Shown here: piece after piece, positions 1 to 64,000 of the stretch | How positions within the stretch are numbered: position 1 is the stretch's first letter | Layout of the letters: the number at the start of each line of letters is the position of its first letter | Source of the DNA: Gautieria morchelliformis | Lineage: Eukaryota > Basidiomycota > Agaricomycetes > Gomphales > Gomphaceae | NCBI GenBank assembly: GCA_015179125.1 | Contig: WHVA01000174.1 | Coordinates: 62,001-126,000, forward strand | Direction of reading: 5' to 3' | Length of the DNA stretch: 64,000 nt | Position numbers and translations under genes: made by a program | Notes under the pieces: generated by a model | Told to the model about the DNA's origin: nothing | Seen by the model: only the letters and a program-made list of their open reading frames with translations | The model's database searches: none

Positions 1-497
1 CCCGTAGGGAACCCATTGGTGATAACTTTGTGCAAGTCTGTACCACTACTCCATGCATGCTACGTGGCTCGACCGAAATCCTGGACACTGTAGTCAGCCA
101 TCTGAACTTGAAGAAGCCTGGCGAGACCACGAAGGACGGCAAGTTCACCGTCATCGAAGTCGAGTGTCAGGGTGCATGCAGCAATGCACCCATGCTGGTC
201 GTTGGGGACGACTTTTATGTGCGTGTCGCCTGAGTAGCACTCCATCCTTGAATTTACCGGATCACAGGAGGATTTAACCCCAGCTTCAACAAAGAAGATC
301 TTAGATTCCTTTGCAAAAGGTCAGAAACCGAAGCCCGGACCGCAGAGCGGTCGACACACGAGTGAGAATTCAGCGGGACTCACAGCTCTCACGTCAAAGG
401 TACGTGAGTGATGCTTGTATTGCAGCCTCGTCTTAAACAACCCCTTCGTTTATAGCCATATGGTCCTGGAGAATTCTGTCAAGAGGAGTTCAGATAG
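1..497 (+). CDS. NDUFV2: NADH:ubiquinone oxidoreductase 24-kDa subunit (complex I), 3' part
   Basis: Exons are <1-218, 268-399 and 456-497; the gene enters the window in frame at base 3. The product is the 24-kDa [2Fe-2S] subunit of the complex I matrix arm (NDUFV2/NuoE family), which passes electrons near the NADH/FMN site. Seen: the motif VCTTTPCMLRGS supplies the first two cluster cysteines, and VECQGACSNAP supplies the other two (C-x3-C). Intron 1 (GT at 219, AG at 267) joins DDFY to EDLTP, and intron 2 (400-455) joins ALTSK to PYGPGEF. Phases close exactly (72, 44 and 14 codons). The C-terminal GPGEF end followed by TAG at 495-497 is typical of fungal homologues. The N-terminal mitochondrial presequence and thioredoxin-like half lie outside the window. 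Confidence 0.95.
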
Positions 498-1000
498 CCT
501 ATAAACACGTGTCATATTTTATTGGGTTCTCCCGAATAAACAATTCACAGGAAGACAATAATGTATTTTGGATCGACCCGATAACCTCATATACGTATAA
601 AAAGTCAGTAACAACTTTCAGGCGCCTATATTCCAGAAGTATACTTCCTTTTCTTGGGTGCAAACACAGTCTATCAGCGCGCACCAACGGCGAGAATCAT
701 GACGCGCTAAAGAACCGTCTATTAATACTGCAAGGATAGACGAGAAATGGTGTAATCCTAACAACTACCACTATTAACCAGATGAGACGAGTCTTGGTTG
801 AACAACAAGTTGATAATGGTAGTACAGTTACAAATGTTGAACCACGTTGGCGCAGAAATCAAAACATTGAGAGAATTGCGGAAATGGTTGGGGATGTGGA
901 ATGAACGTCTGCTAAACGCACGCTGGCGAAAAGGAGGGCCTAGAATGCCTTGCTGTCCTAAGTCCTAAGAATGTTGCTTGAAGGGGCCACCCGAAAATCC
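498..1000. other. Intergenic region, no gene seen
   Basis: About 500 bases between the complex I gene and the convergent hypothetical gene. The longest open frame (509-739) lacks codon or family support and no RNA gene or repeat was recognised. It presumably holds the two 3' untranslated regions. Confidence 0.6.
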
Positions 1001-2039
1001 TCAAAATACCGTAACAAGGAGGACGTTTAGTCCATGCCGCTTCACCCATCCCCTGTCTGCCTTCTTGCCCGCCTTCTTCCTCCTGAGGTCACTGGTAAGC
1101 TCCCTCCTACTATTAAACATGATCTGCTGGAGTTTTTCGACCCCCTGCTCGCGTGCCGAGAGATATTCTCCTATATTGATGAAAGCGCGCGTCTTGAGAA
1201 AGTGCTTTGCAGACTTTAACGACGACGGAAGTGCAGAACTCGGGGACATGAGCCCAAGTTCAATAATGAGTGATTGAAGAAAGGTAAGTCGAGTATAGGT
1301 CGAACGTGTGAGCGCAGCTGACGGGCTTGAGAGGAAGCTATGATAATCGTTTAGTGGAAGCCACACCTGCAGCATGTAAATAAACCCACGATGTAATGAA
1401 ACACACAGCATCCTCATATTTCGAAAAGACAGGGTAAGATTCCTGATCAGACTCCTCTATGATAGGACGTTCGCCAAAGCAGAAGTCTTTCTTGCTAGAG
1501 GCATCGTGCTCCGGCGAAATAATGCCTGTCGAATCCCTTTCGGGAGAAGGAGAAGGATATGACGTCGAAACGTCTTTCCTCCCTCGCTTCCTTCGACCCC
1601 TGTGCGACTTGGGCGCGATCGACGCCAGCAATTGCCCACTCACCTCGGAGGGGGCACCGGCGGACCTGCGGCCCTTGTAGCCCGAGGCCTTTTTAGGCTT
1701 ACGCTTGGACTTGTGAGGAGGGAGCGTGGGTGTATTGGCTATGGGTGTAGCGGCAGTGGGTTCATGAAACGAGAGCACGGAAAATGCCTCGTGTAGCGAC
1801 GGAGCATCTACGGAAGTGTTAGGCTTAGGCCGTGGATGCGACTGCGGAATGAGGATAAAGTCCTCATCGGGGTCGAACTCGTTTGCTGTCCATACGACTT
1901 CGTCCTCATCGGAAGAGGACTCATCGATGGCCTCGAAGGGGTCATCGGATGAAAGAGGAGAAGCAGTGAGCATGGAGAACGAGGAGCCGGAAAGGCTTGA
2001 AGCAGGCGAGTATATATTATCAGGGTGGGTTAAAGCCAT
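1001..2039 (-). CDS. Conserved hypothetical basidiomycete protein, two exons
   Basis: Exons complement(1390-2039) and complement(1001-1337); intron 1338-1389 has donor GTGGGT and acceptor ATAG. Splicing joins CFIT to SFLSSPS in phase and gives 328 residues. The N-terminal two thirds is low-complexity: an acidic run (ESSSDEDE), then a Lys/Arg-rich stretch with KSKRKPKK and RGRRKRGRK, which could act as nuclear localisation signals. The C-terminal third is predicted helical, with the segment LTFLQSLIIELGL followed by a KSAKHFLKTRAFINI repeat-like helix; this part looks like the conserved core of a family I have seen only as 'hypothetical' in mushrooms. The start was chosen as the first ATG of the open frame. 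No enzyme motif is visible and no function is proposed. Confidence 0.75.
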
Positions 2040-2656
2040 CGCTGGTAACAGTAGAGGTGTAAGATGTGCGAAACCGCCTAGGGGGTGTTATACAGGAGAA
2101 GCGAGACCTAAGCTGTTGTGGAGTGTCAAGGTGTGTGGGTACAACCAACGATAAGAACCAACCTCGACCTAGTCAAGGACGTGCTGGCCTGCAAGGCGAA
2201 ACAAAATGTTCTAGAAAGTTCGAAGCTGAGAGCGAGAGTGGCAGAAATTGTGAAATCAAGCAAGGAGTCGCATGCCGCTTGTCAAGCTCCAGGCAGCGGG
2301 CAGTGTCGGCGGCGTAATGCTTTTCTGATTCAGGTAATGTCCACAACTGTCCACACATCTTATTGTTACGCCGGCCCTACCCGACATCAATTGTATCAAC
2401 AAATATGATAAACTACTTATATGAAAACATGGTATGGACAAGTAGTGACAGATAGGCCCCCAGTGGGAGAAAGCCGTGGAAGACAGGGTATGCTGAGCGT
2501 ATCCTTACCTGAGAATCCTTCTCCTGCCCGTAAAGAGACGTGACCTCGAGTCGTGCCGGTGAACTACAAAAGAAATAGGTGTAGACAACGTATGGCGATG
2601 GTATCGGTAGCAATAAATTTAAAAGAAATCCTGAAGAAAGAAATGTGGCCCGGGCT
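2040..2656. other. Intergenic region, no gene seen
   Basis: Sequence between the start of the hypothetical gene (minus strand) and the 3' end of the DPBB gene. Open frames here are short, overlap on both strands and show no family similarity. It probably contains the promoter of the hypothetical gene and the 3' untranslated region of the DPBB gene. Confidence 0.55.
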
Positions 2657-3694
2657 TTACGTGCCATACTGCAGAACAAGCTGGCCAAGCTGAGCAACGA
2701 GCGTGTTGGCACTCTTGAGATTATCGGCTGGAGATGTCGGAGCTGTGGTGGGAGTGGAGCTCCAACCTGCAGAGCTGCCACTGGCAGTGCTACTTTGGGA
2801 AGCAGAAGTCGTTGAATTCCACGCGGAGGACCACGAGGAAGACGAGGAGGAAGATGAGGAGGACGACGAGGACGAGGACGAGGACGAGGTCGATGACGGG
2901 GCGCTCCAGGTCGATGACGGCGTCTGAGAAGTCCACGGTGAGGGGTCAACCCATGAGGACGAGCTGGTGGGAGGCGGTTGCGATGTAGAGCTTGGTGGGG
3001 GGGGCTTCGCCGAAGAAGAGGCCGGAGCGCCACTCCCGTCATTGTACCACCAATTCACTGTGAGCACACCAGCACTTTCGGAGGCAAAGTGGGTAAAGAG
3101 GCCACGACTCAAGTCAAGACCGCCACACGGGCAACCGGGACACTGGAGCGTTGACATAAGTTGAGCATGAGGATGCATAATGTGAACATAGACACGCACT
3201 TCATCCATGATTTGTGCCTGGGCTGTGGTGCCCTGATATTGAATGGTAATCATCTTGAAGCATTGAGGCCCAGGAGAACCACTCCCATATTCCTGTATAC
3301 ACAAACGATGACTTTTCCGCATTGAGAAACCGCAGAGCAAAACATACACAAGAGTTAAGCGCGACAATCTATAAAGGAGTGTGAGTGCCAGTGTCGTTGT
3401 AGGGACACGAAAGATACTAACAAAATCGCTGGCTACGTTAGTTTGACCACAAGCACCCCTGCCAAAAATTCAGCGTGTATTCAAGCATACTAACTAGACG
3501 TACAAGCCAACATCATAGAACGTGGCCCGAGCGTTGTTGTCGCGTCTATGGAACGCCTGAAGCTCTAATTCTGTGCGCTTGCGATTGGCAAGAGCACCGT
3601 GGCGGCGGTGGGATGGTCCATGGGGCTCGGCGGTCGTGAACAAGGGGAGTGCCACAGACAAAAGGGCGGTACAGATGAAAGTTTGGTAGCGCAT
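2657..3694 (-). CDS. Secreted double-psi beta-barrel (RlpA/expansin-like) protein with Ser-rich tail
   Basis: Five exons: complement(3504-3694, 3422-3458, 3348-3368, 3200-3292, 2657-3142), 275 residues. The start at 3694 was preferred over 3727 because it gives a clean signal peptide (MRYQTFICTALLSVALPL). Exon 1 ends in ATFYDVGL and exon 2 begins GACGQTN, the N-terminal signature of basidiomycete DPBB proteins; later exons carry GSPGPQCFK and CPGCPCGGLDLS, the other conserved Cys motifs. Exon 3 is a 21-base micro-exon encoding IVALNSC. The barrel (about residues 65-150) is followed by a Pro/Ser/Thr-rich tail with a long serine run, likely O-glycosylated. Related proteins (cerato-platanin/expansin/RlpA folds) bind or loosen polysaccharides without known hydrolysis; catalytic activity cannot be inferred here. 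Confidence 0.88.
2818..2918. repeat. GAG/GAC-rich low-complexity tract encoding polyserine
   Basis: An imperfect run of gaggac/gacgag triplet repeats on the plus strand, which on the coding minus strand of the DPBB gene encodes about twenty serines. It is likely length-variable. Confidence 0.8.
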
Positions 3695-4311
3695 CGCGAG
3701 TCTTTTCGTGCGATTAAAAAACGACACGGTAAACGAGTGGTTTTGTAGAGATCGTGGGTGGCTGATTGGCCGGTAAGAGGGACGAGGAAATGTCAGTCGT
3801 GGAGACGTCGGTCAAAGGGGTGTCGGAGAAAATGACTATTCAGCGTGGGTGGTGCATGTATGTCGGAGTTGAATTCGGCTAGCGGCACTCTGGATACGAC
3901 CAGTGTTACTTGTGTCACAGTTGGCTGTTAGCTTTCCGTCCTGTTTCCTGCCGTGAAATCTCAGCTTCAAAAAACGCATACTTTATGCAGCCTTTTTCCA
4001 CCAGTAAGTAACTCCAACTGGCGAATATAGATGCAGGTGACGTCGCTTAGGGGACGGATCTGCCACCTGCTCCGACGCTGCTTCAAGCCGCACGGCAACC
4101 TGCTTCCCTAGACCTGGCGACAGCTGTAGCATCATCATCTCTTGACGACATTATTAGTCAATGGGCTCAACTTGATTTCGTTCGGCTACTTGACGCGGGC
4201 TATTATATCAATTTGTGATGAGATGTAGCGCCCTAATCCCCGTCTAGGAATGCTTCCAACTCAGTTGAGAGTCAAGTTTTTGTCACTTGCTCTTCAATTT
4301 ATTACTGTACG
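3695..4311. other. Divergent intergenic region
   Basis: Lies between the DPBB gene start (minus) and the membrane-protein gene (plus), so it should hold both promoters. No repeat or additional coding exon was recognised. An AT-rich stretch at about 4200-4215 could contribute to the plus-strand promoter, but no defined element was identified. Confidence 0.5.
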
Positions 4312-5596
4312 GTGACTCCAGCTGGACTGGCAGCTGGCCCAACATGTACTCGTCATTTTCTAGCACACTCTCATTATCATTGTTTATCTTGCTTGTGCTT
4401 GGTTCTTGTGCATGCCGGACGGTCAGCAGCAGCGACTATTTTAGCCCTTGTAGCACTGATTTCTTGCACCAAGCCACAATCCTTCTTGTCGCCTGGCTGT
4501 CTTTCCAACGGAACTGATGTGTGGTGGAAGCCTCTGGAATGGAAAGGACATGACCCTTGTGCCCTGAGTCATAACTTGCAGCAGCAAAACAATGCCAAGG
4601 CCCATATTGGGTGTTGTTCGGTTCCGGTTCAGAGCGGTAGGGATTAATAGGTCCACCTGTTGAACTCGGCCCTCCTGACTAATGCCTCGTACAGTCAAGT
4701 CTTCCCATACTCGCCGTAGACGACGGGGTCAAACCCCGCCGTGTGGACCTTGCAATTTGCAAACCTACAACATCGCAGCGGCTTGTCTCGCTTGCACCCA
4801 ACCCTCAACCCTCACTGCTAGTACAGCGGTAGTCCAGAGTGAAATAGCAAACAAGAGTTTGCCTCTACCCACGTACGCACCATTTCTTCGTGGCTCAGCT
4901 CCATTTTCTTACATTTGTTGAACAGTAGCCAACAATGGAGTGCAGGCCGAGATCAGTGAGGACTGCATTCTTATTATTGCCAGACACAACTTGATTTGTG
5001 TGTGATAGTCAGTCTGATCTGAGACTCAGTCTGCTACCACCTTGGGTTTCTGTTTCTCCTGATACCAATGACAATTTTGACGTGACAAGGGTTGTTCAGA
5101 GTGAGTGAATTGGGTGTCGTATATTGTTGCATTATACGTATTTCTGCTCCTAGACGCGACAGAGTCTTCGCCGCTGTCAACTTCAAGTTCGCCTGCATCA
5201 CCATCCATATCGTTGTCGCAGGCGACTTTTATTAGCGTTTCTCCAACCAGTTCTCCTAGTTCTTCCGCAGCTGTGATGTCTGCACAGCAGTTATCATCTC
5301 ATAAAAACGCCGGGGTCATTGCAGGCGGCGTCCTGGGGGGCGCGATTTCACTCGTCCTCATAGCCCTAGCCGTTTTATTGATTCGTCGCCGCCGGAGTAT
5401 GCATGTCGCTCCTTCCGCAGAGTTCATGCCGGTCCTGGGCCCGCGCGCTGGCTATATGACGTCACAAGACGATTCCCTACCGCCATTTAGCCCTGGCATG
5501 TGGAGAGATCCTGTTTGGAGAAGGTGCACAATGCGTCAACGTAACTTCCATTCGCCGGCCACCTTCGAAGACCCATCCATATATACGAGTTATTAG
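4312..5596 (+). CDS. Single-pass membrane protein with Cys-rich ectodomain (exons partly resolved)
   Basis: At least three exons belong together. The first (about 4344 or 4312 to 4636) contains GCLSNGTDVWWKPLEW and ends at a GTAGGG donor. The second (from 4695, after a branch-point-like ctgactaat and tacag) carries CGPCNLQTYNIAAACLACT, a Cys pattern I know from basidiomycete membrane proteins. The last (from about 5153 after ctcctag to TAG at 5594) encodes a Ser/Thr-rich stalk, the membrane segment AGVIAGGVLGGAISLVLIAL, an RRRR stop-transfer and a short tail with HVAPSAEFM. Exon boundaries between 4344-4440 and 4800-5150 are not certain; a signal peptide could start at 4344 (MYSSFSSTLSLSLFILLVL) but the phase into the next frame was not resolved. 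Function unknown; a cell-surface sensor-like architecture is only an inference. Confidence 0.65.
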
Positions 5597-5892
5597 CCTC
5601 GCTGAATGCCATCTGCACCTTTAATTAATTCATCCGTCTCTGCACGGCGGAATCCTCCCCCTACGGTAGGTTACTCCCGTCGTTATACCAATTATACCCA
5701 CGATGTGTATTAGGTAGCGTTTCAATTCATAGTGTAAGATGATTGTAAGGCATGTGTGATATGGGCAGTGGGTAGATTACCAATCGAGAAAAAATGGCCA
5801 TAGGTTGCTGGACCTTGATAACCCATTTTGCGTTTGCCCAGCAAACAATAAGTTAACAGTTGGGTCGTTACAGAGACAATACACGGTGTGAT

Positions 5893-8528
5893 CTAATCAC
5901 TCAGAAGAGCCTGAACCACGTTGCCGACCCTCAGCTGTCTTAGATCCGTGTACGTCTAAAACGAACGATCAGGGAAAGCGAGTCCATTCCTTGTCAGAAG
6001 TCACTCACCTGACCACATCCCACAAACAAAATGGGCTGACCAGTGACATAGGTCATGGAAAGTGCAGCGCCAACCTTGTTAATATATATCAGATCATGGG
6101 AAGCGGATACACTGAGCTTCTGACCTTGTCGTCCACTGTATCCCACTTAGTGACCAGCATTCCGTCGATTCCACGTCCTTTTCCTGGGCCGCCGGCAACT
6201 GTACTGAAATCTTTTAGGGACCTATCGAATTTGGACAGCTGATCCACGGCCTCATTGCCGACAAGCGCTTCGCCAACAAAGATGACTTTGTCGGGATTGT
6301 TGGTTGAGACAAGCTATGCGGCGAATAAGTTGCAATCTTAGCCGATGTGAGATCAACGCTTACTTGGCTAGAGCACGCATAAGTGGCTGGGGAAGTAAGT
6401 GAGCTATCTAGAAAATTCGAAAATCATCCGAGGCTTCACTTCATTGTCTTGCATCCTTCCAGCGGTGTCAATTAATACAACGTCGAACCCAATGTCCTTA
6501 GCTATGCGGCAAGACGGTCAGTCAAAAAGAAGACAACCTTGCGCTACACTTGCCATACGAGATGGCATCTCTTGCTATGCCGGCCGCGTCCTTCCCGTAT
6601 CCTCGCTCATACAGCTCCACCATCGCAGTGCCACCCTCCCGTTCACTCAGCATACTCAAGTTACGCACATGCACTCTCAGCTGCTCAACAGCTCCACTTC
6701 GAAATGTGTCGCATGCCGCAATCAAGACGCGCAACCCGTTCTGGACGAGCCAAAAGCAGACCTTAGAAAGGTTCGTCGACTTGCCAACGCCATTGACACC
6801 GACAAACGTGATGCTATATGGTGGGCGTCCGGCAGAAGACGTTGACGCAGTAGCTGAAGAGAGTTTGCTGCGAATTGAAAGGAGGAGATCCGTAGATGAC
6901 TTTGGGGTCAAGATGCGCGTGAGAGTGGTAGAAAGAGCAGCCTGCACTTCAGATTTAATCCCTAAGAAATAGTACGCGGTTATGCAAGGTCGTGGTGAAA
7001 ACAAACAACCACCAACCTCTGAAGCCGCCGATTTTCCTACCTTTAAGCGACTCACCGACACCTTCGCAGACTTGCTCCGCTATATCTTTGGCAACGTTCT
7101 TTTTCATGAGATGATCCTGCATAGCGCTCAGGACAGGTTTGAGATCTTGTTCAGTGAGAACCTTCGATCCTGTCAGTCGCGCGAAAATGTTCCCTAATGT
7201 CGAGGTTGGTGTATCGACCAGCTGGGATTTCCCGTTCACATCCAACTTCGAATTGAGAGCTTGAGATATAAGGTCGTCCTCATTCTCTCCTCCTTTCGGT
7301 TTGGTTGAGAAACTCCAGTCTTTCACTTCGTAGATCCCATTTTTCTTCGTTCCAAGTGAATCCTCGTCAATCAAGGCGTTCAGAACGACTTCCGGCGCAT
7401 CTGTGGAACTAGGCCCATCGACACTGAAGTCGAGAGCCGCCATGTCATTCTCGGTGATCAGCGAATCATCCCACTTGCGAGCGACCTTCTCTGGCTTGCG
7501 CTTTTGCGCCGTGTTGTTCTCCGTACTAATATTCAGTATCGAAAATTGACATAGGAAATGACGTCAGAAGGAATCATGCGAGGGGAATCATCAGTGACCA
7601 CTCACTCTGAGCCTGGCACGACCCCCCCACCTCGTCCTACCTTTCTGGGACTTTTTCCGCGACCTGAAGCCGAACCGGGCCTACCTCTCATTCGAGATTT
7701 GAGAGCCGCGACGTTCCGCGCTATTTCTTCCCCCGAATTGGGAGAAGACTCTTGGGTCTTTGTAGGTACTGTCATGGTTAACTAAGTCCCGGTGAAATAG
7801 TATAATCGGTGGACTCACACGTTTCAAAGGAGTCTGAGGCCTGTGCACCCTGAGCAGAGGGTGCCAGCAATTTCTGCGACCCGCGGAGGCGAGAGTTACG
7901 ATCCTATAAAAGATGCCCATTGTGATGAAAGCTATCTGCTCGATCATGGCATTGCAATACCTTTCCCGCTCTTTCTTCGAACCCGGAGAGTAACTTGTCA
8001 AAGACTTTATCCCACCCTTCGAAAGCATTGCGGAAATCAAGTATCGTGGAATTGACCACTGCGACAGTGGAGGCGCTTGTTATGCGGATAGACGCAACAA
8101 ACGATGTCAAGAATGGCTGAAACAACTTTAAGAACAAGGCCTTCATGGCGTTAATAAGCTCATCAGGGTAGGTCAGCTGAAGAATACGCTGGTATGCGAC
8201 CTGCAAGAACAGTTCCGGCGGTTTATAACCTGTACACAGAATGCCAGGGAAACGCACCACGAATATGAGCTCCAAATCGTTGACAAAAGACCATCTTATG
8301 GCGTAGCCATCTTTTTCATAGCTACTCTCAGCTGTTCGACCCTCTATTAGGACATCCCGAATGAGAGAGTTCACCGGAGATGCCGAGGACGCTGCTAGCT
8401 GCTCTGCAGCAGGAGTGAATGAACGAGACCAGAGGACTATGCCGCCTGAATCTCCAAAGATATATCACTTTCGTATGAGGAGGAGAGAAAGGCTTACCTT
8501 TATGAGATATTGAGCAGTGGTCCAACAT
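5893..8528 (-). CDS. SRP101: Signal recognition particle receptor subunit alpha (SRP GTPase)
   Basis: Twelve exons: complement(8498-8528, 8258-8445, 7961-8200, 7819-7903, 7606-7768, 7017-7525, 6554-6961, 6440-6501, 6363/6364-6386, 6125-6313, 6009-6074, 5893-5955), about 675 residues. The product docks ribosome-SRP complexes at the ER through SRP GTPase pairing. Seen: the N-terminal longin-like X domain (MLDHCSISHKG...), a charged linker, then the NG domain with G1 GVNGVGKST, DTFRSGAVEQLR, G3 DTAGRMQDNE, G4 TKWDTVDDK and GQPILFVGCGQ near the end. Intron 6502-6553 is GC-AG (donor GCAAGT). The junction between exon 6363-6386 and exon 6125-6313 cannot be closed with a canonical GT-AG pair (see findings). 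All other phases close. The gene is divergent from glyoxalase II. Confidence 0.95.
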
Positions 8529-8692
8529 TCGGTCATGAGTTAGAATATGATCACGTGATGAGTGAGGTCACCAATCGACGGGACCACAATTCATGCTCTT
8601 ACGTACGCTCGCCGCGCGAACCTTGTCAACCTCAGCCAGGTAGGTATCGCCTTCTCTGTTTATGGCGTGTATAGACCTTCCCAAGAGCAAAT
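8529..8692. promoter_or_regulatory. Short divergent promoter shared by SRP receptor and glyoxalase II genes
   Basis: Only 164 bases separate the two start codons. The interval contains the 8-bp palindrome tcacgtga (8551-8558), an E-box (CACGTG) core of the kind bound by bHLH factors. No TATA-like box is convincing on either side. Coordinated transcription of the two genes is possible but not shown. Confidence 0.6.
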
Positions 8693-9714
8693 ATGCGCGT
8701 GATTCCAGTGCCCAACCAGTCTGACAACTATGCGTACCTCCTCATCGACGACACGTCCAAGACAGCGGCCGCGGTCGACCCGTTTGATGTCCCAAAAGTG
8801 ACGGCCGCCGCAGAGAAAGAAGGCGTGCAAATTGTCGCTGGAATAACGACCCATCATCATCCTGACCACAGTGGAGGCAACAAGGAATTTGTATGTCGTT
8901 TCATGGCTTGGCAATGTGTATGGCTGACTGCATCGTTTGGTTGCAGTCATCCAAGTACCCCGGTACTCCTATGTATGCAGGTTCTACTACAGCACCAGCT
9001 GTGACCACAGTTGTTAAAGATAAAAGTGAATTCACTTTGGGCGATAACATTCACATCAGGTAACGTCCACCATCCTCTCTAGCTGTTGCCCCCCATTCAC
9101 ACAACACAAGGGCACTGCATACTCCTTGTCATACTCAAGATTCTATCTGTTTCTATGCCCACGACCGGGCTACCGACCAAAAAGGAGTCTTTACAGGGTA
9201 AGTATGTAAATAGTTGTATTCTTGTTCGGTTGCTTAGTGATCGTACGGTAAAGTGACACGCTGTTCCGAGGCGGCTGTGGTCGCTTCTTTGAAGGCACAG
9301 CCGATGAGATGTATGCAGCGCTCAGTTATCTCGCTACGCTTCCCGACTCTACCGTTGTGTATGACGGACACGAATACACGAAGGGTAGCCTTGCCTTCGC
9401 TAAATCGGTAGGTACCAATTATACGCTGAGTATTGTAGCAATAATGGTACTTCTAGGTAGAACCCGGATCATCCGGCGTCGATCGTCTCACTCAGCTGGT
9501 GTCTTCCTCTCCAGTAACCACCGGGAAATCATCCATCGGCGATGAAAAGGCATGGAACGTGTTTATGCGACTCGATAGCGAGCCCGTAAAGTAAGGGTTT
9601 TGCAGTCAGATGGTAGACCTTACTCACCAAATTTTCAGGAAAGCTACTGGGGAGGCTGAGCCATCCAAAATTATGTCCAAGCTTCGAGATATGAAGAATA
9701 ACTTCCGGGGGTGA
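8693..9714 (+). CDS. GLO2: Hydroxyacylglutathione hydrolase (glyoxalase II)
   Basis: Six exons 8693-8890, 8947-9059, 9111-9197, 9254-9407, 9457-9590 and 9639-9714 give 253 residues, the usual length for cytosolic glyoxalase II. The enzyme hydrolyses S-D-lactoylglutathione to lactate and glutathione, the second step of methylglyoxal detoxification. Seen: the metallo-beta-lactamase metal site [12 protein letters not shown] (THxHxDH with the usual His/Asp ligands) at about residues 53-64, HTPCHTQDS (third His ligand), [15 protein letters not shown] (bridging Asp) and VYDGHEYT (last His ligand). The C-terminal domain contains the substrate-binding region and ends [13 protein letters not shown]. 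All intron phases close with GT-AG ends. No organellar targeting peptide is apparent at [16 protein letters not shown]. Confidence 0.97.
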
Positions 9715-9940
9715 GTGTGGTAAGTAATCGCTGAGCCACGCAGATGCATTGCAAGCCTAATGTGCGAGCACAGACCTGCATCAAAGCTCTGAGTCGAAGA
9801 AAATTAGTGCGAGTTGAGCAGTCCACGTGTATACGCATTGTTTACGGGAGCCACTAGATTTTAGTGCGAGTTGTTGCACATGATACATACAAAGATATGT
9901 AAAACTACTTTCCGCAGAATAAATTTTTGAAAGCTGGCGT

Positions 9941-10742
9941 TCAACCTAGCCCGATCATCTTGAGAATCGCTGTCCGCGCGTAGGGGATATACCTAACAAA
10001 GTTGTCAGGACTATAGTATCCAAAAGAATAAAAGAGCTTTGAGTTACGAGAGAGAATACCATGTGTATGCAAGGTATTCCACAATAACAAATACTAGAGC
10101 GAAATGTAAGCAAACTACCAAATCAAACGGTCACGGTTACACCAACCTATGCATAGCACTTCGTTCCTAATGACAAATGCTCCTACGAAGACGAGACCAA
10201 TGGAGGCAAGGAAAACAATAGTGGCTATCACTCGGACCGGTTTGAACATCTACACAAGGGGGTCATCAACATGATCAAACCATGGTAGGTAAATAAAACA
10301 AACCAGTTTCAATTGTCTGAAAAACTTGAGCCACGTCGGATCAATACAGTACACTCTTTAAACATGGACAAGCGTACCCCAATCACGAAGCCCGATCCCA
10401 CCACCGATATTATAGTTCCAAAAGTAAAAAGTACTGTAGGTAGAATTAGCAGCTTTTCTGTATAAGCACAAACGACTCACATGCGAAACCAGCAAGTTGG
10501 CCAAGAAACAATATTATTGAAGCTAACAGAGAGAGTACGAAGCCGATACATAAGCTGCAACATCCGCGTGAGCAGGCTGGCAGAGCTTCGCCTTGTCTGG
10601 GCGCTCACCATCCTATGAATCCGTATAATCTTTGTGTCCGAGATAGTTTTAAGAAGCTAAATGCAGATTCCCCTTCGAAGAACTGGTTCTCAGGAATGAT
10701 ACTCGTCGCTGACTCAAGATTGAACCATCCTTTGGACGACAT
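9941..10742 (-). CDS. SFT2: SFT2-like Golgi vesicle transport protein
   Basis: Seven small exons: complement(10609-10742, 10481-10554, 10378-10433, 10304-10324, 10147-10249, 10048-10093, 9941-9992), 161 residues. Members of the Got1/SFT2 family are four-pass Golgi membrane proteins involved in retrograde vesicle fusion. Seen: the N-terminal GWFNLESATSIIPENQFF, then LKLSRTQRLYGFIGCLCIGF entering the first membrane segment, three further hydrophobic segments, FFRQLKL-MFKPVR between segments 2 and 3, and the terminal motif WYSLSYIPYARTAI. Exon 4 is only 21 bases (FFRQLKL). All phases close with GT-AG ends, so the deeply split structure is well supported. It converges with glyoxalase II across about 225 bases. 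Confidence 0.95.
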
Positions 10743-11016
10743 TGCGTGTTCTCCAAAATCTGTGGTCGTCGGAGGTCGATTTGTGGTTAAGGTATAGCAA
10801 CGTACGTGGTATGCAATCGTTCTAGGCGCACCGTAAGAGAGATGAAGTCCTGGAGGGAGAGCTGAGCCGGCAGCGTCGTGGCAAGAGCTTAGACACAGCA
10901 CCGCGATCCACACCCACCCACATCGTAAGACTGAAGCCCGCGTAACTAATCATACAATGAATAATAGATAATGCGTATTCTACATCATGAATCCACGATT
11001 CAACCCTGGTCATCGC

Positions 11017-13418
<2,402 letters not shown>

Positions 13419-14094
13419 TGGCGAGCCGGCATGGCTGGCCGTGCCAGCGGCAGCAGTTTACGGCTACAATGATATTTGACAGCATAAGCAGTGTTAATGC
13501 AATTAAGGATCGCTAGCTGTTACAGCGGTCGGAAAAACTCAAAATTAACCCGACAAGACTCATGCTCATCGATGTCATCAGCCGTGGGGTCCGATAATGA
13601 AGAGCTGATCAGTTTTGCACACAGTATATCCGTAGTCCCAGGCCTACAGTAAGGCCTAAAGTCCTAAATAGCTGGTCCTAAATCTTCCAGAACATCGATC
13701 CAGCCGTTAGCGCATATGCATTAGCTCTAAGATCTAAAGCACCATCCTCGTTACCATTAATTCACGAACAGCTAGCAAGCAGCCTACTGAACAGATAGCG
13801 TAAAGTATGACGCGGAACGATGAGAAAAGCAACAGCAAAAAGTCAGCACAAGTTTAGCTGTCCATGCGGGGGGGTGCCCATGCTTCGAATATATTGCCTG
13901 TCCATAAAATAACAGAAAGAAAAAAAAGAGCGGCTACCGTCATGTGCGACAGACAGAGCATGAACATGACCATGGCTTGATAATTTCCACGAAAACTGCA
14001 AAATCCATACTTGCACAAGAAAAGGGGTGCTTACCCCGCCCGCTCCAATTACCCCAGGGCACCATAGAAACGCAACGCCTGCGGTCTCTCAGCC
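13419..14094. other. Intergenic region, no gene seen
   Basis: About 680 bases upstream of GH47 paralogue 1 and downstream of the glucanase gene, both on the minus strand. There is no convincing open frame; it probably contains the GH47 promoter and the glucanase 3' untranslated region. Confidence 0.55.
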
Positions 14095-16962
14095 TCATAA
14101 CCGCCGCATCAGGGTGACGAGCGGTGGCGCAGCCTCCCGCTTCGTCGCCGCCGCCGTTGTGACAGCGCTTGCAGCAGCGGCGCCGCCACCGCTCCCGCTA
14201 CAAGGCGCAGTCGGCACCGGGGCCCCCACACCGCTCCACGGATCCGGGTACGAGCACCCTGAGATGGGCACAAAGGCACCCCCCGTGTCCTGCGCGTTCG
14301 CCCATCCGTTCCCCGCGCTGAACGTCGTCGCGGGACTCGACGCCGTGAACGTCGGCACGGCGAGCGTCGGGATGGTGCCCGTCGGCGTGTACGTGGGGAG
14401 GAGCGACGCGGGGCCCGCGTTGCTGATTGCGGCGGGGGGCCAGACGAGCGAGGAGGTTGCGGAGGGCGCGAGGGAGCCTGCGCCCGAGCCGCCCGTCTGC
14501 CAGGCCGCGAGGGGGCCCGTCCAGGGGTTGCTATTCTTGCACGCGCCGGCGGCGGAGCGGGGGTCGGTGGGGATCCAGCCCTGCTGCAGCCCGAGCTGGT
14601 ACGACCAGAATGGCGCCTGGACTGTGCCCGCGAGCGGGTCGCTGGTGCCCGCCGTCGAGTTGCCGATCCTACATGCAGCACACGGGGGGTTGTCAGCCGC
14701 ATGCGCAAACATAAAACGCACGTAACGACGCGACTCACTTCCAGTTCCAGAAGAACCAGTTCTGGAGCGCGTCCATGGATGACATCGCGAACTGCTTCAG
14801 CTGATTCTTTGTGTCGGCGGAATACGCCTGCCAATTATCCCACTGCGCGCAGCTCCCAGTCGCCGTCGTCGGCCCGCCCGCAAACGTCCCCTCATACCGC
14901 GTACCGAGGCCCACCCCGTTCACGAACAGCCCACAGTCGTTCGTCCCAAGCGAAAACTCCCCTGCAGTGGTCATGCCAAACGCGCCCATAGAGTTGTTGA
15001 TCATTGGTCCCCACGTGGAGCATGCCTGCGGGGCGTACGACGAGATCGCCGCGCTAGACTGGCCACCGAATGCAAAGTACGGGTGTGTGTCCATTGAGAC
15101 GCGATCGGCGTTGGTGAGGAAGCCAACCCAGTTGGTGAGAGACTCGAAGCCGTCGTGGAACGAGACCATAGGGCCATTGCCTTCACCGACGCCGCTCGCC
15201 TCCCGCACGATGTTGTACGCCTGGAAATAGCTTTGGACAGGTCAGTAGAGCCCACGGCGATACAGGAGGACTAACTAGGCCTGGAGGACATCCATGCCCA
15301 TCACGGACGCCTGAGGCTCGTTGGTAATACCAAACATGGGAACGACATCCCGGTATTGTGGCTGACTGATAAACTCGGCGAGAATCCGAATGTAGGACAG
15401 GGACCGCTCTGCGTTAGCGAGCCCCATGACGCCATTAAGCACGTTGATGGTGCCGAGACGCCCCTGATTACAAGGTGAGAGCTTTCAAGGGGGACAAGGA
15501 GCGTGACATACGGAATGATTCCACCCATTCTGAGAGCCGGGGAGCGCGTCTATGAACACACGGTAAGTGCGAAGCCGTCTAGTCGATGATGGAGCACGCA
15601 CGGAAGTCAAGGTTGATACGGATACCGTATTTCCGGGCCCACTCAATGGCCATGAGGAAATATCTGGGCAAGACAAAGATAAGACTTAACACGTGCGACC
15701 TACGTTGTAACCACTCACTTCCACGCTACATTCCCAAGGTACGGCTCACCACTCCGCACCTCAATCGCCCAGAACGGAAGGGGTATGCGGACGAAATTGA
15801 GCCCAGCGCCTGCGATCTCGGCAAAGTCTTGCTCGGTCTGAGTCATGGCAATCAGTGATCGCGTGTTATGGAGACGGCGGTGGACGCACAATGAAAGTTT
15901 TGTAGTGCTGCTCAAGCTGACTGAGGCCACCGCCGGCTGTGTCAGCAGCCATGGCTTGGCTGAGTGTCCATTCGTCAACAGGGGGAGTCGGGTTGGATGA
16001 ATACTTCTGGTAAAGAGCAGGGGCGATGAACTGTAGAGAGTGTGTCAGAGATGTGAGCTCGGGACGTCGGTAGAGAACGCACAGGCTCGGTATTCAACCA
16101 GCCACCGAGGTTCACGCTGCGGGAGCAATTAGAAGGGTGGACGGTAAATGTGGGAAAAGACATGCCCATAAATTTTATCTTGGCCCCATTTGAAACTCTG
16201 ATTCAAGGGGGGAGTCCAGGACTGAGCCTGGGCATTATTAGCAAAGGGACTGTTAGGGTCTGACCACCAGTAGCCGCCGTATGGATTCGAGTAGGTAAAG
16301 GTGGAGCCGTCCTGTGTGGTGACTTTGCTGCCGTCGCCTCCAGTGACAACTAGGTTCTTTGAAGTGCCACTCGATGAGCCACTGCCGGGGGATGAGGAGT
16401 TGGCGGCAGACGAAGATGAAGCGCTGTTGGTGGAGTTATTTTTGTGGGGCTTTACGAGGCCAAAGTAGATGCCCACGACGGCGGCGACGATGAGAAGGAG
16501 GAGGGCGATTGCGCCGGCGATTAACCAAGACCTTCTGCGACTCCTGGCAGGCGCGCTGTACATTGCGCGCTTCTCCTGCATGACATCGTCCGCGAGGTCG
16601 CGCTGACCCCCCATGGTAGCCATTGGATGCTGCTGGGCGGGGTCATCGCGATACTCGTGGAAGAGAGGACTGGGGCCATAGGCGGAGGCTCTCGGGTCGA
16701 CGGGGAGGGCCGCAAAGGAGGGGTTCTCGGACTGGACACGGGTGCTGTTGGCGTCGAAGGAGTCTGCGTATGACTGGCGTGGCTGAGGGCCGCCGAAGTC
16801 GGAGTTGTAGAAACGGGGGCGGGCGGGGGCGGGCGGGAGGTCAAAGTCGAGGTCCTCGGGAGGGACATTCATGGAGTCGGACGATCGATTGGCAAGCGAG
16901 GGGTCGTGGTGTGGAGAAGGGGGCCGCGGTTCGAGAGCGTCATAGCTGCCCGGGTGAGACAT
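14095..16962 (-). CDS. Membrane-anchored GH5 exo-beta-1,3-glucanase
   Basis: Nine exons: complement(16166-16962, 16083-16116, 15890-16030, 15719-15837, 15602-15663, 15512-15549, 15276-15463, 14739-15230, 14095-14668), 814 residues. GH5 exo-1,3-glucanases release glucose from cell-wall beta-1,3-glucan during wall remodelling. Seen: a disordered cytosolic N-terminus, RRR followed by a membrane segment (WLIAGAIALLLLIVAAVVGI), a Ser-rich stalk, then the catalytic domain: VNLGGWLNTEPFIAP, NFVRIPLPFWAIE, HALPGSQNGWNHS, GITNEPQA with the acid/base Glu, and TTAGEFSLGTNDC with the nucleophile Glu. FFWNWK-IGNST follows across the last intron. A long GC-rich Pro/Ser/Ala tail follows the enzyme. Intron 16117-16165 appears to be GC-AG (donor GCATGT). 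The extreme C-terminus (LVTLMRRL) is only as good as the open frame. Confidence 0.93.
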
Positions 16963-17364
16963 CGTACTATTACTCTGATATTAATACAGACACGAGGGGG
17001 AGGGCTGGATACGCACGGTGGGCAGGGTGGAAAGGAATGTCAATTAGGAGGTGTGGTGAGGGAGAAGGGAGAGAGAAGGGACGGGCTGCTGAACGGCGGA
17101 GTCGGCAAGGACGTGGGAAGATCCCGCGGGTGCCCACATCAACACTACATCAACAAAACATGCTCCCGCAGCTGACACGACTGTTGTTCCCAGCGTCTTC
17201 GATCGCCCCTTCGCACACGACGGGGAGCACGTTCTGCAACCCTGAGACAGGAGACCCTTCGGTGATCCCGGCTCAGACTCGGCCCTCAACTTCAGTCTCG
17301 TCTCCGGATCCACATTCACGGCCTCGTTCAGCCGGGCCCCTCAAGTCTCTTAATCACCGGACAT

Positions 17365-17414
17365 CCTAGTCTATTGTAACCCACTACCTCCTAGTTTATT
17401 GTAACCCACTACCT
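17365..17414. repeat. Two tandem copies of a 25-bp unit
   Basis: The unit cctagtctattgtaaccc(...) at 17365-17389 is repeated at 17390-17414 with one mismatch (ctatt versus ttatt). It lies upstream of the glucanase gene on the minus strand; a regulatory role is only a possibility. Confidence 0.85.
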
Positions 17415-17539
17415 CCCGCCAGCTCATCATTCTGCCGAAAATCACCTGCTTTGTAACCGCGCCCGACACAAGCTCCAGTCCTTGCGCTGAGAGGAGGTGG
17501 TGAAACCAAATGTGCTTAAAGGCAAGTGTGTTTCAAGGT

Positions 17540-17815
17540 TTCACATTCCAGCCGCCCGCCTTCTGCGACCGCGATAGCAGAGGTGGGCGGTCCATTTCTG
17601 GCATGCAGACCTCGGGGAACACGCGGCGCAGCAAGTACTGCACCAGTCCCTGAGCAAGAGCGAGCGTCACACACCAATTTCACAATTCTATTCCATCAGC
17701 TTTGAACAGCGAGGTCCTGGCAGAGGTTCATATCCACAGTGTGTCCCATGAAACGTATGAGCGCATTCAGGTGACGGCTTAGCGAACCAGCGGAAGGTAC
17801 TGCCATTTGGAGAGT
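17540..17815 (-). CDS. Possible two-exon coding fragment, unidentified
   Basis: On the minus strand, an open frame starting MAVPSAGSLSRHLNALIR (about 17803) runs to DMNLCQDLA at about 17711. After an intron (GT at about 17702, acceptor gctcag at about 17652) it continues GLVQYLLRRVFPEVCMPEM to a stop near 17542. The composition looks protein-like and the splice phase closes, but I do not recognise a family and no upstream exons were established. It may be the tail of a small gene, a relic, or chance. Confidence 0.25.
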
Positions 17816-18324
17816 TGAGCTTTGCGGTGATGCTGGCGGCCTGAAGGGATATCCAATGTTCCCAACGCTTCTCGGGACATGGACAGTGATTAAACAGCTA
17901 CAGAGCCTTGCGCGTGACCCCGGCTAGTAGATCAAGGTGTCATCGTTGCGATACCACAACCAAGTGTAATATAACCAGAAGCAGTAGCCGATCCTTGGCA
18001 ATGCAACCCCACACATGAGACAGAGGTGGGAGCGGCGTCGAGCCTAAGATGCTTTCGCGCAGAGAACAACGCACTATATACTTATACTTATTGTGATTGC
18101 AAGTCGGGGCAAATTGAACAGAAAACATGCACTGCCATACCTCCAGATACGAGCAATGCCAAGCCATGCGCCCAAGTGACACCGGACAGATCAGATAGAT
18201 ACCTACAGTACTACTTAGGAGGCCACTATCTCGGGTTACAAGCTTCGAGGCGCTATTTTATCCATCATGGGCTTGAACCTCCACTAGCCCCATCTTCCGC
18301 CTGCAGTTCGACACTCTGGTGGCC

Positions 18325-20532
<2,208 letters not shown>

Positions 20533-20993
20533 CGCGACAGCGACTGGGCATGATGCACGGCCGTTTTCATGTCGAGGATGTTCGTTTCGATATTCCCGGG
20601 ATTACTAGTATGCCTGTATATTACTGTAAGGGAGCGCAAGGGAGCGCGAAGATAATCATAGTCAGATCGTTGTAGATCATCCAGTCCCATACATAGTATA
20701 ACGTTACCCCCCGGAGATCTACAACGACTTTATGGCTAGAGATAGGGCCCTAACAGCGACAGTGGGCCACACTCGAGCAGGAGGGTTGCTGTGGTTTCGT
20801 GTATATCCTGAGCTCACCGGTACCAATATTCATTTGTCGCGAGTGAATCCGTCGAATGGCTGGTCGATTCCTACTTACATTAGCGGCTCTACGGCAGCGC
20901 TGAGCCCGTTGAAACTCAGCAAATTAACTTATTACATAAACACCCCGGTCTTGCTTTAGACTTGTTCGAGGATTGAGTATAGATTCGCGAAAC
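20533..20993. other. Intergenic region, probable RPB2 promoter
   Basis: About 460 bases between the GH47 stop and the RPB2 start. No additional exon or RNA gene was found. Confidence 0.5.
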
Positions 20994-23900
20994 ATGAGCC
21001 AAGGTGGGTGTCTGCCATGGTGGCGTGGATTATACTTACCACCTGGAAGATGACACCTACCAATACGACGACGGTGGATATGATGACGATGCGGAATACG
21101 AGGAGATAACTCAGGAGGATTGTTGGACTGTCATATCATCGTTCTTCGCAGAAAAGGGTCTGGTCCGGCAGCAATTGGACTCTTTCGATGAATTTGTGCA
21201 AAATACGATGCAGGAGCTCGTGGACGAGAATTCTCGTCTCATTCTTGATCAAGGAGACCAACATACGGGACATGACATGGACATGACCGTAAGTTCTAAC
21301 GTTGACGCTTTGTCAGGACTTGTGTGTTCTTAATGTCCGAGAAACATGTAGCGGCGCTACGAAATCGAGTTTGGGCAGATATATCTGTCACGTCCTACGG
21401 TTACGGAAGCCGATGGGAGTGTAGTGCCGGTCTTTCCACAGGAAGCTCGCCTGCGGAATTTGACCTATTCCGCGCCATTATACATTGAGATGAAAAAACG
21501 CGTCCTCGTGGGTCAGGAAGACCCTAGTAAGCCATTCGGTGAAATGGATTGGCGAGTTGAAGGTCCAGAGGATGAGGGTATGACCAAAGTGTGGATAGGC
21601 AAAGTAAGTCCTTTGGGTATTCTGTGCACCACAATCACTGATGTTATGTCCAAGGTGCCTATCATGCTTCGTTCCAACTTTTGCATACTTTCCGATCTTA
21701 GCGACTCAGATCTGTACGACTTGAATGAGTGTCCATACGATCAAGGCGGTTACTTTATCATCAATGGTTCGGAGAAGGTGCTTATCGCGCAGGAGCGTAT
21801 GGCTGGAAACCATGTATACGTCTTTGCCAAGGCACAGCCGTCACCAATCAATTTTCTCGCGGAGATTCGAAGCGCTGTCGAGAAAGGTGGAAAGACAGTC
21901 AGTACGTTCCAGGTGAAAATGTTTCATCGAAGTCAAGAAAAATCAGTAAGCAAATAAAAATCTTACTTGGCTTATCCATGCACTCATTCGCTCGAAAGTC
22001 TGGAAATGTCATCAAAGCTACCATACCCTACATTAAGACTGACATTCCAATTTGGGTTGTCTTCCGCGCCCTCGGCGTTATTTCAGATCGTGACATCCTT
22101 GAACATATCTGTTACGATATGCAAGACGCACAGATGTTGGAGATGCTGAAACCTTGTATCGACGATGGCTTTGTTATCCAGGATCGAGATGTGTGTTTAT
22201 GTCTAGTCCTCACATGGGGATCATGCTTAGAGTCTCTCAGGTCGCTCTTGATTTCATCGGCAACCGTGGTACGAGCATAGGTCTGTCCAGGGATCGTCGT
22301 TTGCGTTATGCGCAAGAAATTCTCCAAAAGGAAATGTTACCTCATATTGCCATGTCTGAAGGTGCCGAATCAAAGAAGGCATACTTTTTCGGATACATGG
22401 TTCACCGTCTTCTGCTCGCTGCACTGGAACGTCGAGAGCTTGACGATCGCGACCACTTCGGCAAGAAGCGGCTAGATTTGGCAGGGCCCCTCCTTGCCAG
22501 CTTGTTCAGAATGTTATTCCGGAAACTTACGAAGGACGTCTATCGATATTTGCAGAAGGTCATTACCAAACTGATAGGTTTATTCTATACTTACACCAAT
22601 CACAGTGTGTCGAAACTCACAAGGAATTCAACCTCAACCTTGCGGTCAAGCCCAACACCATCACCAATGGCTTGAAGTACTCGCTCGCTACTGGGAATTG
22701 GGGTGACCAGAAGAAGTCTATGTCCTCCAAGGCAGGCGTGTCACAGGTTTTAAACAGATATACATTTGCGTCAACACTTTCTCATCTTCGCCGGTGCAAC
22801 ACACCATTGGGACGTGAGGGCAAAATTGCCAAGCCGCGGCAACTTCACAACACACACTGGGGCATGGTGTGCCCCGCGGAAACACCTGAAGGACAGGCTT
22901 GCGGTCTTGTCAAGAACTTGGCGCTCATGGCATGCATTTCTGTCGGCTCCCCTTCACCCCCCGTCATCGAGTTCCTGGAGGAATGGGGTCTAGAGTCATT
23001 GGAAGAAAATGCTCACTCCGCAACGCCGTGCACGAAAGTATTCGTAAACGGGGTATGGCTTGGTGTTCATCGTGACCCGGCTAATCTCGTAAAGACAATC
23101 AAGAAACTACGTCGCAAAGATGACATTAGCCCTGAAGTGTCCGTTGTTAGGGACATACGGGAGAGAGAGCTAAGGTTATATACGGACGCCGGTCGCGTCT
23201 GTCGGCCACTATTCATCGTCGAAAACCAGCAGCTCGCACTCCAGAAAAAGCATATCAAATGGCTACAGCAGGGATATCGTGATGACGATCCTGCGCACGG
23301 CCAGTATAAGTGGGATGACATGGTGAAGGGTGGTATCATCGAGCTTTTGGATGCAGAAGAAGAGGAGACCGTCATGATTTCCATGACGCCAGAGGATTTA
23401 GAGAATTCACGATTACAGCAACAGGGTTTGCAGACCAATACCAATGATGGCGAGTTCGACCCCGCAGCGAGGCTGAAGTCTGTCATGCATGCGCACACGT
23501 GGACTCATTGTGAGATCCATCCTAGTATGATTCTGGGGATTTGTGCTAGTATCATCCCGTTCCCGGATCATAATCAGGTGAGTATGGCGATCGTTAGGCG
23601 TCCGTTCTTTGTATACTTACGGTAACTACTAGTCTCCTCGTAACACGTATCAGTCAGCAATGGGTAAACAAGCCATGGGTATCTACCTTACCAATTTTCT
23701 CATTCGTATGGACACGATGGCAAATATCCTCTACTATCCCCAAAAGCCACTCGCTACAACTCGGTCAATGGAATATCTGAAATTCCGCGAATTGCCAGCT
23801 GGTCAAAATGCCATCGTGGCAATCCTGTGTTACAGTGGTTATAACCAGGAGGACTCTGTCATAATGAATCAGAGCTCCATTGATCGTGGTCTCTTCCGCA

Positions 23901-25243
23901 GCATGTACTATCGAAGCTACATGGACATGGAGAAGACATCGGGTATCCATCAGCTTGAGGAGTTCACGAAGCCCACCCGAGACACGACTCTCCGGATGAA
24001 ACATGGAACTTATGATAAACTTGAGGATGATGGACTCATCGCCCCCGGGACTGGTGTGAGGGGTGAAGACATCATTATTGGCAAAACAGCGCCCATTCCG
24101 GCCGAGAGTGAGGAGTTGGGACAAAAGACAAGTAGTCATACTCGACGCGATGTATCCACCCCGCTGAAAAGTACTGAGAGTGGTATTGTGGACCAAGTGC
24201 TGATCACCACGGGTTCAGATGGGCATCGGTTTGTAAAGGTCCGAGTCCGCTCAACTCGTATTCCTCAAATTGGGGACAAATTCGCGTCACGGCATGGGCA
24301 GAAGGGAACAATTGGCATCACTTATCGACAGGAGGACATGCCTTTCACTGCTGAAGGCATTACTCCTGATATAATTATCAATCCTCATGCTATTCCGTCA
24401 CGCATGACCATCGGACATCTTGTTGAATGTTTGCTTTCCAAGGTCGCAACGCTCATCGGCAACGAGGGCGATGCTACTCCGTTCACAGAACTAACGGTGG
24501 AGTCAGTCTCGACTCTCCTCCGAAAACAAGGGTATCACTCACGAGGGTTGGAGGTGATGTATCACGGGCACACTGGAAGAAAATTGCAGGCCCAGATTTA
24601 CTTGGGCCCGACTTATTATCAGCGGCTGAAGCACATGGTGGATGACAAGATCCACTCCAGGGCTAGAGGACCGGTGCAAATTCTGACACGCCAACCTGTG
24701 GAAGGTCGAAGTAGGGACGGAGGTTTACGTTTCGGGGAGATGGAGGTGTGTATGTTGTCAGATGAACCTTTCGATTTGCTAATGTTTTACGGCCAGCGTG
24801 ATTGTATGATTTCTCACGGCATCGCTGGCTTCCTAAAGGAGCGTCTCTTTGACGCAAGCGACGCCTATCGGTTACACGTATGCGACATGTGAGTCGTGAA
24901 ACGCTGACGGGTGGTTCATATCTCATCCTTCTTTATGCAGTTGCGGTCTGACGGCGATTGCAAACCTCGTTTGTTTTTCCTTCTTTTCCAAAGTTATGTC
25001 TACTTGTTAATTTTCCACGTGTAACAGAAAAAGCAGAGCTTCGAATGTCGAGCTTGTAAAAACAAGACGCAATGCTCACAGCTGTATATACCTTATGCTG
25101 CGAAGCTCCTGATCCAGGTCAGGCTGTTTATTATTTGGCTGTTTGATCTTGACACTCACCACCTGCCACGTCCCTAGGAATTGCAAAGCATGAACATCGC
25201 TGCTAGGTTATATACTCAGTCGACAGGTCGTATACGTGACTGA
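20994..25243 (+). CDS. RPB2: DNA-directed RNA polymerase II, second-largest subunit
   Basis: Twelve exons: 20994-21003, 21050-21288, 21352-21603, 21655-21945, 21999-22190, 22241-22558, 22606-23577, 23633-24745, 24797-24888, 24941-24968, 25028-25117 and 25178-25243, giving 1220 residues, the expected RPB2 length. It forms half of the Pol II active-centre cleft. Seen: the protrusion ([16 protein letters not shown]), lobe and fork ([20 protein letters not shown]), the [19 protein letters not shown] hybrid-binding motif, [29 protein letters not shown] and, in the C-terminal anchor, a zinc site from two CxxC pairs (CDICG and CRAC). The last residues [12 protein letters not shown] end at TGA 25241. 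Exon 1 is only 10 bases (MSQ plus one base); it was inferred from phase and conserved start, so it is less certain than the rest. Confidence 0.97.
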
Positions 25244-26915
25244 GAGAGACAGACAGAGAATAATGCGAAGTTAGTACCAAGGGGTCATATTGGAGTAATT
25301 CAGAATTCTTCCAACATTAGTACCTATTACCCCTAAAAACTAATATGTGTTAAATGTTAATGGTCCATTTTCTGTCATTAATCTACAATGTATCCATGAA
25401 CTACTCCCAAATTACTCCCAAATTCCCGCTACCGTTAGGTAAGCGGGTCTTGAACGCGAATTGTCTTAGGCCCTCTGCCAAAATTTCGTTTTTCTCCGAG
25501 TAATTCGTCTTTCCTCCCACGAAACAACTTCAAACTTTTTCACAGCGCTGACAACTCGTGTTTATGTAACTCCTACTGTCTTCTCCATTTTCATCGCTTC
25601 ATGTAGAATAGAGCAACGAAAGCCGAACACACACTGTACTTGCTTAATTTATGTCTTATGCTTATGAATGCCACTTCTCCTGAAAATGGTAGCTTCCTGT
25701 ACGTTACCTTTTTCTTTTCGTCCGTACTTGCTCTTAATCGTTGTCAGTAGCCTCCTCATGCATGCAATCTGCACAAATGACAACCCCCAACCCTTTGAAC
25801 TCCATTGCGGACACTATATCTTGTATAGACTCCCTCCTTCACCCCTTTTTTCTTGGTTATTGCCGGGTGTTCAAGCTGACCTTTCTTGCCATGGAATTGT
25901 TTTTGGTGACTGCAATTTTTCATATGCCTGCAGAATCTATCTTGACCATGTTCTAAATGTGAAGTGCTTTTTACTGGCGAATTCAGACATGTCCCTAGGT
26001 ATGACCAATCACTCTTCTTTTAATAACATACTGGCTCTTTTGGTATGAGTACTCAATAGCCTGCCCTTTCCCAACCCGTCACCCCTTGAAGCAACAAGAA
26101 GACAAAGGTCGATAGCACCATTGAAGGGGACACAGCCCTTTGATCGGGCTGGCTCCACTGACATAGAAATGCAACGCCGTGAGTCCTTGCTGTATCATTT
26201 AATGTGACTAATTACAAAAGCGGTGGTAGAACCATCTCCAGCGTAAAATGTTGCTTAACTTGGTGACAGTCTTTGAAACCATTCCTTGAAGTATCACTCT
26301 AGCTACCTTCTTTTTTTAGGTTCGTCCCTTTCGGCACAAGTATAAATACTTGCTATACCTTCACTGCTATGCTAGCTACTTCCCTTTTAATGCCACGTTA
26401 AAAGCCATAATGTTACTATTGCATACAATTGTTTGAGGAATACTGAAACCGATAGTCACTTGATCAGAACACAAATCAGATAGCATCACACCCACTCCCC
26501 GCGGAAAGCAACCGGTGCTGGCCTCAGCGTAATTCTGCACTTAATGCTGGTAGCGGGCGTTGCCGCGTAAGTTGGCCTTACCGTTATTAATACAACCTAC
26601 ATGCAGAGCAGATATTGCAAAGTACAGATGATATAATACATCTGTCAGAATGAAAATTAAAAGCTCCTCAGGCTTCAAGGCTCTTCAATGACCACTGACA
26701 TCTCCATGTAATCCCTGCAGTGCAGTGCAGCATTCCACCCATGAAGCCGCAGGACCAAATACCTAGCAGATCAAGCTTATGAGCAAGCAGTGGAGGCATA
26801 CTGATATACACTGGCCGACCTAGCACCCTCTGTTCATGTGCTGTGGAGGCGACACGTCATCGTATGAGTTCTGTATTATGTAATATATATACAGTTCCAT
26901 CGGCCTTGCCTATCA
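25244..26915. other. AT-rich intergenic stretch without recognised features
   Basis: About 1.7 kb between RPB2 and the first LTR retrotransposon. The longest frame (25668-26048) is hydrophobic and AT-driven, with no family match, and was rejected as a gene. No terminal repeats, tRNA or tandem repeat were found. It may be decayed transposon or promoter-distal spacer. Confidence 0.5.
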
Positions 26916-27129
26916 TGTAAATAACCCGTGTATCTACATGTACATTAGTTATTACATAATCCCAGTGGGCCCCTTAGGGACCCACTGTATAGTTTATGCG
27001 TGGGAACCGGCTAGTGGTCCCCATCGCATCTTACTCTTACCTGTCACTACGTAGCATTCAGAATACCACTCATTGGTCAAGTTCTGCAGTGCCCTTGTGA
27101 TACAAGGTCCTAAGATCGACATCTTTACA
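26916..27129 (+). repeat. 5' LTR of element A
   Basis: 214 bases, TG...CA ends; nearly identical to 34276-34488. It includes a palindromic cagtgggcc...ggacccactg. Confidence 0.93.
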
Positions 27130-27255
27130 CCTTTTTGAACTATCCTGCGGTTGATCGCCACGCGACCAACCGATAGTGGATTCGAAGCAATCTTGAAAAA
27201 GATCGCTGCGTCGACGACTAAACATCGTTGAGACCCTCCAGTAGACCCTCTACTG

Positions 27256-29951
27256 TTGGCTGCGAGCATGATGATTCCACGCAGTCGAAGACGGACACGA
27301 GCGACGAGCTCGAGATCCACACCCCAGGCGCAGCCCAGTGACACGACAGCTGACGCTATCCTGGACCAAGGGACCAGGATGATAGAAGACGGAGAGATCG
27401 TAGATCTCACCGCCCTCGTCCCCTCAGTAGGGAACGAGGAAAACCCCGACCACGTCTCGTCGAGCGTGGCTGAAGAAGAGACGACGCCGAGCGATGAGCC
27501 GGCACCGCCCCCCCACCTCCCTCTGCCCGAGGACAAAGGAAAGGGCAGAGAAGTCTCGCCGTCGTCAGACGGTAGAGCAACAACGTCGAGACGGGCACAA
27601 AGCCACGACTCAAACCAACGCTCTCAAAGTAGAGCGACGACGATCGTCCCTGAAGGAGGACGACGGCAAGAGAGACGAGCCCCAGACAATAGTCAGGACT
27701 CGGAATACTCAAGCTCTAGTCGTAAGAGCTGAGGGCTCACGCCATCGACCATGAGACGGCAGAGGCCCTGAACAAACAGGTGCAGGCTGCGCTGCACCGA
27801 AGCACGCTGACGCGCCACAAGCACGATCAGCTGGCATTGCAGCTCGACAACGCCACCGCCGCCCTAATGGCAATCGGCAAGGAACTCCACCAGGCAGAGG
27901 AGATCAGGCTGCAAGATGCAGCCACGCTGGAGGACGTCCAGAAAGCACTCCGCCCACGCGGGGAACGCGACGCAACTCGTCCGAGCTCGCGACAGTCCGC
28001 AGCTAACGAACGCGGTCGCGATGCGCGCCGAAATGAGCGAGACAAGCAGCGAATGCCGCCGCCAGCCGTCCCGGTCGAACAGGATGTAAGGTTCAGGAAT
28101 GAACCTCAGGAGCAACCGGCTGCCCCAACGGACAGCTGTAAAACGATCCAACAGATCGTTAGGGATCAGGTCGCCTCAGAGCCTGACTCTGGAACGACAA
28201 CCAAGAGCTTAGAGCTCGAAGTCGCACACTGGCAGCGTAAGGAAGCCGCAGCCGCACGCCGCCACACACGGGCACTCGAGCTACTAGCCAAGAACGCCGA
28301 AGAGACGGTGGCCCACAGCCACACCGCTCAGCTGCCCGACGAGCAGCTCACGCAAGCCGTACAGGACGCACGGCAAGCGTGCGCTGCCTACAACAGCAGG
28401 CTACGGATCTGCAACGCGGGACTGACTGGGGACACCAGGCACAAAACACCCCCGGAAACGAGAGCACAAAATGCTCCCGATCCCGAGCCCGGGGCCCGTC
28501 AGGGCATATAACAGCTTACCCCGCGCGGCGTCACAACCGCGCGAGCGATCCATGGCCCCAACGGAAGGCCAGGGAACCCTGACCAGGCCGACGTCGTACC
28601 AATGGAGCCGTACGTCGGGATCACGCGGATGATCCGCGTGGCGTTGGCAGACGCCGCGGACACAGACCCGGAGAAGTCTGTGCTAGCGAAGGCCGGCGTA
28701 AAATTGGCCCACCCCGAGCCATATGCAGGGGGATCGGACTCGAAGAGTTTGAAATCTTCGTGGCAGCCATCCTACGAGGCTGAAAATGAATTGCCTCCTA
28801 GGACCAACCAGCATCGACATGCAGGTCTGCTATGTGGGCACTCGCCTCACCGGCGAAGCCCAAGAATGGATCCTTCGAAACGTTGAATGCTTCGATCGCC
28901 AGGTCCGCATCTGGACGCTGGAATCAGTGATGCAAGGCCTTCAAAAGAGGTTCCTGCACACACTGACATACCATCACGCCTCGAATAAGTTCGACGTGGT
29001 CATGCAAGGCATGAAAACCGTTCAGGAGATGCTGAACGAGCTCACGAAATACGCGGCACGTATGATACAGCCGCCAGACGAGTACACGTTCCGGAGACGG
29101 TTCGTATCTGCGCTACGCGAAACGCTGCGCAAGAGGTCCTCAAAAAGGGCTATAATGCCGAGAGCAGCTCAATAGAGCAACTCTTCGAGACGGCCTGGAT
29201 GATCGAGGAGGCATCCCGATATAACATGGGGATGCGCCGCGCAGAAAGCGCAGCAGCAACGGCTAGCGCCGCCCGGCTCACAGGGAGCAAGCCGTTGACA
29301 CAAACAGGCCTGACCAGGCCCAGCCTGTTCGCAAGAAGCGGAACAGGTCAACGGATACCGCCCTCACGCCCAGCACAAGCTGGACGCCCGCCTGAAGCTA
29401 AACAGCCTCAAGCGTCAGGATCGTCCCCGCGACCTGCCCCACCGACGAAAACGTCGGGCCGGCCCAATGACAGGCCCAGCGGCAGCCAAAACAACACCGC
29501 ATGCTTTGAATGCGGCCAACCTGGCCACAAGAAGGCAGAATGCCCCCGGCTTAGGTCCGGTATAAGGACAGCGGCCGTGAGGCACGACGGTGAAGCCGAG
29601 GATCCGGAGACGGATCCCGATCAAAGCTCTCTTCAACAGATTGATGAAGAGGGGGAGGGTGATCCCCAACCCAACGACACTCCGGATAACGGAGACACGC
29701 CCGCTGAAGAGTGGGACCCTGAGCCGTCCCAATACTATGAATGGGACGAAGAGGTGGAGGACACCGCCTACAGGTCCAGCCGATCAGATTCGCGCTGGAA
29801 GACGAAACCGCCACGAAAGTCATGGCGGCACGCACATCGGTCACGCCAGATAAGGCGGCCGAGCCGGTGTATCACCACCGAAGCAAACACAGAACGCGGC
29901 CAACGCGTCCGCGTAGTGAGAACCGTACCCTATCGGGGTACTGGGAAATAA
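27256..29951 (+). pseudogene. Gag region of element A with CCHC zinc knuckle
   Basis: Open segments 27256-27732, 27780-28511, 28786-29175 and 29199-29951 lie in different frames. The N-terminal part is charged and low-complexity. The segment around 28800-29130 resembles a retrotransposon gag capsid domain (GEAQEWILRN, ASNKFDVVMQGM, FRRRFVSAL). The knuckle CFECGQPGHKKAEC (C-x2-C-x4-H-x4-C) lies at about 29500. Frame changes between segments indicate loss of function or sequencing indels. Confidence 0.8.
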
Positions 29952-32354
29952 ACGGCGTAAAAGCCCACTGCCTGCTAGATAGCGGCAGCGAAGGGGTACT
30001 GCTGTCCCCGATCACGGAGCTACAGGGATGAAGACATTCTCCCTGGAGCAACCAATCGCGCTGCAGCTAGCCTGCATAGGCAGCCGTTCCACGATCAACT
30101 ATGGAACGAACACGACCATCAAGTTTGGTCGCGGGACATACGACGAATACTTCGACGTAGCAAACGTCGAATATTACGACGCGATCTTAGGGACACCGTT
30201 CCTAAGGAGATTCGGCATAACCCTGGACTTCTCGAGCCCAGGGACGATCCGCAAGGGAAACGAGGTGATCCCCACGGGCAAGGTCTCATTCGACGACGAC
30301 GAATCGAAGAACGAGGACAAGGGGCCACGGGTGAGCAGAATCACCCAAGCGCCGACGCCGAACCTGGCTCATTGAAGCCAGGAGGACGAGTCGCGAGACG
30401 ACTCGTCCTCGAACTCACCCTACGGTCGTAGGGAGAGACGCTCTCACCTAACGGTGAAAGCGATGGGAAAGAGGAAAGCGGGCCCGTGCGCCGCGGGACC
30501 TAATAGACGCCAACAGCGCCTAATGGCTTCTAAGCCAACCACTACCATCATCCTCACGGATGATGACCTTCCTCGCCTCCGCGAGGAATGGATGGAAAGA
30601 ATCGCTGACCTAGTCAGTGGAATTCCATTAGAACTCCCGCCGCTGCGGGAGATCAACCATGAGATCAACCTCATCGATCCCAACAAGCACATGCGGTATC
30701 GACTACCGAAATGCCCCGAACACTTCCGAGAGGAACTGTCGGCAAAAATAGAACGATACACCACTGCAAAGTGGTGGATTCCGGCAGTAGCGCAGCAGGC
30801 AGTGCCCATGCTGTGTGTGCCGAAGAAGAACGGTACGTTGAGAACCGTCTTCGATCTGCGCCAGCAGAACGAAAACACGGTGAAGGACGTCACGCCCTTC
30901 CCGGATCAGGATATCATACGCAGCGACATGGCTCGCTGCCAATATCGAACTAAACTCGATATGTCAGAAGCATACGAGCAGATCCGGATCCATCCGGATC
31001 ACGTAGCAAAGACAGCCTTTGCCACGATCCTCGGCACCTTCAGGAGCCAGGTGATACAGATGGGGGACTGTAACGCCCCATCAACATTCCAACGGCTGAT
31101 GACAGCCATTTTCCGCGACTGCATAGGTCGCTTCGTCCATGTATACATGGATGACATCTTCATATTCTCGCTCTCAATACAAGAGCATGAAGAGCACCTC
31201 TACATCGTCTTTGACAGACTGAGGAAGAACCACCTCTTTCTGAGCAAGAAAAAGGTGGACCTCTACTCCATCCGAATGGAGTGCCTCGGCCATATGATCG
31301 ATGGCCGAGGGGTACATGCCGACGAGGATAAGATGCAACGCATCCGCGAGTGGCGCAGGCCACGGACGTTCAACGACGTCCAGCGTTTCCTCGGGCTCGT
31401 ACAGTATCTGGCACACTACATGCCGGATGTTAGCGCATATACCACCCCGCTATCGGGCTGTGCCGTAATAACCGTCCATTCGAATGGACGCCACTGCTCG
31501 ACAAATGCTGGCAAAGCATTAAGGCGTTGGCCTGTAAGGCCCCGATCCTGCGTCCAGTAGACGCAAGGTGCCCAGAGCCGATCTGGGTGATCACCGACGG
31601 ATCAAAAGCCGGCGTCGGTGCGGTCTACGGCCAAGGTCCTGACTGGAAAACTTGTCGACCGGCCGGCTTCTTGTCAAAGAAGTTCAGCGTTGCTCAGCAA
31701 CACTACCGGACTCACGAGCACGAGACTATCGCGGTGCTCGAGGCTCTCATGAAATGGGAGGACAAACTGCTGGGGCGAAGGTTCACCCTCGTCACAGACC
31801 ACAAGGGACTCGAGTACTTCGAGACCCAAAAGAGCCTATCTGACCGACAGGTCAGATGGTGGGAGTTTCTCTCACGGTTCAATTTCAACACCGTTCATGT
31901 TGACGGTGTAGAGAACAAGGTAGCGGACTGCCTGTCGCGCTACTACGAGAGTGACACGAGTGATGACAATCACCCGGACCACGTCTTCGTGAACGCGGAT
32001 GCGCGTCTAGATCCGGACGGTGAGTTATTGCCCACCGACCGGTATGTCGAGCTGCGAACAGCGGCGACAAGACGCTCTAAACGCCTCGCTGAGAAGACAG
32101 AGGCGAGAGTAACGGAAGCCGCCGCATTAAACGAGGGCTCACCAGAGCCCGCGCACGTCGCCGCGTCAAGCGACGACGACGATGACGTCAGAGCCATCGC
32201 CGCAGGGAATGACGGCGCACCCCTGCGCCGGATCGTTGAGCAAGGCGTAGACCTGTCTAAGGTCTACGAGACGCGTACCATAGGGACACCATGTTCACAA
32301 AGATCATGGCGCACCCGGACGCGCACCCGAGATTCGGGATCCGGGACGGGCTGA
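29935..32354 (+). pseudogene. Pol of element A: protease, reverse transcriptase, RNase H
   Basis: The aspartic protease active site appears as CLLDSGSEG at about 29970-29997, with a frame change afterwards; the protease fold continues in 30028-30375 (YYDAILGTPFL). Reverse transcriptase occupies 30454-31470, with LRTVFDLRQQN, TKLDMSEAYEQI and the catalytic box VYMDDIFIF at about 31140-31165. RNase H follows in another frame (31527-31950) with VITDGSKAG, HEHETIAVLEAL and VTDHKGLEYF. These are the usual Ty3/gypsy domains in order. Loss of a continuous frame between protease, RT and RNase H makes a functional polyprotein unlikely. Confidence 0.87.
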
Positions 32355-33246
32355 TCTGGACTAAGAATCAGCTCAAAAGAGACGTCATTGCCGTCCCCCG
32401 CTCTGTTCTTCAAGGGGGAAGGAGGCTGATCGAAATTATCATCGATCGGGCACATCAGATAGTCGGCCACTACGGCCATCTGAAGACTTCGAACTACGTT
32501 CAAGAGCATATTGGTGGCCGGGCATGAGCCCAGACATAGAAGCGTTCTGCACATCGTGCGCGAGGTGTCAGATGACGAAAACCGGGCCACAACGGCCCAA
32601 AGGCCTACTACACAGCCTACCCATTCCGGATAGGCCGTGGCAGTCGATTGGCATCGACTTCATGGGGCCCCTGCCCAAGTCCAACACTGTGACTACCTGA
32701 TGGTAGTCATCGACCGACTAACGTCGCTCGTACACCTCGTGCCAACCACGACGAGCGTGTCAGCCAAGGGAGTAGCCTGGCTGTTTCTGAAAGAGGTCAT
32801 CCGACTACACGGAGTTCCCGACTCCATCGTCTCGGACAGAGACCGAAGTTCACATGATCTTCTGGCGTGAACTTAGTGACTCATGGGGACTAAGCTCCTC
32901 ATGTCAACTGCCTTCCATCCCAAACGGATGGAGCCACCAAGCGGGCAACCCCTCGATCGGCCAGATATTGCGTGCGGTCGTCAGAGACGATCAGAAGGAT
33001 TGGGCATTGAAATGCCCAATGGTTGAGGTCTCCCTCAACAGCAACGTCAGCGTGACCACAGGGTTCGCACCTTTCGAGCTTCACCGTCGCACACCATCAA
33101 CGACCCCGCCTTCAGCGGCGGGTAGCACAGATCGAGGCCCAGTACATCGGGCCTGGCGTGGCCCTGCCTCCACCGGTGGGGACAGTTCACCCTCCCTACC
33201 CGGGGGAGGGAGTGATCATACCACTCGGAGACCCACCGATCTCTGA
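32291..33246 (+). pseudogene. Integrase of element A
   Basis: The zinc-binding HH-CC module is split over frames (AHQIVGHYGHLKT, then CTSCARCQMTK near 32545-32575). The core domain follows with IGIDFMGPLP (first Asp), VVIDRLTSLVHLV and VPDSIVSDRD (second Asp). The continuation near 32900-33080 resembles the third-Glu region (VEVSLNSNVSVTTGFAPFEL) but in a shifted frame. The order and motifs are diagnostic for a gypsy integrase; several indels interrupt it. Confidence 0.78.
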
Positions 33247-33360
33247 GACGGGCCTCCTCCACGGCCGGTAGGAAAGGCCCAACAGCGTTGTACTCAATGG
33301 TATGACGTCTGCCCGCTCGATGACCCACGCTTCGTCGAACTCATAGCGTGGGCAAAAGAA

Positions 33361-34233
33361 ATGCCGCAGCTCGCGCGTACGTGCAAGATGATCGGCGTAT
33401 TCAAACGCATCGAGCGCGAACAATGCGCTCGCAATCCCAAAAGGGATTGTCTCGTGATAGCGGGTGGTACCCCGCACGACATCGTGGCCATCCTGAAGGG
33501 TTGGATACACAACCCTGAAGGGATCCCATCCGCCATCCGTGACAACGCGGACGGCACCTTCAACCTAGAAGACATGGACGTCTGGATGTGGTTGAAGGCC
33601 CTCGCGCCCCGGGTCAAAGGGGTCGCATCACCGCTCAGGGCGAGGCTACTCGACCTCTTCGGCTCGACAGACCAATGGTCGAGCCTCGTCGACGCCAGGG
33701 AAGTGCTGATGCCTCAGAGCACCACCCTGCGGCTCTCAATCACGGGCCCATTCCCTGTGGAGGGTCGAGCCGGCCCCGACATCCCACTCGCGGAGATCAC
33801 GAGATGGTTGGCCCGCTACGCGGGAGTCACTCGCGAGCGAGCGGCGCGCATTGAACATTATGTTCAATGCAGCATCACCGCCACGGCATTCAGTGCCGCC
33901 GCCCGCGAGGGCCAACAAAAGGTCATCGAGACCAGCCACGTGAGGGCCGCGGTGCCGCGACCCCTCGCTCATGCCCAGCTCGACCGAGAGCTGGCGCGCT
34001 TCCGGCCCCCTCCTCAAACTGAGGACCCGGCCGTTGAGGCCATGCTCCGCGAGGACACGGGCCCCAGCACCCAAGCGGAGACTGCCGCTAGTGGTGAGGC
34101 TGACCAGCCTCACCCAATCACCACCGATGACGCGGAGGTGCCCCCGGAGGGGTCACGTGCTCCTCTGGCCCCGTACGACGATGACGTCATCATATCGGCC
34201 ACTCTAGAGGACTCCCTCATGGACGACCTCTAG
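33361..34233 (+). CDS. Extra sense-strand ORF between integrase and 3' LTR of element A
   Basis: A continuous open frame of about 290 codons (MPQLARTCKMIGVFKRIERE...) ends just upstream of the polypurine tract. The N-terminal half is basic and contains VIAGGTPHDIVAILKGW and EDMDVWMWLKALAPR; the middle is helical with an Arg-rich stretch; the C-terminus is acidic (DDDVIISATLEDSLMDDL). I recognise no envelope-like membrane segment, chromodomain or zinc motif. It is the longest intact frame of the element together with RT, so it may be a real accessory product. It carries many of the perfect hairpins, including a 23-base palindrome at 33848-33870. Function unknown. Confidence 0.55.
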   Translation: MPQLARTCKMIGVFKRIEREQCARNPKRDCLVIAGGTPHDIVAILKGWIHNPEGIPSAIRDNADGTFNLEDMDVWMWLKALAPRVKGVASPLRARLLDLFGSTDQWSSLVDAREVLMPQSTTLRLSITGPFPVEGRAGPDIPLAEITRWLARYAGVTRERAARIEHYVQCSITATAFSAAAREGQQKVIETSHVRAAVPRPLAHAQLDRELARFRPPPQTEDPAVEAMLREDTGPSTQAETAASGEADQPHPITTDDAEVPPEGSRAPLAPYDDDVIISATLEDSLMDDL

Positions 34234-34275
34234 GAGTAGTAGTTAACCCCTATAGTTATCTATAGAGGGGGAGGG

Positions 34276-34488
34276 TGTAAATAACCCATGTATCTACATA
34301 TACATTAGTTATTACATAATCCCAGTGGGCCCCTTAGGGACCCACTGTATAGTTTATGCGTGGGAACCGGCTAGCGGTCCCCATCGCATCTTACCCTTAC
34401 ACTGTCACTACGTAGCATCAGAATACCACACATTGGTCAAGTTCTGTTGTGCTCTTGTGACTTAAGGCTTAAGATAGATATCTTTACA
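34276..34488 (+). repeat. 3' LTR of element A
   Basis: 213 bases, preceded by a polypurine tract; it matches the 5' LTR with a few substitutions and small indels. Confidence 0.93.
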
Positions 34489-34554
34489 GCATGGCAGCCA
34501 CATCTGATATTATAAGAATTATAGTACATCGCATTGCTTCGGCATACACTTTCC

Positions 34555-35407
34555 AGGAAAAGGGACAAAACTGTGACAAATGCAGCTGGCAGGGGCAAAA
34601 AGAAGAAAGCTCGTATTCAGGACTTGAACGCCAATTCTGACACTGAAGGATCTGAGATCGAAGAGCATGGCCTACCGACAAAACGGGAAAGGGATTTCAT
34701 GGAGGCGTTGAAGACAGAGTATTCAAACTGTGGCAAACCGGCATGTGCTTCAAAAGTCTGCAAACTGAATAAGAACAGAGAGCACACGCATTTATCATGG
34801 TGCCAACTCCAGTCCTGGGTAACAGCCTTGGTGAGTACAACCTTTGCATTTATATGTATTACTCGCTGCTAATAATGCGAATTTAGGTTTCTAACATTCA
34901 CGGGGTCACTCTGAAAGTTCCTCCAAACAACTTCACTTTGAAGATTTCCATTATCGCAAAGACTCTATTCAAAAAGAGAAGACCGATGAAGGGTCAACGG
35001 CGAACCTGCCCGGCGCAGCATTGGGTCTTCAAGGATCATTTCCTATGATGATGTTCCCACCAATTGACTATCGAATGTTTGCTCAGAACATGGTCCTGAA
35101 CCACCCTGTTACTCCAGTCAATCCTGACAAGAGACCGGAACAGTTGACCCCTGCGACTCCCGGTGACATCGCTTACCCAAGCATTGAAGAGTTTCTTGAC
35201 GATGTCCGTAATTGGCCTGAGGCTAGGGAGCGGAACATTGATGAATTCAAAGGTAAATTTGAAGCAAACAATGTTTACTTCCTAAATGAACTGAAGGAGG
35301 TGACGGCTGATGTGCTCATGGCCAACATCGGGATGTCATGGGGTGATGCGAATTTCATCAAAGGAGCGGCTAGAAAGGCTATACGGAAGCTTGCTAAGAA
35401 GGTGTGA
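34555..35407 (+). pseudogene. Truncated, frameshifted gene with C-terminal SAM-like helical domain
   Basis: An acceptor (tttccag) at about 34555 opens a frame with a basic stretch (GRGKKKKARIQ), KRERDFMEALKTEYSNC and a Cys-rich segment (CGKPACASKVCKLN), ending at donor 34831. Exon 2 (from 34887) reads VSNIHGVTLKVPPNN, after which the protein-like frame switches by one base to HFEDFHYRKDSIQKEK and continues to TGA at 35405. The C-terminal about 70 residues (YPSIEEFLDDV...IRKLAKKV) look like a SAM-type five-helix bundle. The 5' exons are missing, and the element A LTR ends only about 65 bases upstream, so the gene seems to have been cut by, or lost next to, the retrotransposon. This family is often seen near transposons in mushrooms; function unknown. 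Confidence 0.6.
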
Positions 35408-35715
35408 GAGAGAGGGAGGCAAGCAGAATTATGCCAGTAGGACACAATAATTAGATTTACTATATACATCAAAAAGAACAATTTAGAGAATTATGGATAT
35501 TTGAGATCGGCGGCCTTAGTACCGTCTGAGGCAGCGCATGGCACATTATTGGTATTTAACCTTGAGGCCGCTACCACCAACACACCGCAAGAATGTAGAT
35601 GGTTCACTTGTCACGTGACTTGTCCGCATGTTGACAACAGCTCTGCCTCTCAGACTCGCACAACATAGTTCTTTACTTGTTGTCTGCCTCTAATTCTCGA
35701 TATTTGTTATTCCAG

Positions 35716-37992
35716 ATGCCATCAACACCGCCCCAATCTCTCAAGCTTCCGTTGATGACGAGCACACCATATAGCGTCAGTTCCAGTAAATCTCATGAAT
35801 CACACATTCGGACCCAGGATGATTTGAAAAAGCTGATGAAGGGCGAGTTCTCCGGTGCGATATTCGAGAGTAATTCTCTGCTTGAAGAGCACTGTCGGGC
35901 AGATCAAAAAATTGTCGACACTGTCCTATCCAAACTGAAACCTGGCGTGTTCTGGGACAGCCCAACCGACACTTTCAAGGAATGGCCCAGCCGCACTGGT
36001 CCAGAAAGCGCTCATTATGCGCCGTTGGAGTGGTTACTCAACCAGATTCTGTCCATCTCCTCCCAAAAGCTGCCAAATGGCAATATCCACCGAGGTCTTC
36101 AGTTTTACGTGTATGGTCGGGAAATGGCTGAAGGACTTGACACAGACTCCCCCTAAAACCAGACCTTGTTGGTTGTCAGTCTGTTGGTGGGAGCCGAGGC
36201 TCGAAGCCGAAGCTCTCATGGAACGAGGCTGAAATTTGCGTAGAGGTGAAGAATAACTGGCCTGGTTTGATCCTGCAGTCAAGCACGTACGTGCGCTGTA
36301 TGTTCACACACCGATTGGATAGACTCTTCGTCACTGTTATCCATTTCAACAACGCAACAATGGGGGTGCGCTTTGGATTTTATTCTTGCATGGGTCTGGT
36401 TGTTATGCCGGAACTTGAGGGAGGCTTTAAAGGATTTGTCCGCGGAGTGGTTGGGATTAATTCTTGGACCGACACAAACCACGCTGGAATCAATACTACT
36501 CGTACCATCACAGACATTGCAATTCCCAAGAGGGGTATATTCAAGATTTCGAAAACACTTTGTGACCGACGTTGCGTTCGCGGATGAGCAACGCGTGTGT
36601 ATCTTTTGGTCAAGAAGGGTGCGTTTTGACGTTTAGAGATCTGGGCCAGTAGTTAACAATTGGGTTTGAAGGTGCAACCACCACCGATGGTTCTCCCGCT
36701 CAACCTCCGTCCACTCACCGGTATAACTTACGAAGTCACCAACCCCCGCGTTCTCAGCCTGGAAAAGAGACTGATGGTCGAGAACCCTTGAGGTTGAAGG
36801 GAGGCATATCTTTTCTCTTGCCGGACACTGTCATTCTGAAAGATTAATGGCCATTGAAAACCCAAAACGAAGAAGGCACAATGTTTCGAGCGTTATCGGG
36901 CGGATTTGGACTGCCAGACATCCTTGCCTCATACTCTGTCAAGGACGGAATGGATAAGCTCATACCTGATGATGCAACGTATTGGCCCATGTGTGTGCCA
37001 GAGCCATATGCCGGGGTTAGGCCTGACGAACGAATACATTTGCGATCTGTTTTTGAGACCCGAGGGACGTCACTGCGAGCTGCACAAAGTCCTCGATTGC
37101 TTGTGCGTTGCATAGTGCACGCCATGTTGGGTATGTGAACGAAGAGGGCATTGGACATGATTTACCTATAATGGTGATTGACAGGGCATTTTGGGCTGTT
37201 TAAGAACGGCTGGTTGCACTGCGACGTAAGCGTCGGGAACATCATGCTGATGGATGAAGCTGAGCGGTCGCCTGTGGCAGAGTACGTACCGTCTTTCACA
37301 TCAGTCCTTTCATTTTTTTATGTTTGCTTCAGTTTTGCCGTGACTCGAGAAGGTACTAGATGTGTGGGATTCATATGCGATGGGGACCAGGCGATTTGTT
37401 GGATGGATCAGAAGCGGGAATTAGCAAAGCATCGCTCGGTGGGTCTTTAGTTGTTGTGTGCAGCTTGTGATTTACATGGTTCTAGGGTACGCTGCCTTTC
37501 ATGTCTCAGGCACTGATTGTTGCTTGGGACTCTGGAATGCAAGTTGTGCACCAAGTAATTGATGACCTGGAGTCATTTATATGGGTTTTATTTTGGTTGA
37601 TTCTGGAGATTCTGGAGACCAAGGGGGCACTCACGCTACTAGAACAGAATTACCGTCAAACGATGCTCTCCGACGAGTTACCTGTGTTACAAGCTAGGGG
37701 AAGTTTCCTTGATAGGTTAAAGCAACAGGATGCCACGAAAAACTTCTCCACGGGCTTGAAGCCATTCTCCAAACTCTTGATTCAATGGTTAACGCTTTCT
37801 CGGGAGACTGCTCTGGAATGGCTGAAACCAGACTTCGTTAAGGTCGTATTTTCGGACGCCGATGAGTACACTTTACAGGCCACCAAGCCATACAGGCAGT
37901 ATGTAACGATTGGGCTTGAATCTCTTTCAGACCTGCCAGAGAGTTGGGATTATGTTAATGAGGGGGAAATTACAGGTGAAGAGAGAGGATGA
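35716..37992 (+). pseudogene. FunK1-type fungal protein kinase, probably frameshifted
   Basis: The N-terminal region (from MPSTPPQSLKLP) with EHCRADQKIVDTVLSKL and AHYAPLEWLLNQIL, then VEVKNNWPGLILQ, matches the layout of the fungal-type protein kinase family (FunK1), expanded in mushrooms. The kinase core is seen at about 37190-37260 with GWLHCDVSVGNIMLMDE, the family's version of the catalytic loop, and GTLPFMSQALI near 37485. The gene is split by short introns. At about 36150 the frame shifts by one base within a CCCCC run: DTDSP stops at TAA, while the next frame continues LKPDLVG, which is the expected continuation. This could be a true mutation or a homopolymer error. Exon edges between 36600 and 37150 were not resolved. 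Confidence 0.75.
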
Positions 37993-38183
37993 GCTGGGAA
38001 AGACCGCATGTAATGCATGACATATAATATTATGAGATCCTGTAGCCACTGTAGGAAGAGTGGGCACTTACAATGAGTACTTTTTGCACTAATAAGTGAT
38101 GTTTACCAATATCATCCATCACATTGCAGATAATTTTCAACATTCTGACAACAAAAAAATTACATTACAGTAGTACAACTGCA

Positions 38184-39389
38184 CTACAGATAGCCACAGT
38201 CCTTCATCCACCCTCGCACATGTCTGCGTGTAATCCGATCCAGTGCCTCGTAGAGAAACATGAATAGCTCAGCCCTCTCCTTACTTGCAACACATGCATG
38301 GAACTCGGCACCATGACGTCTGAGGTGAGCTTTGATGAAGGAGAATGATTCTTTGATCGGGTTGATATCGGGCGAGTACGGTGGAAGATACATCAGTTTG
38401 ATTCCTCTGCAAATGCAAGATTAGACACTAGTGAAAACAGTTTATAATGGTAAAAACCTTTGGGCACATAAGAGTGAGACCTCAGGTATGTGGTGAATGG
38501 CGCAGTTATCCATAACAAGAACACTCTGTGGTGCCGGGTAAGGGCTCATTACCTCTAAAAGGCCCTTCAGAAACCCAAGGAACTCTGGACCGTCGTATGC
38601 CCCTAATTTGATATGGCTACAGATGATTCCATCTTGTGAGAGCGCTGGAAGGATTGAAAATCTGAGTGGATATTAGCGATACAATAATGGAGGCCTGTGC
38701 ACAAATCGTTACCTTTCGCCCCTTTGGAAACGTGCTCGCACTCGAGGCCTACATCCCTTGTAAGCCCATCCCATTAGTCTATACGTTGTGCGAAGGTCAA
38801 TTGCGCTTTCATCTGTGAAAACCAAACGGTCCGGTGGTTCACTACCAATACGAAACTGGAAAGCAGTCCGCGAGGCTTCACAGCGCTCTGCGGCTGCCCG
38901 TGAAAGCTGGATTGGAGACAAATATAAAGGTTGTCATTCTTCAAGGATTTAATGACTCACTTTCTTTCTTTGCAAGCCAAGATGTTGAAGCGTCCTCCAG
39001 ACAGTTGATATACTTACTAAAATACCATGCTGCACCTCTAGCTCTTCGACAAGCTCATTGAGGTAAAGATCGGGCGAGCGTTCAAGAAGCGCAAGAAGAA
39101 ACTGCTATAAAATAAAATAAGCTACAGCTAAACACAGACATGAATTACTTACTTCACTCTGAGCTGAGGTCATTTTTGACCCATGAGATAGCCGCTTTGG
39201 CTCTGCCACGACGTCTCCAACATCCCACCAGAGTTTGATTGTGCGCTGAACTACACCTAGTGACATATCGAGGTCAATTGCAATATCGGTTGATTTCTTG
39301 TTGAGCTTGAATTTTTGGTGTATAACACGATCCCGCAGATCCTTGCTGTACATGTGATGAACAGGTTTAGGGTTGCCAGGGCGAGGCAT
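38184..39389 (-). CDS. Tc1/mariner-like transposase with four introns
   Basis: Five exons: complement(39153-39389, 38961-39104, 38713-38906, 38458-38661, 38184-38406), 333 residues, all phases closing. The start MPRPGNPKPVHHMYS was preferred over an upstream frame start. The N-terminus carries a helix-turn-helix (SKDLRDRVIHQKF...DIDLDMS-like) and a second HTH (LLERSPDLYLNELVEELE). The catalytic core shows VFTDESAI (first Asp), VLVMDNCAIHH (second Asp) and YLPPYSPDINPIKESF. The canonical third acidic residue after NPI is Lys here, with Glu one position later. No terminal inverted repeats or TA duplications were found around it, so it could be an immobile or domesticated copy. Confidence 0.87.
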
Positions 39390-40638
39390 ATGAGCGATGG
39401 TGTGGGTAGCACATACAAGAAGAATGGAAGTTCCTGAAACATACACCCTGACCAAGAATTCTATGACATGAATCGTGCGACAGCATTTGCACCCTTACTC
39501 CCAATGCTGAACCCCAACTTGAGTGTAATTTTCAGGTGTCGAATGGCCACTATCCCGTTTTTATTGGTGAGTTTGCTACTTATGCTTACTTTACATCCTC
39601 ACTGAAAGGGATGTCACGCGTCCCAACTACAAGTCCACCATTGTGACTTGAAGCACCCCTTCTACTCGTACAAGCACGAGCAGTTCCTTCCTGTTGTCCA
39701 CCCACACCCCAACCGACCGTGGCTCCATCACTCCTACCCTCAACACCCTTGCGATGACCACCGCCACGTCCCGCACCTCCATGTGCTACCACAACACCAA
39801 CCACGGCGACGCCCTCGCACGCCTCGAGGGCCGCCAGCCCAGTCGTGTCACGTCCGCCCTCCCGTCCCTCTACCGGCTGCCGTTTGGGCCGGTATCCCCC
39901 ATGTCCCCTGCGTGGAGTCCCCTGGGTGTCAAAGTGTGTTGACGCCCCCACACCCTGCTAACTGTATGCCCAGTCTCCTCACGATGAGCTCCGTGTCGTC
40001 CGTGCTGCAATCGCACCTGCACCCGTACCTGCACCAGCACCCGCACCTGCACCTGCACCCCATCCGCACCGCACCTGCACCTGCACCCGCATCCACACCC
40101 GCACCCGCCGCTGCCTGCTCCCCCACCACCCCGTCCTCCTACACCAGCTCGCCCACCCCAGCACCTCCGCGCGTCTCACCCCACCGCATATGTGTGCGCC
40201 CCCGTGGTTTCCGAGCTCAAGAACGTGTCAGGATTGGCGAAGTTGCCTTATGGTGCATTGGCACTCGGTGCAGAAGGGATCAAAGATGCTATTACGAACT
40301 TTGATGATGCGTATGTTCCACGTTATATGATCCCTCAGATTTTCGGGGCTTATGCTACACAGGAGGAAATCCGACATTGAGAATGAACACCTACCGTCAG
40401 ATCTCACTGATCCAATGTCAGAAGAAGCTAAGCCCTTCCTCTCCAATACTATGACATCCTCTTCTGGAGATTCTCCTGTAGTGGGTTCTCACCATTAGTA
40501 CAAAGTAGCAAACAAAATTAAAACCTGCATTGAACTACATACAGTAAGCTAAGCTTGACATTGTTCCCCCCTCAGCACCCAAAATGCAAAATAGAAAATG
40601 CTTGTTTTATTCGGATTTTTTAGTTCTATGCCCTAGCT
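39390..40638. other. Region with coding-like fragments and a C-rich minisatellite, unresolved
   Basis: Between the transposase gene and the copia fragment. Plus-strand frames at 39648-40304 are driven by a Pro/His/Cys-rich low-complexity tract. A frame at 40192-40380 (KLPYGALALGAEGIKDAIT, YVPRYMIPQIFG), followed in another frame by a short Ser/Pro-rich tail to about 40499, looks protein-like but was not recognised. No exon model is proposed. Confidence 0.4.
40008..40125. repeat. CACCTG/CACCCG minisatellite
   Basis: Imperfect tandem hexamers (cacctg, caccag, cacccg) run for roughly 115 bases. Both strands give long repetitive frames that are not believed to be genes. Confidence 0.85.
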
Positions 40639-41489
40639 ATGGTCCACATAGCTTCAGATATGAAATTTCAAGCGAATCGGAGCGATATCAAGCAAGATAT
40701 CGTTGTTCGAAGTTTGCACGCTAAAACGGAAGCAAATCTGATGCGCGCCTTAGGTACTGCAAACAGGTGTAACAACCCCTTCAAAAACTTTTGTAACCAG
40801 CATGGCATCATCATGGAGACCACCGCCCCCTATTCACCGGCCCAGAACGGCATCGCTGAGCGGCTCAATAGAACCTTACTTAAGCATGCCCGCGCTATGA
40901 TATTTGCCAAGGACTTACCTAAAGTACTGTGGCCGGAGGCAGTGGCATACGCTTGCTATATCAAGAACAGATGCCCGACCCGGGTGCTTGGAGCTACAAT
41001 TACCCCTTATCAAGCCTTTTTTGGAAGGAAACCCGATGTATCGTGGCTTGAAGAATTTGGAACGCAGTGTTGGGTGATGGTACCGGATCAGCGCCGGGCC
41101 AAACTGGATCCAAAAGCTGAGGATCACCTATTCGTTGGTGTCGCTGAACACGCAAAGGCCTGGAAATACTACAACAAACATTCCAGGCATATTCAAATTT
41201 CCAGGAATATCACATTTGACAACAGCGACACTAAACTATATACCATACCTGACGAAGACAAGAACGGAGTGGCTGTGCTCGAGGGGGAGACAGGAATGTG
41301 CGAACAACAGCCCGAGGAAGAGGAAGTGAATGAAAGAGCGGAGGATGTCACCCCCCACACGTCTGTGATGACCACATCAACGGCACCACCCGAGGAACAG
41401 GCACCTGAGATCCAGTGCAGCAGCTGAATAACCAATAGGCCAGACTACTGGAAGCTCAATGACCCGGATCGAGCATTAATCAGCAAGGA
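40639..41489 (+). pseudogene. Copia integrase C-terminal part (element B)
   Basis: The open frame contains CNNPFKNFCNQHGI, then APYSPAQNGIAERLNRTL with the catalytic Glu of the DDE triad and the GKxW/connection region (YQAFFGRKPDVSWL, FGTQCWVMVPDQ). The first Asp and the usual D(N)GGE motif are not present upstream of about 40770, where similarity stops. A stop (TGA at about 41425) follows the acidic linker, after which the frame continues into the RT region beyond element C. Confidence 0.87.
41485..41489 (+). repeat. Target-site duplication of element C, left copy (aagga)
   Basis: The five bases directly before TGTTACG of the left LTR; identical to 49390-49394. Confidence 0.9.
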
Positions 41490-42152
41490 TGTTACGTATC
41501 GAGATTTCCGCTAAGTCGGAACTGGAAAGGACAGTGGCTTCAACTTGTAGGTTGCGCCCCCAATGAACTATCGTCCTAGGTATTTCGGAAATGGGTCGGA
41601 AGTCGGAATGCACTGAACTGAAGGTTGGTCGGAACTTGGGTTGGAACCGAGGCGGAAGGCGGAAGACGGAAAGGCAGAGGGACTGAGGACTTGCTAGACT
41701 TGCTGTGCTAAGAACAGGAGATGGAGCGAAGGAAATCAAGTATCGAAGGTGATTATCTGATTGCAGAATAACAGAAATACATGAGGGGTTTTTATACAAA
41801 GCGCAGAAACAACAAGTAATGGTATGATACTAAGCAAGTTCCGGAGAGTGCGGGAATCGGATAGACATACGGGGTAAGTAACTAATACGGAACAATGGTT
41901 GACAAGGGGGGTGCAGGGTAGGGTAAGTACAATGGCAAAGAACAAGGCGGGTAAGTACAATAGGCATCGGAAGAAATGGAACTACGGAAATGGTATCTTG
42001 CTGTGCTCAGGGTCGAGTACGGGGGCCGGGCCAGGGGTACTGAAAGAACAAGGGAGGAGGGTTGCGGATGTTGCGGATGTCGGAATAGAGTCAGAGGTGG
42101 CGCGGAGGATGTGCGGAGGTGGCGGAGATGGTTGATCGGAACAGTCGTAACA
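41490..42152 (-). repeat. 3' LTR of element C
   Basis: 663 bases with TG...CA ends (TGTTACG, CGTAACA); within its first 230 bases cggaa occurs eight times. Confidence 0.93.
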
Positions 42153-42273
42153 GTATCTCCCTTTCAAGGTCGAGCCCTGCGAGACCACAGATTGGGTCAC
42201 GTGACCTGTGAACAATACGCGTCGGAGTTCGAAAGAAAGGCGGGAGAAACATCACGTCGATTTCTGATCCATC

Positions 42274-43475
42274 ATGAGCTCTCTTCCTGAATTCTCGAAA
42301 ATGACCAGTGCTCAGATGAAAGAGCATTTTGCGAACGTTCTCGCTGAGAAGGAGCTGGCGGAAAAGCGCGAGGCCGAGGAGGCGGCGAAAAGAGAGAAGG
42401 AACGACTGGAGGAGGTGCGCAGGGAGGAAGAGTGCAGGGAAAAAGAGCGCAAGGACCAGGAGGCACACGATCGGCTGGAACGCGAGCGCGAGCTTGAGCG
42501 CATCGAGCACGAACGCGAGGAGAGGGAGGCCGAAGAAGCTGCGGAGAAGCTTGCGGAGGAGCAAGCTGCTGCGGAAAAGGCCACCGTGGAGAAGGGGGAG
42601 GAAATTCGCGAGTCGCAGAAAGTAAGTGTTTCTTGTTCTTGATGGTATGGAGTTGACCATCGGAACAGGAAAAGGCTGCGGACGCGGACCAGGAGTCCGA
42701 GCGGAGTGGACCTCCGTCAGAAGCGTCGCCGGAAGAAACCCCGAGGCCAATGAACAAGGGCAAAGGGAAGGCGACGGCGGAATGGCGGGCGGCACAGGAG
42801 GAGAAACAGCGCCGGAAGGAGAGGGCCAAGAGGAAGGCTCTGGAAGAAGACGGCGCATCGCAGCCTAGCTGTGATGCCTGTCTTGAGAAAGGTCTTCCGT
42901 GCGTATGGGATTTGGCGGGAAAGGCCACGGCCTGTAATCGTTGCAAGGACGCGAAGCGGGCATGTGTGGTCGACGGGTTTAAGGCCAGGGTGATGGCCAA
43001 GCGGAGGAAAACCGGAGGATCGGAGGTTGGCTCGGAAAAGCCTACTCAGGGCGCGCGGAAACCCTTGTCCAGGGCTGCCAAGGCGAGGGGAGTCCAGGAT
43101 GGGCTGGAGGCGAGCGGAAGTGGGACGACACGGGAGGAGCAGGTGGCGGATCCGCTTGCGGATATCGCCAGGTCGCTCCGGGGACTGCTTCGACAGGGGG
43201 AGCAGGTGTTGCAGATGCAACACCACTTCTACCTGGCAGTCGTGGATCGGCTTGGTGCATACGAGGACCAATTCGACCAGATCGTTGCGGAACTGAGGTG
43301 GATGCAGGAGAGGGACGACTCGGAAGTGGAGGCGGAAGTGTCTGAGGGCGAGGTCCAGGACGTGCAGAGGTTTGCAGAGGAGCATGGGGGAACGGAAATG
43401 TGGAGGATCCGGAAGCGGAAGACTGGGCGGGCTTTGGTGAGGACACGATGGAGGATGACTAGGGGTCGGAAATGA
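42274..43475 (+). CDS. Antisense zinc-cluster protein encoded inside chromovirus C
   Basis: Two exons, 42274-42621 and 42669-43475, with intron 42622-42668 (GTAAGT...AACAG), give an uninterrupted 384-residue protein on the strand opposite to gag-pol. Residues 1-116 are a highly charged Glu/Arg/Lys coiled coil (many EREREL-type heptads). A second charged region leads to a perfect Zn(II)2Cys6-type cluster: CDACLEKGLPC, ten residues, CNRCKDAKRAC (bases 42870-42965), followed by a basic stretch (KARVMAKRRKTG). A helical segment (DIARSLRGLLRQGEQVLQM) and an acidic C-terminus follow. Zn2Cys6 domains are fungal DNA-binding modules, so a DNA-binding or regulatory role is an inference. The gene lies between the chromodomain end of pol and the 3' LTR, and element D has a counterpart at the same place. 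Start chosen: first ATG of the frame. Confidence 0.85.
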
Positions 43476-43591
43476 CATGTAGAATATATTTCTTGGAACA
43501 TCGGAACTAGAGTAGTGAAAGAATTAATCGGATTTGACTTGTGACTGAAAGAGTGAAAACGGAGTAGGATGGTGGAAATGGTGGGGACAAC

Positions 43592-44893
43592 TTAATGCGC
43601 GAGAAGGGGTCCGGGCTTGGCAGGGTATGCCTTGTGGAAATCTGAGACGAGTTCGGAGGCGTGGTCGAGTTCTGTGGCGGAAATCCAGGAAGTCTCTTCA
43701 TCGGTGTTTTCATAGCCTGCCCACTTGACTAGGTACTGGAGTTGGCAGCGGTATCGTCTGTCTAGCTTGGAGTTGAGAATTTCCGAGATCTCATATTCCG
43801 GTTCTCCGTCGATGACGACTGGCGGAGGCGGAGGTTGTTCTTGATTCGGAATTGTATTCGGAACTGCGGGCTGAAGCATGGACACAGGGAACACCGGGTG
43901 TACTGCGCGCATATTGTCAGGAAGTCTGAGAGTGAAAGAACGACTGCCGGCCTTAGCGATGATCTCGTAAGGGCCAAGGTATTTCTCAGAGAGCTTCTTC
44001 GAGGGGCGAGTGGTGTGGAAGTTTTCAGCTTTGACAAAGACTTTGTCGCCTATCTCGAATGCCAGTTGCGGAAGTTGTTTCCGATCGGCGGAAGTTTGGT
44101 ATCTCTTTTGTGCAGCGGAAATGTTCTCTCGGAGGTGCTGGTGAAGGTCGTCGAGTTCCACAACGAAATCTCGGGCTCTTGCAGAGGCGAGGTTGCGTTC
44201 AGGATGGATGGTGAGATTCGGGTGGTAGCCCTTGTTGGCGTAAAAGGGTGAAATCCCGGTGGTAGCGGAAGGCGCATTGTTGTAGGCAAATTCCGCGAGC
44301 GGAAGGAGGTTGGACCAATTGCTGTGTTGATAGTTGCAATAGACGCGGAGATACTGCTCAAGGGTCTGATTAGTACGTTCCATTTGTCCGTCTCCTTCGG
44401 GGTGATAACCGGAAGTGAAATGGAGCTTCATGTCGAGAGCCTTGCCGAGTGTGCGGAAAAACGATGACACGAATTCTGATCCACGGTCGGAAGTGACATG
44501 GGAAGGGATTCCGTGCTTGGAAAAGACGTGGAGCACGAAGAGCTGTGCGAGCTGGGCGGAAGTGATGGTGTCGTAGGTCGGAATAAAGATGGACTGCTTT
44601 GTAAGGCGGTCAACGATCACTAGAATGGTATCATAGCCAGATGACTTAGGAAGTTTCTCAATGAAATCCATGGATATCGAATTCCACGGTTGTTCCGGGA
44701 TCGGAAGTTGCTTCAGGAGGCCGTAGGGTTTGTGACGTTGGGGCTTGGCGCGCATACAGGTGGTGCATGACTTGCAGTAGTCTTGGACCATCGTGCGGAG
44801 GAGAGGCCAAGTATATGTACGTTGGATTATGTCGAGGGTTTTGTTCTGGCCTTGGTGTCCTGAGAGCGGATGATCGTGGCTTTGTTGGAGCAC
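43592..44893 (-). pseudogene. Integrase with C-terminal chromodomain (element C)
   Basis: A continuous frame of 433 codons: zinc module (HDHPLSGHQGQNKT, CKSCTTCMRAK), core with SMDFIEKLP (Asp), VTSDRGSEF (Asp) and EGDGQMERTNQTL (Glu), a GPYEII-type C-terminal domain, and a chromodomain (EYEISEILNSKLDRR, QYLVKWAGY, ETSWISATEL). The chromodomain places the element among chromoviruses, whose chromodomains target methylated-histone heterochromatin. The frame is intact here, but the polyprotein upstream is broken. Confidence 0.9.
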
Positions 44894-44936
44894 GCGAAGT
44901 CGTAGATCGTTGGTATCCGGAACGTAAATCCGGGAC

Positions 44937-47453
44937 TTGTACCGGAGAAATCCGTTGGAATCGAGGGACCATCAAGTACTGGTGGGGTCATCGAGGTGGG
45001 CTGCGGAGATGGGGTCGGAACGAACTGCGGAACAGATGTCAGAATGGAGAGACTCAGTGTCCATAATGATTGAGGCGCGGAGTAGTGGAAACTGCAATGC
45101 TGTGGCACGCAGGGATGATGCCAGTTGCTCAGTAGAGAATACTGGGCGGAAGTTGTGCGGATTAACGCTGGCATAGTCGCTACTTCCCTCTTTTGGGTAG
45201 ACGTCCCAACGTCTAGTGAGTGCGTCGGGTTTTGCTCCGAGCTTTCCGGGGCGGAAGCGGATCACCATGTTGAACTGTGAGAGATATTCAGACCAGGGAC
45301 TTGACGGCGAGTCAAAATCTTAGTAGTCGCGAAATACTCAAGGTTCTTATGATCCGTTACAACATCGATCGGATAGGTTGGACCTTCGAGGTAGTGTCTC
45401 CAAATTTTGAAGGCTTCGAAAATCCAAGTAGTTCCTTATCGTGGACGTCATAGTTGAGTTCCGGGGTGGAAAATGTGCGGGAATGAAAGGCGATCGGATG
45501 AATTTCTCTGTCGTCGGGGGAAATGATGGAAAGAATGGCGGCTAGCGCGTAGTCGGAAGCGTCGGTTTCGAGTACAAGTTGGGCATCAGGAATCCAGAAA
45601 CCGAGTATGGGAGCCGTAGTGAAGGCCGATTTGAGGGCTTCAAATGCGGAATGGCATTCTGGAGTGAAATTCCATGGGGCACCCTTCCTGGTGAGACGCG
45701 TGAGCGGAATAGTAATGTCGGAAAAGTTATAAATGAAACACCGGTAAAAGTTGGCGAAGCCAAGGAAAGACTGCACATCCTTAACACGTCGGGGTTCCGG
45801 CCATTCTTGAATTGTCTTGACCTTGTCCTCTGCCATGGTAAGACCTGTTGGAGAGAGGATGTAGCCGAGGTATTCGACCGTGTCGCGATGCCATTCGCAT
45901 TTCTCTGCTTTTGCGTAGAGATGATGTTTGCGGAGACGGCGGAGTACTTCGCGGACATGTTCCCGATGTTTTTCCGGTGTGTCGGAATAGGTGAGGATGT
46001 CGTCAATGTAGACTAGGACGCATACGTCGAGGAGGTCGGAAAATACGTCGTTCATGAATCGCTGAAAAGCAGCGGGAGCATTGGTTAGACCGAAAGGCAT
46101 GACAACCCACTCAAAAGCACCGTAGTGGGTGCGGAAAGTGGTTTTCCACTCGTCACCTTCCGGATGCGGACAAGGTGATAAGCGTGCCGGAGGTCAATTT
46201 TGGTGTAGCGCCCTGCGGGGAATGTCGAGTAGGTCGGAAATGCGTGGAAGCGGATATTTGTCCTTCTTAGTGAGGGCGTTGAGTCCGCGGAAATCGACGC
46301 AGAGGCGGAGAGATCCATCCTTCTTCTTGACGAAAAGGACCGGAGCGCCGTGCGGAGACAGCGAAGGGTGGATGAAGCCCATGTTGAGGTGTTCATCGAC
46401 GAACTCGCAGAGAGTTTGGAGTTCACTTTGCGAAAGGGAGTAGATCGGTCCAAGGGGCGGAGATGCTCCTTCTTCCAAATCTATCTTCAGATCGTAAGGT
46501 CGATGTTCAGCAGGTTTGTCGGCTTTGGCCTTATTGAACACGTCCGGGAAGTCACGATATTCTTCCGGAACTGAGCTCATGTCGACCGTAGCGGAAGTCG
46601 AGGCGGAACGAGCCTCGACTGAAGCCGAGTCAGAAAGGTGAAGCTGGAAAACGGTCGTATCTTCTTGCCGTTGCAATACTTGGAAAGCGGTGGCGGAGAC
46701 GAGCGCAATTCGAGGAGCTTCGAGGGGCGGAGGTGCTAAAGCGGGACCGGAGTGTGGAACTGAATCCACGAGCGGAGTTGCAGAAGAGGCCTGAGCCATC
46801 TTTGCGGACGACGTCGGAATAGAAGGAAGTTGATCCGGGGTACGGAACTGTATTTGACCCAATGCCCAGTTAATCGATGGATTATATCGGGTGCGCCAAT
46901 TGTGTCCTAGTACAACGGAACAGCTAGCATCTAGCAGAGTAACTTAAAATGTAACTTCATGGTTGTCCCCAGTAGCGAAATGGATAGACAGATCCACGAC
47001 TTGAGAAATTGCCGTGTTGGAAGATCCGTCGAAAAGGCGGAGTGGAATTGTCGGAATGTTGCAGGTTGGAAGTTTATGTTTCAAAACAAAGTCGGAATCG
47101 AGGAAACAATGAGTCGAACCGGAGTCGACCAATGCTGTGAATGGGGGTGCAGAAATTGTGTCGGAAGTGAGCGGAACAGAGAGGGAGTCGGAGGATGAAA
47201 GAGCAGATGTGTTGAGTTTAACCTCGTTTGTCGCACGAATGGGGTCAACACAGCCCTCAGCTCGTGCGGAGGCCGGAGGACTGCTGACTATTTTTTTGCA
47301 TCCGTAGCGGGAGCCGCTTCGGATTTCTCTTCCATCTTCACCGCACGGCCCTTGGCCTTTGCAGCGGAAGCAGAAGCTCAGGTGCAATCGTGAGCGACGT
47401 GACCTCCTTTGCCGCAGAAAAGGCAAAGGTTGTTGTCCATGCGACGCTGGCAT
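44937..47453 (-). pseudogene. Protease, reverse transcriptase and RNase H of element C (broken)
   Basis: Protease (VDSGSTHCFLDSDF) at about 47120-47090; its frame is ended by a TAA near 46944, beyond which [16 protein letters not shown] continues in the same frame. Reverse transcriptase spans 46862-45357 in two frames: [20 protein letters not shown], then MPFGLTNAPAAFQRF and VYIDDILTYS. RNase H shows ETDASDYALAAILS and ends in HDKELLGF, with further frame changes near 45400 and 45270. Domain order is standard for Ty3/gypsy. The nonsense codon and several indels make it non-autonomous. Confidence 0.87.
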
Positions 47454-48681
47454 TCTACAGGGGTTAGTTTTCCGTCCTTCCCAAGTTTGTCGGAAAGATC
47501 CGGAGTACTCTTCCGGACGTTGGTGTTGGAACCAGAGGCCTGGTTATTGCGAGGGGTGGAGTTGTTGTTCCGGTTGCCGGAGTTGGATCCGGAACTGTTG
47601 TTGTTGTTGTTGTTTCCGGAGTTATTGTTTCCGGAATTAGTCTTCTTCTTGTCTTTGTCAGACTTCTTGTCGGAAGACTTGTCGTTCTTGCTCTGGGCGG
47701 AAGTTTCGCGAGCGATCTTGGAATGTCTTTCCCAGTAGCGCGAATCGATGGATTGGGCAAGGTTGCGGAGGTCGGTAAGGGTGGCGGGTTTTCCGACGCG
47801 GGCAATTTCATCCTTGATGCGGGATGGCAAGCCCATGTAAAACTGGCGTCGGAGTGCGGCTTCTCCCCATTGGACTCGAGGAGCAAGCTGCTGGAACGTG
47901 ACAATATATTTAGCTATCTTATGAGTGTCTTTCATACGAAGCTTATCGAGTTCATTTTCCGCATCGGCTTCCATGTCAAATGGTCCGAAGTTGCTGCGGA
48001 GTTCGGAAACGAAGTTGTGGTAATCGTTGGCCCAGTTGACGAGAGCGAACGGATCCATGAGGGCGGGTTCGAAATAGTCGAGAGCGTGCCTCGGAGATAG
48101 GAAAGGGCATAATTGACCTTTCGTTCGTCGTCGGGAAAGGCGTCGGGACGATCACGGAAGTTGAGTTGAAGCTGGACCAGAAATGGTTGGAGCTTCTTGG
48201 GGTCGGAACTGTCGAACTGATATGGTTCGTGGACCTTTGTCTTGGGGCGTGGTGGTGCTTGGGCCGGGCGCTGAAGTTGTCCGGCTAGCATGGCGATGGC
48301 TTGTGCAAGATCCGGAACTGGCGTGGGAGGAGCTGGGTTGGCGGGAATCTGAGGTGGAATTGGAGGTGGAGGACCGCCTGGGGGGCCGCCTGGTGGTGGT
48401 CCTGGTGGAGGTGGTGGTGGTGGAGCTGGGCGTCGGAATGACGCTGCTGTTTGTTCGCCGCTGCTACTCGTCGAATTCCCGTCATAGTTGGGATTGTCGT
48501 CGGGATTAGCGTCGGGAACTTCTTCGAAGCGTTGTGGAATAGCATCGGAGAGCTCATCGTCAGCATGAGAGCTGCCAGAGGGTTCCGCGTGCCTTGGTGC
48601 TGCAGATCTAAGACTGCCAAAATAAGAGAGAGCTTCGACAGCTCCTGCTCGAGCTGAGGTAGCTGTGGTACGAGGAGGCAT
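47378..48681 (-). pseudogene. Gag of element C with CCHC knuckle, one frameshift
   Basis: Starts MPPRTTATSARAG at 48681. After a Pro-rich low-complexity region the capsid-like domain begins (LRTFL-like LQLNFRDRPDAF, VNYALSYLRG). At about 48098 one base appears to be missing, and the frame continues as MDPFALVNWANDYHNF, ELRSNFGPFD, then an Asn/Ser-rich stretch and the knuckle CLFCGKGGHVAHDC at the end (about 47385-47425). The Asn-rich run is encoded by gtt repeats on the plus strand. Confidence 0.87.
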
Positions 48682-48714
48682 AGTGATAGTTATCGGGTGG
48701 GAATCAGATAATAC

Positions 48715-49389
48715 TGTTACGTATCGAGATTTCCACTAAGTCGGAACTGGAAAGGACAGTGGCTTCAACTTGTAGGTTGCGCCCCCAATGAACTATCGTC
48801 CTAGGTATTTCGGAAATGGGTCGGAAGTCGGAATGCACTGAACTGAAGGTTGGTCGGAACTTGGGTCGGAACCGAGGCGGAAGGCGGAAGACGGAAAGGT
48901 GGAGGGACTGAGGACTTGCTAGACTCGCTGTGCTAAGAACAGGAGATGGAGTGAAGGAAATCAAGTATCAAAGGTGATTATCTGATTGCAGAATAACAGA
49001 AATACATGAGGGGTTTTTATACAAAGCGCAGAAACAACAAGTAATGGTATGATACTAAGCAAGTTCCGGAGAGTGCGGGAATCGGATAGACATACGGGGT
49101 AAGTAACTAATATGGAACAATGGTTGACAAGGGGGGTGCAGGGTAGGGTAAGTACAATGGCAAAGAACAAGGCGGGTAAGTACAATAGGCATCGGAAGAA
49201 ATGGAACTACGGAAATGGTATCTTGCTGTGCTCAGGGTCGAGTACGGGGGCCGGTATCTGGAGGTGGCCAGGGGTACTGAAAGAACAAGGGAGGAGGGTT
49301 GCGGATGTTGCGGATGTCAGAATAGAGTCAGAGGTGGCGCGGAGGATGTGCGGAGGTGGCGGAGATGGTTGATCGGAACAGTCGTAACA
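48715..49389 (-). repeat. 5' LTR of element C
   Basis: 675 bases; identical in structure to 41490-42152 except nine transitions and a 12-base insertion near 49254. The following five bases (aagga, 49390-49394) are the right target-site duplication. Confidence 0.93.
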
Positions 49390-50985
49390 AAGGACATTGT
49401 CACTGAGCCAAGCAGTTACAATGAAGCAATTAATCAATTGGATGCTCCCATTTGGGAGAAAGCAATGGAAACAGAAATAGAACAGCACAGAGAGATTGGG
49501 ACATGGGAACTAGTGAAACCGCCGCCAGACCGCAATATTATTGGGTGTCGATGGGCATACGCAGTGAAAACAAAGACAGATGGAGAGTTTGAGAAAGGAA
49601 AGGCACGGGTAGTTGCGCAAGGGTTCACTCAGAGGCCAGGAATGGATTACTATGACATAACCTCACCCGTCGTCAAGTTCGACTCTTTAAGACTTCTATT
49701 GGCTATCGCAAACTCTAGGGACTGGGAGATTGAGATGATGGACGTAAAGGGAGCTTACCTCAACTCGAAACTGGAAGAAGAAATTTACATGAAACAGCCA
49801 GAGGGTTTCAACGACGGATCAGGATGAGTATTAAAGTTGCACTGCATGATATACGGACTCAAACAAGCTGGACGTGCTTGACACCAGCGGCTCCGCAATG
49901 AACTACTCAATCTCGATTACACCCAAAGCTCGGCAGATGAATGTATTTACATCAGGAGATCCAGATCCAACATCGAGGCCATAGCTGTATATGTTGATGA
50001 TTTAGGCCTGGTCGCAAACACAATCAGCGGGATGACTAGGATGAAAAAGGAGCTCAATGAGAAATTTGTGATGACGGATTTGGGGGAAATGAGCAGGATT
50101 TTAGGGATAAGAGTGGAAAGGAATAGGGTGGAAGGAACTCTAAAAATCTCTCAAGGAGCATACATCGATGTTATGCTCGCTCGATTCCACATGCAAGAAG
50201 CTTACCCGGTCGCAACCACTTTCAGCATTTCCACCAGACTCGACATACCAAAATCAGGAGAAGTGTCCAATATCAACGTACCTTATGCCCAAGCTGTCAG
50301 CTCGCTCATGTACGTGGCACTCGGAACAAGACCTGACATAGCCTTCGCCATCCAACATCTTAGCCAGTTCACAAACTCCTATGGACTGGAACATTGGACC
50401 GCCATCAAGCATGTCCTCCGTTATCTTAAAGGCACACGAGATGGCGGTATTCTGTTCAGAAAAGAGGCAGGAGACAACCTTGAGTTATTCACTGATGCAG
50501 ACTATGTGAACCGATCTGACGCTAGATCCATCGGCGGGTACATTGTGATTCTTGGAGGAGGAGCAGTCGCCTGGAGTTCGAAAGCCCAACGCACCATCTC
50601 ATTATCTACAACAGAGGCTGAGTACATTGCTATCACCGAAGGAACTAAAGAACTTATCTGGCTTCGGAGAGCGCTCCAGGAACTGGGTTTTGACCGAGTC
50701 CAACTGACTTCTATCAGATCCGACAACTTAGGTGTGATCACACTTTCCCGTGACGCAACCTACCATGCCAGGACCAAACACATCAATGTAGCCTACCACT
50801 TCATCCGCGAGAAGGTGGCCTCTAATGAGGCTTCACTTACCTATGTTAGGTCGAAGGAAAACCCCATGGATCTAATGACGAAGGGGCTTGAAGGACATCA
50901 GCACAAATACTTACGCAATAAATTGGGATTCACCGAGGACAGGGGGAGTATTGGATCTGCCGAAGTGAGGGGGAGTGTTGAGTAA
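49390..50985 (+). pseudogene. Copia reverse transcriptase and RNase H (element B)
   Basis: Directly after element C the copia frame resumes: APIWEKAMETEIEQH, GCRWAYAVKTK, RVVAQGFTQRPGMDYYD, MDVKGAYLNSKLEEEIYMKQ. Two TGA codons (about 49825 and 49878) interrupt YGLKQAGRA. The catalytic box AVYVDDLGLV (about 49984-50010) follows, then the long frame 50032-50985 with RNase H motifs (LFTDADYVNRSDARSIGGY, STTEAEYIAITEGTKEL, HARTKHINVAYHFIRE). The stop at 50983 overlaps the start of the putative 3' LTR. Confidence 0.92.
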
Positions 50986-51234
50986 AGCGGCACTTCTGGC
51001 GTGCTGACATAAGATGATGACGCGTACGAGGCACAAGGAGTCGAGTCAAAGGTATGGGATGGAAAAGGAGTGCAGCAAAGTACAAGGAGCTCCTTGTACT
51101 TTGCTGAACAACAGAACATGTTATAATTAGAATAGCATTTTATGTATTTAAGATGGCACCTCGCATTGCTGTAGATCATCGAATCGAATCACAAAAGACC
51201 TTCATACCTTATTTGTAAGCATATTCGACCTACA
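50976..51234 (+). repeat. Probable 3' LTR of copia element B
   Basis: It begins TGTTGAG after a purine-rich tract (gaggggga) and ends near cctaca at 51234. Only one copy is in the window, so the end is provisional. It contains a TATA-like stretch and a 34-bp perfect palindrome (51073-51106). Confidence 0.6.
51073..51106. repeat. 34-bp perfect palindrome in the copia LTR
   Basis: The sequence from cagcaaagtacaaggag through its exact complement ending in ctttgctg has no loop and no mismatch, centred on gagctc. Confidence 0.95.
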
Positions 51235-51809
51235 CCGATTCCATCTCCGACTCCGCTTTCGGAAATGATTCCGCTTCTGGCAGAACTTCCACCAGTTCTG
51301 TTCACTTTGCCAATTCCACTCCAATTTCCGACTTCTGCTCTCGGAACAGTGTTGGAAGTCAAGTGACTCGCGTAGTGGGTGGCATCAAGGGTCGATCAAG
51401 GGTCAGGGGGATGCAGGATTGATGGCGAGTGCCAAGTGTTGTCCCTGGCTGTGCAGTGTAGTATAATACGGGCTCGCTGACATTGGGGGTCCTTAGACTT
51501 TTCTCTTTGGATTTCCCCTTGTCAGGTGAGAATCCCCTCTCTTGTATACTCAGTTCATTTATACATACTTTGGATTTCCCCTTGTCAGTTGTGTGGTAGT
51601 GTGATCTCCACAACCAGCTAGGGTTGCCCTTACAGCAGAAAAGTCTCTCCCCTAGAGGACCGGCGGTCATACTGCGCGTTGCATTCGCCATAGGTGCGTT
51701 CGGAATCGACTCGGAGATCGCAACCTCTTCTGCGCACATGGTATATGACAGCCCCTCTTCTTACGTTGAGCTCCCAACCCCGGAAATCACGTCTCATATT
51801 TCTCCTTCT
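51235..51809. other. Leader region of gypsy element F, boundaries uncertain
   Basis: Between the copia LTR and the gag of element F. It contains two direct copies of tttggatttccccttgtcag (about 51506 and 51568). The end of a candidate 5' LTR (gttgcccttaca) lies near 51634. Its start could not be fixed, because the second LTR copy is outside the window. Confidence 0.45.
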
Positions 51810-52841
51810 GACATGGATCCAGATGATCGTCTTCGGAATATGGAGGAGGAATTGACATGGAACTGGATGAAGACCGACACGATTGAAACAGCCTTACAAA
51901 CGATTTTGGCTAAGTTAGATATTCCACAAAGTGGTGGAATTGCAATGCTGGATGAGCCGGATTTCAGAAAAGCAGAAGTAGTGGAAGAGAGGATGTCTGC
52001 GAAGTTGGCAAAGGTCAAACCTGCATCTCTGGCAGACTTTGACGGAGATCGGGAGAAGGGACACGCATTCTTCAACACATGCAGCATCTTCTTCGCAATT
52101 GTTGGAGACCTCTTTCCAAACGACCAGGCTCGGATTCACTGGGCATTGTCCTTTTTCAAGTCAGACCACGCAGCCCGTTTTGCAAACAAGGTGATTCGAC
52201 ATGAAGTGAAGGGCAAGGGGAACTAGTTCCGGGACTGGGATGCCTTCGAGAAAACATTTTCTGACCAGTTCTGCCCAAAAAATGAGCAGCTCACAGCCCT
52301 TACAAAGCTCGAGGGGACCAGCTGGTACCAGGCCAAGGATCCAGTCGATGACTACATCGATCGCTTCCAGGAGCTCATTGACCTTGCGGAGTATGACGAC
52401 GACAAGACGATTGTCATCAAATTCCGACGAGGACTTGATCTGACACTCCAGAACCAAGTTGCGCTGCTTGGGGATGGAGCTCTGGATTTCAATGACCCGG
52501 AAGGGTGGTACCAAGCTGCACAGAGGGTGTCCTGAAACAGGGAGGCAAATGAGGCCTTCGTGGAGACAAACCAGAACATGACACGCAGTTCCGCTCGTCC
52601 TACTCCACCTGTGCCAAAACCCGGAAATGCATTCATTCCCACACGGAAAATACTTCCGACGGTTGCTCCGCCTGCTCCTATTAGGAACCCTAGCCCCCCT
52701 CCCTCGAAGGGTGGCCCTGCCCCAATGGATGTTGACCGCATGCGCGGAAAAGGCAACGGAACCATCACCTGCTTCCGATGCCGACAGCCAGGCCACTATG
52801 CCTGCGAGTGCCCCAAGCCTTTGACATCTGGCTTATGACCA
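51810..52841 (+). pseudogene. Gag of gypsy element F with CCHC knuckle
   Basis: The frame from MDPDDRLRNMEEELTW runs through the retrotransposon gag domain (DFDGDREKGHAFFNTC, DQARIHWALSFFKS, FRDWDAFEKTFSDQF, DPVDDYIDRFQELI) to the knuckle CFRCRQPGHYACEC at about 52771. Two in-frame stops (TAG at 52225, TGA at 52533) interrupt it. It differs clearly from the gags of elements A, C and D and lies on the plus strand. Confidence 0.87.
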
Positions 52842-53531
52842 CAGAGGAGAAGCTCAAGCTCCTTCCAGAGTTCCTTGCACTCAGGGACATAAGCAGAGTG
52901 CCCACTGCGGAAGAAATTGCCGAAAATGCGGAACATGGCGCATGGAAGATGCGTCGGATATTGTGACGTGCAGCGGGTGAGATGTGTGCCCCTGCTGCCT
53001 GTACATAACCGGTTTTCCTGTCTTGAAGTAGAGAATGAAAAGCCCCCACTCCCCTCACTTCATACAGACCCACCGGATAAAGTCACACAAAAACCGAATC
53101 CGACACCCCGTCCATCCCGCATCCGCCCTTGGGAGAGACGCCTCCCAAAGCGCTATGTTGTTTCTGCCACCCCCGGCCCCAAGTCACTAGTCATTAAGGT
53201 GGAGATCCAGATGACCGATACGGTGGAAGTCAAGTCCGGACCTGCCCTTGTCGATTGCGGGACCACTGGTCAGTTTATGGACCAGGACTATGTGGAATGG
53301 AACTGACTGACCATGCGGAAGTTGCAACATGCAATCCCAGTGTTCAATGTGGATGGAAGCCCCAATGAGGCAGGGTCCATCACGGAGATAGTAGACACGA
53401 TTATCCGCTACGATGGACACATGGAACGCACTTCCTTTGCAGTCACCAGCCTGGGGAAGCAAGACATCATCCTTGGGTTTACCTGGCTACAGGAGCACAA
53501 CCTGGAGATCAACTGGCAGACTCGGAAGGTG
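52842..53531 (+). pseudogene. Protease region of element F, cut by element E
   Basis: The segment with ALVDCGTTGQFMDQDYVEWN contains a retropepsin-like active site in which the usual DSG/DTG reads DCG. An in-frame TGA follows (53303), then HAIPVFNVDGSPNEAGSI, QDIILGFTWLQEHNLEINWQ. The frame is cut after RKV at 53531 by element E and resumes at 62724. Confidence 0.82.
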
Positions 53532-53963
53532 TGTCAAGATTGGTTTTCAGGTGTTAATATCGTGTATTAGTGAACACAGTGAATGCCCGAATAACTTGTG
53601 CGAATAAGTATGCCGTTCGGCGAATAGGTGAACCAATGAATGTCCACAAGGTAAGAGGGTTTGCCTAAACGGGGTCACCCTATCTACAGTCGTAGCGAAA
53701 TGGCCCGTGACTCTTGACGATGTAACGTGCAAGGTCTCACGGAAGGGCTGTCTAAGTCTCGACAATCCCTTCGCTGGCGAAGGTGCTCCTTCGGAGCCCT
53801 TCGCCAACAGCACAGAAAATGGTTCGAAGGCTAAGGTAATGAAGATGAAGTATGTGAACTCACCAGTGATGCCTAAGTCCTCTACTAGTCGAAGATGGAA
53901 ATCTCCAAGAGAAGGCTTAAGATGATGTCCCCGGTGAGGTCAAAGCTGCACAAGATGAACGAC

Positions 53964-54521
53964 TGTTACGATACGATCCGTCGTAAGGTTGACCGAGGTC
54001 GGGAGCGGAGCCCGAGGTAAGGTCCGAGGTCACGGGGCGAGGTTTGGATGGGGAAGTCGGAGAGGGACTTGGCTTCAGCTTATGTGCTGCGCCGACCCTA
54101 TGCACGAGTCCCAACTTCGGAGGCAAACGAATAAGAGGCGAGGTTTGGCTTAAGAGGTGAGGCTTAGAAACTAGCTAAGGATCAAAGGGATACGATAGTT
54201 GATTTTCAGACTGAGGAGTAGGAATTGCATACAAGGGGGTTATATACCGGGCGAGGGTACGAGTCAGGGGTGAACATTTTAGTGGAGGTCAGGGCGAGGT
54301 CAGGAGACCGAGGTCAGGGCGAGGTAATATACGAATGATGCGTGATGGAGCGGAATCAGTAACTAAGGGGATACGGGCATGGGATCAAGGTCGGATATGA
54401 GCTAAAGCTTGGGCTCGGGCTCGGATAAGGATCATGTGTACTCGGGCACGAAATATCACTAGGCTCGGGCTCGGAAGAAGGTTTTACCGGTAAGTAACCG
54501 GCCAAAGGCCGGGTCCTTACA
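53964..54521 (-). repeat. 3' LTR of element D
   Basis: 558 bases, TGTTACG...CTTACA; it matches 60906-60958 joined to 61364-61873. Confidence 0.93.
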
Positions 54522-54861
54522 GTATCCCCTCCTTATGGCCGAGACCCTCGAGGCCGTAATATGAACAAGGTTCGCCTATCCTTGAATCTAGATCCCGGCC
54601 CGATGTTAAGTAGCCGGAAAGGCGAAGCTTAAATTGTAGCCGAGGTTAGATAAAAGGGTGGGTAGGAGGCAGCGAACCCAAGTGCCAACGAATTATGGTG
54701 CGCCCTCAAGCCCTCTTTAACTTAGCCGTCGACGAGAACAGCGCGACAAACGTGTTCGACCAGACACTACTGTCTGAGGAGAACGGCGCCTCGGGCGGGG
54801 TTATCCCGAGGATCGACCCGAAGTTGGCGTACTGCCAATTGATGAGACGGGGGCCATTGAC

Positions 54862-55805
54862 ATGCGGCAGCCGTGGCAGGAAGGGCCAAGTGGCAAAAAG
54901 GTGAGTACAGTTGTTGTCTGGTCATGGACGCTGCTGATTCGTACAGTATAAACGCATGTTATTCTCGTACCACCCGACCGACTTGTCCCTATACGGGTAC
55001 AAGCTCGCCGACGGGGGACCTCGTGAGTGGCAACTCACGACCAAGGCCGAGGCAAGGTGCGTGCGCTGCGAAGAGGGCGACTATACGTGCCTTCGGGCCG
55101 TTAGTCTCGACTTCGGCCTCGCCGACCAGGGTGCCTGCGTGTGGTGCAGGACACGCTCCTTGGGCTGTAGCATAGCCCAAGGTCGCCGCAGCAAGGCGAC
55201 CTCAGGAAAAGGTCAGGCGGGTGCTGTGGGCAAGAAGTGAGGAGGCCGAGGATGGACCGAGGCCGAGGAAAGAGGCCAAGGTTCGGGACGAGGTCGCAGA
55301 GGATGACGACTCAAGCGACTGGGTCAAGAGGAACCTGGAGACGAGGGTGGAGCGTATGGAAGCAAGGTTGAGCGAGGAGAAGGGTAAGGGGTCAGAGGGA
55401 GCAAGGCATAGTGAGGGGAAGGAAACCGAGGTGGAGGAAACCGAGGTGGAAGGTCGGAGGGCGAAGAAAGACAAGAAGGTGAAAAGGTCGGAGCGAAGTG
55501 TGGAGATGAGGGAGTTGATAGCGGCAGTGAGGGACATGGGACAGAAGGTTGGCGAGGTTGGGGAAAAGGTGTGTGAGTTGTTGGGGGAGTTTAGGGCGGC
55601 GAACGATAGGATGAATCGGGCGGATGTGGAGTTTATGAGGATAAGGAGGAGGCGTAATTATTTGAAGCGGATGCAGGGGGCGAGGGACTTGGCAGATTAT
55701 GGAGGACATGGGGGTCTGGTGGAGCGAAGTAGGAGTAGTAATGAGGAGGAGTCAGGCGAGGGTAGCGAGGAGAGCGAGGGAGAGGATATGAGGATGGTGG
55801 AGTAA
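54862..55805 (+). pseudogene. Antisense zinc-cluster gene inside chromovirus D (one frameshift)
   Basis: Exon 54862-54900 (MRQPWQEGPSGKK), intron 54901-54946 (GTGAGT...TACAG), exon from 54947 with SYHPTDLSLYGYKLADGG and two cysteine motifs, CVRCEEGDYTC and CVWCRTRSLGC (55057-55167), separated by 15 residues: a Zn2Cys6-like spacing slightly longer than usual. This frame ends at TGA 55240, but a one-base shift near 55230 opens a frame to 55805 with a charged coiled coil, MRELIAAVRDMGQKVGEV and an acidic Ser/Glu tail, as in the element C protein. An additional open stretch at 54695-54860 in another frame may be the original N-terminus. Position and orientation are the same as in element C. Function unknown; DNA binding is an inference. 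Confidence 0.7.
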
Positions 55806-55927
55806 CTACTAAGAGAATAATGGAATTTCTTGGATTTTATCGATTTTTTGTTGTTCGGTTGTGAGGGAATTTTGTTATCCAGCTACTGGGTTCATGGGGG
55901 TTAAACTAGGAAACGATCATAGAGCAG

Positions 55928-58900
55928 TCAAAGGTCCGGCTTGCCCGGATATGACTCGTGGAAATCGGTGACCAGCTCCGAGGCATGATCAAGCTCGGAA
56001 GCGAGGATCCATGAGGTTTCTTCGTCGGTACCTTCGTAACCAGTCCACCTAACAAGATAGAGTAACTTGCAGCTCTTGCATCTATTATCGATCTTCGAGT
56101 CGAGGATTTCGGAAACCTCGAACTCGGGTTCGCCGTCGATAACGACTGGGGGCGGAGGCGGCTGAACTCGGTTCGGGATGGTGTTGGGCGAGGCTGGTTC
56201 GAGCATAGATACGTGGAATACTGGATGGACTGAATGCATGTGTTCTGGAAGTCGAAGGGCGAAGGAGTGAGTACCCGCTCGGGAAATGATCTCAAAAGGA
56301 CCCAAGAACTTCTTGGCGAGCTTTTTGGTAGGGCGAGTCGTTCTGAAGTACTGTGCCTTCACAAAGGCGAGGGATCCTACTTGGAAATCAGGAGCGGGTT
56401 TGCGGCGAACATCGGCCGAGGCTTGGTAGGTCTTCTGAGCCTCAAGGATGGCGCGGCGAAGTTCTTGGTGAAGCTCGTCCAGGTCAACCACGAAGTCTCG
56501 AGCTCGTGCCGAGGCGAGATCGCGCTCGGGGTGAACTGCGAGGTTCGGATGGTAACCCTTATTAGCAAAGAAGGGGATATGCCGGTGGTTGCGCTAGGCG
56601 CATTGTTGTAGGCGAACTCAGCTAGGGGAAGGAGCGAAGCCCAATCGGGCTGCTGATAGTTGAAATATATCCTGAGGTACTGTTCCAAGGTTTGGTTAGC
56701 ACGCTCGGTCTGGCCGTCACCCTCGGGATGGTATCCCGAGGTGAAATGCAACCGCATGTCCAAGGCTTTCCCTAGAGAACGCCAGAAGTGCAAGACGAAC
56801 TCGGAACCCCTGTCTGAGGTGACGTGCGAGGGGACTCCATGCTTGGAAAAGACATGAAGGACGAAGAGATGAGCGAGCTCTTGCGAGGTTATCTTGTCGG
56901 TGGTTGGAATGAAGATAACCTGCTTAGTGAAGCGGTCAACAATCACTAGTATGGAGGTGAACTCAGATGAAGGGGGAAGCTGCTCAATGAAATCCATAGA
57001 GATGGAATTCCAAGGCTTCTCGGGAACGGGAAGTTGTTTGAGGAGACCATAGGGTTTGTGACATTGCGGCTTGCTTCGCATACAAGTGGTGCACGTCTTG
57101 CAATACTCCTTGACAAAGGATCTAATCCCTGGCCAAGTGTAGCCTCGTCGGATCAGCTCCAAGGTCTTGTTGACCCTGAAGTGTCCCGAGAGAATGTGGT
57201 CGTGCTTGTATTGCAGGATGCAAAGTCGAAGGTCTTGGGCCGCTGGAACATAGGTTCGGTTGTCAAGCTTGAGAAAGCCCTCGGGGTCTGTGGTCCACCT
57301 CGGGTCATTAATCAAGCCAAGGTGCGACTTGGCTATGGGGTCCGAGGGGAGGTTTGCTAGTATGTCAGCTCGGATCTGCTCGGTATCAAGCAGTGAAGTG
57401 GCTCGGAGTACAACGGGAGCGAGGTTAGTAGCTCTAAGGGACGATGCCAGCTGGTGTTGGGTAAACACTGGCCATAGGTTCTGTGGGTTTATGGTGGCAT
57501 AGTCGCTATTCCCCTCTTTAAGGTAGACGTCCCATCGTCTAGTGAGGGAGTCAGGCTTCGTTCCGAGGCGACCAGGTTGGAAACGTATGGCGAGGTTGAA
57601 TTGGGACAGGTATTCTGACCACCGAGCTTGTCGACGGGTCAAGAGCTTTGTTGTTGAAAAGTATTCGAGGTTCTTGTGGTCGGTGATAACGTCGACAGGG
57701 TCGCCAGAGCCCTCTAGGTAGTGTCGCCAGCGTTGAAAAGCTTCAAAAATGGCGAGGAGCTCCTTGTCATGAACATCGTAGTTGAGCTTGGTAGAGGTGA
57801 ATGTGCGGGAGTGGAAAGCGACGGGATGAAGTTCGCCTTCCGAGGTTCGCAGTGATAAGATTGCCGCTAAGGCATAATCTGAAGCATCAGTCTCTATGAT
57901 TAGTGGAAGGTCAGGAATCCAGTGGGTAAGGATAGGAGCGGTAGTGAACGCCCTCTTCAGCAGGTTGAAAGCCTGCTGACAATCCTTGGAAAAGTTCCAA
58001 GGGGTACCCTTGCGGGTGAGTCGGGTGAGAGGAATGGTGATGTCAGAGTAGTTGTGAATGAAACGTCGGTAGAAGTTGGCGAAGCCGAGGAAGGATTGGA
58101 TGTCGCGAACTTTGCGAGGTTCAGGCCAGTCTTGAATGACCTTTACCTTGTCGTCCGCCATAGTGAGGCCCTCGGGGAGAGTATGTAGCCGAGGAATTCA
58201 ACCGAGTCGCGATGAAACTCGCATTTATCTTCTTTGGCGAAGAGGTTGTTGAGTTGCAGTTGTCGCAAGACTTCTTTGACATGTTCAACATGTTTGGAGG
58301 GGTCACTGGAGTAGATCAGAATGTCATCCAAGTATACCACCACACAAACGTCCAAAAGGTCGGCGAAAATCTCGTTCATGAATCTCTGGAAAGCAGCAGG
58401 GCCGTTAGTGAGACCAAAAGGCATAACCAACCATTCAAAAGACCCATAGCGAGTCCTGAAGGCGGTTTTCCATTCGTCACCCTCGGCCACCCATACGAGG
58501 TGGTAAGCGTGACGAAGGTCTATCTTCGTATAGATACGAGCATTCTTTGGAGCATCAAGTAAGTCAGCAATCAATGGCAATGGATACCGATCTTTCTTCG
58601 AGATCTTGTTTAAACCTCGGAAGTTGACACACAACCGAAGGGAGCCATCTTTTTTGCGAACAAACAATACCGGTGCACCATGAGGCGAGCGTGAAGGTCG
58701 GATGAAACCGATGTTCAAGTGCTCGTCAATGAACTTGCGAAGTGCTTTGAGTTCGGAAGCTGAGAGAGAGTAGATGGACCGATAGGCGGCGAGGTCCCTT
58801 CTTTGAGGTTGATTTTGATATCGTGAGGTCGGTGGGGAGCTAGAGTGTCAGCGCATGCTTTGCTGAATACATCTGCAAATTCGTGATATACTTCGGGAAC

Positions 58901-59584
58901 ATGTTTCTTAACATTCTCAGAAAGCTCGGAGGAACTTTCTCCCGATGTTGCCCCTCTGGCGAGGAGTTCAGGTGAAGCCAGATTGAGCTGAAACACTTCG
59001 GACCCTTCCAATCTAGATGCGCGCATGAAAGTGGGTGCATTGATTAGGGACACGAGCGGTGCTTGCAACTTTGGAGGCGAGTTCGGAAGCGAGGTTGGAG
59101 GTGGGGGCGAAGATGCCATAGGCGAGGTCGAAGTCGTAGCCAAAGCTGAGCGGGCTGACGTCGCCGTGGTCGCTGGAGCCGTAGTTAGGTCGATGGTCTT
59201 GAAAGTAATACTGCCCAATACCCAGTCAATTGACGGATTGTGGCGGGTGAGCCAGTTGTGGCCAAGTACCACCGAGCAACTCGAGTTGAGTGAGGTTACG
59301 TAGAAGGTAACCCATTGTTGTTCGCCAGTCGGAAAGCAAATGCAGAGGTCTAGAGCTTGGGTAATGGTAGTGTTAGTACTACCGTCAAATAGTTTCAGAG
59401 GTATAGGGGAGACAGGATAAGCAGGCATAGAGTACTTCTGGACAAATTTGGATTCAATAAAACAATCTGAGGACCCGCAGTCAACTAATGCAACAAAAGC
59501 GACGTTGGGAAGCGAAGGCGAGGTTAGATCTACATTAAGGGAATCTTTGGACAATGAATGAGAAGCGGCACTGAGTCTGAGCAC
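55928..59584 (-). pseudogene. Pol of element D: protease, RT, RNase H, integrase, chromodomain
   Basis: Segments 58715-59584 (protease ALVDCGSSDCFIESKF), 58143-58718 (RT with [44 protein letters not shown]), 56377-58161 (connection, RNase H ETDASDYALAAILS, integrase HDHILSGHF, CKTCTTCMRSK, MDFIEQLPP, TSDRGSEF, EGDGQTERANQTL) and 55928-56491 (GPFEII domain and chromodomain FEVSEILDSKIDNR, YLVRWTGYEG). The three changes of frame, near 58775, 58175 and 56575, each look like a single lost base or similar small indel. Otherwise the polyprotein is complete, so this copy was active recently or the indels are assembly errors. Confidence 0.9.
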
Positions 59585-59634
59585 ATGGGTGAGGTTACTG
59601 CAATCCTCGGATCGTGTGGTTCCAAGGTTGCTAC

Positions 59635-60861
59635 CTATTTTTTCACCTCCGTAATGGAGGCCGAAGTCCCCTCGTTAGGGGTCTTCGCTGCCCGACCTTT
59701 AGAACCGCTACCGGTAGACTTGTTCTTCGGGCAGTCCTTGACGATGTGGCCCTTGGTGCCGCATAGCAGGCAAAGGCCTTGGTCGACCTGACGTTGGCGC
59801 TCCTCGGGAAGTAGTTTGCCATCCTTCCCGAGTTTGCTCAAAATGTCGGGCTGACCCTTGTGGTTCGAAGAATTGTTGTTGGAACCCTTGCCGTTGTTGT
59901 TAGTCTTGTTGCGGTTCTTATTGTTATTAGAACCGCTGGACGACTGGTTGTTGTTAGTGGCATTGCTGCTGGACTGATTAGCAGTGCGTGCAGGCTGGGA
60001 GCTACGACCATTGATCATGGCGTCATATTCCTTACGCTCCCAGTAATAGCTGTCGCATTCCAGCGCGAAGTTCCTAAGCTCGGCGAGGCTGCGGAATCGA
60101 GGGAAGTGAAGCAAGTCGTCCTTGATTCGTTTGGCCAAGCCCTTGTAGGCGAAGTGTCGGAGGGCCACATCATTCCACTGAGTCCGAGTCGAAGCTCGGG
60201 TGAAGTCGATAAAGAATCGTGCGGCCTTGTGGTGCTCTTTCATAACGATCTTCTCGAGGTCAATCTCGGCTTGGGCAGCGTTGTCGTATGGGCTGAAGTT
60301 GAGTTCGAGCTCGGCCTTGAAGCTGTCCCAGTCCTCGAGCCAATCTGGCTCGGGCTGGACTTCGCCGAGGATCGCCGGCTCGAAATACTGTAGAGCTGAG
60401 CCAGACAGGTAAGAAATAGCATACTGCACGTTCGAGGCCCCAGTCTTGAAAGCCGTGGGGCAATCTCGGAAGTTGAGTACGCATTGAAGGAAAAAGGTGC
60501 GAAGCTTGGCCTGGTCAGTGCCGTCATAACGATCCGGTTCCTTGACCTTGGCTCGTGCTTCGGACTCGCGAGGTTTTGCGAGTTTGATGAACACTCGACG
60601 CATAAGCTCGTTGTCCTCGAGGTCACCGAGGTCCTTGGGTGGTAGGTTGGGGAGGTCCTGATCGTTGTCAGAATTTCCAGAGCCATCACCTGGATCACCT
60701 GAAGGATCACCGGGGTTAGCCCTACCTTTGCCTTTGTTACTAGGCTTGGTGGGGTCTGCGAGGGGTATCCCCGGGGACGGTGGTGAGTCGTCGGGGGCTT
60801 CCGAGAAACGTCGTTGTTCTGAGATACCCCGAAGGGTGCGAGAACGAGTTATCATGGACAT
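59635..60861 (-). CDS. Intact gag of element D
   Basis: 408 codons without interruption from MSMITRSRTLRG to TAG at 59635. The N-terminus is low-complexity; the capsid-like domain shows KVKEPDRYDGTDQAKLRTFF, AISYLSGSALQYFEPAI, LELNFSPYD and LRHFAYKGLAKRIKDDL. A Ser/Asn-rich linker precedes the knuckle CLLCGTKGHIVKDC, and the end is basic. Gag and pol are in different frames with the gag stop overlapping the start region of pol, so frameshifting or reinitiation would be needed. Confidence 0.92.
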   Translation of the reverse strand: MSMITRSRTLRGISEQRRFSEAPDDSPPSPGIPLADPTKPSNKGKGRANPGDPSGDPGDGSGNSDNDQDLPNLPPKDLGDLEDNELMRRVFIKLAKPRESEARAKVKEPDRYDGTDQAKLRTFFLQCVLNFRDCPTAFKTGASNVQYAISYLSGSALQYFEPAILGEVQPEPDWLEDWDSFKAELELNFSPYDNAAQAEIDLEKIVMKEHHKAARFFIDFTRASTRTQWNDVALRHFAYKGLAKRIKDDLLHFPRFRSLAELRNFALECDSYYWERKEYDAMINGRSSQPARTANQSSSNATNNNQSSSGSNNNKNRNKTNNNGKGSNNNSSNHKGQPDILSKLGKDGKLLPEERQRQVDQGLCLLCGTKGHIVKDCPKNKSTGSGSKGRAAKTPNEGTSASITEVKK

Positions 60862-60905
60862 AGTGAAGAAAAGGGATACGTAGGGTGTAAGCAGTCTGAA
60901 AATAC

Positions 60906-61873
60906 TGTTATGATACGATCCGTCGTAAGGTTGACCGAGGTCGGGAGCGGAGCCCGAGTGTCAGGGTTCACGCATTTCCTTCCACAAGTTTCTATTTCCT
61001 TCCATGAGTTTCCGTTACCTTCCGTCAGTTTCCATAACCTTCCATCACATTCCATCACACTCCGTCACCTTCTGTCACACTCCGTCACATGTCACATTCC
61101 GTCACCTTCCGTAACCTTCTACAAGTTTCCGTCTCCCCTATTATGTAAGCCTTGCCAGCGCTATAAGACTGTAGCCCGTGTGGTGGCGTTTCCTCAGCTT
61201 GATTTCTGAGGATACCCACTACACAGGCAAGTCCCCATGTATCTATCGTTGGTAGAGTTATAAACTGAGGATACCCACTACACAGTTGGTCATTGTCCTA
61301 GTATCGGCTCTTATCTCCTTGAGTATCTTTGGTTGTGGCTTCGTCATTAGTGTTGCCCTCACACCGAGGTAAGGTCCGAGGTCACGGGGCGAGGTTTGGA
61401 TGGGGAAGTCGGAGAGGGACTTGGCTTCAGCTTATGTGCTGCACCGACCCTACGCACGAGTCCCAACTTCAGAGGCAAACGAATAAGAGGCGAGGTTTGG
61501 CTTAAGAGGCGAGGCTTAGAAACTAGCTAAGGATCAAAGGGATACGATAGTTGATTTTCAGACTGAGGAGTAGGAATTGCATACAAGGGGGTTATATACC
61601 GGGCGAGGGTACGAGTCAGGGGTGAACATTTTAGTGGAGGTCAGGGCGAGGTGAGGAGACCGAGGTCAGGGCGAGGTAATATACGAATGATGTGTGATGG
61701 AGCGGAATCAGTAACTAAGGGGATACAGGCATGGGATCAAGGTCGGATATGAGCTAAAGCTTGGGCTGGGGATCGGATAAGGATCATGTGTACTCGGGCA
61801 CGAAATATCACTAGGCTCGGGCTCGGAAGAAGGTTTTACCAGTAAGTAAGCGGCCAAAGGCCGGGTCCTTACA
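60906..61873 (-). repeat. 5' LTR of element D, interrupted by a solo LTR
   Basis: Pieces 60906-60958 and 61364-61873 correspond to the uninterrupted 3' LTR; the interruption is 60959-61363 plus one duplication copy. Confidence 0.9.
60959..61363. mobile_element. 405-bp solo LTR inserted in the LTR of element D
   Basis: Ends TGTCAGGG...CCTCACA, flanked by the perfect duplication ccgag (60954-60958, 61364-61368). The first half is built of degenerate ttccgtcac-type repeats; the motif tgaggatacccactacaca occurs twice (about 61206 and 61266). There is no coding capacity. Confidence 0.87.
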
Positions 61874-62723
61874 ACGGCGTATGATAATTGAACTGGGGAA
61901 TATACATGCGAATGTAAACTACTTGTATCGAATGCTCGTAAGGAATCAGCGAATAGGAAAGAGGCCGTCACAAGTCAGGGTTGGATAGGGGTGCGCAGTC
62001 ATGATACAACATAGATGAAATAAACATACAATAGAATGTGAGAAGAGGGAGAACATGAAACGACGGAGAGTAAAGGTGGCGAAGGCACTTATGGACAAAA
62101 CCATGTCTTGGGACCCGCATACATGCTACCCTGCACGGACTCTTGGTCTACTGGGTTGATTCCGCACGACCTATGGAAGGGATGTCCTGCGAACACACCT
62201 TGACCATACGAACGCCCAATGGGTTGGATTAAGAAGACGATGGGGTTAATGATGAACCATCATGCCGGGTGAATGGTATCGATCGTATTTGATGGCGTGC
62301 CTGCTGGTGAATGATGCGAGCAACGAATAGTCGTTCGGCGAAATGCAAGGAAGGGCGAACAGAGGTGACATAGGGGAGGAGAGGTTGAGGTGGAGGGCGA
62401 AGCCGAGCGAACACTGAGGAGGAGTAGTGAAAGGGAAAATGGGGATACCAAGGTGCAGGAAATACACAGGTCATGACAATCCAGCTATCAGAACACCATC
62501 GGAAGAGGGTCGAGCAGAGGAGGTGGTAGGCCCAGTGATGATTGCCGAGTCAGTCCCAAGACGTCGATCGTGCGTTTGACGGCGTGGCTATGCTAGTTGG
62601 CGCGAACAGCGAGAATTGGTTGCCAAACATGACAATAGTGATCGGAACGAACACGAAGGTGGGGTGAGAAAATAGGGAAACTGAGCTTCTGAGTATGGGA
62701 AATAAACGCGTCATGACAAGGTG

Positions 62724-63674
62724 CTGATGAGTCGATGCCCAGCCAAATGTCACATGTGTCGGTCGGAATTGCGGAGGGAGTGCCAGGAGCAGTGGAAGAC
62801 CAAGCGGCTCATACAGACATGTCGTTCTGGCCCCCATTCACTACTTGCAGAAGAAGACTCGGAAGCGGAATTTGAACCAGCTCCCACTTCCAATTCTGAT
62901 TCTGATTCTGATTCTGATTCTGACTCCGACATCGTCAGCCTCGGCCCAGAAGACACTCTGGCGGAGGGGGAGTGCTTGCTGTACATAAACCTTCCACTGG
63001 AAGCAGAACACATCCGCGCCACCGGAAATATTTAGCAATGCCTCGCTGAAGCCTCCAGGAAGCATGATAAAGTGGAGGTGGAGATTCCGGAGTACCTGCA
63101 GGAGTTTGAGGATGTCTTTGCCAAGGAGTCGTTTGATGCCCTGCCTCCACAGAAGCTGTGGGACCATGCCATTGAGTTGGAGCCTGGGTCAAAGCCCACC
63201 AACTGCAAGGTCTACCAGCTGTCACCCAGGGAGCAGGTAGAGCTCGATGCATTCCTTGTGGAAAACCTCCGTACAGGGAGGATCCACCCCTCCAAGTCAC
63301 CCATGGCATCTCCGGTGTTCTTCATCAAGAAGAAGGACGGCTCACTCAGACTTGTGCAGGATTACTGGGCCTTGAATGCGATCACGATCAAGAACCGGTA
63401 CCCCATTCCACTCCTTTCTGAACTGATCACACAACTCCGTGGGGCAAGGTACTTCACTAAGCTGGATGTCCGCTGGGGCTTCAATAATGTTCGGATCAGT
63501 GAGGGAGACGAGTGGAAGGCTGCATTCTGCACCAACCGAGGACTCTTTGAGCCACAGGTCATGTTCTTTGGCCTCACCAACAGTCCTGCCACGTTCCAGA
63601 CAATGATGAATGACATCTTCCGTGACATGATAGCAGAAGGGGTTGTCTGTGTCTACCTCGATGACATCCTGTAG
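62724..63674 (+). pseudogene. Linker and reverse transcriptase of element F, truncated
   Basis: After the right duplication of element E the element F frame resumes with a Cys-rich stretch (MSRCPAKCHMCRSELRREC), a linker and an (SD)n run. An in-frame TAG (about 63034) is followed by [66 protein letters not shown] and VYLDDIL. Coding similarity stops at this catalytic box (TAG at 63672), where unrelated sequence begins. Arg and Trp at positions usually Tyr or Arg (QDYWALN instead of QDYRALN) also suggest decay. Confidence 0.87.
62896..62930 (+). repeat. TCTGAT hexamer run encoding Ser-Asp repeats
   Basis: At least five copies of tctgat inside the element F linker. Confidence 0.85.
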
Positions 63675-63900
63675 AGGACAGGAATTATAGGCAGTAGGTA
63701 TGGACTTATTGCTCAAAAGAATAGACTAGAAAACAATTCACTCTCTCAGTGAATTTAGTTGTCACTATAAATATATTATACACTACCTAGAAAACAATTC
63801 ACTACAGAGGATTTCTAGGTTAATAAATCGAAAGAATGCTAGACTAATTTACTTGCCTCTCTCAGTGAATTTAGTTGTCACTGAGAGAGGGGGAAACTGT
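63675..63900. repeat. Unidentified element end with nested direct and inverted repeats
   Basis: The phrase ctagaaaacaattcact occurs at about 63727 and 63787; ctctcagtgaatttagttgtcact occurs at about 63742 and 63858. At 63857-63889 ctctctcagtga pairs with tcactgagagag around a nine-base loop. It begins exactly where the element F reverse transcriptase is lost, so it may be the terminus of a further insertion that continues beyond the window. Confidence 0.6.
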
Positions 63901-64000
63901 TTCACTGCGCATGTACTACTACCCGGCCCTTTAGCGCCCAAGAGCTCGCGCGTCGAAGTCATTTCAGACTCCGCTGGGTGCAGCCGCTTGTGAAAGTAGG

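Follow-up and report, generated by a model that had tools for sequence, protein, structure and literature searches.

Element C, a chromovirus in the genome of the fungus Gautieria morchelliformis, carries on the strand opposite to pol a gene of two exons encoding a product of 384 aa; this gene is under purifying selection and is almost certainly a genuine accessory gene of the element, kept by selection. On balance, the antisense protein is probably an element-encoded DNA-binding regulator of its own kind, for which transcription, splicing, binding, and the direction of the effect are inferred. A strongly diverged counterpart of the gene is present in a second chromovirus, E2, located in the same window, i.e., the whole 64,000-nt stretch of contig WHVA01000174.1 that was analyzed (Table 1).

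Table 1. Features of the 64-kb window (positions counted from its first nucleotide)
Feature	Position	Strand	Remarks
Host gene, Rpb2 domains 6 + 7 (RNA polymerase)	23660-24892		Control
Gypsy A	26916-34400		No antisense six-Cys gene
Chromovirus C, whole element	41490-49389	-	
3' LTR of C	41490..42152	-	TTCCG 13 sense, 2 antisense
Spacer, 3' LTR to antisense ATG, C	42153..42273	+	Polypurine tract beside LTR; presumed promoter
Exon 1, C antisense gene	42274..42621	+	116 codons; start codon present in 29/30 copies
GT-AG intron, C antisense gene	42622..42668	+	47 nt; predicted splicing; sites kept among copies
Exon 2, C antisense gene	42669..43475	+	Six-Cys cluster, then helix region, tail
Six-Cys cluster C-x2-C-x6-C-x10-C-x2-C-x6-C, C	42870..42965	+	Half-clusters apparently swapped
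Pol end of C	43592..44893	-	Integrase, SH3, chromodomain matches
5' LTR of C	48715..49389	-	
3' LTR of E2, matching part	54012..54521	-	ACCTCG 8 sense, 0 antisense
Exon 1, E2 antisense gene	54695..54900	+	1 nt shorter than in L071, hence broken in the window copy
Exon 2 region, E2 antisense gene	54947..55805	+	Two open stretches, 54956-55240 and 55221-55805
Six-Cys cluster, E2 antisense gene	55058-55168	+	

Element C can be classified as a chromovirus (Ty3/gypsy) on the basis of an integrase with a C-terminal chromodomain, LTRs, and a target duplication; TCCTT is found on the outer side of both LTRs, which differ at nine of the first 650 aligned sites. The coordinates of the antisense gene, its length of 384 codons, and its position between pol and the 3' LTR were given correctly in the earlier note, in which the gene was also described as intact. 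This holds for the frame of the window copy, which is open, but not for its end, as the final approximately 25 codons of exon 2 are out of frame relative to the other copies and the acidic tail is missing. The exon 2 of the window copy aligns with that of the L010 copy in two pieces, of 240 and 22 residues, and an acidic tail of the ...EDWAGFGEDTMEDD type is present in the copies whose frame runs to the end. In exon 1, the residues K, E, and R are abundant, as judged by eye. The antisense promoter would be located in the spacer beside the 3' LTR, which over 93 nt is 87–89% identical to the corresponding sequence of two relatives, L069 and L070, the adjoining U3 being far less similar.

A DNA search of the 122-Mb host genome yielded 44 matches to the C antisense gene. 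Thirty loci, the window copy included, were fetched via the gene itself, copies of the element without the gene being therefore uncounted, and in 27 of them the LTR, the gene, and pol lie side by side, the LTR being partial in some. The three exceptions are L013, which reaches the contig end before pol, L034, with no match on the LTR side, and L035, with none on the pol side. The ATG is conserved in 29 of the 30 copies, the GT of the intron in all 30, and its AG in 29, and of the 18 runs of gaps within exon 1, 10 have a length divisible by three. A single-match test showed exon 2 to be unbroken in 14/30 copies, as against 7/30 for the final 433 codons of pol; the result of this test for exon 1 (3/30) was set aside, because low-complexity exon 1 breaks the matches. 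No spliced genomic copy spanning the exon junction was present among 69 matches, and no pol was found near eight loci with a canonical Zn_clus domain (L001–L008). The relatives grade into one continuum, with at least 153 matches to exon 2 of C, at least 167 to the L069 type, and at least 161 to a stretch of E2, these being overlapping sets and lower bounds from one genome; most of the E2-stretch matches listed are stop-free. That the element encodes a protein of its own, as proposed earlier, is borne out by the LTR-gene-pol arrangement, the conserved ATG and splice sites, and a dN/dS far under 1. In L067, where no pol match was found, long stretches resembling tandem repeats flank a copy of the antisense gene.

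For the spliced frame of C, the median pairwise dN/dS is 0.29 (27 copies, 349 pairs, with L013, L035, and L038 excluded), the values for exons 1 and 2 being 0.28 and 0.29, respectively, and for pol it is 0.15 (350 pairs). The five alternative frames of exon 2 give 1.30, 1.02, 1.27, 0.43, and 1.26; the frame with 0.43 is located on the opposite strand and has its third codon positions in common with the gene frame. In the single pair of E2 antisense genes, the window copy and L071, dN/dS is 0.21 for exon 2 and 0.32 for exon 1, and the values for the five remaining frames of exon 2 are 1.46, 2.13, 1.03, 3.03, and 0.29, the last value again belonging to the third-position-sharing frame. Neutral decay among the copies, named in the earlier note as the outcome contrary to its proposal, is thus not what is observed, dN/dS being well below 1. 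The frame of C is more than a chance one, since it is selected; dN/dS, the splice sites, and the six-Cys scan described below rule out a chance open frame. It is likewise hardly credible that a chance frame or a captured fragment of a host gene is drifting neutrally: many copies are broken, 16/30 failing the exon-2 test, but pol fails even more often (23/30, though the stretch tested is longer), and dN/dS, the splice sites, and the counterpart in E2, a chromovirus with a pol 66–77% identical to that of C at the protein level, all argue against drift. Also very improbable is a function residing in antisense transcription itself, through dsRNA or by interfering with sense transcripts, with the frame being incidental. 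Some elements are regulated by antisense transcription, according to the available text of PMC7264820, whereas in the present case selection is seen at the protein level in two families and the splice sites and cysteines are conserved.

The cysteine spacing reported in the earlier note, C-x2-C-x6-C-x10-C-x2-C-x6-C, is exact and matches that of Zn2Cys6 clusters, with a linker of 10 residues in C and 15 in E2. When all six frames of the window were scanned for this spacing with a linker of 5–20 residues, two matches were obtained, in the C gene and its E2 counterpart; 30 simulated 64-kb sequences gave none. No Pfam family exceeded the cut-off in the window protein, Zn_clus (PF00172) being unmatched, and the Zn_clus scores of L069 and L070, 17.9 and 14.3 bits, are below the cut-off of 21. 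The N-terminal halves of the C, L069, and L070 clusters align to the second half of the Zn_clus profile, and no match to it was found for the E2-type halves or for the C-terminal halves of C and L070. The half-clusters look swapped, i.e., placed in reverse order relative to the canonical Zn2Cys6, which would explain why Pfam misses the C protein. Pfam matches below the threshold, obtained for the window protein with Macoilin (E 0.51) and Saf4_Yju2 (E 7.6), were not accepted as real, and a sequence search of PDB gave no meaningful match. Among the best 10 structure matches of a model of L070 exon 2, ranks 2–10 are Zn2Cys6 DNA-binding domains, the matches being short, with Z of 2.0–3.6; a Zn2Cys6-type fold is predicted for the antisense protein and is very probable. 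Its identification as a Zn2Cys6 protein can be upheld as far as the canonical spacing is concerned, but has to be qualified in view of the swapped order of the halves and the lack of a Pfam match over the cut-off. In its cysteine spacing and predicted fold the protein resembles Gal4, Ppr1, Hap1, and Leu3, from which it differs in the swapped half-clusters, the sub-cut-off Pfam score, and being encoded by a retrotransposon. The antisense proteins of C and E2 align with each other over only 30 residues near the cysteines, in a shifted register (E 1e-4).

The pol ends of L069 and L070 are 92–95% identical to that of C at the DNA level, and their antisense exons 2 are about 32–39% identical to that of C at the protein level. 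The dS values for the antisense gene versus pol are 1.87 vs. 0.18 for the window copy and L069, 1.21 vs. 0.33 for the window copy and L062, 0.92 vs. 0.18 for L069 and L070, 0.45 vs. 0.31 for the window copy and L036, and 0.088 vs. 0.054 for the close pair of the window copy and L010, the large values being near saturation; the pol values of L014, which look misframed, were not used, and L067 offered no pol for comparison. The difference in synonymous divergence between the antisense gene and pol of the same copies points to a reassortment of antisense modules with gag-pol backbones through recombination, which would make the elements mosaics, a faster mutation of the antisense gene being the alternative explanation. 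Co-divergence of U3 and exon 2, considered as a signature of a protein and its site, is hinted at by the comparison of C with L069 and L070, but it is unsupported within the C family, in which the Spearman coefficient over 24 rows is 0.39 for U3 and exon 2 and 0.74 for R-U5 and exon 2.

Both C and E2 are densely occupied by a short CpG-containing word. In the whole of C, TTCCG is present 91 times in the sense and 24 times in the antisense orientation, with an expectation of 35 (second-order Markov model) and a score of 30.9, and in the whole of E2, ACCTCG is present 38 and 4 times, respectively, with an expectation of 8.5 and a score of 27.3. With 100 simulated sequences, the highest score reached was 10.3 in the case of C and 12.1 in that of E2; the scores are 6.4 for gypsy A, 5.2 for a copia-like stretch, and 7.1–10.2 for four other stretches. 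The LTRs of L069 and L070 contain TTCCG at sense:antisense ratios of 19:1 and 12:2 (for C, see Table 1). The gag-pol regions were compared with 1000 shuffles in which the protein and codon usage were fixed, the open stretches used for C and A being in part slightly overlapping. In C there are 38 copies of TTCCG (13.0 ± 2.8 expected) and 19 of CGGAA (8.5 ± 2.3 expected); in E2, 16 of ACCTCG (5.6), 18 of CCGAG (8.3), and six of TTCCG (5.4). The words of C and E2 (CGGAA; CGAGG/CCGAG) are thus about 2–3 times more frequent than in synonymous-codon shuffles, whereas in the gag-pol of gypsy A none of nine motifs is enriched relative to the codon shuffles, and the host genes lack the words. The antisense genes are enriched too, that of C in CGGAA (15 vs. 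6.3 expected) and the E2-like one in the E2 word (CGAGGT, 6 vs. 2.4; GCGAGG, 9 vs. 3.7). Codon usage or codon-pair bias is an unlikely source of the words, given these shuffles and the fact that the words of C and of chromovirus D, described below, exceed expectation in each codon phase. Selection on single word sites is unsupported, as the CpGs of the words are retained among C copies little better than other CpGs (0.757 and 0.720). Gypsy A has at 33361-34233, between the pol matches and the 3' repeat, a 290-aa sense frame with no Pfam match, possibly an extra gene.

Chromovirus D (L072–L074; 2653-3600 of L072 and 1-1137 of L073), which is apparently very abundant, has a 457-codon gag and a pol that is open over a long stretch, its compared pol stretches being only 33–50% identical to those of C. 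No six-Cys pattern was found in the D loci read (L072–L074), and its gag-pol shows the strongest enrichment of all, with CGGAA/TTCCG present 79 times vs. 23.7 expected, in both orientations. The word result is therefore mixed: D has the word of C with no antisense gene detected, and gypsy A has neither. The word in D may be recognized by the C/L069-type protein acting in trans, much as VANC6 acts on the unrelated AT9TSD1 (PMC5735166), or by a different factor. An origin of the words in mutation, e.g., in a decay of CpG that spares some contexts, and not in selection of sites, is improbable. It could account in part for D, where the CpGs outside the words are depleted (188 vs. 297.9 expected) and those within CGGAA are in excess, the deficit being weaker in C (200 vs. 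224.8) and E2 (169 vs. 194.0), and it agrees with the similar CpG retention in and outside the words; however, C and E2 differ in their word within one genome, gypsy A and the host genes have none, and in C the total CpG is undepleted (313 vs. 303.1) and the strand bias strong. Mutation thus fits part of D, and C, E2, and A poorly.

According to the interpretation preferred here, that of a regulator encoded by the element, transcription of the antisense gene would start at a promoter adjoining the 3' LTR, and the gene product would be a nuclear, dimeric, sequence-specific DNA binder in which a half-swapped Zn2Cys6 cluster is combined with a long helix and an acidic tail. Upon entering the nucleus, the protein would bind many copies of the CG-containing word of its family across the LTRs and the body of the elements, CGGAA in the case of C and the L069-type relatives and a CGAG-type word in the case of E2, and when bound it would keep the family copies transcribable, by activation or by lifting of silencing. 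CGG is the triplet read by canonical Zn2Cys6 proteins. The proposal of the element's own DNA-binding regulator gains from the selected element gene, the Zn2Cys6-like model of a relative, and the CGG-containing words saturating C, but loses from D, with its word and no detected gene; moreover, only two independent families with the gene were available, and the words of C show a strong strand bias, which would not be required of a double-stranded site. The more specific proposal that the family words are the binding sites of the antisense protein is put forward tentatively, its likelihood being somewhat below even.

It is rather unlikely that the accessory protein is real and the words unrelated to it, these being sites of a host factor or another trans-acting factor, the same in C as in D but not in E2, while the protein acts elsewhere, in nuclear import, integration, or RNA export, like retroviral accessory proteins. 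Such roles have been proposed for plants, as far as the available text of PMC7264820 goes, the word is present in D, where no antisense gene was found, and the 91:24 strand bias of the C word would suit a role at the RNA level. On the other hand, the coding sequences of C and D are enriched in both orientations, the protein is predicted to fold like a DNA-binding domain, and the words are missing from gypsy A and the host genes. In its fullest form, the preferred interpretation of an element-encoded regulator becomes a self-recognition system, in which the diversifying half-swapped Zn2Cys6 protein of each family would un-silence its own kind via a word written into the LTRs and, at synonymous sites, into the coding genes, modules would be exchanged between backbones, and the abundant gene-less D would have evolved the word as a means of using the protein in trans; taken as a whole, this is unlikely. 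An effect consisting in anti-silencing in particular is likewise unlikely.

The view expressed in the earlier note that gypsy elements normally encode only gag-pol needs correction, as gypsy elements of plants have previously been found to contain antisense ORFs. In the accessible parts of the two relevant papers (PMC7264820, PMC11963269), the plant aORF-3R (gene23 of Grande, RIRE2, TRP28 of Retand) is described as antisense, located between pol and the 3' LTR, present in most copies, and of unknown function, and the Grande antisense protein as nuclear and expressed from its own promoter. The C gene resembles aORF-3R in its antisense location between pol and the 3' LTR and in being kept in 27/30 of the copies fetched via the gene, and differs from it in belonging to a fungal chromovirus, in the Zn2Cys6-like cluster, in the lack of TRP28, in the measured selection, and in the presence of family words. 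Membership of C in the Retand lineage was rejected, as its pol has a chromodomain and the antisense protein has no TRP28 match.

By analogy, VANC of the Arabidopsis VANDAL elements is the closest working analogue. According to the available text of PMC5735166, VANC21 and VANC6 bind different words, each arrayed in its own family, and the unrelated AT9TSD1 carries the VANC6 word and is affected by VANC6. What C and E2 have in common with VANC, as presented in the accessible parts of PMC5735166 and PMC10398659, is a TE-encoded diverging protein and a dense family word in one orientation; a TE-encoded protein under selection and a dense family-specific word are both present in C and in E2. However, VANDALs are MULE-type DNA transposons with words located mainly in noncoding tandem repeats, whereas the words of C and E2 also fill gag-pol, and unlike VANC the antisense protein is predicted to be Zn2Cys6-like. 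Yet another comparison is offered by the TET/JBP dioxygenases, found in fungal DNA transposons and, in the available part of PMC12730594, not reported in retrotransposons: their carriers are likewise fungal TEs with a gene proposed to counter silencing, but TET/JBP is an enzyme.

No fungal antisense Zn2Cys6 gene was found in titles and the beginnings of abstracts of the open-access literature, though one may still be in print. To the antisense genes of LTR retrotransposons known from plants, the fungal case adds measured selection, a predicted fold of the DNA-binding type, and a candidate target, and the function of such genes becomes testable with a pair of purified proteins and a pair of DNA words. 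Should the words indeed be the targets, a retroelement would have embedded protein-binding sites inside its own coding sequence, and this would represent a novel kind of self-recognition by TEs and perhaps also a case of anti-silencing outside plants.

Searches for relatives of the C protein, or of alignment A1, gave no match in other species. The E2-like query had one protein match, to a hypothetical protein of Gautieria morchelliformis (85% over 30% of the query). In P0002, a G. morchelliformis protein annotated as hypothetical, the last approximately 85 residues are E2-antisense-like and the N-terminal part is unrelated; P0002 is possibly a host–TE fusion or a gene-model error.
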